A stretch of DNA of 64,000 bases, taken from NCBI RefSeq assembly GCF_002583555.1, contig NZ_BEGX01000029.1, forward strand, positions 62,001-126,000, read 5' to 3'. Within the stretch, counting starts at the first letter, position 1. The number at the start of each line of letters is the position of its first letter. Source of the stretch: Pseudonocardia sp. N23. GTDB taxonomy: Bacteria; Actinomycetota; Actinomycetes; Mycobacteriales; Pseudonocardiaceae. Shown piece after piece: positions 1 to 64,000 of the stretch. The notes below the pieces were generated by a model that was not told the origin of the DNA, did not search any database, and saw nothing but the letters and a program-made list of their open reading frames with translations. The position numbers were made by a program, and so were the translations under genes.

Positions 1-892
1 CGCGGCGGCCGCCCGCGGGGAGCGCCGTGGTGCGGCCGGTCGCGTCGTCGGCGCCCTGGTCGGCGTAGTCGTCGGCGCCCTGGTCGGCGTAGTCGTCGAC
101 GTCGTCCGGGTCGAAGGGGGCGGCCTGCGTGGGCGGGCCGCCGTCGCCGCGGGGGTCGGGCCGGTGCTGCGGGTCGTCGGTGAGCGGGGGGACGCCCGCC
201 ATCGTGGGCGGGCCCCCGTCGTCGTCGCCGCGGGGCGGCCGGCCGGAGATGGGCCCGGTGTCCTCGTCGCTGCGTTCGACCCGCGGCATCTGCTGTGTCG
301 GGCGCTCGGGGGCCCAGGGGTTGCGCCGGGAATCGGGACGGCCCTGCACTTCGGGAGAACGCTGCACGTCCGGAGAACGCTGCACGTCGGTACCGCGTTG
401 GCCGTCCGGACGCCGGGGTGCCGGTGGGGCCGACGGGTACGTGCCGGTGCCCGACCCCGCGGCCTGCGGGGGGCCGAGCCGGCGGGGCTGGCGGCTCGGC
501 TCGGAGGGCTGCGGCGGCGCGGGAACATGCGGGGCGGGCCGGGCCTGCTGCACCGGGGCCTGCTGCACCGGGGCCTGGGGCTGCAGCGACGCGGGCCGCA
601 CCTCGGGGACCGTCGCGCCCTCGTAACCGGAGCGGTGCGGCGTGGACCACTGCTCGGGGCGGGTCTCCGCAGGGACGTGACCACCGCGGTACGCCTGCGC
701 CGCGGCGGCGTCGGGCGCGCGCCGCTCCGCCGCCGGGGCGCGCGGTGGGGTGCCGCGCTCGTCGACGGCGCCGTCACCCGCATCGTCGTCGCCCTCGCGA
801 CGGCGACGGCGACGACCGGTCGTGGAGCCTGCGTTCTCCGCCAGCAGCTCCGCGACCGTGCGCTGACGCGGGTGATCGGTGTCTGAGCTCAT
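1..892 (-). CDS. Disordered, proline-rich membrane-associated protein, N-terminal part (Rv0497-like position)
   Basis: Partial gene running off the left edge. It starts MSSDTDHPRQRTVAELLAEN and continues as a low-complexity chain rich in Pro, Arg, Gln and Asp, with no enzymatic motif. The ATG overlaps the ppx stop as ATGA, so the two are probably translationally coupled. In mycobacteria the gene after ppx (Rv0497) is a membrane protein with a long disordered cytoplasmic N-terminus, and the position matches. The expected membrane segments would lie beyond the window. Two direct 24-base repeats at 47-94 encode DDYADQGA twice. The identity rests on synteny and composition only. Confidence 0.6.
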   Translation of the reverse strand, partial: MSSDTDHPRQRTVAELLAENAGSTTGRRRRRREGDDDAGDGAVDERGTPPRAPAAERRAPDAAAAQAYRGGHVPAETRPEQWSTPHRSGYEGATVPEVRPASLQPQAPVQQAPVQQARPAPHVPAPPQPSEPSRQPRRLGPPQAAGSGTGTYPSAPPAPRRPDGQRGTDVQRSPDVQRSPEVQGRPDSRRNPWAPERPTQQMPRVERSDEDTGPISGRPPRGDDDGGPPTMAGVPPLTDDPQHRPDPRGDGGPPTQAAPFDPDDVDDYADQGADDYADQGADDATGRTTALPAGGRR

Positions 893-1899
893 CCGGTACA
901 CCGTGCCCCGAACGGCGTCAAGCGTCCAAGCGTTCCTGGCGAGTCCTGCGCCGAACGGTCCGTCTGGGCCGACCCATCGAGCGTGTCGAGCCGCCGGAGG
1001 ATCACTCCCTCCCGCAGCGCCCACGGACAGATCTGCAGGGTGTCGATCTTCAACGCACGCATCGCGGCCTCCGCGACGAGCGCGCCCGCGGCCAGCTGCC
1101 GCGACCGGCCGGGGCTCACGCCCTCCAGTTCGGCGATGTCCTCGCTCGACATCCGGCTCACGAACGAGACGAGCTGGCGCAGCGCGGCGTGGGTCAGCTC
1201 GCGGTGCGCGCGGGGGCCCGCGGAGTAGGGCACGGCGCCGGTGAGCCGGGCCAGCGAGCGGAACGTCTTCGACGTACCGACGGCCACGTCCGGCGTGCCC
1301 GCCTCGAGGAAGCGGTCGGCGACCCCCGCGAGGTCGGCGTCGACCTTCTCCCGCAGGACGGCGATCTCCGCGCGGGTGGGCGGGTCGGCCTCGAAGAAGT
1401 CGCGGGTGAGCCGGCCGGCGCCCAGGGGCAGCGACACCGCCGTCGACGGGTGCTCGTCACGTCCCGACGCGAGCTCCAGGGACCCGCCACCGATGTCGAG
1501 CACCGTCAGCCGGCCCGCCGACCAGCCGAACCAGCGGCGGACGGCCAGGAACGTGTAGCGGGCCTCGTCCTCACCGGGGAGCACCTCCAGCGCGACACCC
1601 GTCTCCTCCCGCACCCGGGCGAGGACGGTGGCGGAGTTGGTGGCGTCGCGCAGCGCGGACGTCGCGAAGGCCAGGAGGTCGTCGCAGTTCGCCTTCTCGG
1701 CAGCCTGGCGGGCCTGGTCGACGGCGCGGACGAGGGCGTCGGCACCGCGACGGCCCAGCGAGCCGTCCTTCTCCAGGTGCTCGGCGAGCCGCAGGGGGTT
1801 CTTGTCCGAGGTCATCGGGGTCGGGTGGCCGCCGCGGTGGGCGTCGACCACGAGCAGGTGGACGGTGTTGGAACCGACGTCGAGAACTCCGAGGCGCAC
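889..1899 (-). CDS. ppx: Ppx/GppA family exopolyphosphatase
   Basis: 336 residues in the ASKHA phosphatase fold. The N-terminal phosphate-binding loop is GVLDVGSNTVHLLVVD (residues 4-19), and the second loop VLDIGGGSLELA lies near residue 150. Family members hydrolyse terminal phosphate from polyphosphate or pppGpp. The length fits the short single-module actinobacterial form (Rv0496 type), which lacks the C-terminal HD-like domain of E. coli Ppx. It lies 80 bases downstream of regX3 in the same direction, which fits phosphate-responsive co-regulation. Which substrate is preferred cannot be told from sequence. Confidence 0.9.
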   Translation of the reverse strand: MRLGVLDVGSNTVHLLVVDAHRGGHPTPMTSDKNPLRLAEHLEKDGSLGRRGADALVRAVDQARQAAEKANCDDLLAFATSALRDATNSATVLARVREETGVALEVLPGEDEARYTFLAVRRWFGWSAGRLTVLDIGGGSLELASGRDEHPSTAVSLPLGAGRLTRDFFEADPPTRAEIAVLREKVDADLAGVADRFLEAGTPDVAVGTSKTFRSLARLTGAVPYSAGPRAHRELTHAALRQLVSFVSRMSSEDIAELEGVSPGRSRQLAAGALVAEAAMRALKIDTLQICPWALREGVILRRLDTLDGSAQTDRSAQDSPGTLGRLTPFGARCTG

Positions 1900-1978
1900 C
1901 CGAGCAGGCTAGGCGTCACGACAGACCCGTGGCCGGATCGTGACCGTTCTCCCCCCACGCATCACCCGGTCGGTGATC

Positions 1979-2668
1979 TCAGGCGTCGAACTTGTACCCG
2001 AGACCGCGGACGGTGAGCAGATGGCGCGGCGCGGAGGGGTCGACCTCCACCTTCGAGCGGAGGCGCTTGACGTGGACGTCGAGGGTCTTGGTGTCGCCGA
2101 CGTAGTCCGCGCCCCACACCCGGTCGATGAGCTGGCCGCGTGTCAGCACCCGGCCGACGTTGCGCAGCAGGTACTCGAGCAGGTCGAACTCCTTGAGCGG
2201 CAGCGCGACGTCGGCGCCGCCGACGCTCACGACGTGCCGGTCGACGTCCATCCGCACGGGGCCCGCCTCCAGCACCCCGCCGCCGCCCTCGACCTCGGGG
2301 CCGCCCTCGCCGCCACGGCGCAGGACCGCGCGGATACGGGCGATCAGCTCGCGGGCCGAGTACGGCTTCGTGACGTAGTCGTCGGCACCCAGCTCGAGGC
2401 CGACGACCTTGTCGATCTCGCTGTCGCGGGCGGTCACCATGATCACCGGGACGGCCGAGCGGGACCGCAGCGAGCGGCACACGTCGGTACCGCTCATGCC
2501 GGGCAGCATGAGGTCGAGCAGCACGATGTCGGCGCCGTTGCGGTCGAACTCCTCGAGCGCGGACTGGCCGGTCGTGGCCACGGCAGCCGTGAAGCCCTCC
2601 TTGCGCAGCAGGAACGCCAGCGGGTCGGCGAAGGACTCCTCGTCCTCCACGATGAGCACCCTGGTCAT
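1979..2668 (-). CDS. regX3: OmpR/PhoB-family response regulator, RegX3-like
   Basis: 229 residues. The receiver domain (1-120) has acidic residues EDE near the start, phospho-acceptor Asp52 in LLDLMLPG, and Lys101 in YVTKPYS. The C-terminal winged helix (about 135-229) ends in TVRGLGYKFD, typical of OmpR-type DNA binders. The ATG is preceded by GGAGG sitting across the senX3 stop, with one base between the genes, so coupled translation is likely. In mycobacteria and Streptomyces (PhoP) this regulator activates phosphate-starvation genes. Orthology is supported by the flanking senX3, gpm, ppx and mshA. Confidence 0.93.
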   Translation of the reverse strand: MTRVLIVEDEESFADPLAFLLRKEGFTAAVATTGQSALEEFDRNGADIVLLDLMLPGMSGTDVCRSLRSRSAVPVIMVTARDSEIDKVVGLELGADDYVTKPYSARELIARIRAVLRRGGEGGPEVEGGGGVLEAGPVRMDVDRHVVSVGGADVALPLKEFDLLEYLLRNVGRVLTRGQLIDRVWGADYVGDTKTLDVHVKRLRSKVEVDPSAPRHLLTVRGLGYKFDA

Positions 2669-2669
2669 G

Positions 2670-3878
2670 TCATCCTCCAGCTCTTCCGGCGGTCCACGCC
2701 GGATCGGGCAGGTCGGTCGCGTCGGACGGGGCTGCGGCGTCGTCCCCCGGGGACGGGTGTGCGCCGGCGCGCACGGGGATCCGCATGGTGAAGGTGGAGC
2801 CCGTGCCGGGGCTCGACCACAGCGTGACCTGTCCGCCGTGGTTGGCCAGCACGTGCTTGACGATGGCGAGACCGAGACCGGTCCCGCCGGTGGCGCGTGA
2901 GCGGGCCGGGTCGACCCGGAAGAAGCGCTCGAACACCCGCTGCTGGTGCTCGGGCGCGATGCCGATCCCGCGGTCGGTGACCGCGATCTCGACGACGTCG
3001 CCGTTGCGCCGCCGCGAGACCGAGACCGACGCGCCCGCCGGGGAGTAGGCGATCGCGTTCTCCACCAGGTTCGACAGCGCGGTGACCAGCAGCGTCCGGT
3101 CGCCGTCGACCTCGAGACCCGAGTCGGCGTCGACGGCGATCTCGATCGACGACGCCTCCGCCGACAGCCGGGACCGGGCCATCGCCTCGCGCACGACGTC
3201 GTCGACCTCGACGGCCGCCAGCTCCGGCAGCCGCTCGGCACCGGTGAGCCGCGACAGCGCGATCAGCTCGGTGACGAGGTTCCCGAGGCGTGTGGACTCG
3301 TTGAGGATCTTGGTGACGAAGCGGTGCACCTCGGCGGGGTCGTCGACCGCGTCGAGCACCGCCTCGGCCAGCAGAGCGACCGCGCCGACCGGCGTCTTGA
3401 GCTCGTGGCTGACGTTGGCGACGAAGTCGCGCCGGGTGGCCTCCAGCCGCACCGACTCCGACGTGTCGGCTGCCTCGACGAGCAGGAAGCCGTCGCCGAT
3501 CGAGCGGACCGTCGCCAGCACCGCCTCGGGGCGGCGGCCGCGATGGTCGAGCGGTGAGAGGTCGACGTGCGCGACGGCGCCGTCGCGCAGCACCCGTTCG
3601 CACACCACCCATGCGCGGGGGTCGGCCCGTCCGGCGACGACGACACCGAGGGTGATGGCCTGGTCGTTGGCCATCACGACGTCGCCGTGCCGGGAGATGA
3701 CGGCGAGGCCCGCGCCGCTGGACCGGAAGACCCGGCGCAGCAGCTCGGCGAGGGTCGGCCCGGCGGCCGGGTCGGGTCGGACGGCGGCCTGCCGGGCGCG
3801 GCGTCCCCACCAGAAGCCGAAGGCCATACCGAGGAGGAGGGCCGCGGCAGCCGGCAGGACGTACGCCAGCACGTTCAC
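2670..3878 (-). CDS. senX3: Phosphate-sensing histidine kinase, SenX3-like
   Basis: 402 residues. One clear N-terminal membrane segment (about 3-24), then a PAS-like region (about 50-140). The dimerisation/phosphoacceptor helix carries His158 in VSHELKTP, and a HATPase_c domain follows with N-, G1- and G2-box features (LVENAIAYS, DRGIGI, GGTGLGLAIVKH). It is the partner of the downstream regulator. The mycobacterial kinase has two N-terminal membrane helices, but only one is obvious here before GRRARQ. Transcription probably starts in the 150-base gap toward gpm, which holds a PHO-box-like repeat. Confidence 0.92.
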   Translation of the reverse strand: MNVLAYVLPAAAALLLGMAFGFWWGRRARQAAVRPDPAAGPTLAELLRRVFRSSGAGLAVISRHGDVVMANDQAITLGVVVAGRADPRAWVVCERVLRDGAVAHVDLSPLDHRGRRPEAVLATVRSIGDGFLLVEAADTSESVRLEATRRDFVANVSHELKTPVGAVALLAEAVLDAVDDPAEVHRFVTKILNESTRLGNLVTELIALSRLTGAERLPELAAVEVDDVVREAMARSRLSAEASSIEIAVDADSGLEVDGDRTLLVTALSNLVENAIAYSPAGASVSVSRRRNGDVVEIAVTDRGIGIAPEHQQRVFERFFRVDPARSRATGGTGLGLAIVKHVLANHGGQVTLWSSPGTGSTFTMRIPVRAGAHPSPGDDAAAPSDATDLPDPAWTAGRAGG

Positions 3879-3972
3879 GGCCGCATCGTAGGCAGTCCCA
3901 CCACCCTCAGGACCAGCCTGGAGGGCCCGTCGTGACCCTCACGACCCTCCGCAACGAGACATTTCCGCTCTC

Positions 3973-3990
3973 GTTCACCGCTCGTTCACC
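3973..3990 (+). promoter_or_regulatory. PHO-box-like direct repeat upstream of senX3-regX3
   Basis: Two perfect GTTCACC units start 11 bases apart (3973 and 3984), about 95-110 bases upstream of the senX3 start. Direct GTTCACC repeats with 11-base spacing are the known binding pattern of Streptomyces PhoP and mycobacterial RegX3. Autoregulation of senX3-regX3 is therefore likely. The gpm gene reads toward this spot, so the site lies between gpm's 3' end and senX3's 5' end. Confidence 0.7.
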
Positions 3991-4031
3991 CGGTCAGGGG
4001 TCGAGCGGTCGAGGGAATGCGGATCCTCCGG

Positions 4032-4772
4032 TCAGCGCCCCTGGTTCGCGACGGCCGTGATCGCCGCCGCCGCCGCCGACGGGTCGAGGTAGGTGCCGCC
4101 CGGGTTCGTGGGGCGCAGGTCGTCGTCGAGGTCGTAGCGCAGCGGGATGCCCGTCGGGATGTTGAGGCCGACGACGTCGTCGTCGCTCATCCCGTCGAGG
4201 TGCTTGACCAGCGCGCGCAGCGAGTTGCCGTGCGCGGTGACGAGGACGACCTTGCCGGCGCGGAGGTCGGGGACGATCGCCTCCTCCCAGTACGGCAGGA
4301 ACCGGGCGACGACGTCGGCCAGGCACTCCGAGCGGGGCAGCGCGTCGCCGAGGCCGGCGTAGCGGGGGTCGCCGTCCTGGCCGAACTCGTCGCCCGCGGG
4401 GATGGGCGGCGGCGGGACGTCGTAGGAGCGGCGCCAGAGCATGAACTGCTCCTCGCCGAACTCGGCCATGACGGCCTTCTTGTCCTTGCCCTGCAGCGCG
4501 CCGTAGTGGCGCTCGTTGAGGCGCCAGTCGCGGTGCACGGGGATCCAGTGCCGGTCGGCGGCGTCGAGCGCGAGGTTGGCGGTGGCGATCGCCCGGCGTA
4601 GCAGCGACGTGTGCACCACGTCCGGCAGCAGCCCCTGTTCGACGAGCAGCTCGCCGCCGCGGCGGGCCTCGTCCTGCCCGAGGGCCGACAGTGCGACGTC
4701 GACCCAGCCGGTGAAGAGGTTCTCCGCGTTCCACACGCTCTGTCCGTGCCGCAACAGGACCAGTGTTCCCAT
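4032..4772 (-). CDS. gpmA: 2,3-bisphosphoglycerate-dependent phosphoglycerate mutase
   Basis: 246 residues, normal for dPGM. It interconverts 3- and 2-phosphoglycerate in glycolysis. Catalytic His9 lies in LLRHGQS. Other family signatures are NLFTGWVDV, the substrate loop [13 protein letters not shown], and the second catalytic His in [15 protein letters not shown]. The ATG at 4772 ([10 protein letters not shown]) is chosen because the family starts there; upstream in-frame codons lack homology. It ends 153 bases before senX3, in the same order as gpm1-senX3-regX3 of mycobacteria. Confidence 0.95.
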
Positions 4773-4825
4773 GGCGGACAGCTTGCCAGCCCACCCGGAC
4801 CGCCCCGTTCCGGACGGGGGCCGCG

Positions 4826-5383
4826 TCACGCGAGACGTTCGGCACCCCCGGCGGTGGCCCCGCCCGACGACGCGGCGCGCACGGCCGCGGCAGCCGCTTC
4901 GCGCAGCGGTCCGGCGCCGGGTTGGCCCGACATCCGGTCGAGCGCGGCGTCGCAGATCCCGCGCAGCGCGTCGACCTGTTGCCTGGTCAGGCCGTCGAAC
5001 AGGTTCTCCCGCACGCACGCGACGTGCCCCGGCGCGGCCGACTCCAGCACGGCGAAGCCCTCCGCGGTGAGCTCGGCGATCGTCGAGCGCCGGTCGTCGC
5101 GCGCCGGTCGTCGCCGCACCCAGCCGGCCGCCTCCAGCTTGGCGACGGCGTGCGAGACCCGGCTCTGCGAGCTCTGGGTGATCGCGGCGAGGTCGCTCAT
5201 CCGCAGGGAACGGCCCGGAACCTCGGAGAGCATGGCGAGGACCTGGTAGTAGGCGTGCGGCATCCCGGCGTCACGCTGGAGCTGGCGGTCGAGCGCCGCC
5301 TCGAGCAGCGCGACGGTGGCCAGCAGGGATCGCCAGGCCCGGTACTCCCCGTCGTCGAGCCAGCGGGGGTCGTCGGAGGTCAC
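4826..5383 (-). CDS. MarR-family transcriptional regulator
   Basis: 185 residues with a winged helix-turn-helix: the recognition region is around [20 protein letters not shown], followed by the wing [10 protein letters not shown] and the C-terminal dimerisation helix. MarR proteins are usually dimeric repressors released by phenolic or oxidative ligands. It is transcribed away from the VOC gene at 5474 across a 90-base gap with palindromic elements, so it probably controls that gene and itself. The ligand is unknown. Confidence 0.88.
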
Positions 5384-5406
5384 ACCTTCACTCTAGCCCA
5401 AGAAGC

Positions 5407-5455
5407 TTGAACTCTCATGTTTCGACGCGTAGAGTCCTTGAAAGTTGAACATCAA
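5407..5455. promoter_or_regulatory. Divergent promoter region with probable MarR operators
   Basis: AT-richer stretch between the MarR and VOC genes. It has three TTGAA motifs (5407, 5438, 5446 region), a perfect short palindrome TTGAACATCAA at 5445-5455, and an ACTCT/AGAGT inverted pair at 5410-5414 and 5431-5435. MarR dimers bind such palindromes. The site assignment is inference from position and symmetry. Confidence 0.45.
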
Positions 5456-5473
5456 TCCTCCTGAGGAGTCCCC

Positions 5474-5983
5474 GTGCCGGTCCAGCGGCTGAACCACGCA
5501 GTGCTCTACGTCCGCGACGTCGACCGCAGCGTCGCCTTCTACACCGAGGCGCTCGGCTTCCGGGTCAAGGTGTCGATGCCCGGCCGCGCCGCGTTCCTGC
5601 AGGCCGAGGGCTCCACCAACGACCACGACCTCGGGCTGTTCGCCGTCGGCGACGGCGCCGGTGCGTCCCAGGCCGGCCGCTCGACCGTCGGGCTGTACCA
5701 CCTGGCCTGGGAGGTCGACACCCTCGCCGAGCTCCAGCGCATCCAGGACGTCCTGCGCGACAACGGCTCCCTCGTCGGCGCCTCCGACCACGGGACCACC
5801 AAGGCGCTCTACGCCCGCGACCCCGACGGCATCGAGTTCGAGGTCAGCTGGCTCGTCCCCGCCGACCTCATCCCCGCCGACGTCCGGATGGCCACCCTGC
5901 CGCTCGACCTCGACGCCGAGCTCGCCCGCTACGGCGCGCAGACCTTCGGCGGCATCGGCGTCTCGGTCCCCGCCGCGCGCTGA
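5474..5983 (+). CDS. VOC-family (glyoxalase/extradiol dioxygenase-like) protein
   Basis: 169 residues. The vicinal oxygen chelate fold is clear: LNHAVLYVRDVDRSVAFYTE at residues 6-25, then LYHLAWEV and ARDPDGIEFEVSW carrying the likely metal ligands His and Glu. It resembles single-module catechol 2,3-dioxygenase/glyoxalase-like proteins whose substrates are mostly unknown. The GTG start at 5474 is preceded by a GAGGAG ribosome site. It is divergent from a MarR regulator, a common pairing for detoxification enzymes. Confidence 0.88.
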   Translation: MPVQRLNHAVLYVRDVDRSVAFYTEALGFRVKVSMPGRAAFLQAEGSTNDHDLGLFAVGDGAGASQAGRSTVGLYHLAWEVDTLAELQRIQDVLRDNGSLVGASDHGTTKALYARDPDGIEFEVSWLVPADLIPADVRMATLPLDLDAELARYGAQTFGGIGVSVPAAR

Positions 5984-6120
5984 CCCCGTCCGGCGCCCGG
6001 CCCTGCCCCTGCCGCACGCTCCCGGTGCCGGGGTACTGCCCCTCGGCGCCGAGCTCGTCGGTGGCGCGACCAACCGATCCCGGCGTCCGTTACGTCCACT
6101 CTCCGGAGAGGGGAGTCACC

Positions 6121-7269
6121 ATGACGACGACCGAGCGCGCACCGACCACACCGAGGGACGCCGACGACCCGGCACCGCGGGACCCGGCACCGGAGGCGGG
6201 CCCACCCAGGGTCCCGCCTGTCCCACCCACCCCGGCCGCGGCACAGCCCCGCCCGCGCAGGCCCCGGCGGACGCTGCGGATCGTCGCGCTGGTCGTCGCG
6301 GTCGCGGTGCTGGCGACGTTCGTCGTCGCGGCGGTCGTCGCGACCCTGTCGCCGTCGGGCAGCGGCGGCGGGTACGCGGTCACGGTGGACCGCGACTCCA
6401 CGTCCTCGTCGTCCACCGGGTCCCCGGGCGGGTCCGCCGAGTCGACGACCGGGGGCGCACCCGCCGTCCCGCAGTCCTCCGACGCCGCCCGCGCCGCCGA
6501 CCCCGGCACCCGCGACCCCGCCCAGGACACGACGGTCGGCCCCGACCGCGCCGTCATCCGGACCGCGACCGTCCGCATCGAGGTCGCCGACCCCGCCGGC
6601 ACCGCGGGTGACGTGCGCGCCGCCGTCACCGCCGCGGGCGGCTACGTCGCCGACGAGCGTTCCACGAGCCGCCGCTCCGACCTCACCGTCAAGGTCCCCG
6701 CCGCGCAGCTGGACGCGTTCGTGAACCGCGTCGCCGGGCTCGGGACGGTCACCGAACGATCCTCGACGGCCCGCGACGTCACCGACCAGCTCATCGACAC
6801 CGACGCGCGGGTCGCGGCGCAACGTGCGAGCGTCGACCGGGTCCGCGCCCTGCTGGCGCAGGCGAACTCGATCTCGGAGGTCGTCGCGATCGAGTCCGAG
6901 CTGACCAGCCGCCAGGCCGCCCTCGACTCGCTCGACCGCAGGCTCGCGGGCCTGCGGTCGAGCACCGAGCTGGCGACGGTCGACGTCGCGCTGGTGGAGG
7001 CCGGTACGCCCGCGGCCACCGACACGGGGACGGGCTTCGGCGAGGGTCTCGGCGTCGGCTGGGACTGGCTGCGCGGCCTCGGCGCGGGACTCGCCGCCGC
7101 CGCGGGCTTCGTGCTGCCGCTGCTGCCCGTCGCCGCGGTGCTGGTGCTGGCCGCGTGGGGCGTCCGCCGCATCGTCCGGGCGCGCCGCCCCCGCCCCGCC
7201 GCGGCCGGCCCCACCGCAGGCCCCACCGCTGGAGGACCCGCCGACTCCGCCCCCGCCGACAGGACCTGA
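6121..7269 (+). CDS. DUF4349 domain lipid/membrane-anchored protein
   Basis: 382 residues. A Pro-rich cytoplasmic N-terminus (1-55) leads to a membrane helix (about 57-80, ALVVAVAVLATFVVAAVVAT). A Ser/Thr/Gly-rich linker follows, then a DUF4349 domain (about 140-290) with the typical RTATVRIEVADP start and a coiled-coil segment (ARVAAQRASVDRVRALLAQ). A second C-terminal membrane helix (about 318-350) comes last. Function is unknown. The ATG at 6121 with an upstream GAGAGGGGAG site is preferred over the in-frame ATG at 6025, which gives a non-homologous tail. Confidence 0.82.
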   Translation: MTTTERAPTTPRDADDPAPRDPAPEAGPPRVPPVPPTPAAAQPRPRRPRRTLRIVALVVAVAVLATFVVAAVVATLSPSGSGGGYAVTVDRDSTSSSSTGSPGGSAESTTGGAPAVPQSSDAARAADPGTRDPAQDTTVGPDRAVIRTATVRIEVADPAGTAGDVRAAVTAAGGYVADERSTSRRSDLTVKVPAAQLDAFVNRVAGLGTVTERSSTARDVTDQLIDTDARVAAQRASVDRVRALLAQANSISEVVAIESELTSRQAALDSLDRRLAGLRSSTELATVDVALVEAGTPAATDTGTGFGEGLGVGWDWLRGLGAGLAAAAGFVLPLLPVAAVLVLAAWGVRRIVRARRPRPAAAGPTAGPTAGGPADSAPADRT

Positions 7270-7354
7270 CCACCCCCTCCGCCGAGCACGCGCAACTCGG
7301 GCCCTGCCCCCGCAACCCGGCGGGAACGCCCGCGACGCGGCGGGAACGGGACCG

Positions 7355-7852
7355 TCAGGTGAAGAGGTGCTCGAAGGCGCGGAGGTTGGCGAGCGACTCA
7401 CCGCGTTCGGAGCGCCACGCGTGCTCGCGGCGGATCGACGTCGCGAAGCCGAGCTCGAGCAGGGTGTTGAAGTCGCCGTCAGCGGCTTCGAGGACCTGGC
7501 CGAGAATCCGGTCGAGCTCCGCGGCGGTGATCGCGTGCAGCGGGACCCGGCCGATCAGGTGGATGTCGCCGATGCGGTCGAGCGCGTAGTGCACCCCGTA
7601 GAGCCGGGCGTTGCGCTGCAACAGGAAGCGGTACACCCCGTCGTGGTTCTCGTCGGGCTGGCGACAGACGAAGGCCTGCACGAACAGGGTGTGCTCGCGG
7701 ATGAGCAGCCAGCACTGCGTCTGCAGCCGGTTGGTGCCGGGCAACGACGCCAGGAACTCACCCCGGTCGCGGCGGGTGTGCTCGACCTCGAGGTCGCGCA
7801 GGGCGTCCTCGATCACGGCAGCGGGGTCGCCATGGGGAACGGGGTCGGTCAT
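7355..7852 (-). CDS. YbjN-domain protein (Rv0487-like)
   Basis: 165 residues with the YbjN/type III chaperone-like fold: an N-terminal helix, the strand-rich core LQTQCWLLIREHTLFVQAFV, and a helical C-terminus. In mycobacteria the equivalent gene directly follows mshA, as here (18 bases after the mshA stop). Actinobacterial members have no proven biochemical role. Co-transcription with mshA is likely from spacing. Confidence 0.8.
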   Translation of the reverse strand: MTDPVPHGDPAAVIEDALRDLEVEHTRRDRGEFLASLPGTNRLQTQCWLLIREHTLFVQAFVCRQPDENHDGVYRFLLQRNARLYGVHYALDRIGDIHLIGRVPLHAITAAELDRILGQVLEAADGDFNTLLELGFATSIRREHAWRSERGESLANLRAFEHLFT

Positions 7853-7870
7853 GGTGGTCGGGTTCCCCGC

Positions 7871-9205
7871 TCAGCCGTCGCCCACACCGGCGAGTCCGTT
7901 CCCGGCCCTGGCGAACGCGGCGGTGGCACGCTGGGTGAACTCCGCGCCTGCCTCCGTGTAGGTGGCGAGCAGGGCGTCGGTGGTGCGATCCCACGAGAAC
8001 CGGCGGGCGTGGGCGACGGCGCCCGCGGAGAACCGTTCGCGGCGGAGCCGGTCCAGGGCGACGGCGGCGAGCGCATCGGCCCAGTGCGCCGGGTCGTGGC
8101 CGTCGACGAGCAGACCCGACCCGCCGTCGGCGACGGCGACGGGCAGCCCACCCACCGCCGCGGCCACCACGGGCGTCGCACACGCCTGCGCCTCCATGGC
8201 GACGAGCCCGAACGACTCGTTGTGGCTGGGCACGGCGACGACGTCGGCGGCGCGGTAGACGTGCACGAGGTCGCGACCGTTCTGCGGGGGCAGGAAACGG
8301 AGCACGTCGTCGAGCCCGAGGGCGGTGCCGAGCTCCTGCAGCGCGCGGGGTTCGGCGAGCCCGCTGCCCGACGGGCCACCCGCGACCAGCACGACGAGGC
8401 GGGACCGCAGCGACGGGTCGCGGCGCAGCAGCTCGGCGGCGGCGCGGAGCAGCACGTCGGGGGCCTTGAGCGGCTGGATGCGGCCGACGAACGCGAGGAC
8501 GACGGCGTCGGCGGGGATGCCGAGCCGGGACCGGGCGATGCCGGCCGAGCCGGGGGTGAACCGGTCGAGGTCGACGCCCGGCGGGATGGTGACGGTCCGC
8601 AGCGGGTCGGCGTTGTAGAGCTCGACGAGCTGGCGGGACTCGATGTCGGTGTTGGTGATGAGCCGGTCGGCCTCGGCGACGACCTGGTCCTCCCCGATGA
8701 CGCGGACCATCGGTTCGGGCGGGTCGCCGTCGGCGAGCGCGGCGTTCTTGACCTTGGCCAGGGTGTGGGCGCTGTGCACGAGCGGGACACCCCACCGGTC
8801 GCGGGCGAGCCAGCCGACCTGCCCCGACAGCCAGTAGTGCGAGTGGATGGTGTCGTACCAGCCGGGTTCGTGACGGGCCTCGGCGCGCATGACGCCTGCG
8901 GCGAAGGCGCACAGCTGGGCCGGCAGGTCGTTCTTGCCGAGGCCTTCGTAGGGGCCGGCGGCGAGGTGGCGGACGACCACGCCGGGCGCCATCTCGACGA
9001 CGGGCGGCAGGTCCGACGACGTGGCCCGCGTGAAGATCTCGACCTCGACGCCGCGGCGAGCCATCCGCTGGGCGGTCTGCACGATGTAGACGTTCATCCC
9101 GCCGGCGTCGCCCGTTCCGGGCTGTTCCAGCGGCGAGGTGTGGACCGACAGCACGCAGACCCGGCGCGGACGCGCGGGAAGCGGGCCGCCGCGGCGATCG
9201 CTCAC
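7871..9205 (-). CDS. mshA: D-inositol-3-phosphate glycosyltransferase, first step of mycothiol synthesis
   Basis: 444 residues, GT4 fold. It transfers GlcNAc from UDP-GlcNAc to 1-L-myo-inositol-1-phosphate. Seen: [20 protein letters not shown] near the N-terminus with the family's GDAGGMNVY motif, then [25 protein letters not shown], the mid-domain [19 protein letters not shown], and the donor-site region [20 protein letters not shown] with the E-x7-E motif. These are characteristic of MshA rather than other GT4 enzymes. Mycothiol is restricted to Actinomycetota, which fixes the phylum. Confidence 0.96.
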
Positions 9206-9235
9206 GGGGTTCTTCCTAGCATGCGACCGCGTGGT

Positions 9236-12124
9236 TCACCCATCGTCGGATCCCCGCTCCGGCTCGGTGGCGAGCAGCCCCACGAGGGCACGCAGCGGGT
9301 CGGTCGCGTGCCAGCGTCCGTCCGCGTCGGGCCAGGCCGCGACGGCTCTGCGGCCTGTGGCGGGCCGCCGCAGGTCGATGGTGAGCTCGTCGTGGACGAC
9401 GAGGTCGCCGGCCGGGACGGGGACACCGACTGTGTGGCACGCCACGATCACATCGGGCAGAGCGGACCAGGCGACGACGCGGCCGGGGCCGGGGTCGAGC
9501 ACCGCGTCGACGTAGTCGGAGGCCAGCGGGAGGTCGAGCAGCTCGGCGAGGGTGCCGGGGTCGCCACCGGCGACGAGCTCGTGGGCGGGCAGGACGGCGG
9601 CGAGCCAGGGGGCGTCGAGGACGACGACGTCGTCGACGGGCACGACGCCGCCGTCGAGGACGCGGATGCGGTCGGGCAGGTCGAGGGCGGCGGGGTCGGC
9701 GCGGCCGTCGGCGACGGCGTCGGTGAGCGCCTCGTAGGCGGCGAGGACGACGGCCGGGTCGGGGGTGCGCGCGGGGTCGGCGAGGCGGTCGAGGAGGTCG
9801 GCGGCCGCGTCGGTCCCGTCGACGGCGAGCCCGGTGCGGACGCCGATCGCGCGCAGGAGCGCGTCGTCGACGCCGTCGGCGGGCGCAGGTTCGTACAGGG
9901 CGGCGAGGTCGCCCGCCGACGGGAGCCGCCAGTGGCCGGGCGCGCGGCCGCCGAGGACCACGTTGCGGCGCAGCCACCAGCGGGTGTGCCCGTCGGTGAG
10001 GACGGCGGCGCGGGTGTCGCGGTCGGCGCCGAGCAGGGCCAGGGCGCCGGCCCAGGCGTCGTCGTCGACGAGGTCGAGGTCGCGGACGGCGGCGACCCGC
10101 GCGGGCGGGGCGTCGAGGCCGTCCCACCAGAGGTCCTCGTCGTGCAGGTCGTGGTCGGGGCCGAGCGGTTCGTCGTCGACGACGAGGACGAACCCGTCGA
10201 GGACACCCGCAGCGACGAGGGCCTCCCGCGGGTACTGCCCCGCGGTGTCGGGATGCAGGACGCCGACCGGCGCGTCGGGGGCGAGCAGCGGACGGATCGC
10301 GGCGTCGGGCAGGACGAGCTCGTCGGCGCGGGCGGGGTCGCCGTGCTCGTCGGGCAGGGCCAGCGCCCCGAGCCGCTCCCCCGCGCCGCCCGCCACCAGG
10401 CCCAGGACGAGGCGGACCAGCGGCGCGGTGTCGAGGCCCGCCTCGGCGTCGTCGACGGAACGGTCGACGGCGTCGCGCAGGGCGGGCAGGCCCAGCAGCG
10501 ACGCCGGGTCGGCCGGGGTGGCGCCGAGGCGTTCCAGCAGCGGGTGCGCGGCGGCCGGGTCGGCGAGGTGCAGGCCGGGCAGGTCGAGCCCGGCGAGGAG
10601 GTCGGCGGTGTCGTCGACGGGGATGACGACGCTCGCGGGTCCGGCGACGGTGCGCCCGTCGTGGAGCGGGACGGGCAGGGCACGCAGCTCGTCGAGCAGG
10701 CCGGGGACGGTGTCGGTGGCCGGGGCGAGCGCCTCGTAGACCGCGTGCCACCAGGTCGGGGGCTGTTCCAACGGGAGCAGCCGGTCGGCGAGCGCGGCCG
10801 GTCCGACGCGGCGCATGCCGAGCTGGTCGAGTACGGGGCGGGGAACGCCGTCGATCGCCCCGGGGTCGGCGAATGCGCCGGCCGGCGGCGCGAGGAGGCG
10901 GGCGAGCGGACCCGCGTCGGGGAGGTCCAGCCACTCCGCGCGGCGGGCGACGAGCTCGTCGCCGTCGGCACCCGGCAGCCACTGCCCGTCGCGCAGCGCG
11001 GCGACGACCGCCTCCCGGAGCGCGGCGTCGGTGGGCGACTGCGGGAACCCGGGGACGGGGACGAGGCGGACGCGGTCGGCGGCGGGCACCGCGCGGACCA
11101 GGTCGAGGTAGGCGGGGCCGGCGGCGGCGAGGACGCGGCGGGCCGCGGCGGTGTCGCGGACGCGGCGGCGGTCGGGTTCGAGCGGGACGGTGGCGACGAG
11201 TCGCGCGGGCAGCGACAGCCGTTCCTCCGACGGGGTCGGGGCGTGCAGGACGTCCGTGGCGACCGGAGCGGGACGTCCGTCCCGCTCCAGCGGGAGTGCC
11301 CAGGTCAGCGACCAGTCGCGGCGGCCCCGCTGCTCGACGGCCTGGGTGCCGGCCTCGGCGTCGTCGAGGGTGCCGGTGGCGCGGGCGAGCAGCCAGGCCC
11401 GGTCCCCGACGCGGACCCGGCCGGCTCCCTCGTCGACGCGGGTCACGGTGCTCGCTCCGACCGTGATCTCCACCAGGCCGGGCAGGGCGAGCAGCAGGTC
11501 GGCGGCGGCCAGGCCGGTCAGGTCGGGTTCGACGTCGAACGGCAGCCGCACCTCGGTGTCGAACCCCGGTGGCGGCGGTTCCTCCTCGACGGGCCACGCC
11601 AGGCGCAGCACGGGCAGCTGCCCGGCACGGCGGGCCAGCTCGGTGGCCGGTCCGGGCAGGTCGGCGACGGCGGCGGTGGTCGCCGACGCCGAGAACCGGA
11701 CGCCGTGGCCGTCGTGGGTGACGACGCGTGGCTCCCGCGACACCGCCAGCACCGCGGCGAACCCGACACCGAACCGGCCGACGGACCCCTCGTCGTCACG
11801 TTTGGCCGACGCCCGCAGCGACGCCAGCGCGGCGACCCCGGCGGCGTCCAGCGGTGCGCCGGTGTTGGCGACGCGCAGCTCACCGGTGCCGTCGACGGAG
11901 ACGACCCGCACCAGCACGCGACCCGGGACCCCGGCGGCGCGGGCGGCGTCGGCGGCGTTCTGGGCGAGCTCGACGAACCACGCCCCGGCGTAGCCGCCGA
12001 GGAGCAGGTCCTCCTCGGCGTTGGCGTCCTCCCGGAACCGGGTCGGGGAGGACGCCCACGAGTCGAGGACGGCGGCGCGCAGCGGCCCGGTACCGAACGG
12101 GTCGGCCGTGGGGGGCGCGGTCAG
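9236..12124 (-). CDS. Hsp90/sacsin-type GHKL ATPase, large actinobacterial protein
   Basis: About 962 residues from a probable CTG start. The N-terminal GHKL ATP-binding domain (about 35-230) has FREDANAEEDLL, the N-box-like WFVELAQNAADAA, the D-x-G-like VANTGAPLD, and the glycine-rich SVGRFGVGFAAVL. The long C-terminus is Ala/Asp-rich without known motifs. Related actinobacterial proteins are annotated as molecular chaperone Hsp90-like; function is untested. Homology begins at LTAPPTADPFG, where no ATG, GTG or TTG lies in frame. A CTG at 12124 overlaps the DUF3027 stop as CTGA, mimicking the usual ATGA coupling. Confidence 0.75.
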   Translation of the reverse strand: MTAPPTADPFGTGPLRAAVLDSWASSPTRFREDANAEEDLLLGGYAGAWFVELAQNAADAARAAGVPGRVLVRVVSVDGTGELRVANTGAPLDAAGVAALASLRASAKRDDEGSVGRFGVGFAAVLAVSREPRVVTHDGHGVRFSASATTAAVADLPGPATELARRAGQLPVLRLAWPVEEEPPPPGFDTEVRLPFDVEPDLTGLAAADLLLALPGLVEITVGASTVTRVDEGAGRVRVGDRAWLLARATGTLDDAEAGTQAVEQRGRRDWSLTWALPLERDGRPAPVATDVLHAPTPSEERLSLPARLVATVPLEPDRRRVRDTAAARRVLAAAGPAYLDLVRAVPAADRVRLVPVPGFPQSPTDAALREAVVAALRDGQWLPGADGDELVARRAEWLDLPDAGPLARLLAPPAGAFADPGAIDGVPRPVLDQLGMRRVGPAALADRLLPLEQPPTWWHAVYEALAPATDTVPGLLDELRALPVPLHDGRTVAGPASVVIPVDDTADLLAGLDLPGLHLADPAAAHPLLERLGATPADPASLLGLPALRDAVDRSVDDAEAGLDTAPLVRLVLGLVAGGAGERLGALALPDEHGDPARADELVLPDAAIRPLLAPDAPVGVLHPDTAGQYPREALVAAGVLDGFVLVVDDEPLGPDHDLHDEDLWWDGLDAPPARVAAVRDLDLVDDDAWAGALALLGADRDTRAAVLTDGHTRWWLRRNVVLGGRAPGHWRLPSAGDLAALYEPAPADGVDDALLRAIGVRTGLAVDGTDAAADLLDRLADPARTPDPAVVLAAYEALTDAVADGRADPAALDLPDRIRVLDGGVVPVDDVVVLDAPWLAAVLPAHELVAGGDPGTLAELLDLPLASDYVDAVLDPGPGRVVAWSALPDVIVACHTVGVPVPAGDLVVHDELTIDLRRPATGRRAVAAWPDADGRWHATDPLRALVGLLATEPERGSDDG

Positions 12125-12960
12125 GAGTCGGCCGGCTCCAGCTCGGCTGCCGGGGCCTCCTCGTCGGCGCGCGGAACCGTCTCGAGGTCGACCCCGTCGT
12201 CGAACACCAGGGCCGCCACCTGCACCGGCGAGCCCTGCTCGACCGCGACGTCGGAGTGCGCGCCGCAGCCGAACTCGACGGCGACGACCGCCCCGTCGCC
12301 GGGTGAGAACTCGTTGGCGCACACGCCGAACCCGCCGCGCAGCGACCCGGCGAGCGGCATGAAGAACCCGCAGGTGCCGCACACGCCGGGGGCGGAGCGG
12401 GCCATCGCGGCGGCGGGCCCGTGCGGGCCCTCATTCCAGCGGACCGCCGCCTCGGCGCGGCCGAAACGGGAGAGCACGCGGGTGCGGCCCAGCCCGATCT
12501 CGACGGCGACGTCCTCGACCGCGGGATCGTCGCTGGCGACGTAGCCGGGGACGAGCCGCTCGTCGTCGGCGGGGGCGGGCAGCAGGTCGCCCACCCCGAG
12601 ATCGCCGGGGCGGACCCGTTCCTGCCAGGGCACCCAGGTCGGCGCGACCAGCGCGTCGTGCCCGGGCAGCATCACGACCTCGCTGACCGTGGCCGGCTCG
12701 CCCTCGCCCGCCGAGGCGAGCGTGACCGCCCAGCGCCAGCCCCGGTAACCGGGCCGGGTCGCGGCGAAGAAGTGCGTGTAGGCCTCGCCCTCGGCGGCAC
12801 CACCCAGGTGCTCGCCGACGGCCACGGCCGCCTCGTCGGGGCCCGCGTCGGTGGCCGCCTCCTCGACGGCCGCCGCCCGTGCGAGGTCGATCGCCCGGTC
12901 CGGCGGGCGCAGCGCCTCGCGGCCGGCGGCGCCCTCGTCGTGCGTCGGTTCGTCGCTCAC
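12121..12960 (-). CDS. DUF3027 family protein with Cys-rich metal-binding-like motif
   Basis: 279 residues from a GTG start (VSDEPTHDEG). The middle holds the family core YRGWRWAVTLA and VAPTWVPWQERVRPGDLGVG. The C-terminal part has GVCGTCGFFMPLAGSL followed by further Cys residues (GVCANEFSP, FGCGAHSD), suggesting a four-Cys zinc site. No enzymatic motif is seen and function is unknown. It is divergent from the cyclotransferase gene at 12989 and coupled to the downstream ATPase gene. Confidence 0.82.
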   Translation of the reverse strand: MSDEPTHDEGAAGREALRPPDRAIDLARAAAVEEAATDAGPDEAAVAVGEHLGGAAEGEAYTHFFAATRPGYRGWRWAVTLASAGEGEPATVSEVVMLPGHDALVAPTWVPWQERVRPGDLGVGDLLPAPADDERLVPGYVASDDPAVEDVAVEIGLGRTRVLSRFGRAEAAVRWNEGPHGPAAAMARSAPGVCGTCGFFMPLAGSLRGGFGVCANEFSPGDGAVVAVEFGCGAHSDVAVEQGSPVQVAALVFDDGVDLETVPRADEEAPAAELEPADS

Positions 12961-12988
12961 CCGCGAGATTGTGCCACCCTTGCCGATC

Positions 12989-13747
12989 GTGATCGTCCGC
13001 CGTGCGCTCCTGCTGGTCGCGGTGCTCGCGATGGCCGCCTGCGGCGCGGCCCGACCGGGCCCGCCGGCGCTGCGCGCGCAGGTCCTCGGCGAGCTCCCGC
13101 ACGACCCCACCGCGTTCACCCAGGGGCTCGAGCTCGACGACGGCGCGCTCTACGAGGGGACCGGCCTCGAAGGCCGCTCCCAGCTGCGCGAACTCGACCC
13201 GGCCACGGGTGTGCTGCGCCGCGCGGCGCCCCTGCCGGGCAGGCTGTTCGGGGAGGGGCTGACGGTCGTCGGCGACCGGATCTGGCAGCTCACGTGGCGC
13301 GACGGTGTCGTCCTGGAATGGGACCGGGCGTCGCTCACGCTGCTGCGGCAGGTACCGATGAGCGGTGAGGGCTGGGGCCTGTGTTCCGACGGGCCGCGCC
13401 TCGTCCGGTCCGACGGGACCGATCTGCTGCGCTTCCACGATCCGGTGACGTTCGCCGAGACCGGCTCGGTCCGGGTGACGCTGGACGGTCGGCCGCTGAC
13501 GCAGCTCAACGAGCTGGAGTGCGCCGACGGGCAGGTGTGGGCCAACGTGTGGCAGACCGACCGGATCGTCCGCATCGATCCCGCCGACGGCCGCGTCACC
13601 GGGGTGGTCGACGCCGCCGGGCTGCTGCCTGCCGACCGCCGCGCGGGCACCGATGTCCTCAACGGGATCGCGTCGCTGGGCGGCGGCGAGTTCCTGGTGA
13701 CGGGCAAGCTGTGGCCGACGATGTTCCGGGTGCGGTTCGTCCCCTGA
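12989..13747 (+). CDS. Glutaminyl-peptide cyclotransferase-like lipoprotein
   Basis: 252 residues from GTG 12989; TTG 12980 and GTG 12971 are in-frame alternatives. The signal peptide RRALLLVAVLAMAACGA ends in a lipobox-like MAAC, so the protein is probably lipid-anchored outside the membrane. The rest is a five-bladed propeller: HDPTAFTQGLELDDGALYEG, ALLYEGTG-like repeats, QLNELECADGQVWANVW, and NGIASLGGGEFLVTGKLW near the end. Plant-type glutaminyl cyclases convert N-terminal Gln to pyroglutamate; the bacterial substrate is unknown. Confidence 0.85.
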   Translation: MIVRRALLLVAVLAMAACGAARPGPPALRAQVLGELPHDPTAFTQGLELDDGALYEGTGLEGRSQLRELDPATGVLRRAAPLPGRLFGEGLTVVGDRIWQLTWRDGVVLEWDRASLTLLRQVPMSGEGWGLCSDGPRLVRSDGTDLLRFHDPVTFAETGSVRVTLDGRPLTQLNELECADGQVWANVWQTDRIVRIDPADGRVTGVVDAAGLLPADRRAGTDVLNGIASLGGGEFLVTGKLWPTMFRVRFVP

Positions 13748-13783
13748 TCCGGGTAGCACCGACGTCGGCGTGCCGGGCAGGGC

Positions 13784-15829
13784 ATGAGCCACAATGAGCA
13801 CGTGGCACGGACCGGTTCCTCGGACTCCCGCGAGCCGCGGCGCGGAAAGCGCCGCCCGTGGGTCTCCGGCGGTGCCGGGAAGGACGCCGGGAAACCCGCG
13901 CAGCCCCCAGCCCCGGAGGAGCCTCCGGACTGGGCCGGGAGGCGTCCCGACGCCCGGCCCGCGCCCGCTCCCTACGAGCCGACGGTGCGCCGTCGCTACC
14001 CATGGCACGACGATCCCGACTACGACCCCGCGGCCTACCGCCGCGCCCCGGACATGCTCGACGGGTACCCGACGACGCCGGCCGAGCCCCGTCCCGACCG
14101 GGTGCGCGAGCCCGGCTGGGCGGGCGAGACGGTCCCCGAGCCGCCGCGCCTGACCCCGCCGCCTGCGCAGGGCTTCCGCGGCGCGCCGCCGCGCACCCCG
14201 CCCGGTACACCGCCGCCGGCTCCCGCACGGGGCACGCCGGTCCCGACGCCGTCGCAGGGCATGCCCGCACCCCCGGCCCGGCCCGTACCCCCGGGCGACA
14301 CCGCGCCCCCGACGTACCCCGCGCCGCCGACGTACCCCGCGCCGCCGACGCCGCCCCGCGGCGCCGCCGCGTACCCGCCGGGCCCGTCCCCGGAGGACCG
14401 GCGTGCCGCCGACCCGCACGTCGACCAGGCCCCCGGCCCCGACGAGCCCACCCGGCAGGCGACGGGCCCCAAGGCCCCCCGCAAGCTGACGGTCACCCGG
14501 GTGGCGGCGATGCGCACCAAGCAGTTCGCGCAGGGCGGCATCCGCACGTTCCACCGCGCGGCCACGGCCGACGGCGCCGACCGCTCGGGCCTCACGGCAC
14601 TGACCTACGCGACGATGATGACCTACGCCGTCGACGCCGCGGTCACCGTCGCTCTGGCCAACACGCTGTTCTTCGCCGCCGCCACCGCCGAGTCGAAGTC
14701 GAACGTCGCCCTCTACCTCGCGATCACCGTCGCCCCGTTCGCGGTGGTCGCGCCCGTCATCGGGCCGATGCTCGACCGGCTGCAACGCGGCCGCCGCGCC
14801 GCGCTGGCGGTGTCCTTCGCCGGCCGGGCGATCCTCGCCGTCGTCATGGCGCTGAACTACGAGAACTGGCTGCTCTACCCGGCCGCGCTGGGCACGCTGG
14901 TGCTGTCCAAGAGCTACATGGTGCTCAAGGCGGCGGTCACCCCGAGAGTGCTGCCCGAGACGATCGGGCTCACCACCACCAACTCCCGGCTGACGACGTT
15001 CGGGCTGGTCGCGGGCGGTGTGTTCGGCGGCATCGCGGCCGGTGTGGCCTGGGCGTTCGGGTCCCCGGGGGCGCTCTATTACACGGCGGCGCTGGCAGTC
15101 GTGGGCGTCTGGCTGTGCGTGCGCATCCCGCGCTGGGTCGAGGTCACGGCCGGCGAGGTCCCCGCAGCGCTGCGCAGCACCCACCGCGGCAAGCGCAGGC
15201 CGATCACCCGCGGTGTGCTGACATCGCTGTGGGGCAACGGGTCCATCCGCATCCTCACCGGCTTCCTCGCGCTGTTCGTGGCGTTCGTCGTCAAGGCGCA
15301 GACCGAGGCCGACCCGTCACGGCAGCTGTTCCTGATCGGCATCGTCGGCGCCGCGGCCGGAGCGGGCGGCTTCATCGGCAACTTCGCGGGGTCGCGGGCC
15401 ACGTTCGGACGCACCGACGCCGTCGTGCTCGGATGCATCGGCGCCGTCGTGTGCTCGACGGTGGCGGCCGCGGTGGTCCCCGGCATCTGGACGGCCGCGA
15501 TCGTCGGCCTCGTGGGCTCGACGGCCAGCGCGCTGGCCAAGGTGTCCCTCGACGCCGTCATCCAGCGCGACCTGCCGGAGGAGTCACGGGCCTCGGCGTT
15601 CGGCCGCTCGGAGACGGTCCTGCAGCTGGCCTGGGTGTTCGGCGGCGCGTTCGGCGTCCTGCTGCCGCACAGCACGTTCTGGATCGGGTTCGTCGTGGTG
15701 TCGTGCCTGGTCACGCTGTCCGGCATCCAGACGGCGCTGGTCGCCCGCGGCCGCACCCTGATCCCGGGGCTGGGCGCGCGGGAGGCACGCGTCGACACCC
15801 CGTCCATGGCTCCGACCGCGCACTCATAG
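13784..15829 (+). CDS. MFS-family membrane protein with long Pro-rich N-terminal extension (Rv0876c-like)
   Basis: 681 residues. Residues 1-245 are Pro/Arg/Asp-rich and predicted to be disordered, with repeats such as PTYPAPPTYPAPP. From about residue 265 there are roughly 10-12 hydrophobic helices typical of major facilitator transporters (MMTYAVDAAVTVALANTLFF, FGLVAGGVFGGIAAGVAWAF and others). Substrate is unknown. GTG 13802 is an alternative start (MARTGSSDS): a CACAAT element lies six bases upstream of it, as expected for a leaderless transcript. The DUF2771 lipoprotein gene follows after 9 bases. Confidence 0.8.
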   Translation: MSHNEHVARTGSSDSREPRRGKRRPWVSGGAGKDAGKPAQPPAPEEPPDWAGRRPDARPAPAPYEPTVRRRYPWHDDPDYDPAAYRRAPDMLDGYPTTPAEPRPDRVREPGWAGETVPEPPRLTPPPAQGFRGAPPRTPPGTPPPAPARGTPVPTPSQGMPAPPARPVPPGDTAPPTYPAPPTYPAPPTPPRGAAAYPPGPSPEDRRAADPHVDQAPGPDEPTRQATGPKAPRKLTVTRVAAMRTKQFAQGGIRTFHRAATADGADRSGLTALTYATMMTYAVDAAVTVALANTLFFAAATAESKSNVALYLAITVAPFAVVAPVIGPMLDRLQRGRRAALAVSFAGRAILAVVMALNYENWLLYPAALGTLVLSKSYMVLKAAVTPRVLPETIGLTTTNSRLTTFGLVAGGVFGGIAAGVAWAFGSPGALYYTAALAVVGVWLCVRIPRWVEVTAGEVPAALRSTHRGKRRPITRGVLTSLWGNGSIRILTGFLALFVAFVVKAQTEADPSRQLFLIGIVGAAAGAGGFIGNFAGSRATFGRTDAVVLGCIGAVVCSTVAAAVVPGIWTAAIVGLVGSTASALAKVSLDAVIQRDLPEESRASAFGRSETVLQLAWVFGGAFGVLLPHSTFWIGFVVVSCLVTLSGIQTALVARGRTLIPGLGAREARVDTPSMAPTAHS

Positions 15830-15838
15830 GCTGGTGGG

Positions 15839-16315
15839 GTGCCGCGTCGTGTCCTGGGGTTCCTGCTCGTCGCCTGCGCCGTGCTGCTGGCCGGGTGCGG
15901 CGGTTCGGACGCGCCGCCTCAGGTGACGTTCACCGTCGCAGGCCAGGACCGCACCACGGGGCCGACGCAGTGGTGCGACCTGAAGGTCACCGACTGCACC
16001 GGCGACCCGGCCGCCGAGGTCCACCTGGGGGTCACCCCGGGCACCCCCGTGCAGGTCGCGGTGACCGAGGGCCTGTCGTCGACGCCGTGGCACGTGGTGT
16101 TCAGCTACCGCGGCGCCGACGGCCAACAGGTCGACGGGCGCAGCCCCGTGTTCGCGGCGGGCGCGCAGAAGGGCTACACCCTCGAGCTGCCTGCGCCCAC
16201 CGACCAGCTGATCACCGCGCAGGTGCAGGCCTTCGGCGTCCCCTCGGCCGACCCGCAGACCGGCCAGGGCGAGTTCCTCATCCGCGGCAGCTGGGTGCTG
16301 GTCAGCGACAAGTGA
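15839..16315 (+). CDS. DUF2771 lipoprotein
   Basis: 158 residues from GTG 15839. Signal peptide RRVLGFLLVACAVLLAGCGG has a perfect lipobox LLAGC, so the mature protein starts at Cys20. The remainder is a small beta-rich domain with two further cysteines in QWCDLKVTDCTGDP that could form a disulfide. Actinobacterial DUF2771 proteins commonly sit beside this MFS gene. The tight spacing suggests one transcript. Function is unknown. Confidence 0.82.
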   Translation: MPRRVLGFLLVACAVLLAGCGGSDAPPQVTFTVAGQDRTTGPTQWCDLKVTDCTGDPAAEVHLGVTPGTPVQVAVTEGLSSTPWHVVFSYRGADGQQVDGRSPVFAAGAQKGYTLELPAPTDQLITAQVQAFGVPSADPQTGQGEFLIRGSWVLVSDK

Positions 16316-16354
16316 CGCGCCCCGGTCGGCCCGTCAGGGTGTCGGCCCCGGCTC

Positions 16355-16741
16355 TCAGCCGTCGAGGTCGCGCGCCACGGCGCGGACGACCTCCGCGGCG
16401 AGCTTCGACGCCTTGCGCTCCGGGTACCGGCCGCGGCGCAGGTCGGGCTGCACCTTGCTCTCGAGCAGCTTGATCATGTCCTCGATGAGGCCGTGGAGCT
16501 CCTCGGCAGGCCGGCGGGTGGCCTCCGCGACCGACGGCAACGCGTCGACGAGCTTGACCTGCAACGCCTGCGGGCCGCGTCGGCCCTCGGCCATCCCGAA
16601 CTCGACGCGCTGGCCCGACTTCAGCGACTCCACACCCGACGGCAACGCCGCCTTGCGGACGTAGACGTCCTCCCCACCGTCCTGCGAGAGGAAGCCGAAA
16701 CCCTTTTCGGCGTCGTACCACTTCACCCTGCCGGTCGGCAC
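16355..16741 (-). CDS. Cold-shock domain protein with C-terminal extension (CspB-like)
   Basis: 128 residues from GTG 16741. The cold-shock domain spans 1-65, with RNP1-like [16 protein letters not shown] and the start [11 protein letters not shown] helical tail of about 60 residues ([16 protein letters not shown]) is typical of the long actinobacterial form. It binds single-stranded nucleic acid. An ATG at 16768 is possible, but family homology starts at VPTG. A TAGGCT element near 16880 on this strand could give a long 5' leader, as in many cold-shock genes, but this is weakly supported. Confidence 0.9.
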
Positions 16742-16986
16742 CCTGCTCACCCGTTCCTCGATCGTCATCACGCGGTCGTCGCGGAGTGGATCTCACGCCC
16801 GCACGACAAACGCGCCCTGCTGCTGCTGGTCCACCGCACCTGTTTCGGCGGCTCGCCCAGCGACACCGGGACGCGCAGGTACCAGCCTAGACCTGCGGAG
16901 CCCGGCCGCGCACCGTCGAAATCCACCGGCCGTCGGGGCCGAACGGCCCAGCCGGTGCCGCCGTCGGGCGCTCGCCCGCCCTGCCG

Positions 16987-18651
16987 TCAGGCGTTCTTCA
17001 CCGCCGCCGCGTCCTGCAGGTCGAGCAGCTCGACGGACCGCTGCCGCATCTCGACCTTGCGGACCTTGCCGGTGACGGTCATCGGGAAGTCGTCGACGAC
17101 GACCACGTAGCGCGGGATCTTGTAGTGCGCCAGCTTGCCGGTGGCGAACTCCCGGACCTTCTCCGTGGTGAGCTCGGGCGCGCCGTCGCGCAGCTTCACC
17201 CACGCGCACAGCTCCTCGCCGTACTTGACGTCGGGAACGCCGACGACCTGCGCGTCGAGGATGTCGGGGTGGGTGTAGAGGAACTCCTCGATCTCGCGGG
17301 GGTACACGTTCTCCCCGCCGCGGATGACCATGTCCTTGATCCGGCCGGTGATGTTGAGGTAGCCGTCGCCGTCCATGATCGCGAGGTCACCGGTGTGCAT
17401 CCAGCGGGCCCGGTCGATCGCCTCGGCCGTCTTGTCGGGCTGCTCCCAGTAGCCGAGCATCACCGAGTACCCGCGGGTGCACAGCTCACCCGGCTCGCCG
17501 CGGGGCATCGTCAGCCCGGACTCGGGGTCGACGACCTTGACCTCGACGTGCGGGTGCACCCGCCCCACCGTCGACACCCGGCGGTCGAGGGTGTCGTCGG
17601 CGCGGGTCTGCGTCGACACCGGGCTGGTCTCGGTCATGCCGTAACAGATGGTCACCTCGGTCATGCCCATCCGGTCGACGACCTGCTTCATCACCTCCAC
17701 CGGGCACGGCGAGCCGGCCATGATCCCGGTACGCAGGCTCGACAGGTCGTAGGAGGCGAAGTCGGGGTGGTTGAGCTCGGCGATGAACATCGTCGGCACC
17801 CCGTAGAGCGACGTGCACCTCTCCTGCGCGACGGCCTTCAACGTGGCCTCGGGGTCGAAGCCCTGCGCGGGGATGACCATCGTCGACCCGTTGGTGGTGC
17901 AGCCCAGGTTGCCCATGACCATGCCGAAGCAGTGGTAGAAGGGCACCGGGATGCACACCCGGTCCTCGCTGGTGTAGCCGCAGAGCCGGCCCACGAAGTA
18001 GCCGTTGTTCAGGATGTTGTGGTGCGAGAGCGTCGCGCCCTTGGGGAAGCCCGTGGTACCCGACGTGTACTGGATGTTGATCGCGTCGTCGGGGCTCAGC
18101 GCGGCCTGCAGCCGGGCGAGCTCGGCGCGGTCGCCGCCGCGGCCGGACTCGAGGAGCGCGTCCCACTCCGCGCCGCCGATGATCACGACCTGCTCCAGCG
18201 CGGCGCAGTTGCCGCGGACCTTCCCGATCATGCCGACGTAGTCGGAGGTCTTGAACTTCTCCGCCGACACCAGCATCTTCACGCCGGCCTGGTTGAGCAC
18301 GTACTCGAGCTCGTGGGTGCGGTAGGCCGGGTTGATGTTGACCAGGATCGCGCCGATCTTGGCCGTGGCGTACTGGACCAGGGTCCACTCGGCCATGTTC
18401 GGCGCCCAGATCCCGACCCGGTCACCCTTGCCGATGCCGGCCCGTAGCAGGCCCATCGCCACGATGTCGACGTCCTCGCGCAGCTGGGCGTAGGTCCAGC
18501 GCCGCGCCGTCGGGACCTCGACGAGCGCCTCGACGTCGGGCTGCGCCATGGCGGTCCGGTCGAGGTTGTCGCCGATCGTGTCGCCGAGCAGCGGCACGTC
18601 TGAGGTGCCGGAGGCATAGGACGGGACGGCGGGGGCGCCTGCGGAGGTCAC
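16987..18651 (-). CDS. Fatty-acyl-CoA synthetase / AMP-binding enzyme
   Basis: 554 residues from GTG 18651, chosen because GAGGAGAA lies just upstream. ANL-superfamily adenylating enzyme. The phosphate-binding loop is [18 protein letters not shown]. Motif A5 is YGMTETSPV. The hinge region is [20 protein letters not shown], and the catalytic C-terminal Lys lies in [11 protein letters not shown]. It resembles medium/long-chain fatty-acid FadD-type ligases. Divergent from serS with a 133-base shared promoter region. Exact acid substrate is unknown. Confidence 0.88.
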
Positions 18652-18772
18652 GACGTCGTTCTCCTCGGGTGCGATCGGGAAGGCTCCCGACATCCTGTCC
18701 CGTGACAGCGACGCACGCCACTCCCCCGCAGGCCAGGTCGGACCGTGCGGAAATCGGGGTGCGCACGGGCGA

Positions 18773-18778
18773 TACCCT
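18773..18778 (+). promoter_or_regulatory. -10 element for leaderless serS
   Basis: TACCCT fits the actinobacterial TANNNT -10 consensus and ends six bases before the serS ATG at 18785, with no Shine-Dalgarno sequence. The transcript probably begins at or next to the start codon. Confidence 0.5.
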
Positions 18779-18784
18779 CGACCG

Positions 18785-20050
18785 ATGCATGACCCGCGCG
18801 TCCTGCTCGACCCCGCCACCGAAGCCGTCCGCAAGCTCGCCCGCCGCGGCTACTCCCTCGACCTCGCCGAGCTGGAGAAGCTGCTGTCCGGCCGCAACTC
18901 CGCGATCCAGCGGGGCGACGAGGCGCGTGCGGAGTCCAAGCGGGTCGCGACGTCGGTGAAGGGCGCCTCACCCGAGGAGCGGCCCGCGCTGGTCGAGCGT
19001 GCCCGCGACCTCAAGGGTGTCGTCTCGGCCGCCGAGGACGAGCAGAAGGGGTTCGACGCGCAGCTGCAGGACCTGCTGCTGGGCATCCCCAACCTGCCCG
19101 CCGACGAGTCGCCCGACGGCACGTCGGACGCCGACGCCGAGCTCGTCCGCACCTGGGGGCAGCCGCCCGTCGTCGAGTCGCCGGTCGACCACGTCGACAT
19201 CGCCGAGAAGCTGGGCATCCTCGACCTGCCGCGCGCCACCAAGCTGTCGGGCCCGCGGTTCGCGGTGCTGCGCGGCAGGGGCGCGGCGCTGCAGCGCGCC
19301 ATCGGCGCCTACCTGATCGACAAGGCACTGGAGAACGGCTACACCGAGTTCTCGGTGCCGTCGCTGGTCACCCGCCAGACCATGACCGGCACGGGCCAGC
19401 TGCCCAAGTTCGAGCAGGACCTGTTCCGCACCGAGGTGGCCGACCGGGAGCTGTTCCTGATCCCGACGGCCGAGGTGCCGCTCACCAACCTGCACGCCCG
19501 CGAGACGCTCGACCTCGAGTCGCTGCCGCTGGCCTACACCGCGCACACGCCGTGCTTCCGCTCGGAGGCCGGCTCCTACGGGCGCGACACCCGCGGCCTG
19601 ATCCGGATGCACGAGTTCGCCAAGGTCGAGCTGGTCCGGTTCGTCGACCCGGCCCGTTCCCGGGAGGAGCTCGACGTCCTCGTCGGGCATGCCGAGTCGG
19701 CGCTGCAGGGTCTCGGGCTGGCCTACCGCGTCGTCAAGCTGGCGGCGGGCGACACGGGCTTCTCCTCGTCGCTGACCTTCGACATCGAGGTGTGGCTGCC
19801 GAGCCAGGACACCTACCGCGAGATCTCCTCGTGCTCCGACTTCGGGGTGTTCCAGGCCCGCCGCGCCGCCATCCGGACGAAGGCCAAGGACGGGTCCCGC
19901 GGCTTCGCGGCCACCCTCAACGGCTCGGGCCTGCCGATCGGACGCACCCTCGTCGCGATCCTGGAACAGGGCCAGCAGGCCGACGGCTCGGTCAAGCTGC
20001 CCGACGCCCTGGTCCCCTACGCCGGCTTCTCCACCCTCGACCCGCTGTGA
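18785..20050 (+). CDS. serS: Seryl-tRNA synthetase
   Basis: 421 residues, class II synthetase. It charges tRNA-Ser (and tRNA-Sec where present). Seen: an N-terminal coiled-coil arm (about 30-100, [20 protein letters not shown]), motif 2 [28 protein letters not shown] (shown as [17 protein letters not shown], then HEFAKVEL), the serine-site TREISS-like [17 protein letters not shown], and motif 3 [16 protein letters not shown]. The N-terminus [20 protein letters not shown] differs from the common actinobacterial MIDLKLLRE type, so it may be a divergent or second copy. The stop codon lies inside a 40-base palindrome. Confidence 0.93.
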
Positions 20051-20086
20051 GTGGCGACAGTCGCTGCAGCGACTGTCTCCACTCAC
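20047..20086. repeat. 40-base palindrome, family A copy 1
   Basis: Arms of 18 bases (left GTGAGTGGCGACAGTCGC) flank the loop TGCA; one arm base is mismatched. The serS stop TGA lies within the left arm. It sits between convergent serS and the subtilase gene, so it may act as a bidirectional terminator. GACAGTC/GACTGTC differ from other copies in a compensating way. Confidence 0.85.
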
Positions 20087-20107
20087 GACCCGGCCGGGCC
20101 GGCGGAC

Positions 20108-21577
20108 TCAGAGCCCGCCGGTGTTGAGGAGGCGGTTGGCGGTACCGCCGGCGCCGCCGCCGTCGATCACCCCCGGCGTGGCGTGGTCGAGGATCCACTG
20201 CTCGACCGTCGCGCTCGCCGCGTCGCCGTTGCGCTGCTTGTAGAGGGCCGCGACGCCCGCGGCGAACGGCGCCGCCATCGACGTCCCGCTGTAGGACGCC
20301 GTCCCGCCGCCCGGGACCGGTGCGATGATGCCGGTGCCCGGTGCGTAGAGGCCGACGCAGGCGCCGGTGCTCGACGTCGGAGCCCGCCTGTCGTCGATGG
20401 TCGAGTTGGCCACGACCAGCACGCCGCTCGCGTTGCGCGGCGCGACCTGGCAGTCGTCGCCGCCGGTGTTACCGGCCGAGGAGGCGACGAACACACCCGA
20501 GTCCACGAGGCCCTTGACCGCCGCCGTGAGCACGTCGGAGGAGCCGTAGCTCCACGACATGACCGCGACCGACGGGCCGGAGTGGTTGCGCGCCACCCAG
20601 TCGACCCCGGAGAGCAGCGACGACAGGGTGCCGGTGCCGTTGCAGTCGAGCACCTTGACCGAGCTGACCGAGGCCTGCTTCGCCACGCCGTACGTCGTCG
20701 AGGCTGCGATACCGGCGACGACCGTGCCGTGGCCGTCGCAGTCGGTGGCGTTGTCGTCGATGGTGTCGGTGCCGACGCTCGCGCGGCCGCCGAAGTCCGG
20801 GTGCGTGACGTCGACGCCGGTGTCGACGACGAAGATCGTGACGCCCGCGCCGGTGCTGTTCGTGGTGAACTTCCCGTCGAGCGGCAGCGACGCCTGGTCG
20901 ATGCGGTCGAGGCCCCAGTTGCGCGGGGAGTCCTGCGTGGCCTCGGTGGACGGCTGCGGCTTCGAGGTGCGGACGGTCCGCGGTTCGAGCGGGTTGATCC
21001 GGCGGTCCTGCTCGACGCCGAGGATGCCCGGCAGCGCGCGGAGCTGCTCGACCTGTGCGGACGTCAGCTGCGCCGCGAACCCGGAGATGGCGTGCTCGAA
21101 CGTCGCCGACGGGATCACCCCGAGGTCCTCCGTGGCTTTCGTGGCGTCCGCCGCGGTGGCGGCGTGGACGACGTAGTCCGCGGCACCCGGCCCGATCACC
21201 GTCGTGGTGTCGGGCTGCGCGGCGGAGACGAGCTGGGCAGCGACCGGCCGGGCGGTGGCCGGTCGGGCGGTGGCCGGCTGGGCGGTGGCCGGCCGTGCCG
21301 TGGCCGGCTGGGCCGTGGCCGGCCGTGCCGTGGCCGGCTGGGCCGTGGCCGGCTGGGCCGTGGCCGGCCGTGCCGTGGCCGGCTGTGCGGTGGCCGGCTG
21401 GGCGGTGGCCGGCTCGGCCCCGGGGGCCGGAACGTCCGGCTGGACGGCGACCCCGCTCGGGATCGGGCCGTCGTCGACGACGGAGGAGGGCAACCCGGTC
21501 GGGGTGGTGCCGGTCATCGATCCGAAGACGACGAGCAGCAGCACCACCGGGAGCACCTTCAGGGCAATGCGCGTCAC
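20108..21577 (-). CDS. Secreted subtilisin-like serine protease (S8) with PATA[QR] repeat stalk
   Basis: 489 residues from GTG 21577. Signal/anchor helix [18 protein letters not shown] comes first, then a stalk of eleven [10 protein letters not shown] units and a degenerate twelfth. An inhibitor I9-type propeptide follows (about 120-195, [19 protein letters not shown]). The S8 catalytic domain has Asp in [12 protein letters not shown], His in [10 protein letters not shown] and Ser in [10 protein letters not shown]. Expected outside the membrane after propeptide removal. The gene stands alone, convergent with serS. No sortase motif or C-terminal anchor was seen. Confidence 0.92.
21240..21415 (-). 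repeat. 15-base tandem repeat coding PATA[QR] stalk of the subtilase
   Basis: Eleven units of the type GTGGCCGG-CTGGGCC (read on the plus strand) encode PATAQ or PATAR, followed by a degenerate PVAAQ unit. Nucleotide identity between units is very high, which suggests recent expansion. Copy number may vary between strains. Confidence 0.85.
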
Positions 21578-22414
21578 GTCGAGTGACGGTACGGAGCCGT
21601 CGGGCCGGTCGGAAGCCACACGATCGAGGCAGGTGAGGTTCCTGTGACGAGAGTTTGGTGACAACAATTGCTTTCAGTAACTGACGTCGAGGTGCGCGAG
21701 CGCTGGGTAGTGCCGTCCCGGCGGTGCCTCCGCGAGCCAGCCACCAGCCGAAACCCGGGACTCAGCGTGACGCCCGAGAGCGCGATCACCCCGAACGGGA
21801 CATCCCGGCGCCACAGCCGACTCCGCACCGTGGCGACTCGCTGTCACGTCGGGTAGCACCGGCGACCCGGCGATATCACCCGCCGGGGCGGGCGCTTCAC
21901 CGATGATCCGGTGCTCGGGCGACGGATACGTCGCCGAACGCACCCGGTCACCCGGTCCGCGTCATCGTCATCAGCACCGGAGTCGTCACGGCCCTGCGGC
22001 GGCGAGGTCCGCGATCGTCTCGGCCGGCCAGCCGATCGCCTCCACCGACCACTCCGACGGGCGGCCCTGCAGCGTCGGTCCCCGCCTGGGCGGGCCGACC
22101 GGAAGCCGTCGTCGAACGGCGGCCTGATGACCGTCGCTCTGTCCGTGACGTCGTGCCGGCTGTAGCCGGAGACAGCCTGGTCCAGACTCTGCAGGTCGTC
22201 GACGAGCGGGACCGCGAGATCGGCGATCGCCGGTCCCCGACCGCTGTCGATCCCGATCTCGACCGGGACAGCTTCGTCGTGCGCGACAGCCTCCCGCGGA
22301 CTGTCGGCCCGCCTCGACCCGGCTTTGCGGCCCGCAAGCAACCCCACGTCCACCATCGAGGCAGCAGCGAGAGGATTCAGACCGTTCTGTCGTCGCGCGA
22401 ACCGCGTGAGGCGG
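21578..22414. other. Intergenic stretch without recognisable gene
   Basis: About 840 bases between the subtilase start and the modC stop. Short open frames exist on both strands, but none has family motifs, a convincing ribosome site or sustained actinobacterial codon bias. The upstream end should hold the subtilase promoter. A frame on the minus strand around 22100-22356 gives a low-similarity sequence (EIGIDSGRGPAIADLAVPLV) that could be a gene remnant; I cannot assign it. Confidence 0.5.
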
Positions 22415-23527
22415 TCAGCTCGCGGCGGGGTGGATCGCGACCTCGGTGGCCTTCACCGCGAACCACAGCTCGGCGCCGGGTTCGACGGCCAGGTCCGCGG
22501 CGGCGGCGAGGGTGACGTCGGCAGCGAGGCCCTCGAGCCAGGACGGACCGCCGTCCGGTGGCGAAGCGCGGAGCCGGACGGTGTCGCCCTGCGGCTCGAT
22601 GGCGGCGAGGGTGACCCGCAGGACGTTGCGGGGGCTGCCGTGGGGACGGTCGCGGAACACCGACACGGCCGACGGCGGGAACACGGCGGCGGCGTCGTCG
22701 CCCTCGGCGATCGGGTCGCCGGCACGGCCGCTGAACAGGGTGCCGTCGTGGGTGCGCAGCCCGTCGGGGCACTTGGTGCCGGGGACGAGGTCGAGACCGG
22801 CGATCCGGGCGGTGAAGGGGGTGCGGGGCTTGGTGAGCACCTCGCGGGTCGGGCCCTGCTCGACGATCCGCCCGCCCTCGAGGACGACGACCCGGTCGGC
22901 GAGCACGAGGGCGTCGAGCGCTGAGTGCGTCACCAGGATCGCGGTCTGTTTGGCGTCGCGGATGACGCGGCGCAGCAACGACCGCATGGCCGGGGTGGCG
23001 TCGACGTCGAGCGCCGCGAGGGGCTCGTCGAGCAGCAGGAGCCCTGGGCGGGGCGCGAGGGCGCGGGCGAGCGCGACGCGCTGCTGCTGCCCGCCCGACA
23101 TCTGCGAGGGACGGCGCCCGGCCATGTCGTCGGCGTCGAGGCCGGGGAGGACGTCGGCGATGAGCGTCCGCGCCCGGGCTTCGGCGTCGCGGCGCGGGAC
23201 CCCGGCGGCGCGCGGCCCGAACGCGACGTTGGCGAGCGCGGTCATGTGGGGGAACAGCAGGGCCTGCTGGGCGAGGAGGCCGACGCCGCGGCGGTGCGGC
23301 GGCACGGAGACACCGGCGTCGACATCGGTGACGACGGTGTCGCCGACCGCGACCCGCCCCGCGTCGGGCACGAGCAGCCCGGACAGCACACCGAGCAGCG
23401 TCGACTTGCCGGAGCCGTTGGGCCCGAGCACGGCCACGACCTCGCCGGGCTCTGCGTCGAGGCTGACGTCGAGGGTGAATGCGGCCCGGTCGAGCCGGAC
23501 GGTGGCGGCGAGCGCGGCGCCGGTCAT
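22415..23527 (-). CDS. modC: Molybdate ABC transporter ATP-binding protein
   Basis: 370 residues. Nucleotide-binding domain: Walker A GPNGSGKST (near residue 35), Q-loop QQALLFPHMT, ABC signature MSGGQQQRVALARAL, Walker B LLLLDEPLAALD, and switch His in VTHSALDAL. A C-terminal TOBE-like molybdate-binding region follows (about 290-370, WFAVKATEVAIHP at the end). Overlaps the modB stop by four bases. It energises uptake of molybdate or tungstate, supplying the Mo enzymes encoded downstream. Confidence 0.9.
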   Translation of the reverse strand: MTGAALAATVRLDRAAFTLDVSLDAEPGEVVAVLGPNGSGKSTLLGVLSGLLVPDAGRVAVGDTVVTDVDAGVSVPPHRRGVGLLAQQALLFPHMTALANVAFGPRAAGVPRRDAEARARTLIADVLPGLDADDMAGRRPSQMSGGQQQRVALARALAPRPGLLLLDEPLAALDVDATPAMRSLLRRVIRDAKQTAILVTHSALDALVLADRVVVLEGGRIVEQGPTREVLTKPRTPFTARIAGLDLVPGTKCPDGLRTHDGTLFSGRAGDPIAEGDDAAAVFPPSAVSVFRDRPHGSPRNVLRVTLAAIEPQGDTVRLRASPPDGGPSWLEGLAADVTLAAAADLAVEPGAELWFAVKATEVAIHPAAS

Positions 23528-24375
23528 CGGATGCCCTCGGTGGTGCGGGGGCGGGCGAACGCGATGACCAGGATCGCGACGACGACGAGCAGCAGCGACA
23601 GGGCGATGGCGCCGGCGTCGTCGGTCTCGCGCTGGATGTAGACGAGCAGCGGCAGCGTCTGCGTGGTGCCCTGAAGGTTGCCGGCGAAGGTGATGGTCGC
23701 GCCGAACTCACCGAGGCAGCGGGCGAACGCGAGGACGGTCCCGGACATGAGGCCGGGCAGCACCAGCGGCACGGTGACGCGGCGGAACGTGAGCGCGGGC
23801 GAGGCGCCGAGTGTCGCGGCGACGGCCTCGTAGCGCTCCCCCGCGGTCCGCAGCGCCCCTTCGAGGCTGACGACGAGGAACGGCATGGCGACGAACGTCT
23901 GCGCGATGACCACCGCGGCCGTCGTGAAGGGGATGGTGATGCCGAAGCCGAGGTTCAGCGCCTCGCCGACCAGTCCCCGGGCGCCGACGAGGTAGAGCAG
24001 CGCGAGCCCGCCGACGACCGGGGGCAGCACCAGCGGCAGCAGCACGACCGACCGCAGGGTGCGCAGCCCGCGCATCCTGCCGCGGGCGAGCACGGCGGCG
24101 AGCGGGCCGCCGAGCAGGATGCACAGCACCGTCGACGCCGCGGCCGTCTCCAGGGACAGCCGCAGCGCGGCGAGGGCGGCCTCGCTGGTGAGCAGCTCGG
24201 GCATGCGCGCCCAGTCGGCCTCGAGCAGCAGCCCGAGGACCGGCAGGGCGATGACGAGGAACGCGACGACCGCAGGCACCCACATCCAGCGGGGCAGGGC
24301 GACGTCACGTTCGTGACGCCGGTCCCGCGTGCGCTCGGCCTGTGGCGCCTGCGGTACGTCGTCGGTGACGCTCAC
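23524..24375 (-). CDS. modB: Molybdate ABC transporter permease
   Basis: 283 residues from GTG 24375 (VSVTDDVPQ). About five to six membrane helices, with the EAA-type loop GASPALTFRRVTVPLVLPGL that contacts ModC and the ModB-typical LAFARCLGEFGATITFAGN. Sits between modA (19 bases upstream) and modC (four-base overlap). The cytoplasmic N-terminal 30 residues are charged and unusual but short. Confidence 0.9.
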   Translation of the reverse strand: MSVTDDVPQAPQAERTRDRRHERDVALPRWMWVPAVVAFLVIALPVLGLLLEADWARMPELLTSEAALAALRLSLETAAASTVLCILLGGPLAAVLARGRMRGLRTLRSVVLLPLVLPPVVGGLALLYLVGARGLVGEALNLGFGITIPFTTAAVVIAQTFVAMPFLVVSLEGALRTAGERYEAVAATLGASPALTFRRVTVPLVLPGLMSGTVLAFARCLGEFGATITFAGNLQGTTQTLPLLVYIQRETDDAGAIALSLLLVVVAILVIAFARPRTTEGIR

Positions 24376-24394
24376 GAGGTCACCGTTCCGGCAG

Positions 24395-25183
24395 TCACTT
24401 CTCGGCGCCGAAGCCCGCCGCGTCCAGCGTCTTCTGCCCGAACTCGCCGGTGACCATGTCGATCCACTTCTGGGCGAGGCCGGCCTGCGGCGCGTTCTTG
24501 ACGACGGCGATCGGGTAGTTGGTGACGGCCTGCTGCGCCTCGGGGAACGTGACGCCCTGGACCGATCCCTTGGCGGCGGTGACGTCGGTGACGTAGACGA
24601 GGCCGGCATCGGCGTTGCCGCTGCTGACCTTGCCGAGCACGGACTTGACGTCGGTCTCCTGGCTGGCCGGGGTGAGCGTGACGCCGGTGGCCGTCTCGAT
24701 CTTCTGCTCGGCGGCACCGCAGGGGACCTGAGGGGCGCAGACGACGACCTTCAGGTCGGGCTCGGCCAGGTCCGCGAAGGACGCGATGCCCTCGGGGTTG
24801 CCGGGCTGGGTGGCGATCTGCAGGACGTTCGTCGCGAAGATCCTCGGCGCCGCAGCCGTGAGGTTCTTGTCGGTGACGGTCTTCATGGTCGCGTCGCTGG
24901 CGGCGGCGAAGACGTCGGCGGGGGCGCCGTTGACGATCTGGCTGGCCAGGTCGGAGGAGCCGCCGTAGCTGATGCGGACGGTGACGCCCGGGTTGTCGGT
25001 CTCGAACCGGGCCTTCATCGCGTTGAACGTCTCGGTGAGCGACGCGGCGGCCAGCACTGTCAGGGTGCGGGGCGCGGCGGCGGCGGACGACCCCCCGGTG
25101 TCCGCCGAGCCGGAGCTTCCGCCGCACCCCGCGAGCAGCAGGGCCAGCCCGGCCAGCAGGCCGAGCAGTGCACGAACCTTCAC
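24395..25183 (-). CDS. modA: Molybdate-binding lipoprotein
   Basis: 262 residues from GTG 25183, with GGGAGGAC upstream. Signal peptide and lipobox LLLAGC, then LTVLAAASLTETFNAM, the oxyanion-binding SYGGSSDLASQIVNGAPADV, and IAVVKNAPQAGLAQKWIDMV, all typical of ModA. Two Cys residues in VVVCAPQVPCGAAE may form a disulfide. It captures molybdate outside the cell and delivers it to ModBC. Its start overlaps the stop of the HTH-TOBE gene by four bases. Confidence 0.92.
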   Translation of the reverse strand: MKVRALLGLLAGLALLLAGCGGSSGSADTGGSSAAAAPRTLTVLAAASLTETFNAMKARFETDNPGVTVRISYGGSSDLASQIVNGAPADVFAAASDATMKTVTDKNLTAAAPRIFATNVLQIATQPGNPEGIASFADLAEPDLKVVVCAPQVPCGAAEQKIETATGVTLTPASQETDVKSVLGKVSSGNADAGLVYVTDVTAAKGSVQGVTFPEAQQAVTNYPIAVVKNAPQAGLAQKWIDMVTGEFGQKTLDAAGFGAEK

Positions 25184-25593
25184 GAGAGTCCTCCCGGGAC
25201 TTCCACGACCACGTTGGTCGACTTGATCACCGCGACCGCGAGCGCCCCGGGTTCGAGCCCCAGGTCGTCCATCGCCTCCGTGCTCATCAGGGACACGACC
25301 CGGTGCGGGCCGCACTGGATCTCCACCTGTGCCATCACCGTGTCGGCGATCACCGACGTGACGATCCCGACCATCCGGTTGCGCGCGGAGCGCTGCACGT
25401 CGGACGGGTCGGGGGTGGCGTCGGCGTGCTCGCGGGCCCACGCGGCGAGCGCGGCGCCGTCGATCACCTTGCGGTTCGACGCGTCGGTCTGCACGGGTAG
25501 CGCGCCGGCGTCCACCCAGCGGCGGACGGTGTCGTCACTGACGCCGAGCAGACCCGCGGCATCAGAGATCCTGAACTGCGGCACGGATGGCAT
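25180..25593 (-). CDS. HTH (MerR/excisionase-like) plus TOBE molybdopterin-binding domain protein
   Basis: 137 residues from ATG 25593. N-terminal helix-turn-helix (about 4-55): FRISDAAGLLGVSDDTVRRW followed by Asp-rich spacer and DGAALAAWARE. C-terminal Mop/TOBE domain (about 70-135): RNRMVGIVTSVIADTVMAQV and the ending IKSTNVVVEVPG, which binds molybdate. First gene of the modABC transcription unit, so a likely molybdate sensor or regulator, although ModE-type function is unproven. An inverted pair GCATCC/GGATGC flanks the start (25590-25611) and could be its operator. Confidence 0.85.
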   Translation of the reverse strand: MPSVPQFRISDAAGLLGVSDDTVRRWVDAGALPVQTDASNRKVIDGAALAAWAREHADATPDPSDVQRSARNRMVGIVTSVIADTVMAQVEIQCGPHRVVSLMSTEAMDDLGLEPGALAVAVIKSTNVVVEVPGGLS

Positions 25594-25655
25594 CCTAGGT
25601 CCGCGGATGCGTACAGCGCCAGGGATGCGTCCGCACGCTGTGATTGGGTGCGGGT

Positions 25656-26861
25656 GTGGACTTCGAACCCAGCGCCGCGGCCGCGGACCACACCCGGCGG
25701 ATGCGTGCGTTCCTCGACGAGAAGGTGCTCCCCGCGGAGCCCACCTACGACGCCTGGCGCCTGGAACGCCGCGGCACCCCGCAGGAGTGGGACCTGCCAC
25801 CGGTGGTGGAGGAGCTCAAGGCCGAGGCCCGGACGCGCGGGCTGTGGAACCTGTTCCTGCCCAGCATCTCCGGTCTGTCCAACCTGGAGTACGCGGCCGT
25901 CGCGGAGGTGTCGGGCTGGTCGCCGGTGATCGCGCCGGAGGCGATCAACTGCCAGGCCCCGGACACCGGCAACATGGAGACGCTGCACCTGTTCGGCACC
26001 CCGGAGCAGAAGCAGCAGTGGCTCGAGCCGCTGCTGGAGGGCGAGATCCGGTCGGCGTTCGCGATGACCGAGCCCGACGTCGCGTCGTCGGACGCCACGA
26101 ACGTGCAGACGCGGATCCGCCGCGACGGCGACGACTACGTGATCTCCGGCCGGAAGTGGTGGATCTCGGGGACCGCCGACGAACGTTGCAAGGTCTTCAT
26201 CGTCATGGGCAAGACCGATCCGGACGCCCAGCGGCACCGCCAGCAGTCGATGGTCCTGGTGCCGCGCGACACCCCCGGCATGCGGGTCGTCCGTCATCTG
26301 CCGACGTTCGGCTACCAGGACCAGCACGGCCATTCGGAGATCGTGTTCGACGACGTGCGGGTCCCCGCGTCGAACCTGCTCGGTGAGGAGGGCGGCGGCT
26401 TCGCCATCGCGCAGGCCCGCCTCGGACCCGGCCGCATCCACCACTGCATGCGGCTGATCGGCATGGCGGAGCGGTCGATCGACCTGATGGTCCGCCGGGC
26501 CCGCGACCGCGTCGCCTTCGGCCGCCCGCTGGCCGACCAGGGCGTCGTGCGCGAGCAGATCGCGTTGTCGCGCATCCAGGTCGAGCAGGCCCGGCTGCTG
26601 GTGCTCAAGACGGCGTGGCTGATCGACGAGCACGGCGCCAAGGGCGCGGCCACCGAGATCGCCGCCATCAAGGTGGCGGTGCCGCGGATGGCGTGCGAGG
26701 TCATCGACCGGGCGATGCAGATCCACGGCGCCGCGGGGATGAGCGACGACGTCCCGCTCGCCTACTTCTACTCGTGGGCCCGCGCGCTGCGCTTCGCCGA
26801 CGGCCCCGACGAGGTGCACCTGCGGTCGGTCGCGCGCCAGGAGCTGGCTGCGCACGAGTGA
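25656..26861 (+). CDS. Acyl-CoA dehydrogenase family protein
   Basis: 401 residues from GTG 25656 (VDFEPSAAAADHTRRM). FAD-dependent fold: FAMTEPDVASSDATNVQTRI and DYVISGRKWWISG in the middle domain, LGPGRIHHCMRLIGMAER, RVAFGRPLADQGVVREQIA, and the C-terminal QIHGAAGMSDDVPLAYFYSW. The long N-terminal helical region resembles ACAD10/11-like and actinobacterial FadE enzymes rather than short-chain dehydrogenases. The expected catalytic base was not assigned. Divergent from the mod operon; the substrate is unknown. Confidence 0.9.
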   Translation: MDFEPSAAAADHTRRMRAFLDEKVLPAEPTYDAWRLERRGTPQEWDLPPVVEELKAEARTRGLWNLFLPSISGLSNLEYAAVAEVSGWSPVIAPEAINCQAPDTGNMETLHLFGTPEQKQQWLEPLLEGEIRSAFAMTEPDVASSDATNVQTRIRRDGDDYVISGRKWWISGTADERCKVFIVMGKTDPDAQRHRQQSMVLVPRDTPGMRVVRHLPTFGYQDQHGHSEIVFDDVRVPASNLLGEEGGGFAIAQARLGPGRIHHCMRLIGMAERSIDLMVRRARDRVAFGRPLADQGVVREQIALSRIQVEQARLLVLKTAWLIDEHGAKGAATEIAAIKVAVPRMACEVIDRAMQIHGAAGMSDDVPLAYFYSWARALRFADGPDEVHLRSVARQELAAHE

Positions 26862-26868
26862 CGCCGAC

Positions 26869-26915
26869 GGCGGCCGACCTGGTCGACCTGTCCCGACGAT
26901 CAGGTCGGCGGCCGC
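26869..26915 (+). terminator. Imperfect hairpin after the acyl-CoA dehydrogenase gene
   Basis: CCGACCTG (arm ends at 26881) pairs with CAGGTCGG (26901-26908), extended by GGC-rich sequence with a bulge. It lies just after the stop codon. No T-run follows, so termination is only a possibility. Confidence 0.35.
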
Positions 26916-27039
26916 GGGTGAGTCACGTCGCCGGACGCGGAACATCCGATTCTGCGGATCATGTCGCCACCCTGCGGCGCACCTGCGGAGACAGGAATTC
27001 CCGCTGCTCAGCACACGCATGCGGGGCTCCCCAAGTGGT

Positions 27040-27045
27040 TACGCT
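27040..27045 (+). promoter_or_regulatory. -10 element for leaderless moaA
   Basis: TACGCT matches TANNNT and is separated by six bases from the GTG start at 27052. There is no ribosome-binding sequence before the GTG, which fits a leaderless transcript. Confidence 0.45.
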
Positions 27046-27051
27046 CGTGAC

Positions 27052-28113
27052 GTGACGGCAACGGAGCTCGGCCTGCCCGCACTGCGGACTGCCACGACGA
27101 GAGACCCCGCCCGCCCCGCCGACGCCCGCCTCGTCGACAGCTTCGGCCGGGTGGCCACGGACCTTCGCATCTCCCTGACCGACCGCTGCAACCTGCGCTG
27201 CCACTACTGCATGCCGGCCGAGGGGCTGGACTGGATGCCGCGCGAGGAGCAGCTCACCGACGACGAGCTGATCCGCCTGGTCACGATCGCCGTCCGCGAC
27301 CTCGGCGTCGAGGAGCTGCGCTTCACCGGCGGCGAGCCGCTGCTGCGGCGTGGGCTCGAGGACCTCGTGGCGGCGTCGGCCGCGTTGGAGCCCCGCCCCG
27401 ACATCTCGCTGACCACCAACGGCGTCGGCCTCGCCCGGCGCGCCGAGGCGCTCGCCGCCGCCGGGGTCAACCGGCTCAACGTCTCGCTCGACACCCTGCG
27501 CCCCGACCGGTTCGCCACGATCACCCGCCGCGACCGGTTCTCCGACGTCCTCGCCGGGATGCGCGCCGCCCGCGACGCGGGACTGTCCCCGGTCAAGATC
27601 AACACGGTGCTGCTGCGCGGGATGAACGACGACGAGGCCGTCGACCTGCTGCGCTTCGCCCTCGACGAGGGCTTCGAGCTCCGCTTCATCGAGCAGATGC
27701 CGCTCGACGCCCAGCACGGCTGGGAACGCACCGAGATGGTCACCGCCGGCGAGATCATGGCCGCGCTGTCGGAGGAGTTCACGCTCACGCCCGACCCCGC
27801 GCACCGGGGTGCCGCCCCGGCCGAGCGCTGGGTCGTCGACGGCGGGCCGACGATGGTGGGCATCATCGCGTCGGTGACCAGGCCGTTCTGCGGCGCCTGC
27901 GACCGTACCCGGCTGACGTCGGACGGCCAGGTCCGCTCCTGCTTGTTCGCCCGCACGGAGACCGACCTGCGCGCCATGCTCCGCGGCGGCTCGACCGACA
28001 CCGAGATCGCCGACAGCTGGCGCGATGCCATGTGGGGCAAGCTCGCCGGGCACGGCATCGACGACCCGGGCTTCTTGCAGCCCGACCGCCCGATGAGCGC
28101 CATCGGCGGCTGA
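27052..28113 (+). CDS. moaA: GTP 3',8-cyclase, molybdenum cofactor synthesis
   Basis: 353 residues from GTG 27052. Radical SAM enzyme that turns GTP into the first pterin intermediate (with MoaC). N-terminal 4Fe-4S motif CNLRCHYC, glycine motif FTGGEPLLRRG, and C-terminal second cluster FCGACDRTRLTSDGQVRSC. The chain ends in Gly-Gly, as required in MoaA. It precedes moaD by 18 bases. Supplies Mo cofactor for the cox-type enzyme in this island; moaC, moaE and mogA are not in the window. Confidence 0.96.
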   Translation: MTATELGLPALRTATTRDPARPADARLVDSFGRVATDLRISLTDRCNLRCHYCMPAEGLDWMPREEQLTDDELIRLVTIAVRDLGVEELRFTGGEPLLRRGLEDLVAASAALEPRPDISLTTNGVGLARRAEALAAAGVNRLNVSLDTLRPDRFATITRRDRFSDVLAGMRAARDAGLSPVKINTVLLRGMNDDEAVDLLRFALDEGFELRFIEQMPLDAQHGWERTEMVTAGEIMAALSEEFTLTPDPAHRGAAPAERWVVDGGPTMVGIIASVTRPFCGACDRTRLTSDGQVRSCLFARTETDLRAMLRGGSTDTEIADSWRDAMWGKLAGHGIDDPGFLQPDRPMSAIGG

Positions 28114-28131
28114 GTCCCGCCCTGGAGGAGG

Positions 28132-28416
28132 ATGTCCACCGTGACGACCAGCACGACGACGCTCACCACGACGGTCCACTTCTTCGCGGCGGCCCGGGCC
28201 GCCGCGGGTACCGAGGCCACGTCGGTGGCGCTCCCCGAGGGCGCGACCGTCGAGGACCTGCTCGACGCCCTGCGCGCCGCCCACGGCCCGGAGTTCGCGC
28301 GCGTCCTGCAGCGCTGCAGCTACCTGCTCGACGAGGTCGCCGTCCGCGACAGCGCCGCGACCCCCGTCCCCGCGGGCGCGACGCTCGACGTCCTGCCCCC
28401 CTTCGCGGGCGGCTGA
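28132..28416 (+). CDS. moaD: Molybdopterin synthase sulfur carrier subunit
   Basis: 94 residues, ubiquitin-like fold. The C-terminus LDVLPPFAGG ends in the Gly-Gly that becomes a thiocarboxylate. N-terminal extension of about 10 Thr/Ser-rich residues before VHFFAAARAAAG. Strong ribosome site GGAGGAGG ends a few bases before the ATG. Works with MoaE (not here) to add the dithiolene sulfurs. Confidence 0.9.
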   Translation: MSTVTTSTTTLTTTVHFFAAARAAAGTEATSVALPEGATVEDLLDALRAAHGPEFARVLQRCSYLLDEVAVRDSAATPVPAGATLDVLPPFAGG

Positions 28417-28470
28417 CCGTTCGCAGACCCTGTGGGTGGCCTCGGTCGCCTCTGCACGGCGGGCGCGGGC

Positions 28471-29487
28471 CTACAGCTCCTCCAGGACCTCCCGGTAGGA
28501 CCGCCACGACCCGCCGGGGGTGTCGACGCCGGTCGCCGCGAGGACCGCGTGCACCACGGCACGAGCGGCGACGTCGGCGGCCGCGGCATGCAGGGCGAAC
28601 AGCGCGGGCAGGTCCGGGGCGGGACGGCTGCCCGTCGCCACGGCGAAGAGGGTGTCGCCGTCCATCACGGTGTGCACCGGCGAGAGTGAACGGGCCAGGC
28701 CGTCGTGGCCCATCGTCGCCAGCCGGGAGCAGCCGGCCTTGTCGAGCGTCGCGTCGGTGGCGAGCACACCGATCGTCGTGGCCGTGCCGGCGCGGCCCGT
28801 GTGCCGGCCCAGTGCCGCGGCGACCGCGGCGGCCGCGGCGGGGCCCGGCTCCGGGAGGTCGAACTCCCCGTCGAGCCCGTGCCGGGCACCGTGCAGGGCG
28901 CCCGTCGCGAGGTCGGCCGGTGAGCCGACGGCGTTGACGGCGATCAGGGCGGCGACGACGGTCCCGTCGGGGAGGACCGCGCTGGCCGCGCCGATGCCCG
29001 ACTTCAGGCCGCCCGCCACCGCCCCCGTCCCGGCCCCGACGACGCCTTGGACGACCGGCCCGGCCGTCGCCGCGTCGAACGCCGCCGCGCCGTGCTCCGC
29101 ACCGGGTCTGGCGTCGAAACGACCCCCTCGTCCGAGGTCGAACAACACCGCGGCGGGCACGATCGGGACCACCCCGCCGGGCACCGCGAAGCCGATCCCG
29201 GCCGCCTCCAGCCGGGCCATCACGCCCGATGCCGCGTCGAGACCGTAGGCGCTGCCGCCGCCGAGGACGATCGCGTGCACCTTGTCGACGGTGTTGCGCG
29301 GGTCGAGCAGGTCGGTCTCCCGGGTGCCGGGGGCGGCGCCGCGGACGTCGACCCCCGCGGCCGCGCCGCCGGGCGGGGCGAGGACGACGGTCGTGCCGCT
29401 GAGTGCACCCTCGTCCTCGACCTGCGCGTGCCCGACGCGGATGCCCGCGACGTCGGTGATGTCGTTGTGCCGCCCCGCCACGATCAT
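28471..29487 (-). CDS. P1 family peptidase (DmpA/BapA-like)
   Basis: 338 residues, Ntn-type aminopeptidase fold. Seen: NDITDVAGIRVGHAQVED at the start, VHAIVLGGGSAYGLDAASGV, and GLKSGIGAAS before the probable autocleavage site; the nucleophile region is less canonical. P1 enzymes are D- or beta-aminopeptidases or endoaminopeptidases. Convergent with moaD. No partner suggests its substrate. Confidence 0.85.
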   Translation of the reverse strand: MIVAGRHNDITDVAGIRVGHAQVEDEGALSGTTVVLAPPGGAAAGVDVRGAAPGTRETDLLDPRNTVDKVHAIVLGGGSAYGLDAASGVMARLEAAGIGFAVPGGVVPIVPAAVLFDLGRGGRFDARPGAEHGAAAFDAATAGPVVQGVVGAGTGAVAGGLKSGIGAASAVLPDGTVVAALIAVNAVGSPADLATGALHGARHGLDGEFDLPEPGPAAAAAVAAALGRHTGRAGTATTIGVLATDATLDKAGCSRLATMGHDGLARSLSPVHTVMDGDTLFAVATGSRPAPDLPALFALHAAAADVAARAVVHAVLAATGVDTPGGSWRSYREVLEEL

Positions 29488-29513
29488 GGCGTCATCCTGG
29501 CAGGGCCGGGGCG

Positions 29514-29624
29514 TCAGTCGTCGTGCTCGACGCAGACGTCACCGGCCGGGGTGCCGTTCACACAGGTCAGCCCGGCCACGAGCGCACCGGCCGCCACCAC
29601 CGCCCAGACCAGGACGGCGGCCAC
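29514..29624 (-). CDS. Possible small single-helix membrane peptide
   Basis: 36 codons from GTG 29624: a hydrophobic stretch VAAVLVWAVVAAGALVAGLT followed by CVNGTPAGDVCVEHDD and a stop. The frame stays open further upstream (WRPTRTRS), so the true start is uncertain. It overlaps the left edge of the degraded regulator on the other strand. No homologue known to me; it may be chance. Confidence 0.3.
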   Translation of the reverse strand: MAAVLVWAVVAAGALVAGLTCVNGTPAGDVCVEHDD

Positions 29625-29635
29625 GGATCGGGTAC

Positions 29636-29812
29636 GGGTCGGACGCCACGGCAGGGCTGGAGCAGGCCGTCGGCAACCAGCCCGACATCGTGGTGCTCGA
29701 TCTCGGCCTGCCCGACCTCGACGGCACCGTGATGCTGCGCGGCGCGAGCAGGGTGCCGGTCATCGTCACGACCGCCCGCGACGACGACCGCCGCGGTGGT
29801 GACGACGGCTGA
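29636..29812 (+). pseudogene. Remnant of an OmpR-type response regulator receiver domain
   Basis: A short open frame carries the core of a receiver domain: GLEQAVGNQPDIVVLDLGLP, then DLDGTVMLR and SRVPVIVTTARDDDR. It includes the phospho-acceptor Asp in VLDLGLPD and the conserved Thr-Ala-Arg. The N-terminal beta1 with its acidic pair, the C-terminal Lys and the whole DNA-binding domain are missing, and there is an internal gap after DLDG. This resembles KdpE-type regulators. Clearly a decayed fragment. Confidence 0.75.
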
Positions 29813-29816
29813 GGTC

Positions 29817-29856
29817 GTGAGTGGCAATGGTCGCAATGGCGACCATTGCCACTCAC
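29817..29856. repeat. 40-base palindrome, family A copy 2
   Basis: Perfect 18-base arms (left GTGAGTGGCAATGGTCGC) with loop AATG. CAATGG/CCATTG has changed on both arms relative to the consensus CGATGG/CCATCG, a compensatory change. It lies between the regulator remnant and coxG, which read toward each other. Confidence 0.85.
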
Positions 29857-29874
29857 AGGGCTATCCGAGCAGGG

Positions 29875-30609
29875 TCACTTCGAGCGCAGGCGTCGCACCA
29901 CGACGAAGATCGCCAGCAGCGCGCCGAGCACGCCGACCACCGGCGCCAGCCGCTTGAGGACGGGCGCGCCCGCCGTGTCCAGCAGGTCGATCGCGTCGAT
30001 CTCGCTGCGCACGGGGCCACCGGTCGGCGTCGACCTCGGCGACGTCACCGGCTTAGGGGCCTCGGAGCCGGCGGTCGACGACGTGGGCGCGCTGGTGGGC
30101 GCGGCCACGGCCGGCGCGTCGGCCGACGGGGCCACGGGGGCCGCGGCCGCGGCATCCCTACCGGTGCCGCCGAGCTTGTCGGTCAGGCAGCCCGCGAACT
30201 GCCCGATGATCTTCTCGCTCACGTCGGAGATGACGCCGCGGCCGAACTGTGCCGGGCGACCCGTGATCGTGAGGTCGGTGACCATCGTGACCTCGGTCTT
30301 GTCCGGGCCCTGAGCCACCATCGAGCCGGTGACCTTGGCCGCGGCGGTGCCGTTGCCACGCGAGTCGCGGCCGGTGGCGTCGATGACGACCCGGTGCGCC
30401 GCGTCGTCACGCTCGACGTAGGTGCCCTTCCCCTTGTAGGTCAACGAGATCGGGCCCAGCTTGACCTTGACGGTGCCGGTGAACGAGTCGTCCTCGTACT
30501 CGGTCAGGGTGGCGCCCGGGAAGCACGGTGCGACCGTCTCCGGGTTGTTGAGTGCCGCCCACGCCTCCTCGATCGGCGCCGCGATCGTGAACTTGTTCTC
30601 CAGCTGCAT
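29875..30609 (-). CDS. coxG: SRPBCC / CO dehydrogenase subunit G-like membrane-anchored protein
   Basis: 244 residues. CoxG domain (1-150): MQLENKFTIAAPIEEAWAAL, then CFPGATLTEYEDDSFTGTVK and ITGRPAQFGRGVISDVSEKI. A Pro/Ala-rich linker leads to a C-terminal membrane helix (VVGVLGALLAIFVVVRRLRSK). In Oligotropha CoxG recruits CO dehydrogenase to the membrane. It follows coxM in the same direction after a strong hairpin, so it may be expressed at a lower level than coxSLM or from its own promoter. Confidence 0.88.
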   Translation of the reverse strand: MQLENKFTIAAPIEEAWAALNNPETVAPCFPGATLTEYEDDSFTGTVKVKLGPISLTYKGKGTYVERDDAAHRVVIDATGRDSRGNGTAAAKVTGSMVAQGPDKTEVTMVTDLTITGRPAQFGRGVISDVSEKIIGQFAGCLTDKLGGTGRDAAAAAPVAPSADAPAVAAPTSAPTSSTAGSEAPKPVTSPRSTPTGGPVRSEIDAIDLLDTAGAPVLKRLAPVVGVLGALLAIFVVVRRLRSK

Positions 30610-30681
30610 CGGTACTGCCTCCTCGTCGGGGCCGCGCTCCCGCCGACCGGGCGGAAGGGGCCGAAAAACCCCCGCACAAAT

Positions 30682-30718
30682 CTGTGGACGCCCACCCGTG
30701 TCGGGCGGGCGTCCACAG
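30682..30718 (-). terminator. Strong hairpin between coxM and coxG
   Basis: 17-base arms (CTGTGGACGCCCACCCG and its near complement, one mismatch) with a three-base loop, 18 bases after the coxM stop. On the minus strand it is followed by a short T-rich stretch (GGGGGTTTTTC), as expected for an intrinsic or attenuating terminator. Confidence 0.7.
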
Positions 30719-30735
30719 GTGACGCTGCTTCTCGC

Positions 30736-31587
30736 TCAGCCCGCTGCTGCGAGCACCGCCCGGCCCGTCAGCACCCTGGCCAGGTGCTCACGGTAGTCGG
30801 CTGCGGCGTCGGCGTCACTCGGTGCGGCAGTGCCCTCCGTCGCGTGCTCGGCCGCGGCACGTGCCGCGTCCGCGGATGCCTGCTGACCCACCAGGGCCGC
30901 CTCGACACCGCTCGCGCGGATCGGGGTCGTCCCCATGTTGGTCAGACCCACCCGGGCCTCGGCGATGCTGCCGCCGTCCAGGCGCAGGGCCACGGCGACC
31001 GCGCACATCGACCAGGCCTGTGCGGTCCGGTTGAACTTCTCGTAGTGCGAGGTCCAGCCGGTGTACTTCGGGAACCGCACCTGAGTGAGGATCTCGCCCT
31101 CGCCGATGGCGGTCGTGAAGTAGTCGACGAAGAACTCGCTCGCCCCGACGGTGCGGGTGCCCGACGCGCCCGCGATGACGAACTCGGCGTCGAGCGCGAG
31201 CGCGACGGCGCCGAGGTCACCGGCCGGGTCGGCGTGCGCCAGCGCGCCGCCCAGGGTGCCGCGGTGGCGGACCTGCGGGTCGGCGACGGTGGCGGTGGCC
31301 TGCGACAGCAGTGTGACGTGCTGCTTCACCAGGTCGTCACGCATGACGTCGTGGTGCGGGGCCATCGCGCCGATGGCGATGCGGTCGCCGTCCTCGGAGA
31401 TGCGACGCAGGTCGGCGATGCCGCCGAGGTCGATGATCACCGAGGGTGCGGCGAGGCGCAGCCGCAGCACCGGCAACAGGCTCTGGCCGCCGGCGAGGAT
31501 CTTGGCGTCCTCACCCGCGTCCCGCAGCGCCGTGACGGCCTCCTCCACCGAGGACGGCCGCACGTAGTCGAACTTGGCGGGGATCAC
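30736..31587 (-). CDS. coxM: Molybdenum hydroxylase FAD subunit (CoxM-like)
   Basis: 283 residues from GTG 31587, overlapping the coxL stop as GTGA. FAD-binding motifs ILAGGQSLLPVLRLRLA and TVADPQVRHRGTLGGALAHADPAGDL are the two family signatures. C-terminal CODH_FAD domain: EKFNRTAQAWSMCAVAVAL. It passes electrons from the 2Fe-2S subunit to FAD and then to a quinone or other acceptor. Part of coxS-L-M. Confidence 0.93.
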   Translation of the reverse strand: MIPAKFDYVRPSSVEEAVTALRDAGEDAKILAGGQSLLPVLRLRLAAPSVIIDLGGIADLRRISEDGDRIAIGAMAPHHDVMRDDLVKQHVTLLSQATATVADPQVRHRGTLGGALAHADPAGDLGAVALALDAEFVIAGASGTRTVGASEFFVDYFTTAIGEGEILTQVRFPKYTGWTSHYEKFNRTAQAWSMCAVAVALRLDGGSIAEARVGLTNMGTTPIRASGVEAALVGQQASADAARAAAEHATEGTAAPSDADAAADYREHLARVLTGRAVLAAAG

Positions 31588-34064
31588 TGGACCTCTCCCT
31601 GGGGGTTGTTCGGGTCGATCGAGCCGAGGCCGGCACCCGGTGAGTGGGTGTCGATCGGGGTCTCCTGGGTGGAGTTGCCCTTGGCCTCCTGGATGGCCCG
31701 CCACACGCGCTGCGACGTCGTCGGCATCTCGACGTTGGTCACGCCGAGGTGCCGCAGGGCGTCGATGACGCCGTTGACGATCGCGGGGGTCGAGGCGATG
31801 GTGCCCGCCTCGCCGACACCCTTGACGCCCAGCGGGTTCGAGGTGGCCGGCGTCGAGACCGTCGAGGACTCGAAGCTGGGCAGGTCGGCCGCCGACGGCA
31901 GCGTGTAGTCGACGAAGGTGCCGTTGACCAGGGTGCCCTGGTCGTCGTAGTTGGCCTCCTCGAACAGGGCCTGCGCGATGCCCTGGGCGAGACCGCCGTG
32001 CACCTGGCCCTCGACGATCAGCGGGTTCACGACGTTGCCGATGTCGTCGACGCAGACGTAGCGGCGCAGTGAGACCTTGCCGGTCTCGGTGTCGATCTCC
32101 ATGGCCGCGAGGTGCGTGCCGTGCGGGAAGGAGAAGTTCTCCGGGTCGTAGACGGCGTCGGAGTCGAGGCTGGGCTCCATGTCCTCGGGGTAGTCGTGCG
32201 CCATGAACGCGGCGAACGCCAGCTCCTGGATGGCCTTGCCCTTGTCGGTGCCGCGGACGGTGAACTGACCGGCGTTGAACTCGATGTCGTCCTCGGACGC
32301 CTCGAGCAGGTGCGCGGCCAGCTTCTTCGCCTTGGCGACGACCTTCTCGGCCGCCTTGACGATCGCGATACCGCCGACGACGAGCGACCGGGACCCGTAT
32401 GTGTCGAGGCCCTTCGGCGAGATCTGCGTGTCGCCGTGCAGGATCTCGACGTCCTCGAACGGCACGCCGAGCTGGTCGGCGACGATCTGGCTGAACGCCG
32501 TCTCGTGGCCCTGCCCGTGCGCCGAGGCGCCCGTGATGACCTCGACCTTGCCGGTGGCGAGCATCCGGATGCTGGCGGCCTCCCAGCCGCCGGCGCCGTA
32601 GGCCAGCGAGCCGAGGACGCGGGACGGGGCGAGCCCGCACATCTCGGTGAACGTCGAGATGCCGATGCCGAGCTGGACCTTGTCGCCGCGGGCGCGGCGC
32701 TCCTCCTGCTCACGGCGCAGACCGGCGTAGTCGAACGTCGCCATGGCCTGGTCGGTGGCCTGCTCGTAGTTGCCCGAGTCGTAGGTCAGCCCGACGACCG
32801 TGGTGAACGGGAACTCCTCGTGGGTGATCCAGTTCTGCTTGCGCAGGTCCATCGGGTCGCGGCCGAGCTCGACGGCAAGCTCGTCCATGATCCGCTCGAT
32901 GCCGAACGTGGCCTCCGGGCGCCCGGCGCCGCGGTAGGCGTCGGTCAGCGTCTTCGTCGTGAAGACGTTGGTGCAGGTGAACTTGAGCGCCGGGATCTTG
33001 TAGATCGCGTTGAACATGAACGCGCCGAGGATCGGCACGCCCGGTCCGACGAGGCCGAGGTAGGCGCCCATGTCGGCGAGCAGGTGGACGTCGAGCCCGG
33101 TGACCGTGCCGTCCTTCTTGGCGGTGATCGTCAGGTCCTGGATCTGGTCGCGGCCGTGGTGGGCGGCGAGCAGGGACTCCGACCGGGTCTCGGTCCACTT
33201 GACCGGCTTGCCGAGGCGCTGCGCGATGGCGACGCAGAGCATCTCCTCGGGCAGCACGCCGATCTTGCCGCCGAAACCGCCGCCCACGTCGGGGGCGATG
33301 ACGCGCAGCTTGCTCTCGGGCACGCCGAGGGTCACGGTCGTCATGGTGCGCAGGATGTGCGGCACCTGGGTCGCGGCCCAGACGGTGATCTGCTCACCGG
33401 TCGGGTCGACGACGCAGGAGCGGGGCTCCATGAACGCGGGGATGAGCCGCTGCTGACGGAAGCGTCGCCTGAGCACGATCGAGTCGGGGTCCGCCTCGGC
33501 GGCGGCGATGGCCTCGTCGACGCTGGCGCCGGTGCCCGCGGCACCCGAGTCGAAGACCCAGGTGGCGTTCTCGTTGGTGCCCAGGTCGGGGTGGACGAGC
33601 GTGGCACCCTCGGCGAGGGCGGCCTCCATGTCGAGGACCGGCTCGAGGGCGTCGTAGTCGATCTCGACGAGGTCACCTGCGTCGCGGGCCTCCGCGGCCG
33701 TGCGGGCGACCACGACGACGACGCCCTCACCGGCGAAGTGCACGGTCGAGCTCGCGAGCAGCGGGCGCTGGGGAGCCTTCATGTCGGGGGTGATCGGCCA
33801 CGCGCAGGGCAGGCCGACGGCCTCGACACCCAGGTCGGCAGCCGTGAACACACCGATGACGCCCGGGGACGCCTCCGCGGCGGACTTGTCGACGCTCGTG
33901 ATCGTGGCGTGCGCGATCGGCGAACGGACGACGTGCAGGTGCAGGGTGCCGTGCGGGGTGATGGAGTCGGTGAAGCGGGTCCGGCCGGTGATGAGGCGCG
34001 CGTCCTCCTTGCGGGTGCGCGCCTTGCCGAGCTCGGTCGTGGTGGGTTCGGCGGTCGTCGTCAT
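31584..34064 (-). CDS. coxL: Molybdenum hydroxylase large subunit, form II CO dehydrogenase-like
   Basis: 826 residues. Binds the molybdopterin cofactor. Seen: RKEDARLITGRTRFTDS start, VGGGFGGKIGVLPEEML (the Q/VGGGFGGK cofactor motif), active-site loop AYRGAGR at about 376-382, GASAHGQGHETAFSQ, and the C-terminal VKGVGEAGTIASTPA with the likely catalytic Glu. The AYRGAGR loop marks form II; true aerobic CO oxidisers of form I carry AYxCSFR. So CO may not be the natural substrate. Starts two bases after coxS. Confidence 0.93.
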   Translation of the reverse strand: MTTTAEPTTTELGKARTRKEDARLITGRTRFTDSITPHGTLHLHVVRSPIAHATITSVDKSAAEASPGVIGVFTAADLGVEAVGLPCAWPITPDMKAPQRPLLASSTVHFAGEGVVVVVARTAAEARDAGDLVEIDYDALEPVLDMEAALAEGATLVHPDLGTNENATWVFDSGAAGTGASVDEAIAAAEADPDSIVLRRRFRQQRLIPAFMEPRSCVVDPTGEQITVWAATQVPHILRTMTTVTLGVPESKLRVIAPDVGGGFGGKIGVLPEEMLCVAIAQRLGKPVKWTETRSESLLAAHHGRDQIQDLTITAKKDGTVTGLDVHLLADMGAYLGLVGPGVPILGAFMFNAIYKIPALKFTCTNVFTTKTLTDAYRGAGRPEATFGIERIMDELAVELGRDPMDLRKQNWITHEEFPFTTVVGLTYDSGNYEQATDQAMATFDYAGLRREQEERRARGDKVQLGIGISTFTEMCGLAPSRVLGSLAYGAGGWEAASIRMLATGKVEVITGASAHGQGHETAFSQIVADQLGVPFEDVEILHGDTQISPKGLDTYGSRSLVVGGIAIVKAAEKVVAKAKKLAAHLLEASEDDIEFNAGQFTVRGTDKGKAIQELAFAAFMAHDYPEDMEPSLDSDAVYDPENFSFPHGTHLAAMEIDTETGKVSLRRYVCVDDIGNVVNPLIVEGQVHGGLAQGIAQALFEEANYDDQGTLVNGTFVDYTLPSAADLPSFESSTVSTPATSNPLGVKGVGEAGTIASTPAIVNGVIDALRHLGVTNVEMPTTSQRVWRAIQEAKGNSTQETPIDTHSPGAGLGSIDPNNPQGEVQ

Positions 34065-34066
34065 GA

Positions 34067-34582
34067 TCAGTTGCCTCCCGCGACGGGGGCCGGCGACTCG
34101 GTCGGGACCGACGCGCCCGGCTTCATCATCTGCGCGGCGCGCTGCACCGAGCGGACGATGTTCTGGTAACCGGTGCAGCGGCAGAGGTTGCCCTCGATGC
34201 CCTCACGCACCTCGGTCTCGTCGGGGTCGGGGTTGTCCCCGAGCAGGTCGACGGCCGCCATGATCATGCCGGGGGTGCAGTAGCCGCACTGCAGGCCGTG
34301 ACACTCGTTGAACGCCTTCTGCACGGGGTGCAGCTCGCCGTCGCGGGCGAGGCCCTCGATGGTGAGCACCTCCGCGCCGTCGGCCTGGACCGCGAGCACC
34401 GAACAGGACTTCACGCTCTGCCCGTTCAGGTGCACGGTGCAGGCACCGCAGTTGCTGGTGTCGCAGCCGACGACTGTGCCCGTCTTGCCCAGACGCTCCC
34501 TCAGGTACTGCACCAACAACATTCGGGGCTCGACGTCGTCGGCGTAGTTCACGCCGTCGACCGTGACCCGGACCTGTGCCAT
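34067..34582 (-). CDS. coxS: Molybdenum hydroxylase 2Fe-2S subunit (CoxS-like)
   Basis: 171 residues from ATG 34582 with GAGGAG upstream. Two iron-sulfur domains: plant-ferredoxin-like [15 protein letters not shown] (about 43-57) with a later Cys in [10 protein letters not shown], and the four-helix domain [12 protein letters not shown] and [13 protein letters not shown]. The C-terminal tail of about 15 residues is Pro/Ser-rich. First gene of coxS-L-M; the roughly 285-base region upstream is expected to hold the promoter. Confidence 0.94.
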
Positions 34583-34851
34583 GAATCTCACTCCTCAACC
34601 GCGACGTCCGCGTCGTGTCGCGAGGACTACCGGGGGTGGTGGTGTCGCCCCGCCGCGGCCGAGCCGCAGAGGGCACCGCGCACGCGTGTGGCGGTCGACA
34701 CATCACACTCCCGATGATCGACCCGTGCAACACAGCTCGGACACGTCGGCGCAGGTCACGGCGTGTGTGCGTGCCCATTTGCGTCATCGGGTCCGCAGTC
34801 GCGGAGCTGATCGGCTTGATCGGACGCAGACGCGGCGTCGACCAGGAAAGG

Positions 34852-34875
34852 GCTTCATCCTTTCGGACTAGCCCT
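34852..34875 (-). terminator. Possible terminator overlapping the mftF stop
   Basis: AGGGCT (at the mftF stop) pairs with AGCCCT 13 bases on, followed on the minus strand by TTTCCT. Short stem, so only moderately convincing. Confidence 0.4.
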
Positions 34876-36361
34876 GTCGGTGTGGCCGCACGCCCGGGCC
34901 GGCAGGGCGCAGGGGTGTCGTCGTCCGGTGCCGCCACGCGCCCCACCACAACCCGGCGCCGTAGCCGAGGTCGTCGAGCCGGTGCGCGGCGACGTGCGCG
35001 AGCGGTCCGGGGCCACCGGCGTCGTGACCGCGGTGGGTCCACCAGTCGACGATCCCCTCCGCCGCCGCGGCGACCGCGACGGCACGCCGCGCCCGTGCCG
35101 AGAACAGGCACGCGACGACGGCGACCGGCCAGAAGTGCCGGGTCAGCGCGGACCCGGTCTGGGCGACCGCGCCGAGGAGACCCAGGCCGGTGAGCCGGGC
35201 CGCGGCGAGCCGGGGCCTGCGCAGCCTGCCGAGCTTGCGCGACAGCCGTTCTGCGGCTCCCAGCGAGACCGCGACGGCCAGCGCCGCCGCCCCCCGGCGC
35301 TGCACGAGCAACAGGGCGCACACCACCGCCGACCACGGCGAGAGCACCATCGGCGGCACCGCACCCTCGTGCCGCAACGCCAGCGGCGCCGCACCCGTCC
35401 CGTAGAAGGCCTTGCGCCCCAACCACTGCCGGACGTCGACGCGGTGGTCGTGCGCGACGTGCGAGGCCGGCTCGTAGCGCAGCCGCCAGCCCTGGGCGTG
35501 CAGCCGCAGCACGAGGTCGACGTCCTCGGCGACGTGCAGCGCCTCGTCGAACCCGGTGCCGACCGCGTCGCGCCGCACCAGCAGGGCCGCACTGGGCACA
35601 TAGGCCACCCGCGAGCGCGGCACGACGGGCGCCGGGTCGAGCCCCAGATCCAGCGACGACCGCACCGCCTCATAGCGGCTCACCCACGTCGTGCCCGGCT
35701 CGAGCGCGACGATCCGCGGCGCGGCCAGCCCGACCGCCGGGTCGGCGAACCGGTCGAGCAGGGGCTGCAGCCAGCCGGGCCGGGGCACGACGTCGGAGTC
35801 CAGGAACGCCACCAGGTCCGTCGTCGCGGCGGCCAGGCCGGCATTCCGGGCGGCGGCCGGACCTTTCGCCGTCTCGTGGCGCAGGACCGTCACGGGGCCG
35901 TGATGGGAGACGACGACCGGGACGGCCGACCCGTCGTCGACCACGACGATCCCGCCCAGGTCGGGCGGCAGCACCGCGAGCAGGCGGAGCAGCCCGGCGG
36001 TGCGGTCCTTCACCGGGACGACGACGGTGACGTCCGCCGCCGACGGTCGCCTGAGTCCCCCGGGGGGCGGCACCGGCTGGGCCAGGCCGCCGTCGAGGAG
36101 CCGGCGCGCGAGCGCCCGTGACGCCGGGTCGGCGACGGTGACCGAGCCGCCGTCGAGCAGCGCGCGGGCCCGCTCGGTGAGATGGACGAGCCGCGGCGGG
36201 GCACCCCCGAGCAGGGCGGCACCGTCGTCGAGAATCCTCGTGCGCCGGTCGAGGACGACCCGGAACCCGTCGGGCAGCCGGGTGTCGGACGGACCCGTGC
36301 CTGGGCATGCCGACGTCTCGGCCGCGCCCATCCGTTCTGTGCCCATCCGTTCTGTGCCCAT
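34868..36361 (-). CDS. mftF: Mycofactocin glycosyltransferase
   Basis: 497 residues from ATG 36361 with GAGGACGG upstream. N-terminal PqqD/MftB-like small domain region (FRVVLDRRTRILDDGAALLG), then a GT2 domain: VTVVVPVKDRTAGLLRLLAV, IVVVDDGSA, VAFLDSDVVPRPGWLQPLL (D-x-D-like), and AEDVDLVLRLHAQGWRLRYE. C-terminal hydrophobic helices (about 340-450) follow. MftF adds the beta-1,4-glucose chain to premycofactocin. The first codons hold a duplicated MGTER (15-base tandem repeat, so several ATGs are possible). Separated from mftE by a phosphodiesterase gene and pseudogenes. Confidence 0.9.
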   Translation of the reverse strand: MGTERMGTERMGAAETSACPGTGPSDTRLPDGFRVVLDRRTRILDDGAALLGGAPPRLVHLTERARALLDGGSVTVADPASRALARRLLDGGLAQPVPPPGGLRRPSAADVTVVVPVKDRTAGLLRLLAVLPPDLGGIVVVDDGSAVPVVVSHHGPVTVLRHETAKGPAAARNAGLAAATTDLVAFLDSDVVPRPGWLQPLLDRFADPAVGLAAPRIVALEPGTTWVSRYEAVRSSLDLGLDPAPVVPRSRVAYVPSAALLVRRDAVGTGFDEALHVAEDVDLVLRLHAQGWRLRYEPASHVAHDHRVDVRQWLGRKAFYGTGAAPLALRHEGAVPPMVLSPWSAVVCALLLVQRRGAAALAVAVSLGAAERLSRKLGRLRRPRLAAARLTGLGLLGAVAQTGSALTRHFWPVAVVACLFSARARRAVAVAAAAEGIVDWWTHRGHDAGGPGPLAHVAAHRLDDLGYGAGLWWGAWRHRTTTPLRPAGPGVRPHRQG

Positions 36362-36445
36362 CCACCGTCCTCGCCGTGCGGGGTTCGCGCCATTCTGCTC
36401 ACGCGCCCACCTCGGGCGGCGTCGCGGGCTGGCAGGCTGCACACC

Positions 36446-37591
36446 GTGACCTCCCCGCTCCTGCCCCGGTACGGAACTGCCTCACTCGCCGAGGTGCTCC
36501 CGTCGGTGCTGGCGGCGCTCGGCGTCCCCGGGCCCACCCCGATCGCCCTCGCGCCGGTGCGCGCCGCCTGCGTCCTGCTGATCGACGGTCTCGGCGCCGA
36601 ACTGCTCGCCACGCACGCCGCCGACGCGCCCTACCTCTCCGCGATGGCCGACGCCGGGCCGCTCACCGTCGGGTTCCCCTCGACGACGCCGATCAGCCTC
36701 GCCACCCTCGGCACCGGCCTGCCGCCCGGCGGGCACGGCATCGTCGGCCTCGCCTTCGACCCCGGGGACGACGACCTCCTCGACACCCTGCGCTGGACCC
36801 GGACACAGGACGGACGTCACGTCGACCAGCGCGAGGTCCACGTCCCGGAGATCGTGCAGCCGTCGGAGACGGCGCTGCAGCGGGCCGCGGCCGCCGGGAT
36901 CGTCGTCACCGCGGTCGCACCGGCGTTCCAGCGCGACTCCGGGCTGACCCGGGCGGCGCTGCGGGGTGCGCGGTTCCGTGGGGTCCTTGCGCTCGGTGAC
37001 CTCGCCGCCGAGGTCGGCGCCGCGCTCGCCGGGCCCGAACGTCGGCTCTGCTACGGCTACCACTCCGACCTCGACACCCTCGGCCACGTGCACGGCCCCG
37101 CGACCCTGCCCTGGCGGCTGCAGCTGCGCCAGATCGACCTCCTGGTGTCGACGATCGCCGCGGCCCTCCCACCCGACGCGCTGCTCGTCGTCACCGGTGA
37201 CCACGGGATGGTGACCACCACACGCCGCTACGACGCCGACACCGACGACGACCTGCAGCGCGGCGTCAGGCTCCTCGGTGGCGACGCGCGGGCACGCCAC
37301 GTCTACGCGGTCGACGGTGCCGCCCCCGACGTCCTCGCGGCGTGGCGGACGGCCCTGGGTGACGACGCCTGGGTGGTCACGCGCGACGAGGCGATCGCCG
37401 CCGGCTGGTTCGGGCCGCTGGGACCGCACGTCGCGGGCCGGATCGGGGACGTCGTCGTCGCGATGCGCGGGGAGGCGACCGTCGTCAGGACGGGGGCGGA
37501 GCCGCAGCTCGCGAAGCTGGTCGGCCAGCACGGCTCGCTGACCAGCGCCGAGCAGCTCGTCCCGCTGCTGGTGGCGGGCCCGGCGGGGTGA
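36446..37591 (+). CDS. Alkaline-phosphatase-superfamily nucleotide pyrophosphatase/phosphodiesterase
   Basis: 381 residues from GTG 36446. Type I phosphodiesterase fold: metal Asp in CVLLIDGLGAELLATHA, nucleophile Thr/Ser in FPSTTPISLATLGTGLPPG, HGIVGLAF, then the second metal set YHSDLDTLGHVHGP (with D-x-x-G-H) and VVTGDHGMV. Probably a cytoplasmic enzyme, as no signal peptide is seen. Divergent from mftF by 84 bases. Substrate is unknown; related actinobacterial genes frequently sit next to unrelated metabolic genes. Confidence 0.87.
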   Translation: MTSPLLPRYGTASLAEVLPSVLAALGVPGPTPIALAPVRAACVLLIDGLGAELLATHAADAPYLSAMADAGPLTVGFPSTTPISLATLGTGLPPGGHGIVGLAFDPGDDDLLDTLRWTRTQDGRHVDQREVHVPEIVQPSETALQRAAAAGIVVTAVAPAFQRDSGLTRAALRGARFRGVLALGDLAAEVGAALAGPERRLCYGYHSDLDTLGHVHGPATLPWRLQLRQIDLLVSTIAAALPPDALLVVTGDHGMVTTTRRYDADTDDDLQRGVRLLGGDARARHVYAVDGAAPDVLAAWRTALGDDAWVVTRDEAIAAGWFGPLGPHVAGRIGDVVVAMRGEATVVRTGAEPQLAKLVGQHGSLTSAEQLVPLLVAGPAG

Positions 37592-37627
37592 CCAGGGCAT
37601 TCTGCGAGCGCCCCACCGCACCGCAGG

Positions 37628-37666
37628 ACGTGTCGTGAGCGCAGCCTGTCGACGCTGACGACACGT
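37628..37666. terminator. Bidirectional hairpin between converging genes
   Basis: ACGTGTCGT-g-AGCG pairs with CGCT-g-ACGACACGT around a 13-base loop. It lies between the phosphodiesterase stop (plus) and the end of the cyclodeaminase remnant (minus), the usual place for a shared terminator. Confidence 0.65.
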
Positions 37667-37678
37667 TCGGAGAGCGGG

Positions 37679-38012
37679 TCAGCCGCCCTCGACCATGGGG
37701 AACGCCGCGAGGGCCGCGGCGGCGTGGGCCCGGGACATCGCCACGGCGCGAGCGCCTCGCGCCGGCCGCGGATCAGCCGGGTCCCCCGCGAGGTTCTCGA
37801 CGACCATCGTCGCCGCGGACGCCGCGGCGGCCGCGGCGAGGAACACCGCCGTTGCGGCGTCGGCGCGCAGGTTGCGGTTCCCCGACTCCACGAGCGGCGC
37901 GGCGATCCCGGCGACCTCCGCGGCGGCCTCCGCCGTCGCGAGCGGGACGTCCGCGGCGTGCGACCTGGCCGCCGCTTCGCCGGGAGTCCGGTGGGCGGCC
38001 ATGAACGCCGAG
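37679..38012 (-). pseudogene. Truncated methenyltetrahydrofolate cyclodeaminase (FchA/FtcD_C-like)
   Basis: The last 110 or so codons encode an FtcD C-terminal domain: SDSAFMAAHRTPGEAA, NRNLRADAATAVFLAAAAAA, SAATMVVENLAGDP and a helical end. The normal N-terminal third is missing and the frame runs straight out of the fhs remnant upstream, so this is a deletion fusion. Intact FchA works beside Fhs and FolD in moving C1 units on tetrahydrofolate. Confidence 0.75.
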
Positions 38013-38505
38013 TCTGAGGAGATCGACAGGTGGTCTTCGCGATGCAGACCGGCAGGTCGCCGAACCCGTCGCGCTCGTAGTCGTCCAGTTGCCTCGCGGC
38101 CGCCGGGGCGATGTCGACGCCGGCGGACCCCGAGCGACGCGGCGATCTCGGCGATGGCGGTGTGCCCGGAGGGGTGGTCGTCGGGGAACGCGTTGATCGC
38201 GACGACCGGCGTCACCCCGTGGACGCGGATGTTCTCGATCTGCTTGCGCAGGTTGGCCCCGCCCTCGTGGACCTCGTCGGGGTTCTCGGCGAGCAGCGCC
38301 TCGGGCAACGCCTTCCCGGCGACGATCCGGGTCTTGCCCTCGCCGAGCGGCGTCGGCGTCACGGCGGAGACCACGACGTACTTCGCCTTCGACCGGCCGG
38401 CCAGCTCTGCAGGAGATGCGACGGGATGTCCATTGCCGCGGCCACGTCGTCGAGCGGTTTGAGGTCCGTTCCTCGGGCGATCGTCAGGTCCGAGGGGAAG
38501 GCCAT
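38013..38505 (-). pseudogene. fhs: Decayed formate--tetrahydrofolate ligase
   Basis: The start MAFPSDLTIARGTDLKPLDD matches the Fhs N-terminus. In a different frame follow AKYVVVSAVTPTPLGEGKT, which is the ATP-binding P-loop region, then a large internal jump to GANLRKQIENIRVHGVTPVV and AINAFPDDHPSGHTAIAEI. A further frameshift leads to LPVCIAK-like text and HLSISSD. Intact Fhs has about 550 residues; here under 170 codons survive with at least two frameshifts and two large deletions. Located between mftE and the terminator, within the mycofactocin region. Confidence 0.85.
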
Positions 38506-38606
38506 GTGTGAGGTCCTCGCTTTGCCATGCTGCCGAGCGACGCGCGACCCTCGTCACGAATCAGGCTGTGTGACCCAGGCCTCTCGCGTGCCGGCCAGGG
38601 CGATCA

Positions 38607-39299
38607 TCACAGCCGCCCTCCGGGCCCCGGACTCCACTTCCGAAGTGCGGCAAGACAGTTGTCGACGATCGTCGCCAGCAGCCGGTGGCCCTCCTCCGCG
38701 GATGCCCCGAGAGGGTTGCCGAGGACGCCGTTGCGGCTGACCGCGGCGGTGCCGCCCGCCCGCATGGCGGGGAGGAGCTCGCTCAGCGGAGCGGTGTTGC
38801 CGGGCTCGGCGCGGTCGGCGTGCACGGCGTTGGGCGCGATCGCGGCCAGCAGCGAGGTCTCGGAACGGCCGGCGTGGGGGTCGCCGCCCGGCGTCGCACA
38901 CGGCACCCACGCGGCGTCGCGGCCCTCGTGGCGCAGGCGTTCGACCGCCTCGACGAGCGTCGCCAGGTTTCCGCCGTGGCCGTTGACGAACAGCAGCCGC
39001 CCCGCCCACCGGCACGCCGACCGCCCGTACTCGACGAGCAGCAGCCTCAGCGCCTCGTGCCCGATCGACACGGTGCCGGGGAAGCCCTCGTGCTCGCCGG
39101 CGGCGCCGTAGGCGATGGCGGGCGCGACGACGAGCTCCGGCGCGCGGGCCAGGAGACCGGCGGCGACGGCGTCGGCGATCCGCACGTCGGTGTCGAGCGG
39201 CAGGTGCGGTCCGTGCTGCTCCACCGACCCGACGGGCACGACGACCGTCGGCCGGGTCCCCCGCAACTCGGGCCAGGTGAGCTCGCGCAGCAGCGGCAC
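38607..39299 (-). CDS. mftE: Mycofactocin peptidase (creatininase family)
   Basis: 230 residues from GTG 39299 (VPLLRELTWPEL). Creatininase fold with metal ligands in VGSVEQHGPHLPLDTDVRIA, AIAYGAAGEHEGFPGTVSIG, and LFVNGHGGNLATLVEAV. MftE cleaves the C-terminal Val-Tyr off the MftC-modified precursor. It starts 10 bases after the stop of the OYE double protein and belongs to the same transcription unit from mftA. Confidence 0.93.
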   Translation of the reverse strand: MPLLRELTWPELRGTRPTVVVPVGSVEQHGPHLPLDTDVRIADAVAAGLLARAPELVVAPAIAYGAAGEHEGFPGTVSIGHEALRLLLVEYGRSACRWAGRLLFVNGHGGNLATLVEAVERLRHEGRDAAWVPCATPGGDPHAGRSETSLLAAIAPNAVHADRAEPGNTAPLSELLPAMRAGGTAAVSRNGVLGNPLGASAEEGHRLLATIVDNCLAALRKWSPGPGGRL

Positions 39300-39309
39300 G
39301 TCGCAGACC

Positions 39310-42300
39310 CTAACCCCGGCCGCCGAGACCGACAGGAGTGTCGTCGCGCGGCGCACGGACAGCACTGGTGTCGGTCTCGGCGATCGCCGCGGCGAGCCGT
39401 TCCGCGTCGGCGATCGCGGCTCCCACCCGGCGGGGGGCGAGGGCGTCGCCGATCCGGAGCCCGGTGAGGCCGTCGCGGGGGCGTGGTGCGGTGGCGACGA
39501 CGACCGCGTCGACCTCGCGGACCTCGTCGCGGCCCGTGGGATGGTGCAGCAGTGTGACGGCGACGCGGCCCCCGGGAGTCCGCGCCGCGGCGACGACGAC
39601 CGTGTCGGTCGTGCACGCGATCCCCAGCGCGGCGGCGCGGCGCCGGAACGCGGGGCGGTGCAGGGTGAGGCCGAGGTCCTGGCCGACGACCATCGCCGGC
39701 GTCGCGACCTCCACCCGGCAGCCGCGCTCGGCCAGGAGCTCCGCCGTCGAGGTCGCCTCGTGGAACCCCGTCCCGTCGACGACGAGCACCTCGCCGTGCG
39801 GGTCGGCCGTCCCGTCGAGGACGTCGACGACGTCGTGCACCCCCTCGACCGCCCACCCCGGCCGGTCGGGCACCGCGCCGGTCGCGAGGACGACGGTCCC
39901 GCTGCGGCGCACCAGGTCCGCGTCCGCCTCGACCCCGGCGCACAGCTCGACACCGAGGGCCCTGCACTCGGTGACGAGGTCGTCGACGAGCACCGCGAGC
40001 TCGCCGCGGCCCGGTGCCGTGGCGGCGAGCGCGAGCGTCCCCCCGAGCGTCAGGGCCCGTTCGACGAGCCGCACCCGCAGCCCCCGCGCCGCCATCGACG
40101 CCGCGGCCCGCAACCCCGCCGGCCCGCCCCCGACGACGAGCACCCGCCCAGCGTCGCGGCCGAGCCCCCGCGCCGGGTTCGACGTCAGACTGGCCCCGAG
40201 CATGATCGAACCAGTCCGGCCTCGAACTCGGCGGCGCTCGGGCTCCGGGCGGACCGCGCAGGACAGCGGCCGGTTCATGCCGACGTTCGCCGTGCACTCC
40301 TGGTTGCAGCCGATGCAGGTGCGCGTGGGCCCGCCCGCGCCGGCCCAGCCCGGGTCGGCGATCTGGCCGCGGACCACCCCGACGAGGTCGCAGTGCCCGG
40401 CGGCGAGGGCGGCGCGGGCGTCGTCGGGGCGGGTGTAGCGACCGGCGCCCAGCACCGGTACCGACACCGCCGCCCGCACCGCCGACGGCAGCGCCGCCGC
40501 GTACCCCGCCGGTACCGGCGACGGGGCCTCGACCAGCTCCAATGTCCGCGTCGCGAGTCCGACCGACGTGCTCAGGTAGTCGACGAACGGCTCGACGAGC
40601 CGGGCGGCGGCCACGGCGTCGGCCACGGTCAGCCCGCCGGGGACGTCCTCGCCACCGCCGAGCCGCACCCCCAGCGCCCGGTCCGGGCCGATGGCCGCCC
40701 GCACTGCCGCGACCACCTCGTGCAGCAGCCGCCCCCGGACGGCGCCGTAGGCATCCGTACGGAGGTTGGTGCCGGGTGCCAGGAACGCCCGCAGGATCGA
40801 CGCCTGCGAGCACTGGATCTCCACCCCGTCGAACCCACCCTCGACGCACCGCTCGGCGACGTCGGCGTAGGCCGCGACGAGCTCGTCGATCTGCCCGACG
40901 GTCATCGCGACGGGGACCTCCCGGAACATCGGGTCCGGCACCGCCGAGGGAGCCCACAGCGGCGCCCCCGAGTACAGCCCCGACGACTGCGGCCCGTTGT
41001 GGTTGAGCTGCGCCAGCACCGGGATGCCGTGGGCGTGGACGGCTGCGGTGAGCCGGCGGTACGCGTCGAGGGCCCGGGGGTCGTGGCCGCGGATCATCCG
41101 CTCGTACGGGCGGTCACCGGGATGGACGGCGTGCTCCTCGGTGACGACGAGCCCCGCCCCACCCGCCGCGCGCGCCGCGTAGTGGTCGACGTGCCGGCTG
41201 CTCGGCAGCCCGTCCTCGGCGAAGCCGGTGAGGTGCGCGGCGAAGACGACGCGGTTGCGCAGGCGGAGCGGTCCGACGTCGATCGACGAGAACAGCGGGT
41301 CGTCGCCGAGCTCGCCGCGCCCCTGCGCAGGCCGCCGCCGTGCGAAAGGTCGTGAGCGGCGACGGTCTCTGCAGTGACCATCGCCGCTCACGGGGGACCG
41401 GGCTTCGCGCACCGCCTCCTGGATGCCGCGGGGGGCGACGCAGTCGCCTGCGCTCGGGAGGTCGGGGCGGGCGGTCCGGAGGGCGTCGTCGGGGAGGCGC
41501 TGGACGCAGTCGACGACGACCGTGCACGGCACCTCACGCGCTGCACCGGTGTGGACGTCGACCAGCTCCGCGACTCCCCCGCCCACGGCCCTGACCTCGC
41601 TGAACGCCGCAATCGTGACGCCTGCGCGCAGCAGCCTGGCGTGCGCGCCACCCATGTCGGCGCCGGGGCCGAGCCGGGTCCCGGCCGCCGGGTCGGGGGT
41701 GACCAGGGTGCAGCGGTGCCCGTCGGCGGCAAGGCGTTCGGCCACCCCGATCGCGACGGCGTCCCCGACGGGGTCGGACACGACGACGTCGGTCACGGCG
41801 GGGTCGGTCACGGCGGGGTCGGTCACGGCGGGGTCGGTCACGGCGGGGTCGGCCCCCGGCTGCAGGAACGGCACTTCCCCGACGTCCGGTTGCGGGAAGG
41901 TGCCGTTCCTGCAGAACGCGATGGCCACCAGCTCCGCCGCCGCCACGCACGAGGCGTCGGGGGCCACGGCGAAGGCCGGCGGGCGGGGGCGGGAGCCGGT
42001 CGCGAGCAGGACGTGGACGCCGCGGGCGCGGGCGTCGTCGAGATCCTCGACGGTGACCGCGTGGCCGGTCGAGACGGTGACCCCGAGGTGCGCCAGCTCG
42101 CGCTCCCACCAGTCGACGAGCAGCCCGAATCGGTCGCGGCCCGGCAGTGCGGCGGCGAGCCGCAGGGACCCGCCCAGCCGGTCGGCGCGTTCGATCAGCT
42201 CCACGGACCGGCCCTGCAGCGCGAAGGTCCGCGCGGCTTCCATGCCGGCCGGGCCGCCCCCGACGACGAGGACGTCCCCGGTCCCGGGCGGCGGTGACGG

Positions 42301-43308
42301 CGACGGGCCGGGCGAGGCGTCGTCGGAGACCACGACGTTGCGCGGGTCCCGCCCCGCCGACCAGCGCCCGGACAGCGTCGCAGGCCGGATCCGTGCCGGC
42401 GTCCCGGCCCGGACGAGCGCGACGAGCCGGGGATCGGCGATCTGGGCCCGGGTCATCTCGACGGCGTCGCACACGTGCGCGTCGAGGCCTTCCTGCGCGA
42501 GCGCCGGCGAGGCCACCGATCCCTGCCACACGACGTCGCACCGTCCGTCCACGATGGACGTCACAGCTGCTGACAGCTCGCGGTTGATCCCGGGCGGGGT
42601 GTGCATGTCGGGGCGGGTCGCGGCCACGGAGTACACACCGCCGCGGACCGGGACGAGGTAGTCGACGAGCGGGGCGACCGCGTCCACCACCGGCGCGACC
42701 GAGGCCGGGGTGACACCGGCCCACGGCATGAGCTCGTCGCCGCACAGCCGCAGCCCGACGACCGCGTCCCCCGCTGCCTCGCGGACCGCGCGGACCACGT
42801 CGGGGACCACGGCCGAGGAGGGGGACACGGACAGGCACTGCCGCAGCAGCGCGTACTGCCCCGCGTCGATCTCCACGCCGTGCAGCCCCGCGGCGACGGC
42901 GAGCGCGGCCGCGGCGGCGAACCCCTCGACGAGCGCGCCCGCGTCCATCGTCTCCGGGGTCCACAGCACGGGGGCGTCGTAGGCGGTCGAGCCCTGGACG
43001 CCGGCATGCCCGAGGGAGGCCAGGACGAGGGTCCCGTGCGGACGGCACGCCTCGGCGATCACGGCCCAGCCCGCGGCGGCGGCCGAGAAGAGGGGCGCGC
43101 GCTCGTAGGGATGGTCGGAGGGGTGCACCGACGCCGTCTCCGTGACGACGACGCCGCAGCCTCCCGCGGCCCGTTCGGCGTAGTACGCGACGTGCCGCTC
43201 CGAGAACGCGCGGCCGTCACCCAGGTTCGTCTCGTGCGGGCCGAACAGCACCCGCGAGGGCGCGCGGCGGCCCTGCAGCGGCCACGGGTCGGTGAGCAGG
43301 GTGCTCAC
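39310..43308 (-). CDS. Mycofactocin-system FadH/OYE oxidoreductase, two full modules in one frame
   Basis: One uninterrupted frame of 1332 codons from GTG 43308. Module 1 (about 1-635): OYE TIM barrel (RVLFGPHETNLGDGRAFSER, LYHxL-like region) then an FAD/NAD domain starting VLVVGGGPAGMEAARTFALQ. Module 2 (about 670-1332): DPLFSSIDVGPLRLRNRVVF, the Cys cluster CIGCNQECTANVG for 4Fe-4S, and VLVVGGGPAGLRAAASMAAR. Mycofactocin loci normally carry two separate genes of these types. Here the junction is a 40-base palindrome (41352-41391) and no in-frame ATG or usual start lies at module 2 except GTG inside that palindrome. So either a true fusion or two proteins. Confidence 0.8.
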   Translation of the reverse strand: MSTLLTDPWPLQGRRAPSRVLFGPHETNLGDGRAFSERHVAYYAERAAGGCGVVVTETASVHPSDHPYERAPLFSAAAAGWAVIAEACRPHGTLVLASLGHAGVQGSTAYDAPVLWTPETMDAGALVEGFAAAAALAVAAGLHGVEIDAGQYALLRQCLSVSPSSAVVPDVVRAVREAAGDAVVGLRLCGDELMPWAGVTPASVAPVVDAVAPLVDYLVPVRGGVYSVAATRPDMHTPPGINRELSAAVTSIVDGRCDVVWQGSVASPALAQEGLDAHVCDAVEMTRAQIADPRLVALVRAGTPARIRPATLSGRWSAGRDPRNVVVSDDASPGPSPSPPPGTGDVLVVGGGPAGMEAARTFALQGRSVELIERADRLGGSLRLAAALPGRDRFGLLVDWWERELAHLGVTVSTGHAVTVEDLDDARARGVHVLLATGSRPRPPAFAVAPDASCVAAAELVAIAFCRNGTFPQPDVGEVPFLQPGADPAVTDPAVTDPAVTDPAVTDVVVSDPVGDAVAIGVAERLAADGHRCTLVTPDPAAGTRLGPGADMGGAHARLLRAGVTIAAFSEVRAVGGGVAELVDVHTGAAREVPCTVVVDCVQRLPDDALRTARPDLPSAGDCVAPRGIQEAVREARSPVSGDGHCRDRRRSRPFARRRPAQGRGELGDDPLFSSIDVGPLRLRNRVVFAAHLTGFAEDGLPSSRHVDHYAARAAGGAGLVVTEEHAVHPGDRPYERMIRGHDPRALDAYRRLTAAVHAHGIPVLAQLNHNGPQSSGLYSGAPLWAPSAVPDPMFREVPVAMTVGQIDELVAAYADVAERCVEGGFDGVEIQCSQASILRAFLAPGTNLRTDAYGAVRGRLLHEVVAAVRAAIGPDRALGVRLGGGEDVPGGLTVADAVAAARLVEPFVDYLSTSVGLATRTLELVEAPSPVPAGYAAALPSAVRAAVSVPVLGAGRYTRPDDARAALAAGHCDLVGVVRGQIADPGWAGAGGPTRTCIGCNQECTANVGMNRPLSCAVRPEPERRRVRGRTGSIMLGASLTSNPARGLGRDAGRVLVVGGGPAGLRAAASMAARGLRVRLVERALTLGGTLALAATAPGRGELAVLVDDLVTECRALGVELCAGVEADADLVRRSGTVVLATGAVPDRPGWAVEGVHDVVDVLDGTADPHGEVLVVDGTGFHEATSTAELLAERGCRVEVATPAMVVGQDLGLTLHRPAFRRRAAALGIACTTDTVVVAAARTPGGRVAVTLLHHPTGRDEVREVDAVVVATAPRPRDGLTGLRIGDALAPRRVGAAIADAERLAAAIAETDTSAVRAPRDDTPVGLGGRG
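39321..39382. repeat. Palindrome family B, copy 1, coding the OYE C-terminus
   Basis: Arms CGCCGAGACCGACAGGAGTG (39321-39340) and a near complement ending at 39382. The element forms the last 20 or so codons of the OYE double protein (ETDTSAVRAPRDDTPVG). It shares AGACCGACAGGAGTG with the copy at 61161-61212. Confidence 0.7.
41352..41391. repeat. 40-base palindrome, family A copy 3, at the OYE module junction
   Basis: Same 18-4-18 layout (left arm GTGAGCGGCGACGGTCTC, loop TGCA, right arm ending CCGCTCAC). GAGCGG/CCGCTC is a compensated change; a few inner positions are mismatched. Here the element is translated as VSGDGHCRDRRRS between the two oxidoreductase modules. Confidence 0.8.
41791..41850 (-). 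repeat. Four tandem 15-base repeats coding PAVTD
   Basis: Four identical units GGTCACGGCGGGGTC on the plus strand, read on the minus strand as DPAVT repeated. They lie inside the NAD-binding part of OYE module 1, next to a large palindrome. They look like slippage-type expansion. Confidence 0.85.
41860..41914. repeat. Palindrome (family C) inside OYE module 1 coding sequence
   Basis: Arms CTGCAGGAACGGCACTTCCC (41860-41879) and GGGAAGGTGCCGTTCCTGCAG less one base, ending at 41914, around a 14-base loop. It is translated as FCRNGTFPQPDVGEVPFLQP, a segment that looks foreign to the fold. Together with the tandem repeat it adds about 40 residues between ELVAIA and VVVSDPVGDAVAIG. Confidence 0.8.
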
Positions 43309-43363
43309 GGGAGGAGGTGCACGGCGCCGGACCCGGTCGGGCGGGTCCGGCGCCGGCTGTCCC

Positions 43364-44614
43364 TCAGCCGCCGGCGACCGGCAGGCGCAGCCCGGAGTCG
43401 GACTCCGAGGCGCCGAGACCGGCGAGCGGGCTCGTCTCGCACGCGCGGTCCGGGCGGGCGACCTCCAGCGGGCGGGAGGTCAGTGTCAGCGGGACGGGGC
43501 CCTTGGGCGTGCGCGAGTTGCGCGGGGCCGAGCGGCTGTGGTCGACGTCGGACCTCGGGATCGACGTCCCGTCGCCGCGCGCGGCCAACGCCTGCTCGCC
43601 GAACCCACGGACGCACTCCGGGTCGGGGCCGTCGAGCGGCAGCCCGGTGAAGAACTTGGCCGCCATGCACCCGCCCTGGCAGGAGTCGTAGTGCATGCAG
43701 GAGGCGCACGCCCCGCCGGTCTGCGGCCGGCGCAGCTCGGTGAACAGCTCCGAGGACTGCCACACCTCCTGGAACCCGCCGGGCGAGCGGACGTTGCCGG
43801 CCAGGAAGTTCTCGTGGATCGCGAAGGGGCAGGCGTAGACGTCGCCGACCGGGTCGATCAGGCAGACGACGCGACCCGCGCCGCAGAGGTTGAGCCCGGG
43901 CAGCGCCTCGCCGAACGCGGAGAGGTGGAAGAACGAGTCCCCGGTGAGCACCTGGTCGCCGCGCTCGACGAGCCAGTCGTACATCTGGCGCTGCTGGCTC
44001 GGCAGCGGGTGCAGCTCATCCCAGACGTCGGCGCCGCGGCCGGAGGGGCGCAGCCGGGTGATGCGCAGCTGCGCGCCGAACTTGTCGGCGATCGCCTTGA
44101 ACTCGTCGAGCTGGTCGACGTTCTGCCGCGTCATGACGACACTGATCTTCGGCTGGGCGAACCCTGCCTCGGCGAGGTTCTCCAGCGCCCGCATCGCGGT
44201 GGCGTAGGAGCCGGGGCCGCGGACGTGGTCGTTGATGTCGGCGGTCGCGCCGTCGAGGGAGATCTGGACGTCGACGTAGTCGGTCGCCGCCAGCTGCGCG
44301 GCGCGCTTCTTGTCGAGCTTGATCCCGTTGGTGGAGAACTTGACCCCGACGTCGTGGGAGATCGAGTAGTCGAGCAGCTCCCAGAAGTCGGGGCGCACCG
44401 TGGGCTCGCCGCCGCCGACGTTGATGTAGAAGACCTGCATCCGCTGGAGCTCGTCGATGACGGCCTTGGCCTCGTCGGTGGACAGCTCACGCGGATCGCG
44501 TCGGCCCGACGACGACAGGCAGTGCACGCAGGCGAGGTTGCACGCGTAGGTCAGCTCCCAGGTGAGACAGATGGGTGAGCTGAGCCCGTACTGGAAGTGG
44601 TCGACGAGCTTCAC
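43364..44614 (-). CDS. mftC: Mycofactocin radical SAM maturase
   Basis: 416 residues from GTG 44614. Radical SAM cluster motif in TYACNLACVHC, the GGGEP region YINVGGGEPTVRPDFWEL, and C-terminal SPASM clusters (CLIDPVGDVYACPFA, CASCMHYDSCQGGCMAA). MftC decarboxylates and crosslinks the C-terminal Val-Tyr of MftA. The tail after CVRGFGEQAL (about 65 residues, Ser/Arg/Pro-rich) is longer than usual and has no motif. Follows mftB by 12 bases. Confidence 0.96.
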   Translation of the reverse strand: MKLVDHFQYGLSSPICLTWELTYACNLACVHCLSSSGRRDPRELSTDEAKAVIDELQRMQVFYINVGGGEPTVRPDFWELLDYSISHDVGVKFSTNGIKLDKKRAAQLAATDYVDVQISLDGATADINDHVRGPGSYATAMRALENLAEAGFAQPKISVVMTRQNVDQLDEFKAIADKFGAQLRITRLRPSGRGADVWDELHPLPSQQRQMYDWLVERGDQVLTGDSFFHLSAFGEALPGLNLCGAGRVVCLIDPVGDVYACPFAIHENFLAGNVRSPGGFQEVWQSSELFTELRRPQTGGACASCMHYDSCQGGCMAAKFFTGLPLDGPDPECVRGFGEQALAARGDGTSIPRSDVDHSRSAPRNSRTPKGPVPLTLTSRPLEVARPDRACETSPLAGLGASESDSGLRLPVAGG

Positions 44615-44626
44615 GGCGCTCCCTTG

Positions 44627-44935
44627 CTACGTGGTGGTACGGGCCTCGATGGTCCCGGAGGCTGCGAGCCCGGCCAGGGCCTTGAGGTACGCGGGGCGTT
44701 CGGTCTCGGCGACACCCGCCGCGTCGATCGCGGCGTGCACGTCGGCGTGCTTCTCGAGCCCGGTGACGACGTCGACGAGCTGCGGCGTCTTCAGGAACGA
44801 GAGCTTGCGCGTCCCGAAGTGGTAGACGAGCGCCCCGAACGACTCGGGGCGCAGCGAGACCTGCGGGCTGCAGCGGTACGCGGTCCCCGGGTCGAACCCG
44901 GGGTCCGCGCCGCCGGCAGTCGGGTCAGTAGACAC
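44627..44935 (-). CDS. mftB: Mycofactocin precursor-binding chaperone
   Basis: 102 residues from GTG 44935, overlapping the mftA end by 11 bases. PqqD-like RiPP recognition domain: the family core YRCSPQVSLRPESFGALVYH and RKLSFLKTPQLVDVV. It holds the MftA leader and presents it to MftC. Start choice follows the in-frame GTG nearest the domain and the overlap usual in these loci. Confidence 0.94.
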   Translation of the reverse strand: MSTDPTAGGADPGFDPGTAYRCSPQVSLRPESFGALVYHFGTRKLSFLKTPQLVDVVTGLEKHADVHAAIDAAGVAETERPAYLKALAGLAASGTIEARTTT

Positions 44936-45032
44936 CGCACATGCCGTCGATCGAGACCTCTTCGACGAGGGTCTCCTCGACGAGCGGCTCCTCCTGCGAG
45001 GCGGTGGACTGGACGTTCTCGACCGGCGCCAT
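44925..45032 (-). CDS. mftA: Mycofactocin precursor peptide
   Basis: 35 residues ending in IDGMCGVY, the invariant mycofactocin C-terminus in which Val-Tyr becomes the cofactor core. The leader (VENVQSTASQEEPLVEETLV) is acidic, as in known MftA. First gene of the minus-strand run mftA-B-C-OYE-E. A perfect palindrome lies about 50 bases upstream of the start. Confidence 0.97.
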   Translation of the reverse strand: MAPVENVQSTASQEEPLVEETLVEEVSIDGMCGVY

Positions 45033-45081
45033 CGGCTGTCTCCCGTCGTTCGGGTCGTGCTCGGACGAACTGGACGTTAAA

Positions 45082-45096
45082 TGGCACCCGGTGCCA
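45082..45096. promoter_or_regulatory. Palindromic operator candidate upstream of mftA
   Basis: TGGCACCCGGTGCCA, perfect seven-base arms around one base, in an otherwise AT-richer gap between mftA and the divergent gene at 45177. It could bind the TetR-type MftR or another regulator; no regulator gene lies next to it in this window. Confidence 0.5.
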
Positions 45097-45176
45097 ATGC
45101 AAGAGTCACCTCGACCCGGACCTGTCCGGACCCACCCGTTCGGAGGGGTCCGGAAGGGACCGTCCAGACTGGCGAC

Positions 45177-46310
45177 GTGAGTGCTCCGACGTTGCTGCAC
45201 CTGTGCACGCCGGCCGAGTGGCGGGCCGCGCTCGCCGACGGCGCGCTCGGGCTGTCGGGCGCGGCGGGCCGCTCGATGGCCGAGTCCGGGTTCGTCCATC
45301 TGTCGACGGCGGAGCAGGTCGCGCTGCCGGCGAACCGGCTGTTCAGGGGCCGTTCCGACCTCGTGCTGCTCGCGATCGACGCCGGCCGGATCGCCGATCT
45401 GCGGTGGGAGCCGGGCCTGCCCGGCGACCCCTCCGGCATGGTCTTCCCGCACGCCTACGGGCCGGTCCCGACCGGCGCGGTCGTCGCCGTGCTGCCCTAC
45501 CGGCCAGGTCCCGACGGTGTCTTCGACGTGCCCGGCAACCCGCCGTCGCGCGTCGACGCGGTCACCCGCCGCGACGTGATGGCCTACTCGGTGCTGCGTC
45601 GCCTCGCGACGACCGAGCATCCCGTCACCGGGGGCACCGCGGTGCTGACCGCAGCGGTGAGTGCGTCGCACCAGCACAACCAGCTGCTCATCGACGGTCC
45701 GGTCGGCGCGGCCCAGGTGATCTCCGACGCCGAGCACGTGCTCGGCGGCGCCGGCATCCCCCACCGGGCGGCCACGCTGCGGGGGGTCGACGCCGCCGCG
45801 ACCGCCGCCGAGCTGGCCCGGCACGGCTGGGAGATCGACCACCTCGTCTCGTTGGTGACGACCCCGTCCGGCGAGCCCCCGCGCCACCAGGTGCGCGCCG
45901 AGCGCGCCCTGCCGTCGGAGCTGCGGCCGTTCTGGGAGGCGTCCTGGCTGCGTGCGGCGCCGGGGCTGACCGAGGAGCAGCGTGCCCAGCTGTCGGACCG
46001 CCACGAGCTGGAGGACGGCACGGTCGACGTGCACGCCATGGCGATCCGCGAGCACGGGCTCGTCGTCGCGTGCTGCCTGCTCAAGATCGACGGATCGACC
46101 GCAGAGCTCGACGCCGTCGAGACCGCGCCCACCCCCCGCGGCCGCGGCCTGGGCGACGCCCTGCTCGCAGGTGCGCTGCGCCAGGCCCACCAGGCCGGCT
46201 GCGACCTCGTCTGGCTCGACGCCGACGCCGCCGACTGGCCCCGCGACTGGTACCGCCGCCGCGGGTTCGGCCAGGTCGGCGAGTCCTGGTTCTGCCGCCT
46301 GCGAGGCTGA
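45177..46310 (+). CDS. DUF952-GNAT two-domain protein
   Basis: 377 residues from GTG 45177. N-terminal DUF952 domain (about 1-105): LLHLCTPAEWRAAL, SGFVHLSTAEQVALPANRLF, MVFPHAYGPVP. A middle helical region follows, then a C-terminal GNAT acetyltransferase domain (about 245-377): TVDVHAMAIREHGLVVACCL, the acetyl-CoA loop TPRGRGLGDALLAGALRQA, and WYRRRGFGQVGESWFCRL. Divergent from mftA. Acceptor is unknown. Whether it has a link to mycofactocin is only a matter of position. Confidence 0.85.
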   Translation: MSAPTLLHLCTPAEWRAALADGALGLSGAAGRSMAESGFVHLSTAEQVALPANRLFRGRSDLVLLAIDAGRIADLRWEPGLPGDPSGMVFPHAYGPVPTGAVVAVLPYRPGPDGVFDVPGNPPSRVDAVTRRDVMAYSVLRRLATTEHPVTGGTAVLTAAVSASHQHNQLLIDGPVGAAQVISDAEHVLGGAGIPHRAATLRGVDAAATAAELARHGWEIDHLVSLVTTPSGEPPRHQVRAERALPSELRPFWEASWLRAAPGLTEEQRAQLSDRHELEDGTVDVHAMAIREHGLVVACCLLKIDGSTAELDAVETAPTPRGRGLGDALLAGALRQAHQAGCDLVWLDADAADWPRDWYRRRGFGQVGESWFCRLRG

Positions 46311-46470
46311 TCCGCAGGTCGGCAGGGCCGCCGCCGCGACGGGGTGAGCTGACCCGCACCTGTACGACCGGGCAGTCCTGGCCGGGTGGGCCGAACGGTT
46401 TCCCTGGGACCCACGCCACACCGGCCCTAGCGTCGGCGGCGACCACCCACCTGCACCAGAAAGGGCTGCC

Positions 46471-47763
46471 ATGCAGGTCGACGAGCTGTTGAAGCCGTTC
46501 CCCATCAAGGAGTTCCACCCGTTCCCGAAGGCTCTGCTCGGGCCGGGCGCGCACGAGATGATCGGGCCGGAGGCCCTCAAACTGGGCTTCAGGAAGACGC
46601 TCGTGATGACCTCGGGTCTGCGCGGGACCGACATCGTGCACAAGATCGTCGAGTCGATGAAGTACCACGGTCTCGAGGTCGTCCTGTACGACCAGGTCGA
46701 GTCGAACCCCAAGGACTACAACGTCATGGACGCTGTGGGCCTCTACCAGCAGAACAACTGCGACTCGTTCGTCTCCATCGGCGGCGGCTCCAGCCACGAC
46801 GCCTGCAAGGGCGCGCGCATCTCGGTCGCGCACGACGGTCGCAATGTCAACGAGTTCGAGGGTTTCAACAAGTCCGAGAACCCGCAGAACCCGCCGCACA
46901 TCGCGGTCTCCACCACTGCCGGTACCGGCTCGGAGACCTCCTGGGCCTACGTCATCACCGACACGACGACGGACCCGGACAACCCCCACAAGTACGTCGC
47001 GTTCGACGACGCCTCGGTCACCACCCTGGCGATCGACGACCCGGTGCTCTACTACGACTGCCCGATCGACTACACGGCGCAGTGCGGGTTCGACGTGCTC
47101 GCGCACGCCTCCGAGCCGTACGTGTCGCGGCTGAACTTCGAGCCGTCGCTGGGCAACGCCCTGCACGCCATCAAGCTCACCGCGCGGAGCCTGCGCCAGG
47201 CCGTGTGGAACGGGCAGGACCTGGCCGGCCGCGAGGGCATGATGTACGCGCAGTACATCGCGGCGCAGGCGTTCAACTCCGGTGGTCTGGGCATCATCCA
47301 CTCGATCAGCCACGCGGTGTCGGCGTTCTACGACACCCACCACGGCCTGAACAACGCGATCGCGCTGCCGCGGGTGTGGGCGTTCAACATGCCGGTCTGC
47401 TACGAGCGGTTCGCCGACATCGCCGAGGCGATGGGCATCGACACCCACGGAATGACCAAGCCGCAGGCCGCCGACGCCGCGCTCGCCGCGTCGATCCGGC
47501 TGCTGCGCGACGTGGGCATCCCGGAGCGCTTCGTCGACGTCACCGCCGACTCGTACTCGAAGAACCGCCTGGGCACCGGCCCGACGAAGTTCTACGAGAA
47601 CGCGCCGACGATCGTCGGTGACGCCAACGACGTCGACCGGATCACCAACCACGTCCTCGGTGACGCCTGCACCCCCGGCAACCCCAAGGAGTGCACCTTC
47701 GAGACGGTGCGTCCGGTCGTCGACCACTGCATCAACGGCGACCTGGACGACCTGCTCAGCTGA
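46471..47763 (+). CDS. mno: NDMA-dependent (mycofactocin-associated) methanol dehydrogenase, nicotinoprotein
   Basis: 430 residues, iron-containing (group III) alcohol dehydrogenase. Start MQVDELLKPFPIKEFHPFPK is characteristic of methanol:NDMA oxidoreductase (MNO/MDO) from Amycolatopsis, Rhodococcus and mycobacteria. Nucleotide site SIGGGSSHDACKG. Metal-binding area QCGFDVLAHASEPYVS and IHSISHAVSAFYDTHHGLNN. These enzymes hold NADH tightly and depend on mycofactocin for re-oxidation in vivo. They oxidise methanol and other short alcohols. Ribosome site AGAAAGGG upstream. Confidence 0.95.
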   Translation: MQVDELLKPFPIKEFHPFPKALLGPGAHEMIGPEALKLGFRKTLVMTSGLRGTDIVHKIVESMKYHGLEVVLYDQVESNPKDYNVMDAVGLYQQNNCDSFVSIGGGSSHDACKGARISVAHDGRNVNEFEGFNKSENPQNPPHIAVSTTAGTGSETSWAYVITDTTTDPDNPHKYVAFDDASVTTLAIDDPVLYYDCPIDYTAQCGFDVLAHASEPYVSRLNFEPSLGNALHAIKLTARSLRQAVWNGQDLAGREGMMYAQYIAAQAFNSGGLGIIHSISHAVSAFYDTHHGLNNAIALPRVWAFNMPVCYERFADIAEAMGIDTHGMTKPQAADAALAASIRLLRDVGIPERFVDVTADSYSKNRLGTGPTKFYENAPTIVGDANDVDRITNHVLGDACTPGNPKECTFETVRPVVDHCINGDLDDLLS

Positions 47764-47767
47764 CCCT

Positions 47768-47807
47768 GTGAGTGGCGATGGTCGACATGGCGACCATCGC
47801 CACTCAC
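47768..47807. repeat. 40-base palindrome, family A copy 4
   Basis: Perfect 18-base arms (left GTGAGTGGCGATGGTCGA or GC-type, loop about CATG) four bases after the methanol dehydrogenase stop. The next gene, MoxR, reads the same way, so here it could act as an attenuator or mRNA 3' end stabiliser. Confidence 0.85.
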
Positions 47808-47921
47808 GACCTCTTCCCGACGGGCCCGCCACGCGATTCCGGCGCATGCTGGGACGTGATGGGCCCGCCCGGGCCACCTGCCGCGGCTCGCCGGAGAGCC
47901 GCGCGGAAGGAGTACCCGGCC

Positions 47922-49100
47922 GTGAGCAGCGTGTCCGACGAGACCCAGCTCGACCCCGCCCCCGCGTTCGACTCCGTCGACGACGTCATCGACGCCCTGC
48001 GCGAGCAGGGCTACATCGCCGACACCCGGCTCGCCACGACCGTGTTCCTGCTGACCCGGCTCGACAAGCCGCTGCTGCTGGAGGGACCCGCGGGCGTCGG
48101 CAAGACCGAGCTGGCCAAGGTCCTCGCGCTCGCGACGGGCCGGCGGCTGCTGCGGCTGCAGTGCTACGAGGGCCAGGACGAGACCAAGGCCCTCTACGAG
48201 TGGGACTACGGCAAGCAGCTGATGTATACGCAGATCCTGCGGGAGAAGATCGGGCAGGTCGTCGAGGACGCCCCCGACCTCACCACCGCGGTCGAGCGGA
48301 TCGGGGAGAACGAGAGCGTCTTCTTCTCCGAGCGGTTCCTCGCCCCGCGCCCGCTGCTGGAGGCGATCCGCTCCGAGCAGCCCGTCGTGCTGCTGATCGA
48401 CGAGGTCGACCGCGCCGACGAGGCATTGGAGGCAGTCCTGCTGGAGACGCTGGGCGAGTTCCAGATCTCGGTGCCGGAGATCGGCACGTTCGTCGCGAAA
48501 CAGCGCCCGTACGTGCTGCTGACCTCGAACAACACCCGCGACCTGGCCGCCGCGCTCAAGCGTCGCTGCCTGCACATGTTCCTCGACTACCCGGCCGCCG
48601 AGCGCGAGCTGGAGATCGTCCGCTCCAAGAAGACCGGGCTTTCCGACGCGCTGGCCGAGGAGCTGGTCGGGGTCGTGCGCGGGCTGCGCGAGCTGGAGCT
48701 GCGCAAGGCGCCCAGCATCTCCGAGACGATCGACTGGGCCCGTACGCTCGCGGTGCTCGGCGTCGAGGAGCTCAACTCCCAGATCCTGTCGGACACGGTG
48801 TCGGTCGTCGTCAAGTACGACAAGGACGTCACCAAGGCGCTCGGTGCGCTGCCGCGGCTGGTCGACCCGAACGCGGAGATCTCCGATGAGCACGGGCACG
48901 GGCACGGGCACGGGCACGGGCACGAGCCGGACGGTGACGTCGACGGCCGGGCGAAGCGTGCCGGGAAGGACACCGCCGGCAGGCACGGCAGCGTCTACGG
49001 CGGCACCCCCGGTGCCGCGCAGCAGACGCCGACGCCGGTCCGCGCGGTGACCCCCGGCCAGGGGGAGAGGTCGTTCGGTCGTCGCAAGCGGCCGTTCTGA
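47922..49100 (+). CDS. MoxR-family AAA+ ATPase with His-rich C-terminus
   Basis: 392 residues from GTG 47922 with GGAAGGAG upstream. Walker A LLLEGPAGVGKTE (about 51-63), Walker B VVLLIDEVDRAD, sensor 1 LLTSNNTRDLAAALKRRC. After the ATPase, residues 325-340 read DEHGHGHGHGHGHEPD, followed by a basic tail. MoxR proteins with VWA partners act as maturation chaperones, often for metal enzymes. Follows the methanol dehydrogenase gene and is coupled to the VWA gene by a one-base overlap. Confidence 0.92.
   Translation: MSSVSDETQLDPAPAFDSVDDVIDALREQGYIADTRLATTVFLLTRLDKPLLLEGPAGVGKTELAKVLALATGRRLLRLQCYEGQDETKALYEWDYGKQLMYTQILREKIGQVVEDAPDLTTAVERIGENESVFFSERFLAPRPLLEAIRSEQPVVLLIDEVDRADEALEAVLLETLGEFQISVPEIGTFVAKQRPYVLLTSNNTRDLAAALKRRCLHMFLDYPAAERELEIVRSKKTGLSDALAEELVGVVRGLRELELRKAPSISETIDWARTLAVLGVEELNSQILSDTVSVVVKYDKDVTKALGALPRLVDPNAEISDEHGHGHGHGHGHEPDGDVDGRAKRAGKDTAGRHGSVYGGTPGAAQQTPTPVRAVTPGQGERSFGRRKRPF
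48892..48925 (+). repeat. Hexamer tandem repeat coding His-Gly
   Basis: About five to six units of CACGGG encode alternating His-Gly in the MoxR tail. A shorter version (CACGGGCACGGGCACGG, near 49340-49360) encodes HGHGHGHG in the neighbouring VWA protein. Confidence 0.8.
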
Positions 49101-50647
49101 TGGAAGCCGCGATCCACCGGTTCGTCCGGCTGCTGCGGATCCGGGGTGTGCGCATCTCGGTCTCCGAGGCGCTCGACGCCATGCGCTGCGCCGCGCAGCC
49201 CGGCATCCTCGCCGACCGCGAGGTCCTGCGGGAGGCGCTGCGTGTCTCGCTGGTCAAGGACCGTCGCGACGACGAGGTGTTCGACGCGGTCTTCTCCGCC
49301 TACTTCGCGCTGGTGGAGGTGGGCGAGGAGGAGCAGGGCCACGGTCACGGGCACGGGCACGGCGACCTCTCCGACGACGGCACCCTCGACGACTTCACCC
49401 TGTCCGAGGATCCGAGCCGGACCCCGCAGCAGGGCCACAGCCACGGCAAGCCCGTCGACATCCGGGACTACTTCGACCCCGACGACCTCGCTCAGCAGTA
49501 CAACCTGCACCAGGAGGCCAACAAGATCGACCTGGCCGCGATGACCGACGAGATCGTGTTCTCGAGGGACGACGCTGCCAACCAGGCCCTCACGGAGGGC
49601 AACCGCGTCCAGATCGAGACCGACCGGCTCTCCGGCGCGGGCCTGCCCGGCGACATCTCGCAGGCCACCGGCACCAAGGTCGACGCCGACCTCTCCGTCG
49701 CGCAGCAGCAGGCCCTGCTGGGCTGGCTCTCGGCCACCGAGGAGGAGATCGAGGCAGAGAAGGGCAACGAGGACGACGCCGCGGCCTTGCGACGCAGGCT
49801 CGCCGGCGTCCTGGCCAACCTGCCCGAGGCGATCAAGAAGCACCTGGAGCAGCTGCTCGAGCTGGAGCAGCGGATCGTCGACGGCGGGCACGAGGACGCG
49901 GTGCGGGCCGCCGAGGTGGACCGGGCGTCGGAGACCGAGCGGATGCAGCTGGAGGACTCCCTGCGCCGCCTGGCCAAGACCCTGCACGGCGCCCTCACGC
50001 ACCGCCGCCGGGTCGCGGCGCAGGGCCGGGTCGACTCGGGCCGGACCATGCGCCGCAACATGCGCTACGACGGCATCCCCTTCAACCCGGTGACGGTCAA
50101 GCGGGCGGAGGACAAGCCGCGGCTGGTGGTACTGGCCGACGTCTCCCTGTCGGTGCGCGCCACCGCCCGGTTCACCCTGCACCTGGTGCACGGGCTGCAG
50201 GACCTGTTCGGGCAGGTCCGCTCGTTCGCCTTCGTCTCCGACCTCGTCGAGATCACCGACCTTTTCGCCGACCACCCCGTCGAGCAGGCCCTCGGCTTCG
50301 TCTTCGGCGGCGACGTCCTCGACGTCGACGCGAACTCCCACTACGGGCTGGCGTTCGGGCAGTTCATGGAGGACCACTCGTCGGCGGTCAACCGGCGCTC
50401 GACGGTGCTGATCCTGGGCGACGGCCGGGGCAACGGGAACGACCCGAACATGGAGGCGTTCGTCGAGATCACCCGCCGCGCCCGGGAGACGATCTGGCTG
50501 ACCCCCGAGCCCCGCTACTCCTGGGGCCTGGGCCGCTGCGACCTGCCCGCCTACGCCGAGCACTGCGACCGCGTCCGGGTCGTGCGCGACCTGACCGGCC
50601 TGGAGACGACCGCCCACGAGATGGCCGGCGAGCTCATAGGCCGCTGA
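49100..50647 (+). CDS. VWA domain protein (CoxE/MoxR partner) with His-rich insert
   Basis: 515 residues. Start overlaps the MoxR stop as TGATG. N-terminal helical region (LRIRGVRISVSEALDAMRC), then a His-rich acidic segment EQGHGHGHGHGDLSDD (about 75-90) and QGHSHGKPVD. The C-terminal VWA domain (about 340-515) has the MIDAS-type DVSLSVRAT. Works with MoxR ATPases in enzyme assembly; the pair after an NDMA-type methanol dehydrogenase suggests activation of that enzyme. Poly-His clusters in both partners suggest metal handling. Confidence 0.9.
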   Translation: MEAAIHRFVRLLRIRGVRISVSEALDAMRCAAQPGILADREVLREALRVSLVKDRRDDEVFDAVFSAYFALVEVGEEEQGHGHGHGHGDLSDDGTLDDFTLSEDPSRTPQQGHSHGKPVDIRDYFDPDDLAQQYNLHQEANKIDLAAMTDEIVFSRDDAANQALTEGNRVQIETDRLSGAGLPGDISQATGTKVDADLSVAQQQALLGWLSATEEEIEAEKGNEDDAAALRRRLAGVLANLPEAIKKHLEQLLELEQRIVDGGHEDAVRAAEVDRASETERMQLEDSLRRLAKTLHGALTHRRRVAAQGRVDSGRTMRRNMRYDGIPFNPVTVKRAEDKPRLVVLADVSLSVRATARFTLHLVHGLQDLFGQVRSFAFVSDLVEITDLFADHPVEQALGFVFGGDVLDVDANSHYGLAFGQFMEDHSSAVNRRSTVLILGDGRGNGNDPNMEAFVEITRRARETIWLTPEPRYSWGLGRCDLPAYAEHCDRVRVVRDLTGLETTAHEMAGELIGR

Positions 50648-50655
50648 CACAGCTC

Positions 50656-50695
50656 GTGGGTGGCGATGGTCGCTGTGGCGACTGTCGCCACTCAC
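50656..50695. repeat. 40-base palindrome, family A copy 5
   Basis: 18-base arms (left GTGGGTGGCGATGGTCGC, loop TGTG) with two mismatches, nine bases after the VWA stop. It separates the methanol dehydrogenase/VWA group from the RiPP operon. Confidence 0.85.
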
Positions 50696-50763
50696 AGTGG
50701 CGCGGGCCACACACTCGGGCGGCCTCTTTCGTTCGCCCGCGGCGGGCCGTACCGTCTGCGCTA

Positions 50764-50782
50764 CATGGAAATGGTTTCCATG
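50764..50782. promoter_or_regulatory. Zur-box-like palindrome upstream of the RiPP precursor
   Basis: Perfect palindrome CATGGAAA-TGG-TTTCCATG, ending 20 bases before the precursor ATG. The core TGGAAATGGTTTCCA matches the actinobacterial Zur-type consensus (TGAAAATGATTTTCA, from memory) at 12 of 15 positions. It overlaps the expected transcription start region. Zur identity is inference; another Fur-family regulator is possible. Confidence 0.6.
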
Positions 50783-50802
50783 TTCGTAAATGGAGGTTGC
50801 AC

Positions 50803-50991
50803 ATGGAGAACGTCACGTTCGACGACGTCACCGAGCTGCCCGCGCTGTCGGCGCTGCAGGGCCCGACGACCAACGCGCTCGTGCACAACCCGTTCTCGTT
50901 CGACGAGGTCGCCGAGCTCCCGGCCCTGTCGGCGCTCCAGGGCCCGACGACCAACGCCCTGGTGCACAACCCCTTCTCGTTCTCCGGCTGA
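50803..50991 (+). CDS. RiPP precursor peptide with duplicated 27-residue unit
   Basis: 62 residues. After MENVT come two units of 27 residues (6-32 and 33-59), 25 of 27 identical: each has an acidic start FDDVTELPALSALQG or FDEVAELPALSALQG and then PTTNALVHNPFS. The peptide ends FSG. Strong ribosome site GGAGG six bases before the ATG. No Cys; candidate modification sites are Ser and Thr. Each unit looks like a short recognition part plus a core part, so both the leader-like and core-like parts are duplicated. It is followed by an E1-like protein and two YcaO genes. No known RiPP class recognised. Confidence 0.82.
   Translation: MENVTFDDVTELPALSALQGPTTNALVHNPFSFDEVAELPALSALQGPTTNALVHNPFSFSG
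50818..50979 (+). repeat. Two 81-base tandem units in the precursor gene
   Basis: Units at 50818-50898 and 50899-50979 encode the same peptide except two residues (Asp/Glu, Thr/Ala). Synonymous differences are scattered (for example CTGCAG versus CTCCAG), so the duplication is old enough to have drifted while the protein stayed fixed, which indicates selection on both copies. Confidence 0.85.
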
Positions 50992-51063
50992 TCACCGACT
51001 GAACGTGCCCGCCCTGGCGCCCGTCCCGCGGGCGCCAGGGCCCGCGTCTTCCCGGAGGACCTC

Positions 51064-51840
51064 GTGACCCCCCTACGCCCCGGCCATCACCTGTACCCCG
51101 CACCCGACGGCTGGCGCTGTGCCCTGCCGGGCGACCGCTACGTCCGCATCGGCGGCCCCGACGAGGCGTTGCGTGCCTTCCAGCCGACTGCCCACGGGCA
51201 CACCGGCTCCGCGACCGCCGACGTCGGCGCGCTGCGCGACGCGTTCGCCGCCCACGACCTGCTGGCCGAGCCCGTCGCCACCGGACCGGCGCCGCGCGTC
51301 CTGATCACCGGTGACGGGCCGGTGGCCGACGCACTCGCCGCCGTCCTCTCCGGCTGGACACCCCGGCGGGCCGGCCGGGCCGACGCCCTCCGGGACCTCG
51401 ACGTGCTCGTCGACTGCGCGGGCTGGCTGCCCGACGCCCGCTGGCAGGCCCTCGACGCCGCCTGTGCCGCGGCGGACGTCGCCTGGCACCGCTGCCACGC
51501 CGAGGGCACGTCGTTGCTGACCGGACCGCTGACCGTGCCCGGCCGCTCACCCGGCTGGACCGACCTGCGCGGGCGCCGCCTGGCCGCCAGCGGTGTCGCC
51601 GACGAGCTCGTCCACCACTGGGCCTGGCTCGACTCGGGCACCGGCACCCCGCCCGTACCCGACCACGGGCCGGGCATCGCGGCCGTCGTCGCCGGGCTGC
51701 TCGCCGACGAGATCGCGACTTGGTGGCGCACCGGCGTCGCCGGCCCGGTCGGGTACCAGACCGAGGTGTCGACGAACCCGTTGCGCGTGACCCGCCACCC
51801 GGTCCTCACCCTGCCGACCCTCGCGGCGGCGACGCCGTGA
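51064..51840 (+). CDS. TOMM-type E1-like / leader-binding partner of YcaO
   Basis: 258 residues from GTG 51064 with GGAGGA upstream. The N-terminus (LYPAPDGWRCALPGDRYVRI) resembles the RRE-type winged helix of TOMM cyclodehydratase partner proteins. A Rossmann-like part follows (RVLITGDGPVADALAAVLSG) and the chain ends in a region typical of ThiF-like/ocin-ThiF proteins (FxTEVSTNPLRVTRHPVLTL-like, here VGYQTEVSTNPLRVTRHPVL). No zinc Cys ligands. It should bind the precursor and deliver it to YcaO. Stop overlaps the next gene as GTGA. Confidence 0.8.
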   Translation: MTPLRPGHHLYPAPDGWRCALPGDRYVRIGGPDEALRAFQPTAHGHTGSATADVGALRDAFAAHDLLAEPVATGPAPRVLITGDGPVADALAAVLSGWTPRRAGRADALRDLDVLVDCAGWLPDARWQALDAACAAADVAWHRCHAEGTSLLTGPLTVPGRSPGWTDLRGRRLAASGVADELVHHWAWLDSGTGTPPVPDHGPGIAAVVAGLLADEIATWWRTGVAGPVGYQTEVSTNPLRVTRHPVLTLPTLAAATP

Positions 51841-53399
51841 CCGGCCTCCTGTCGGACCTGACGACCTGGGCGAACCTGCCCGTCGCCGCGGCCGACGGCA
51901 CCGAGCTGGTCCTCGACGCTCACGTCCCGCCCGCGACGCAGTGGCCGGTACCCGTCGTCGTCACGCGCACGCCCTACGGCCGGTCCACGCATCTCGCCGA
52001 GGGCCGCAGCTGGCGGTCGCGCGGGTTCGGGTTCGTGGTGCAGGACGTCCGCGGCCGCTACGACTCCGCGGGCATCTGGACGCCCTACCGCAACGAGCGG
52101 GCCGACGGTGCCGCCCTGCTCGACTGGGTGCTCGACCAGCCGTGGTGCGACGGGAGGATCGCCGTCCTGGGCGGTTCCTACGCCGGGTACACGGCGTGGA
52201 CGATGGCCGCGGAGCGCCCTGTCGCGGCCCTGCTCAGCCTCGGGCCGTCGATGGGCCTGCACCGCACCAAGTTCGAGCCCAGCGGCATCCTGCGCCTCGC
52301 CGAGCACGCGGGCTGGTGGCTCGACCGTGCCGACGCCCGGACCAGCCGCGACGGCCTGCGCCGGCTCGTGTTCGCCGAGCACCCCGACCTGCTGGCGCAC
52401 CTGCCGGTCTCGGGGATCGCCGACCTGCTCGGCGCCCGGCTCCCGCACTGGACCGACACGCTGGCCATGCACCCGTCCGACACCCCGGCCGAGGCCGTCA
52501 CCGACGCCGAGGTCCGGGGGCTCGCGGCGCCGTCGCTGCACGTCGGCGGTTGGTACGACCTGCTGGTCTACGAGGTGCTCGACCTGCACGCGCGCAGCGG
52601 GTCCGCCGTGTCCCCACGACCGCGGCGCGACCTCGTCGTCGGGCCGTGGGGCCACGACCTCGGGATGGACGGGACGACCACCGTCGGTGCCCGCGAGCAC
52701 GGCGTGACGGCGAGGCTCCCGCTCGGGACGCTGTTCGTCGAGTGGCTGCGCGCCGCCCTCGACGATCCCACCGCTCCCGGGAACGCACGCGTCTTCGTGC
52801 CCGGCGCCGACCGCTGGGAGACGACGCCGACGTGGCCCGCACCCATCCCGACGCGGACCTGGCGCCCGGGTGCCGACGGCACGCTGGACGACGCCGCGGC
52901 GCCGCACGGGGGCGTCACCTTCGCCCACGACCCCGCCGATCCGTTCCCGTCGACGTTGCCCGCGGCCGACCGCGCCCCGCTGCTCGCCCGCCGCGACGCC
53001 GCCCGGTTCGCCACCGGGCCGCTGCGGGCGCCGCTGCGCGTCGACGGCGCCGGGCACGCCGACCTCGAGGTGTCCACCACGGCGGAGGGCGCGGACTGGG
53101 TCGTGCGCCTGCTGGAGCACCGGCCCGACGGACGGCTGCTGGAGGTCACCCGCGGCACGGCCGTCACCGCAGGCGGTGGGCCGCACCGGATCCGGGTGCC
53201 CCTCGGCGCGTGCGCGTCCGTCGTCGACACGGGGTCTCGGCTCGTGCTGGAGGTCACCGGGTCGGACTTCCCGTTCCTCGCCCGCAACCTCGGCACCGGC
53301 GAGGACCGCCACCACGGCACCCGGCTACGCGCCGGCGCACAGACCGTCCACACCGGAACGTCGGTGCTCGCGCTCCCGATCGGGGACCACCGTGGCTGA
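51837..53399 (+). CDS. CocE/NonD (S15-like) alpha/beta hydrolase in the RiPP operon
   Basis: 520 residues from GTG 51837. X-Pro dipeptidyl-peptidase-type fold: VVTRTPYGRS, DVRGRYDSAGIW, nucleophile Ser in VLGGSYAGYTAW, Asp in VGGWYDLLVYE, and His in GPWGHDLGMDG. C-terminal jelly-roll domain (about 370-520). No signal peptide, so cytoplasmic. Family members include X-Pro dipeptidyl peptidases and cocaine esterase. Precursor units carry Pro at LP, GP and NP, so trimming of the peptide is a reasonable guess. Overlaps the YcaO gene by eight bases. Confidence 0.85.
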   Translation: MTGLLSDLTTWANLPVAAADGTELVLDAHVPPATQWPVPVVVTRTPYGRSTHLAEGRSWRSRGFGFVVQDVRGRYDSAGIWTPYRNERADGAALLDWVLDQPWCDGRIAVLGGSYAGYTAWTMAAERPVAALLSLGPSMGLHRTKFEPSGILRLAEHAGWWLDRADARTSRDGLRRLVFAEHPDLLAHLPVSGIADLLGARLPHWTDTLAMHPSDTPAEAVTDAEVRGLAAPSLHVGGWYDLLVYEVLDLHARSGSAVSPRPRRDLVVGPWGHDLGMDGTTTVGAREHGVTARLPLGTLFVEWLRAALDDPTAPGNARVFVPGADRWETTPTWPAPIPTRTWRPGADGTLDDAAAPHGGVTFAHDPADPFPSTLPAADRAPLLARRDAARFATGPLRAPLRVDGAGHADLEVSTTAEGADWVVRLLEHRPDGRLLEVTRGTAVTAGGGPHRIRVPLGACASVVDTGSRLVLEVTGSDFPFLARNLGTGEDRHHGTRLRAGAQTVHTGTSVLALPIGDHRG

Positions 53400-54750
53400 C
53401 CTCGCCGCCGCGCTCGCCGACCGGCGGACCGGGCTGCTCGTCGACGTCGGCCGGCTGCCCGTGCCGCCCGGCCTGCCGTCGGGCTTCGTCTCCTACGGCG
53501 CTCTCGTCGGGCGCACGGACCGGTTCACGACGTGGCGCGCCGACGCCACCGGGTTCGGCGCGAGCCTCGGCGACGAGGACGCCGCGCGCGCCGCCGCGAT
53601 CGGCGAGGCGATCGAGCGCTACTGCGGCAACGCCGTGCCCGACACGCTGCGCCGCGCCTCCCACGCCGAGCTGGTCACCGCCGGCGAGGACGCGCTGGAC
53701 CCCGCGACGCTCGCCCTCTACTCGGCGCGGCAGTACCGGTTGCCGGGCTTCCCGTTCGTCCCGTTCACCGCCGACCTACGGGTGGGCTGGGTGCACGGCA
53801 CCGACCTGCACCACGGCGAGCCCACCTGGGTACCGGCGTCGCTCGCGCACCTCGACTACGTCCACGGCACCCGCGCGGACGAGCCACCGACGCACTCGCT
53901 CATGTACTCCGGCATCGCCGCGGGCACCGACCGCGCCGCGGCCGAGCGGTCGGCGCTGGAGGAGCTGCTCGAACGCGACGCCACCGGCATCTGGTGGGCC
54001 TCCGGCGCCCCGGCGACCGGCCTCGACGACGGCGGCCGCGTCACCGGCGCACTCGGCCGGCCCGCGGGCGACGTACCCCTGCGGGTGCACCTGACCGCCG
54101 TGCCGTCGGAGTTCGACGTGCCGGTGGTCGCAGCGCTCGTCGAACAGGACGGCGGGTTCGTCGGGTTCGGCAGCGCCTGCCGCGCCGACCCCGCCCAGGC
54201 GGCGGCGAAGGCGCTGGTCGAGGCCCTGGGACTGCTGCGCCACGCCCGCGACCTCGCCGACCCGGACAGCCTCGCGTGGGCCGCCGTCGCGTCCGGGACG
54301 ATCGAGGCGCACGCCTATCTGCCTTTCCGCGCCGACCGTCGCTACGCCGACGACACCGGTCCGGGCCATCGGGCGCTCACCGACCTGCCGGGCGTCGCCC
54401 AGCTCTACCTCGACCCGCGCATGCAGGGCGCTCCACTGGACCCGCTGCGCCCGGCGGCCACCCGCCGCCTGGACGACCTGCCCGACATCGGCGACGCCCG
54501 TGCCGAGTACCTGCGCCGGCTCGCCGCGGCCGGGATCCGGGTGGTGTCGGTCGACCTCACCACCCCGGACGTGCGGGCCGCGGGCTGGCGTGTCGTGCGG
54601 GTCGTCGCGGCCGGGCTCATCGGCAACGGGCCACCCGCGTTCCCGTTGCGCGGCAGCGCCCGGCTCCACGACGTCCCTGCCCGGCTCGGCTGGCCGGCCC
54701 CACCCCGCGACGAGGACGACCTCGTCGACCATCCTCTGCCCCTGGCCTGA
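53392..54750 (+). CDS. YcaO-domain protein 1 (SagD-like cyclodehydratase)
   Basis: 452 residues from GTG 53392 (VADLAAALADRRTGL). YcaO ATP-binding signatures: EAIERYCGNAVP (near residue 70), AAAERSALEELLERDATGIWW (shown in part), QAAAKALVEALGLLRHARDL, and the C-terminal region ends in DHPLPLA, a Pro-rich tail as in azoline-forming YcaO. YcaO proteins use ATP to activate peptide amide bonds, giving azolines, thioamides or amidines. Middle gene of the RiPP operon. Confidence 0.92.
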   Translation: MADLAAALADRRTGLLVDVGRLPVPPGLPSGFVSYGALVGRTDRFTTWRADATGFGASLGDEDAARAAAIGEAIERYCGNAVPDTLRRASHAELVTAGEDALDPATLALYSARQYRLPGFPFVPFTADLRVGWVHGTDLHHGEPTWVPASLAHLDYVHGTRADEPPTHSLMYSGIAAGTDRAAAERSALEELLERDATGIWWASGAPATGLDDGGRVTGALGRPAGDVPLRVHLTAVPSEFDVPVVAALVEQDGGFVGFGSACRADPAQAAAKALVEALGLLRHARDLADPDSLAWAAVASGTIEAHAYLPFRADRRYADDTGPGHRALTDLPGVAQLYLDPRMQGAPLDPLRPAATRRLDDLPDIGDARAEYLRRLAAAGIRVVSVDLTTPDVRAAGWRVVRVVAAGLIGNGPPAFPLRGSARLHDVPARLGWPAPPRDEDDLVDHPLPLA

Positions 54751-54761
54751 GAGGTGCACCC

Positions 54762-56075
54762 GTGAGTCCCGAGCTGCTGTGCGATCCGCGGACCGGGATC
54801 GTGCGCGCCCTGGAGCCCGCCGCGGTCCCGGTGCACTTCCCGGCGTCGTTCTCCCTGACGACGGCCCGCATCGCCGACACCGCCCGCTTCGGCGGCTGGG
54901 CGTCCGACCCCGCCGGGGCGGGCTACGCCTTCGCCGACCCCGGCGCGGTGCGTGCGGCCGCGGTCGGGGAAGCGGTGGAGCGCTACTGCGGCAACCTCGT
55001 CCCACCGGGCCTGGTGCGGGCGAACCACGAGGCGCTCGGCCGCCGCGCGCTCGACCCGACGACCTTTGCGTTCTTCTCCGCCTCGCAGTACGCGACGCCC
55101 GGCTTCCCCGCGGTGCCGATGACACGAGACCTGGTCATGGAGTGGGCACCGGGCCGCGATCTCGTCGACGGCTCCGAGGTCCTCGTCCCTGCAGGTCCGG
55201 TGTGGCCGTCGTACCACTCGCCGGTCGGCGACCGGCGCGGCCCACTGACCAACCCCGTGATCCAGGCCGGGCTCGCCGCCGGCCCCGACCGTGAGTTCGC
55301 CGTGTGGGGCGCGCTGCGCGAGGTCGTGGAGCGCGACGCCATGACGCTGTCCTGGTACGGCGGCCTCGGCGTCCGCGCGCTCGACCCGCCCGGCTGGCTC
55401 GCGTCGTTCGCGGCCGGTCCGCAGGGGCTGCTCGCGACCCGGTTCGTCGCCCTGTCCTCGCCCTTCGGGCTGCCGGTCGTCGGGGCGCTGGTCGTCGACG
55501 AGGTGACAGGCCTGCTCAGCCTCGGCACCGGCGTCGATCCCGACCCGGTGACGGGGGCGGTCAAGGCGTTCGCCGAGGCGCTGCAGCTGCAGCTCGTCCT
55601 CGCCGACTACGACGATCCCGACGGTGCGTTCGCCGCCGCGGCCGCCCACCCGCGCAGCCCGCTGCAGCCGTGGCGAGCCGACCGCGCCTACGGGTCGGCC
55701 TACCTGCCCGACCGTTCCGACGTCGTCGACTACGCCTGCCACCTGCAGCTGCACCTCGACCCGGCGGTGCGCGCCGGGTTCGAGGCCGAGCTCGCCGCGC
55801 GCATCACCGGCCGGGTCGCGCTGGACTCGCTCGCCGGCCCGGTTCGCGACGCCGCCGATCTCGTCGACGTGCTGACCCTCGCCGGGCACCGCGTCGTCGC
55901 CGTCGACGTCACGACGACGGACGTGGCGCCGCCCGACTGGACCGTGGTGCGGGTGCTGGTCCCGGGGCTGTACTCCAACGCACCGATGGGCCTGCCGTTC
56001 CTGGGCGGCTCCCGCCTCGTCGCGGCCCGCCGGTCCTCCCCGTTCCCGCTCCCCCGCACACCGCTGCCCCACTGA
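54762..56075 (+). CDS. YcaO-domain protein 2
   Basis: 437 residues from GTG 54762. Signatures as in YcaO 1: EAVERYCGNLVPPGLVR, ALREVVERDAMTLSWYGGLG, TGAVKAFAEALQLQLVLADY. C-terminus PFPLPRTPLPH fits the Pro-rich tail of cyclodehydratase YcaO proteins. It is clearly a paralogue of the preceding gene with the same domain layout, not a fragment. Last gene before the family A palindrome at 56079. Two YcaOs plus one precursor recalls bottromycin-like pathways, but the other genes differ. Confidence 0.92.
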   Translation: MSPELLCDPRTGIVRALEPAAVPVHFPASFSLTTARIADTARFGGWASDPAGAGYAFADPGAVRAAAVGEAVERYCGNLVPPGLVRANHEALGRRALDPTTFAFFSASQYATPGFPAVPMTRDLVMEWAPGRDLVDGSEVLVPAGPVWPSYHSPVGDRRGPLTNPVIQAGLAAGPDREFAVWGALREVVERDAMTLSWYGGLGVRALDPPGWLASFAAGPQGLLATRFVALSSPFGLPVVGALVVDEVTGLLSLGTGVDPDPVTGAVKAFAEALQLQLVLADYDDPDGAFAAAAAHPRSPLQPWRADRAYGSAYLPDRSDVVDYACHLQLHLDPAVRAGFEAELAARITGRVALDSLAGPVRDAADLVDVLTLAGHRVVAVDVTTTDVAPPDWTVVRVLVPGLYSNAPMGLPFLGGSRLVAARRSSPFPLPRTPLPH

Positions 56076-56078
56076 GCC

Positions 56079-56118
56079 GTGAGTGGCGATGGTCGCTGTA
56101 GCGACCATCGCCACTCAC
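56079..56118. repeat. 40-base palindrome, family A copy 6
   Basis: Perfect 18-base arms (left GTGAGTGGCGATGGTCGC, loop TGTA). It lies four bases after the YcaO 2 stop and contains the stop codon of the opposing MFS gene (56115-56117), so it closes both converging operons. Bidirectional terminator function is likely. Confidence 0.88.
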
Positions 56119-57338
56119 GACCGTCGCGGGCCTCGGCCGGGGAGGCACACGGCAGTGGCGAGGGCCGTGACCGCGAGAACGACGACGCCCGCCCAGAACG
56201 CCGTCCGCACCCCCGCCGCGGCGGCGACGAACCCCGCGAGCATCGCACCGAAGGGGTTGCCGCCCCACGCGACCATCCGGCCGATCACGTTGACCGACGA
56301 CACCAGCCCCGGCGGACTGACGAGCTGGCGGTAGGTGATGCCGGTGTTGATGGCGATCTGTGTCGCGGCCCCGAACAGCAGGTAGCCGGCTGCGGCGAGC
56401 CACAGCCCACCGGAGGCGGCCAGCACCGCCAGCGCCCCCGCGCCGACGAGCAGTGCGCCCGGGGTGAGCAGCCGGACCCGGCCGACGTCGAACAGCCTGG
56501 CGAACACCAGCCCCGCGAGCAGCGTGCCGACCGCGCCCGCCGAGAACAGCCACCCGACCCGGGCGTCGACCTCCGCGATCCCCAGCCCCTCCACGGCGTA
56601 GACGACGAGCTGCCCCGCCACCGCGCCGATCGCCAGCGACTGCGCGAACCCGGCGACGAGCAGCACGCACAGCGTCCGGTCCGACACCACGAACCGCAGG
56701 CCGGCCGCGGCGTGGGAGCGCAGGGTCGCCCGGATCCGCGGCTCCCGGAACGAGCCGCGCACCCCGGTGAGGAGCAACGCCCCCAGCGCGAACCCGGCGA
56801 CGTCGACCCAGATCGCGGACGCCGCGCCGACCGTCGCCACCAGCGCCGAACCGATCGCCGGACCGCCGATCATCGCCGCCGAGACGACCGCGAGCAGCAC
56901 CCCGTTGGCGGCGGCGAGGCGCTCGGGGCCCACGATCGTCGGAAGCGCCCCGAACGCGGCCGCATCGGCGAACACGAACGCGGTCGACCCGACCAGCGTC
57001 ACCACCCAGATCTGGACGATCGGCACCGGGGTGACCGCGTCGACCACCGGGATCGTCGTCATCGCCAGCCCCTCGACGAGGGTCATGGCGATCAGCAGAC
57101 GTCTGCGGTCGACACGGTCGGCGATCGCGCCCGCGACGAGCCCCACCGCGAGGTAGGGCACGACGCGCAGCGCCGCGAGCAACCCGGTCTGCACGGGCGA
57201 GCCGGTCCGCTCGTAGACCAGGATCGGCAGCACGACGGTGCTGACCGCGAACCCGAGCGTCCGCACGACGTCCGAGGCCAGCCACAGACGGAACGACGCG
57301 TTGCCCGCCAACAGCTCCCGGGTGCCCGCGCCCGTCAC
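56115..57338 (-). CDS. MFS transporter, probable exporter (EntS-like)
   Basis: 407 residues from GTG 57338, overlapping the binding-protein stop as GTGA. About 12 membrane helices: LWLASDVVRTLGFAVSTVVL, LVAGAIADRVDRRRLLIAMT (the MFS loop A motif), VVSAAMIGGPAIGSALVATV. Resembles MFS_3/EntS-type exporters that secrete siderophores or antibiotics. Last gene of the importer operon and convergent with the RiPP operon, so it is a good candidate for exporting the mature peptide. Confidence 0.85.
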   Translation of the reverse strand: MTGAGTRELLAGNASFRLWLASDVVRTLGFAVSTVVLPILVYERTGSPVQTGLLAALRVVPYLAVGLVAGAIADRVDRRRLLIAMTLVEGLAMTTIPVVDAVTPVPIVQIWVVTLVGSTAFVFADAAAFGALPTIVGPERLAAANGVLLAVVSAAMIGGPAIGSALVATVGAASAIWVDVAGFALGALLLTGVRGSFREPRIRATLRSHAAAGLRFVVSDRTLCVLLVAGFAQSLAIGAVAGQLVVYAVEGLGIAEVDARVGWLFSAGAVGTLLAGLVFARLFDVGRVRLLTPGALLVGAGALAVLAASGGLWLAAAGYLLFGAATQIAINTGITYRQLVSPPGLVSSVNVIGRMVAWGGNPFGAMLAGFVAAAAGVRTAFWAGVVVLAVTALATAVCLPGRGPRRS

Positions 57339-58306
57339 GGGCCGTAGACCGCGGTGGCCGCCTGCTCGACCAGGTCGACGATGTCGACCCCGCCGCCGCT
57401 GATGTCGACGTTCGACATCGCGACGACCTTGCCCGCGGCCACGGCCGGTGTGGCGGCGAACGCGGTCCGCGCCGCGTCGACCGCCGCACCTGCGCCACCG
57501 GCCTCCTCGTGGACGGCGACGATCGCGTCGGGCTTCGCGGTGAGGACCTGCTCGGGGCTGATCTCGGCGAAGTTCTGCCCGAGCGAGGCGAACACGTTGG
57601 TCAGGCCCGCGCCGTCGAGGATCGCGTTGTAGTACGAACCGGCGAGAGCGTAGACCTTCCCGTCGTAGACCTGTACGACCGCGACCCGCGCCGGTGCCAC
57701 CGTGCCCCTCTTCGCCGCCGCCGCCGAGACCCGGCGGGTCAGGTCCGCGACGATCGTGTCCGCCCGGTCCCGCACGCCGAACACCGCGCCGAGGTCCCGG
57801 ATGTCGGTGTACACGGCGTCCAGCGTCGCGGGGGCGGGCGTGTCGAGGCAGTAGCCGCCGAGTACGAACCCCTTGCCTCCCACGGCCTCGAGGTCGGCCC
57901 AGCCCGCGGTACCCTCGGCGCCGGAGAGCTGGTTCTCGTCGTTGGCCAGGAACAGGTCGGGCCGTGCCGCGAGCAGCGCCTCCTTGGCAGGCTTGAAGTC
58001 CGGCGACACCTCGGTCGCGGTGAACCCCGCGGGCAGCTGCGCGTTCGCGCCGCTGACGTAGCCGGTGACCTTCCGCGCCATGCCGAGGGCGTCGAGGGTC
58101 CGCACCGACGTCGCCCAGCCGAGGACGACTCGCTCCGGCGGCGCGGTGAACGTCGAGACGTGTCCGCAACGGATGACCGACACCGGGAAGCCCGCGGCCG
58201 CGGGGGTGCCCGACGCCGGCGCGGTGGGTGCGTCGCCGCAGCCGGCGAGCGTCATCGCGACGACGACTGCTCCGACGGCGAGACGGCTTCTGCGGGGGAC
58301 GGGCAC
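57335..58306 (-). CDS. Periplasmic-binding-type lipoprotein for metal complex/siderophore uptake
   Basis: 323 residues from GTG 58306 with GAGGAG upstream. Signal peptide and lipobox VAMTLAGC. Helical-backbone (FecB/BtuF class) fold: PERVVLGWATSVRTLDALGM, LLAARPDLFLANDEN, LGAVFGVRDRADTIVADLTR, ISPEQVLTAKPDAIVAVHE. Binds a chelated metal or cobalamin-like ligand and passes it to the permease. Its start lies inside the 3' end of the ATPase gene (about 55-base overlap). Confidence 0.9.
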   Translation of the reverse strand: MPVPRRSRLAVGAVVVAMTLAGCGDAPTAPASGTPAAAGFPVSVIRCGHVSTFTAPPERVVLGWATSVRTLDALGMARKVTGYVSGANAQLPAGFTATEVSPDFKPAKEALLAARPDLFLANDENQLSGAEGTAGWADLEAVGGKGFVLGGYCLDTPAPATLDAVYTDIRDLGAVFGVRDRADTIVADLTRRVSAAAAKRGTVAPARVAVVQVYDGKVYALAGSYYNAILDGAGLTNVFASLGQNFAEISPEQVLTAKPDAIVAVHEEAGGAGAAVDAARTAFAATPAVAAGKVVAMSNVDISGGGVDIVDLVEQAATAVYGP

Positions 58307-59118
58307 GGGTGCTCCTCGGGGGGTGGGGTGCGGCGGGACGCCGGCCGGGCGGGTGCGAGCGGGGCGAACATGAACGTCGGGCGCCCGGTGAGCGGGTTGA
58401 TGGCGCGCGCGGCGTCGACGCCGTAGACGCGGCGCACCAGGTCCGGCTCCAGGACGTCACCGACGGGGCCGTGGGCGACCACGCGCCCGTCGCGGAGCAC
58501 GACGACCTCGTCGCAGTACGCGGCGGCGAGGTTGAGGTCGTGCAGCGCGGCGACGACGGTGACGCGCAGACCGCGCAACAGGTCGAGCAGGTCGACCTGG
58601 GCGCGGACATCGAGGTGGTTGGTGGGTTCGTCGAGCACGACGACGGGGGTGCGCTGGGCCAGCGCCCGGGCGAGGAACACCCGCTGCCGCTCCCCGCCGG
58701 ACAGGGTGGCGACCGGGCGCGACGCGAGCCCGTCGACCCGGGCGGTGACCATCGCGTCGTCGACGATCGCGGCGTCGGAGGCGGCGTCGCGGCGGACGAG
58801 CCCCTGGTGGGGCACCCGGCCCAGCTCGACGACCTCGCGGACGGTGAACTCGAAGTCGGTGGGGTCGTCCTGCATGACGACGGCGGTGCGTCGCGCCGCG
58901 GCCCGCGGGGACAGCCCCCAGACGTCGTCCCCGCCGACCCGGACGGTTCCGGCGTCCGGGCGCAGCGCCCGGTGCAGGGTGCGCAGCAGTGTCGTCTTGC
59001 CCGAACCGTTGGGGCCGAGCAGCCCGACGACCGTCCCCTGCACCGCGCGCAGCACGGCCCCGGCGACGATCGTGCGCCCCGCGATCTCGACGTCGATCCC
59101 GTCGGCCTCGACTCGCAT
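58252..59118 (-). CDS. FecE-type ABC transporter ATP-binding protein
   Basis: 288 residues. Walker A GLLGPNGSGKTTLLRTL, Q-loop VVMQDDPTDFEFTV, ABC signature LSGGERQRVFLARALAQ, Walker B VVVLDEPTNHLD and switch His in ALHDLNLAAAYCDE. A 35-residue Pro/Ser-rich C-terminus is not typical and overlaps the binding-protein start. Start overlaps the permease stop as TGATG. Powers import of the metal complex. Confidence 0.93.
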   Translation of the reverse strand: MRVEADGIDVEIAGRTIVAGAVLRAVQGTVVGLLGPNGSGKTTLLRTLHRALRPDAGTVRVGGDDVWGLSPRAAARRTAVVMQDDPTDFEFTVREVVELGRVPHQGLVRRDAASDAAIVDDAMVTARVDGLASRPVATLSGGERQRVFLARALAQRTPVVVLDEPTNHLDVRAQVDLLDLLRGLRVTVVAALHDLNLAAAYCDEVVVLRDGRVVAHGPVGDVLEPDLVRRVYGVDAARAINPLTGRPTFMFAPLAPARPASRRTPPPEEHPCPSPAEAVSPSEQSSSR

Positions 59119-60194
59119 CAGCCGCTCCCCCGGCCCGACGAGCGCAGCAGCCAGAGGAAGAACGGTGCCCCGACCGCGGCGGTGACGATCCCGATGGGCA
59201 GCTCGACCGGCGCGCGCACGGTGCGGGCGGCGAGATCGGCCAGCGGCAGGAAGACCGCCCCGAGCAGCAGCGACACGGTGAGGACTCGACGGTTCGCGGC
59301 CCCGACGAGCAGCCGGGCCACGTGCGGCACGACGAGCCCGACGAACAGGATCCCCCCGGACACCGAGACGAGCGTTCCGGTCAGGAGCGCGACCACGACC
59401 ATGAGCTGCAGCTGGAACCGGCCGACGGCCAGGCCCAGGGAGGCGGCGACGTCGGTGCCGTTGACGAGTGCGTCGACACGACGGCCCTGCAGCAGCAGCC
59501 ACGCGGTCGCGAGGGTCACGACCATCACGGGGAGCAGGAGGTCGGCCCACCGAGCGCTCGAAACACTGCCCAACGTCCAGAACAGGACGCGGGTGACCTG
59601 GGTGGGCGTGGCGATCGTCTGCAGGAAGTAGGTGACGGCCGAGACGAGGTAGCCGACCGCGACGCCCGCGAGGACGAGCCGCGCCGGTGGCCAGTGCCCG
59701 TCCTTGCGGCCCAGGGCGAAGGTGAGGGAGAAGGCGAACAGCGCCCCGACGAACGCGGCCGCCGACAGGGTCAGGCCTCCGAGCGTGGCCGCTCCCGTGA
59801 CGATCACGGTGACCGCGCCGAGCCCGGCACCGGGGACGACGCCGATCAGGTAGGGGTCGCCGAGCGGGTTGCGGACGACCGCCTGGATCACGGCTCCCGC
59901 CACGGCGAGGCCTCCGCCGACCAGCACCGCGAGCAGGACGCGCGGCAGCCGGGACGTCCACACGATCTGGTCGAGGACGGGGTCGGGCGGGGTGACCGGG
60001 AGTCCGAGCCGGTGCGCGACGACGCCGAGGACGGTCGACGGCGGGACCGGAACCGCGCCGATCGCGACCCCGAGCACCGCGACCGCGACCGTGGCGACGA
60101 GCAGCCCGGCGCAGAGCGCGCCGAACCGGCGTGGCGCGGCGAAGCGCGGGCCCGTGCGCGGGGCCGCACCCACCTCCGTCGTTGCTGACGTCAC
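59118..60194 (-). CDS. FecCD-type ABC permease
   Basis: 358 residues from GTG 60194 with GAGGG upstream. About ten membrane helices. FecCD signatures: LPRVLLAVLVGGGLAVAGAV, QAVVRNPLGDPYLIGVVPGAGLG (in part), LFVGLVVPHVARLLVGA, LPIGIVTAAVGAPFFLWLL. A single gene suggests a homodimeric channel. First gene of the operon permease-ATPase-binding protein-MFS, downstream of a promoter that overlaps a Zur-box-like palindrome. Confidence 0.93.
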   Translation of the reverse strand: MTSATTEVGAAPRTGPRFAAPRRFGALCAGLLVATVAVAVLGVAIGAVPVPPSTVLGVVAHRLGLPVTPPDPVLDQIVWTSRLPRVLLAVLVGGGLAVAGAVIQAVVRNPLGDPYLIGVVPGAGLGAVTVIVTGAATLGGLTLSAAAFVGALFAFSLTFALGRKDGHWPPARLVLAGVAVGYLVSAVTYFLQTIATPTQVTRVLFWTLGSVSSARWADLLLPVMVVTLATAWLLLQGRRVDALVNGTDVAASLGLAVGRFQLQLMVVVALLTGTLVSVSGGILFVGLVVPHVARLLVGAANRRVLTVSLLLGAVFLPLADLAARTVRAPVELPIGIVTAAVGAPFFLWLLRSSGRGSG

Positions 60195-60257
60195 CGTGCC
60201 CTCGCATCCCTGTCGCCCGCGCCGACGGTGGTGCGCAGCTCGTGGTCCGACAGGGCG

Positions 60258-60287
60258 ACCCTACGTTTATATGAAAACGATAGTCAA
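60258..60287 (-). promoter_or_regulatory. Promoter and Zur-box-like site of the importer operon
   Basis: Minus strand: TTGACT (-35, 60282-60287), 18 bases, TAGGGT (-10, 60258-60263). Between and over the -35 lies TGAAAACGATAGTCA (60272-60286 on plus), which matches the Zur-type consensus at 12 of 15 positions and has TGA/TCA ends. A bound repressor here would block polymerase. The second such box lies at 50764 before the RiPP precursor. Confidence 0.6.
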
Positions 60288-60451
60288 TATCGACTGAGTG
60301 ACGCCTGCCTCACCCGCGGGCGCGGTGGGGTGCCCGTCCGGTCGGACAGTCGCGCGGGGCCGGGCGGACGGTTTCGCCCCTTCCGGGCACGGCGGCGCCC
60401 TAGCGTCGGGAACGCCTGCGGCGCAGGTGCGTCGCGACCCCAGGAGTGCCC

Positions 60452-61153
60452 ATGATCACCCTCGACCGGTTGGACAACGACCTCGCGGGCTGGCTCGCGC
60501 GCACCCTCGTCGCACCGGGGGTGCTGTCGCCGGAGGCGTTCGAGGCGGCCTTCGTCGCCGTCGTCACCGCGGCCGCCGAGGACCCCGACGAGGCGTGGCT
60601 CGCCTTCTACCGCAACACCCTCGCGGCGTTGGAGGTCGGCGGGCGGGTCGGCGGGACCTGCGCGGAGATCGCGCCCGTCCACGAGCGGGCGGCGGCGCTC
60701 ACGGTGGGCACCGACGTCGTCGAACTGGGGTCGTGCTTCGGGTTCCTGTCGCTGCGCCTCGCCGCGGCGGGACACGACGTCACCGCGCTGGACCTCGTGC
60801 CCGGCACGGCCGCGCTGCTCGCCCGGATGTCACGACGCCTGGGCCGCCCGGTCCGGGCGCTGGCCGGTGACGCCACCGCCGTCCCGCTCGCCGACGCCTC
60901 CGCCGACACGGTGCTCGCCGTCCATCTCCTCGAACACCTGCCGCCCGCCGCCGGGGAGCAGGTGCTCGAGGAGATGCTGAGGGTCGCGCGACGCCGGGTG
61001 GTCGTCGCGGTGCCGTTCGAGGACGAGCCCGACCGCACCTGGGGCCACGTCCGCCGCTTCGACCTCGACGCCCTGCGCGCGCTCGGCGCGCTCACGGGCC
61101 GCCCGTTCACGGTCGCCGGGCACCACGGCGGCTGGCTCGTCGTGGAGGCCTGA
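60452..61153 (+). CDS. Class I SAM-dependent methyltransferase, MftM-like candidate
   Basis: 233 residues from ATG 60452 with AGGAG five bases upstream. N-terminal helical part (DEAWLAFYRNTLAALEVGG), then a Rossmann SAM site VVELGSCFGFLSLRLAAAG, acidic post-II LDLVPG, and LAVHLLEHLPPAAGEQVLEE. The AFYRN plus VHERA plus ELGSCFGF combination reminds me of the mycofactocin oligosaccharide methyltransferase MftM, but this is from memory. Alternatively it methylates the neighbouring RiPP. Divergent from the importer operon. Confidence 0.75.
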   Translation: MITLDRLDNDLAGWLARTLVAPGVLSPEAFEAAFVAVVTAAAEDPDEAWLAFYRNTLAALEVGGRVGGTCAEIAPVHERAAALTVGTDVVELGSCFGFLSLRLAAAGHDVTALDLVPGTAALLARMSRRLGRPVRALAGDATAVPLADASADTVLAVHLLEHLPPAAGEQVLEEMLRVARRRVVVAVPFEDEPDRTWGHVRRFDLDALRALGALTGRPFTVAGHHGGWLVVEA

Positions 61154-61160
61154 CCCACCC

Positions 61161-61212
61161 AGACCGACAGGAGTGCTGTCCGCGGCACCCGGGGCAGCAC
61201 TCCTGTCGGTCT
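61161..61212. repeat. Palindrome family B, copy 2 (hairpin between converging genes)
   Basis: Perfect 18-base arms AGACCGACAGGAGTGCTG and its complement around a 16-base loop, between the methyltransferase and SDR stops. Likely a bidirectional terminator. Shares AGACCGACAGGAGTG with the element at 39321-39382. Confidence 0.8.
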
Positions 61213-61217
61213 CGATG

Positions 61218-61961
61218 TCAGCAGGGCGGCTGCGGGAAGTGCGCCATCAGGGTCTGGGTCAGGGCGCCGTCGACCAGGACGTGCTGGCCGCTGACGTAGG
61301 CGGCGTCGTCGGAGAGCAGGAAGGCGACCACCCGACCGATGTCCTCCGGCGCCCCGATCCGCCCGACGGGGATCAGCGCGCGGCGGCGCTCGTACATCAC
61401 GGGGTCGGCGTAGACGGCCTCCGCCATCTCGGTGCGGATCATGCCGGGGCCGATCGCGTTGACCCGCACACCCTCCGCGCCCCACTCGACGGCCGCCTGC
61501 CGCGTGAACGACACGACCCCGGCCTTCGACGCGGCATAGAGCCCGCCGTTGAGCTGCGGCACCTCCGCCGCCATCGACGCGATGTTCACGATCGCCCCGC
61601 CCGCCGCGGACAGGTGCGGCAGCGCGGCTGCGCTCAACGCGACGACGGCGCGCAGGTTGACCCCGAGCACGGCGTCGACGTCGGCGGGGTCCAGGTCGGA
61701 CAGCGGGCCGCGGCGGATGATCCCAGCGTTGTTGACCAGCCCGTCGAGCCGCCCGTTGACGGCCAGCGCCGCCTCGGCCAGCCCGGCCGGGTCGGCGGTG
61801 ACGTCGCCCGGGAGCGCCGTTCCGCCGATGTCGGCCGCGACCTTGTCACACGAGGACGCGGAGACGTCGTTCACCACCACGTGCCAGTCCCGCTTCGCCA
61901 GCACCCGCGCGATGCCCGCGCCGATCCCGCCGCCCGCCCCCGTCACCAGCACCGTCTTCAT
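61218..61961 (-). CDS. Short-chain dehydrogenase/reductase
   Basis: 247 residues. Cofactor loop VTGAGGGIGAGIARVL (TGxxxGIG), NNAG motif in LVNNAGIIRRG, catalytic Ser in IVNIASMAAEV, and YxxxK in GLYAASKAGVV. Classical SDR; ends in a long VSGQHVLVDGALTQTLM. It lacks the insert of mycofactocin-coupled SDRs as far as I can see. The four-base overlap with the OYE gene indicates one operon acting on a shared substrate. Confidence 0.92.
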   Translation of the reverse strand: MKTVLVTGAGGGIGAGIARVLAKRDWHVVVNDVSASSCDKVAADIGGTALPGDVTADPAGLAEAALAVNGRLDGLVNNAGIIRRGPLSDLDPADVDAVLGVNLRAVVALSAAALPHLSAAGGAIVNIASMAAEVPQLNGGLYAASKAGVVSFTRQAAVEWGAEGVRVNAIGPGMIRTEMAEAVYADPVMYERRRALIPVGRIGAPEDIGRVVAFLLSDDAAYVSGQHVLVDGALTQTLMAHFPQPPC

Positions 61962-63910
61962 GCCTCGACCCCCACTCTGAATCCGTCCCAGATCGCGTCG
62001 ATGGCCCGGCGCGGGGCGAGCGCGTCGCCCACCGCCCGGACCTGGATGTTCTGTGCGGCAAGCGCTCCGACCAGCGAGTCCTGTGCCACGCCGTACCAGG
62101 CGGCGACGACCGCGTCGGCCTCGTCGACGGCCTGCTCACCGGTCCAGTTGTCCCGCGAGAGCACCCGGCCCTCCTCGATGGCGAGGACGGTGTGGCTCTC
62201 CCGGATTCGGACCTTCGCCGCGCCGAGGCGGCGCATCATCGGCGGCCGGGAGAACGCGTCGAGCTCGGCCCCCGCGGGGACCGGCGTGATGACGGTGACG
62301 ACGTGTCCGTCCGCGGCGAGCCGCTCGGCCGTGGTGAGGACCTTCCAGTCGGCCTCACCGGAGTCCAGGACGACGACGCGTTCCCCGCGGACGCCGGACA
62401 GGATCGCGTCGTGGGCGCTGACCGCCCGCGCACCGCCGGGGATCGGGGGCGTGCCCGGGATGGACCCGGTGGCGACGACGACCAGGTCGGGGTTCAGTGC
62501 CGCAATCGACGACGCTGTGGCGCGCGTCGACAAGGAGACCGACACCCCCAACCGCCGCACCTCACGTTCCAGGAACCGTGTGGCCTCGGCGAACTCGTCG
62601 CGGTACGGCATCGCCGCCGCGGCGACGAGCACCTGCCCGCCGAGCCGGTCGGTGGCCTCCAGCAGCGTGACGCGGTGCCCGCGCAGGGCGGCGGTCTCGG
62701 CCGTCTTCAGCCCGCCCGGCCCGCCGCCGACGACCACGACGTGGCGCGGCTCGTCGACAACCGGAAGCGTTCCACCCCACTGCTTCTCGAACCCGACGAC
62801 GGGGTTGACCAGGCACGCGACCGGCACCCCGCGGTGGGGCCCGCCGCGACAGCCGACGTTGCACGAGATGCACGGGCGGATCTCGTCGAGCCGGCCCTCC
62901 TTCGCCTTCCGCGGCAGCTCCGGGTCGGCGATCAGCGGCCGGACCAGGCACACCAGGTCGGCGGTGCCGTCGACGATCAGCTCCTCGGCCTTCTCCGCGG
63001 TGACGACGCGCGCGACCGCGAACACCGGCACCCCGCCCGTGACCTCCCGGATCGAGCCCGCGAGGTGCACGAACGGCGCCCGCGGGTAGCTCATGTCGGG
63101 GATCTGGCGGTCGATCGAGGCATAGTTGGACTGGCTGACGCTCACATAGTGGGTCGGCACGGCGTCGAGGAGCCGGGCGACGATCTCACGGCTCTCGTCG
63201 ATCTCCAGGCCGCCGGGGACGAACTCGTCGCCCGACACCCGGATGCCGACGGGCACGTCCGGCCCGACGACCTCGCGGACCTCGGCGAGCACCCGCAATG
63301 GCAGCCGCAGCCGGTTCTCCAGGCTGCCACCGTAGGAGTCGGTCCTGGTGTTGCTGAACCGCGACAGGAACGAGCACAACAGGTAGCCGTGGGCCATGTA
63401 GACCTCGAGGCCGTCGAACCCCGCGGCGAGAAAGCGCCGCGCGCCCGACCGGTAGGACTCGACCAGCTCCTCGATGTCGGCGTGGGTCATGGCGTGCGGG
63501 ACGACGCGGCTCGACGGGTCCGGCAGCGCCGAGGGCGCCCACAGCTCGCGGTGGCTGGGGAAGCCGCTGCCCTGTCGTCCGAGGTGGGAGAGCTGGGCGA
63601 AGATCGCGGCGCCGTGCTCGTGGACGGCGTCGACGACGCGGGCGTAGGGCGCGATGCCGGCGTCGTCCCAGACCTGGTTGATGCCGCCGAAGGTCAGGCC
63701 GGTCGGGTGCACGATGCCCGATCCCTGGATGATCAGCCCGACGCCGCCGCGCGCGCGTTCGGCCAGGTAGTGGGCCTGACGTTCGGACAGGGCGTGCTCG
63801 TGGGGATCGACGAAGCGGCTGCCGTGACCGGCCATGACGATCCGGTTGCGCAGCCGCACGTTCCCCATGTCGATGGGCTCGAACAGGCGGGTGAGTGGTG
63901 GTGGAGCCAA
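61958..63910 (-). CDS. FadH/OYE-family NADH:flavin oxidoreductase
   Basis: 650 residues from TTG 63910, supported by GGGAGG six bases upstream. OYE barrel: PIDMGNVRLRNRIVMAGHGS, IFAQLSHLGRQG, the barrel motif GFDGLEVYMAHGYLL and FSNTRTDSYGGSLENRLRL. 4Fe-4S Cys cluster CISCNVGCRGG. FAD/NAD part VVVVGGGPGGLKTAETAALR. Resembles 2,4-dienoyl-CoA reductase/trimethylamine dehydrogenase types and is related to, but distinct from, the mycofactocin OYE modules upstream. Confidence 0.92.
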   Translation of the reverse strand: MAPPPLTRLFEPIDMGNVRLRNRIVMAGHGSRFVDPHEHALSERQAHYLAERARGGVGLIIQGSGIVHPTGLTFGGINQVWDDAGIAPYARVVDAVHEHGAAIFAQLSHLGRQGSGFPSHRELWAPSALPDPSSRVVPHAMTHADIEELVESYRSGARRFLAAGFDGLEVYMAHGYLLCSFLSRFSNTRTDSYGGSLENRLRLPLRVLAEVREVVGPDVPVGIRVSGDEFVPGGLEIDESREIVARLLDAVPTHYVSVSQSNYASIDRQIPDMSYPRAPFVHLAGSIREVTGGVPVFAVARVVTAEKAEELIVDGTADLVCLVRPLIADPELPRKAKEGRLDEIRPCISCNVGCRGGPHRGVPVACLVNPVVGFEKQWGGTLPVVDEPRHVVVVGGGPGGLKTAETAALRGHRVTLLEATDRLGGQVLVAAAAMPYRDEFAEATRFLEREVRRLGVSVSLSTRATASSIAALNPDLVVVATGSIPGTPPIPGGARAVSAHDAILSGVRGERVVVLDSGEADWKVLTTAERLAADGHVVTVITPVPAGAELDAFSRPPMMRRLGAAKVRIRESHTVLAIEEGRVLSRDNWTGEQAVDEADAVVAAWYGVAQDSLVGALAAQNIQVRAVGDALAPRRAIDAIWDGFRVGVEA

Positions 63911-63960
63911 CGTTGCCTCCCTCGCTCGGGACGGACCGACACTGCCCCGCGAGGGAAGGC

Positions 63961-64000
63961 GTAGTCAAGGTTCTAACTACGACATGAGAGGGCGCCCCCG
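63961..64000. promoter_or_regulatory. Upstream region of the OYE/SDR operon, possible start of a divergent gene
   Basis: GTAGT and ACTAC half-sites (63961-63980) frame an AT-richer spot with TTGACT on the minus strand, a plausible -35 for the OYE-SDR operon. On the plus strand an ATG at 63984 begins MRGRP, which is a common start of TetR regulators. Only six codons remain in the window, so this cannot be confirmed. Confidence 0.25.

Follow-up and report, generated by a model that had tools for sequence, protein, structure and literature searches.

The window, a stretch of 64,000 nucleotides from Pseudonocardia sp. N23, carries a locus whose gene content identifies it as a streptamidine-family RiPP locus of the motif-B branch with two YcaO genes, and Zur-type boxes are located at both of its promoters. 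Judging by these sequences, Zur likely binds both boxes and represses the locus when zinc-loaded, and on balance we favor a model in which zinc starvation leads to production of a modified peptide that is exported, re-imported, and predicted to carry zinc. What is new here is the regulation, that is, the Zur-type boxes; the gene set and the idea of metal import have already been published.

Gene content of the locus and its relation to streptamidine

The precursor gene (50803..50991, forward strand) encodes a 62 amino acid motif-B peptide with two repeats, and carries two copies of an 81-nt repeat; the sequence TNALVHNPF, sharing the ALV motif of the streptamidine family, is present twice in the peptide. 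The peptide matches the NCBIfam model "streptamidine-related RiPP repeat protein" (NF040715; 120.1 bits, cut-off 45) well over its cut-off, and one of the 11 proteins retrieved by a database search with the precursor (E <= 10) bears the same name. Because this model names the streptamidine family, an undescribed RiPP class was ruled out; the first-pass annotation had known of no described RiPP metallophore with this gene set, which was published in 2021 as the motif-B two-YcaO streptamidine branch (PMC8442711). The precursor starts at the ATG at 50803 rather than at 50656, as the mechanically listed ORF opens upstream, inside a hairpin. Palindromes at 47768, 50656, and 56079 were considered as operators and rejected because all of them are copies of one dispersed hairpin. 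The precursor core lacks Cys. Of 29 repeat variants, 7 have Gln or Asp in place of its His, and T, V, and PF are invariant among the 29 because the search pattern requires them.

Downstream of the precursor, the forward strand encodes an AmiB-like partner protein (51064..51840), putatively RRE or Ocin-ThiF-like (TIGR03882, 28.2 bits, below the cut-off of 36.9); an AmiC-like S15 / CocE-NonD hydrolase (51837..53399; TIGR00976, 220 bits, cut-off 66; Peptidase_S15, 132 bits), which presumably trims the peptide; and two YcaO proteins (53392..54750 and 54762..56075), both with matches to PF02624 and TIGR03604 (294 and 240 bits, respectively, cut-off 219). These are the only YcaO matches in the whole genome, and the presence of two copies is as expected for the motif-B subset. 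Relatives of the first YcaO protein (46-86% identity) adjoin motif-B precursors in 26 loci.

Converging on these genes, the reverse strand encodes a FecCD-type permease (59118..60194; FecCD, 295 bits), a FecE-type ATPase (58252..59118; ABC_tran; TIGR03873, 291 bits, and FecE, 228 bits, both under their own cut-offs), a FecB-type substrate-binding lipoprotein (57335..58306; Peripla_BP_2, 70 bits), and an MFS transporter (56115..57338; MFS_1 and MFS_3; EntS model, 75 bits, far below the cut-off of 324) that is presumably the exporter. Among solved structures, the Fe3+-hydroxamate-type binding protein 5cr9 is the best relative of the FecB-type protein (73.5 bits). The importer operon has one permease gene, not two, and in the databases the importer comes closest to F420-0 and B12-type models, every one of them scoring below cut-off. 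By these assignments, made at family level only, an exporter and a chelate-type importer would be encoded beside the biosynthesis genes. The gene types named in the first-pass annotation and the convergence of the two operons are confirmed, with the gene functions defined at family level. The co-occurrence of precursor, two YcaO genes, importer, and MFS transporter, which that annotation had proposed to check, is also found in relatives: of the 24 motif-B loci that exceed 19 kb, all encode the AmiB-like partner and 23 the full set (partner, hydrolase, two YcaO, FecB, FecC, FecE, and MFS).

The streptamidine (ami) cluster was described in Streptomyces albidoflavus J1074 (Russell et al. 2021, PMC8442711, MIBiG BGC0002115). 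The N23 locus shares with it an ALV-motif precursor, the partner AmiB, the hydrolase AmiC, YcaO, and Fec-type importer genes, but differs in its two YcaO genes, its two motif-B repeats, its single Fec permease gene, and its MFS transporter. In addition, the AmiE dehydrogenase is absent from the profile matches of both operons, and AmiT1/T2 ABC exporters were not seen among the genes of the locus. AmiE is a feature of the motif-A subset and is lacking from many other family BGCs, and the two-YcaO motif-B subset has been described in Frankia, Rhodococcus, and Clavibacter (PMC8442711). The YcaO chemistry of streptamidine, the only solved case in the family, yields an N-terminal amidine (PMC8442711) instead of the azoline or thioamide ligand that had been assumed for the N23 product. 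PMC8442711 makes no mention of Zur control, and a search of the open-access literature found no paper naming both Zur and streptamidine.

Zur-type boxes in the N23 genome

Box 1, TGGAAATGGTTTCCA (50766..50780), ends 22 bp upstream of the precursor start and is the core of the dyad ACATGGAAA-TGG-TTTCCATGT (50763-50783), while box 2, TGAAAACGATAGTCA (60272..60286), lies 77 bp upstream of the fecC start. Allowing up to 3 mismatches, the pattern TGAAAATNATTTTCA occurs 14 times in the 6.54 Mb genome, and its reversed control pattern does not occur at all. Two of these 14 sites are the two promoters of the streptamidine-type locus, and the boxes are therefore beyond chance in this genome. Three further sites are found at znuA (PF01297), at the gene for type-B L31 (122 bits, cut-off 86), and between L28-S14 and the Mrf GTPase gene (507 bits, cut-off 375), genes of the kind listed in Zur regulons of actinobacteria (PMC6103462). 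This gives a named role to 5 of the 14 sites, the other nine being listed as ORFs only or left. N23 has its own Zur orthologue (188 bits to S. coelicolor Zur 3mwm and 160 bits to M. tuberculosis 2o03), and its genome contains four Fur-family genes, one of them Nur-like (3eyy, 122 bits).

Measured against the 11 positions of the published ChIP motif of Streptomyces Zur (ScZur; PMC5472717), box 2 has 1 mismatch. Box 1, a GG/CC variant, has 3, a weak match which places it among the weaker boxes of the family, at a level also attained in 34% of random 370-bp windows. The same variant recurs at the same place in relatives L007-L010, L037, L049, and L070. Both boxes (the dyad at box 1) are kept in the closest relative, the Pseudonocardia locus L016, where the precursor box is weaker still by the ScZur count (dyad over 3 mismatches). 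A consensus scan at both boxes found no promoter hexamers or terminators.

Boxes across the streptamidine family

The ScZur motif was scanned across 106 sequences (the window, 7 NF040715 loci, 80 named loci, and 18 NF040714 loci), of which 63 yielded a precursor; after removal of 7 near-duplicates, 56 precursor promoters were counted. Sites with up to 1 mismatch were found in 19 of them (0.03 in shuffled promoters; 0.5% of random windows) and sites with up to 2 mismatches in 36 (1.03 and 6.3%, respectively). The boxes occur in both sub-branches at a nearly fixed position; among 31 motif-B and other promoters, 27 have the box 83-111 bp ahead of the core motif, as judged by a pattern drawn up afterwards. 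The Zur-box-like palindromes that the first-pass annotation saw at the two N23 promoters are confirmed in the genome and in the family, and its expectation that related clusters carry them is borne out in the 36 promoters, while 7 of the 56 have no ScZur site even at 3 mismatches. A relaxed box pattern matches 46 of the 56 promoters (shuffled mean 0.64; random windows 69/981), a count that is descriptive only because the pattern was drawn up after the boxes had been seen. Of the ten promoters missing it (L005, L036, L038, L043, L127, L128, L129, L130, L132, and L135), three have 1 mismatch to the published motif (L127, L132, and L135) and one has 2 (L129).

Beyond the precursor promoters, 38 precursor loci contain 25 sites with up to 1 mismatch anywhere, 11 of them within 400 bp before the precursor. 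At the same threshold, 17 sites were found in 9 of 15 loci that have partner, hydrolase, and two YcaO genes and no recognized precursor, and 10 sites in 9 of 27 other YcaO loci. A ScZur site with up to 2 mismatches precedes 7 of 18 importer operons that stand apart from the YcaO genes (0.29 in shuffled sequences) and none of 11 importers that continue the YcaO operon. These counts refer to the precursor loci among the 80, with near-duplicates removed (21 separate importers to 18, and 12 in-operon to 11), and the 18 include seven motif-A loci (L079, L081, L084, L085, L088, L089, and L093) whose FecC/FecE may not be cluster genes. Among the seven positives, the site of L021 is in a region that the importer shares with the precursor, and that of L049 is probably due to chance. 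In 5 of the 80 loci, the retrieved sequence also contains genes for ZnuA or Zur-type proteins (znuA in 4, Zur in 3), against a rough expectation of ~0.5 znuA among 80 loci, from two per 6.5 Mb; the Zur-type genes adjoining L022 and L078 score 142 and 152 bits to 3mwm.

A box search of 14 genomes gave 43 sites, with 4 in the control. Because 13 of these genomes were picked for having a cluster and the remaining one is that of N23 itself, the cluster sites among the 43 are not independent evidence. Eleven sites were assigned to cluster precursor promoters. Another 15 lie at genes matched by the N23 ZnuA, ZnuC, L31B, L28, S14, or Mrf, or by PF01297 (L185), including a ZnuC match that may be another ABC ATPase and two L181 sites separated from S14 by 0.7 and 1.2 kb. 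The remaining 17 are at other or unassigned genes, one of them (L168) at an ABC-3 metal-type permease, with the neighborhood of site G399:C13:232121 left out. Since a Zur-like site is present at both promoters of the N23 locus and at the majority of the related precursor genes examined, these peptides are likely made in zinc starvation.

Possible roles of the peptide and comparison with known systems

In the model that we favor, zinc-loaded Zur would occupy both boxes and keep the locus repressed, and zinc starvation would permit its expression. The later steps are less certain: the precursor would be cyclized by the partner and both YcaO enzymes, the S15 hydrolase would trim the cyclized product, the MFS protein would export the mature peptide, and FecB-FecC-FecE would return it together with its metal. 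Zur control has good support from the sequences; a zinc-carrying, re-imported peptide is an inference beyond it. If the model is correct, the Fec genes would be explained, and the compound obtained in ordinary media may not be the active form.

The carrier step has to be weighed against the published work on streptamidine, whose authors reported its FecBCDE genes, suspected metal import, and described the role as unknown (PMC8442711). By LC-MS, purified streptamidine did not bind any of seven metals (iron, cobalt, copper, magnesium, manganese, nickel, and zinc), and the amiD mutant behaved as the wild type under metal starvation (PMC8442711). The absence of metal binding weakens the carrier step and, together with the lack of a starvation phenotype, is in line with a different role under the same Zur control, namely a peptide that acts as a zinc-starvation signal or developmental factor and is taken up or sensed by FecB-C-E. 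Signaling or development is indeed the role suggested by the authors, and the Zur boxes are equally compatible with it. Streptamidine was no longer produced once the Fec genes had been deleted (PMC8442711), which disfavors a role of these genes in uptake only and is what uptake-dependent autoinduction would give. Nonetheless, the locus has a chelate-type importer, a phenotype of the published amiD single mutant may be hidden by ZnuABC, the published tests concern one motif-A member and no two-YcaO member, and the dehydrogenase is essential for streptamidine and yet leaves no oxidation in the product (PMC8442711), so that the compound tested may not have been the active form. We regard the signal or developmental role as a serious but rather unlikely explanation.

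Two further explanations concern the boxes themselves. They might be bound by another Fur-family regulator, of the Nur or FurA/CatR type, with the peptide serving in nickel, iron, or peroxide stress; the four Fur-family genes, including the Nur-like one, leave room for this, as does the deviation of the GG/CC variant in box 1 from the ScZur motif. Such control is improbable, as like boxes occur at znuA, type-B L31, and L28-S14/Mrf here and at further such genes in other genomes, the family-wide sites agree with the ScZur ChIP motif, and Zur-type genes adjoin two relatives. It is even harder to regard the palindromes as chance or as general promoter features of a locus without metal control. 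The weak score of box 1, common among random windows, and the empty consensus promoter scans count in favor of this explanation, but promoters shuffled at the same composition gave about 1 in 56 at 2 mismatches against the 36 observed, the spacing to the core motif is conserved (by the pattern set afterwards), and both promoters of one locus account for two of the 14 sites in the genome.

Extending the zinc-carrier model to the streptamidine family as a whole (>230 species), we tentatively suggest, as a possibility that we would put at somewhat under even, that the family serves Zur-controlled zinc acquisition through ribosomal zincophores that are exported and then re-imported by FecB-type importers, with the motif-B locus of N23 as one branch and a mature zinc-binding form yet to be isolated. 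The Zur box before precursors of both sub-branches makes the role of streptamidine approachable through zinc starvation or zur, and zincophores would come to include ribosomal peptides if zinc binding were then demonstrated.

Among metal-bearing RiPPs, methanobactin is a ribosomal copper carrier that is re-imported, as predicted for the N23 peptide. A DUF692-type iron enzyme encoded next to its precursor, rather than a YcaO protein, produces it; no Pfam match to such an enzyme was found among the nine proteins of the N23 cluster. Bottromycin and klebsazolicin have different precursors and an antibacterial or ribosome-blocking action, and we know of no Fec-type importer or Zur control for either. 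Ethylenediamine disuccinate is not a peptide of the streptamidine kind. As amidine-forming YcaO RiPPs, bottromycin and klebsazolicin share their type of chemistry with streptamidine, and bottromycin too has two YcaO proteins (PMC8442711). With coelibactin of S. coelicolor and ethylenediamine disuccinate of Amycolatopsis japonicum, the N23 locus has in common a biosynthetic cluster with Zur boxes (PMC6103462, PMC5472717), with the difference that coelibactin is a predicted non-ribosomal peptide (PMC3430247) and the N23 product is ribosomal.

The locus and its family

The locus comprises two operons transcribed toward each other. The forward-strand operon encodes a 62 amino acid precursor with two nearly identical repeats (50803-50991), a partner protein (51064-51840), an S15/CocE-NonD hydrolase (51837-53399), YcaO protein 1 (53392-54750) and YcaO protein 2 (54762-56075); the reverse-strand operon encodes a FecCD permease (59118-60194), a FecE-type ATPase (58252-59118), a FecB-type lipoprotein (57335-58306) and an MFS transporter (56115-57338). 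The two YcaO genes are the only YcaO matches in the whole 6.54-Mb genome, and the nearest named relatives of YcaO protein 1, from Pseudonocardia, are 85-86% identical, which points to a host that probably belongs to this genus or is close to it.

The first-pass annotation knew of no described RiPP metallophore with such genes. The gene set itself is described: the precursor matches NCBIfam NF040715, 'streptamidine-related RiPP repeat protein' (120.1 bits, cut-off 45), a family published in 2021 (PMC8442711). The locus is a member of this family, in its described two-YcaO, motif B branch. The family was found via YcaO neighbourhoods, its precursors carrying core motif A or B, with ALV common to both; FecBCDE-type genes are frequent in its clusters, and the two-YcaO subset, chiefly from Frankia, Rhodococcus and Clavibacter, usually has motif B (Russell et al., 2021; PMC8442711).

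When named genome contigs were scanned for YcaO protein 1, 299 relatives were confirmed, and the best 80 were taken as loci. Motif-B precursors occur in 26 of these 80. All 24 motif-B loci longer than 19 kb hold the partner, hydrolase, two YcaO and MFS genes, and 23 also hold FecB, FecC and FecE (the exception is L038), bearing out the co-occurrence of precursor, both YcaO genes and importer/MFS genes that the first-pass annotation had suggested looking for; the two other motif-B loci are L021, with a complete gene set, and L024, which is cut off by the end of its contig. In all 29 distinct repeat variants, whose T, V and PF were set by the search pattern, Ala and Gln precede the conserved end; the VHNPF histidine is present in 22, with Gln or Asp in the other 7. 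Of 394 genomes drawn evenly from the same class, 8, the window's genome among them, contain the repeat precursor family and 18 the streptamidine family proper.

Several neighbouring and related features were also observed. An MftM gene (mycofactocin oligosaccharide methyltransferase; 60446-61153; 291 bits, cut-off 200) adjoins the importer promoter, across its box from the importer genes. A MadB/MadC-like pair of AAA ATPase and VWA-domain genes (47772-50647; 381 and 265 bits, neither reaching its cut-off), each with Gly-His codon runs, adjoins the precursor operon. A 44-nt hairpin (GTGAGTGGCGATGGTCGC-n-GCGACCATCGCCACTCAC) occurs three times in the window, always at gene ends (47768-47811, 50656-50699 and 56079-56122); one arm matches 81 times in forward and 81 times in reverse orientation genome-wide (up to two mismatches; control 0), and the hairpin resembles a REP-like element or a bidirectional terminator. 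L031 (Acrocarpospora pleiomorpha) has, from about 7250, a precursor frame that carries four or more repeat units rather than two, and L036 and L043, from Acidobacteriota-type MAGs (Holophagales, Thermoanaerobaculia), have two YcaO genes and precursor ends HNHALVHNPF and HNHALVENPF. Thirteen actinobacterial loci (L039, L042, L044, L047, L050, L054-L057, L062, L064, L069 and L094) have the partner, hydrolase, two YcaO-type genes and FecB-C-E with no precursor recognised by motif, several with strong Zur-type sites upstream; they possibly hold a third precursor type.

Zur-type boxes

Palindromes close to Zur boxes had been noted at both promoters, and this reading stands. A genome-wide search with TGAAAATNATTTTCA (up to three mismatches) returned 14 sites, and the reversed control pattern none; two of the 14 are at the precursor (50766-50780) and fecC (60272-60286) promoters, and both are kept in the closest relative locus (L016), the first as the dyad ACATGGAAA-CGG-TTTCCATGT. 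Further sites precede znuA (PF01297; contig C28) and a type-B L31 gene (122 bits, cut-off 86; C114), and one lies between an L28-S14 pair and a Mrf-family GTPase gene (507 bits, cut-off 375; C52). Actinobacterial Zur regulons include znuABC, ribosomal-protein paralogues and COG0523 GTPases (PMC6103462). The genome has four Fur-family genes. By sequence similarity, the one on C56 is the Zur orthologue (188 bits to S. coelicolor 3mwm, 160 to M. tuberculosis 2o03), with no match to a Zur model in NCBIfam; another is Nur-like (122 bits to 3eyy), and the remaining two match all solved Fur-family proteins weakly.

Across 14 whole genomes, 13 of them picked for an already known cluster, so that cluster sites are not independent, a related pattern gave 43 sites (control 4): 11 at cluster precursors, 15 near znuA/znuC-, L31B-, L28/S14- or Mrf-type genes (a ZnuC match may be another ABC ATPase) and 17 at other genes or genes of unknown kind. 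Within the fetched stretches of the 80 loci (the best of the 299 relatives), a znuA-type gene is present at four, namely L017, L022, L034 and L057, and a Zur-type gene at three, namely L022, L057 and L078. In Frankia sp. AgB1.9 (L022), the Zur gene (142 bits to 3mwm) lies about 1.5 kb before the precursor; at L078 (152 bits to 3mwm) no precursor was recognised.

For 56 non-redundant precursor genes, the 370 bp preceding the core motif were searched for tGaNNatSatNNtCa, the motif from S. coelicolor Zur ChIP (PMC5472717). This motif matched fully in 8, with up to one mismatch in 19, up to two in 36 and up to three in 49, against 0.00, 0.03, 1.03 and 10.3 in shuffled promoters and 0.1%, 0.5%, 6.3% and 34% of random windows from the same loci. 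In motif-A-type genes (n = 25, HLSATH precursors included), the best sites are 128-177 bp upstream of the core motif; in 27 of 31 motif-B and other genes, a relaxed pattern drawn up afterwards places the box 83-111 bp before it. The window's precursor box is among the weak ones (three mismatches), and Frankia-, Nocardia- and Rhodococcus-type loci have its GG/CC variant in the same position. The relaxed pattern found no box at the two non-actinobacterial precursor loci (L036, L043). Among importer genes that form their own unit, a site with up to two mismatches is present in 7 of 18 (shuffled, 0.29), against 0 of 11 where they continue the YcaO operon; the box thus tracks transcription units, as expected of an operator.

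A likely zinc-starvation role and comparison with streptamidine

In the favoured account, zinc-loaded Zur on both promoters would keep the locus silent, and zinc starvation would lead to production of precursor and enzymes. If streptamidine is taken as the model, cyclisation of the peptide would fall to the partner and YcaO proteins and its trimming to the hydrolase; judging from protein families, the MFS transporter would export it and FecB-C-E re-import it. That the peptide carries zinc would be the simplest reading of Zur control combined with a chelate-type importer. Russell et al. proposed metal import on the strength of the Fec genes and called the role of streptamidine unknown (PMC8442711). 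Against zinc carriage, for streptamidine as isolated, counts the published binding test, in which none of seven metals, zinc among them, was seen to bind; an amiD mutant (in the streptamidine producer) showed no phenotype under metal starvation (PMC8442711). The main rival is that the peptide is a zinc-starvation signal.

Streptamidine, a hexapeptide (HLSATH) with an N-terminal amidine ring, is the sole solved product of the family; its dehydrogenase is essential, yet the product is without oxidation, an oxidised part having possibly been cut away (PMC8442711), and for this reason the isolated compound may not be the active form. The available text of PMC8442711 does not contain the word 'Zur', the open-access literature yielded nothing on Zur and streptamidine together, and open-access titles and abstract openings on zincophores and RiPPs do not name the family. 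As far as these searches show, the conserved Zur-type box and a likely zinc-starvation role, as predicted here, are new relative to the published streptamidine family.
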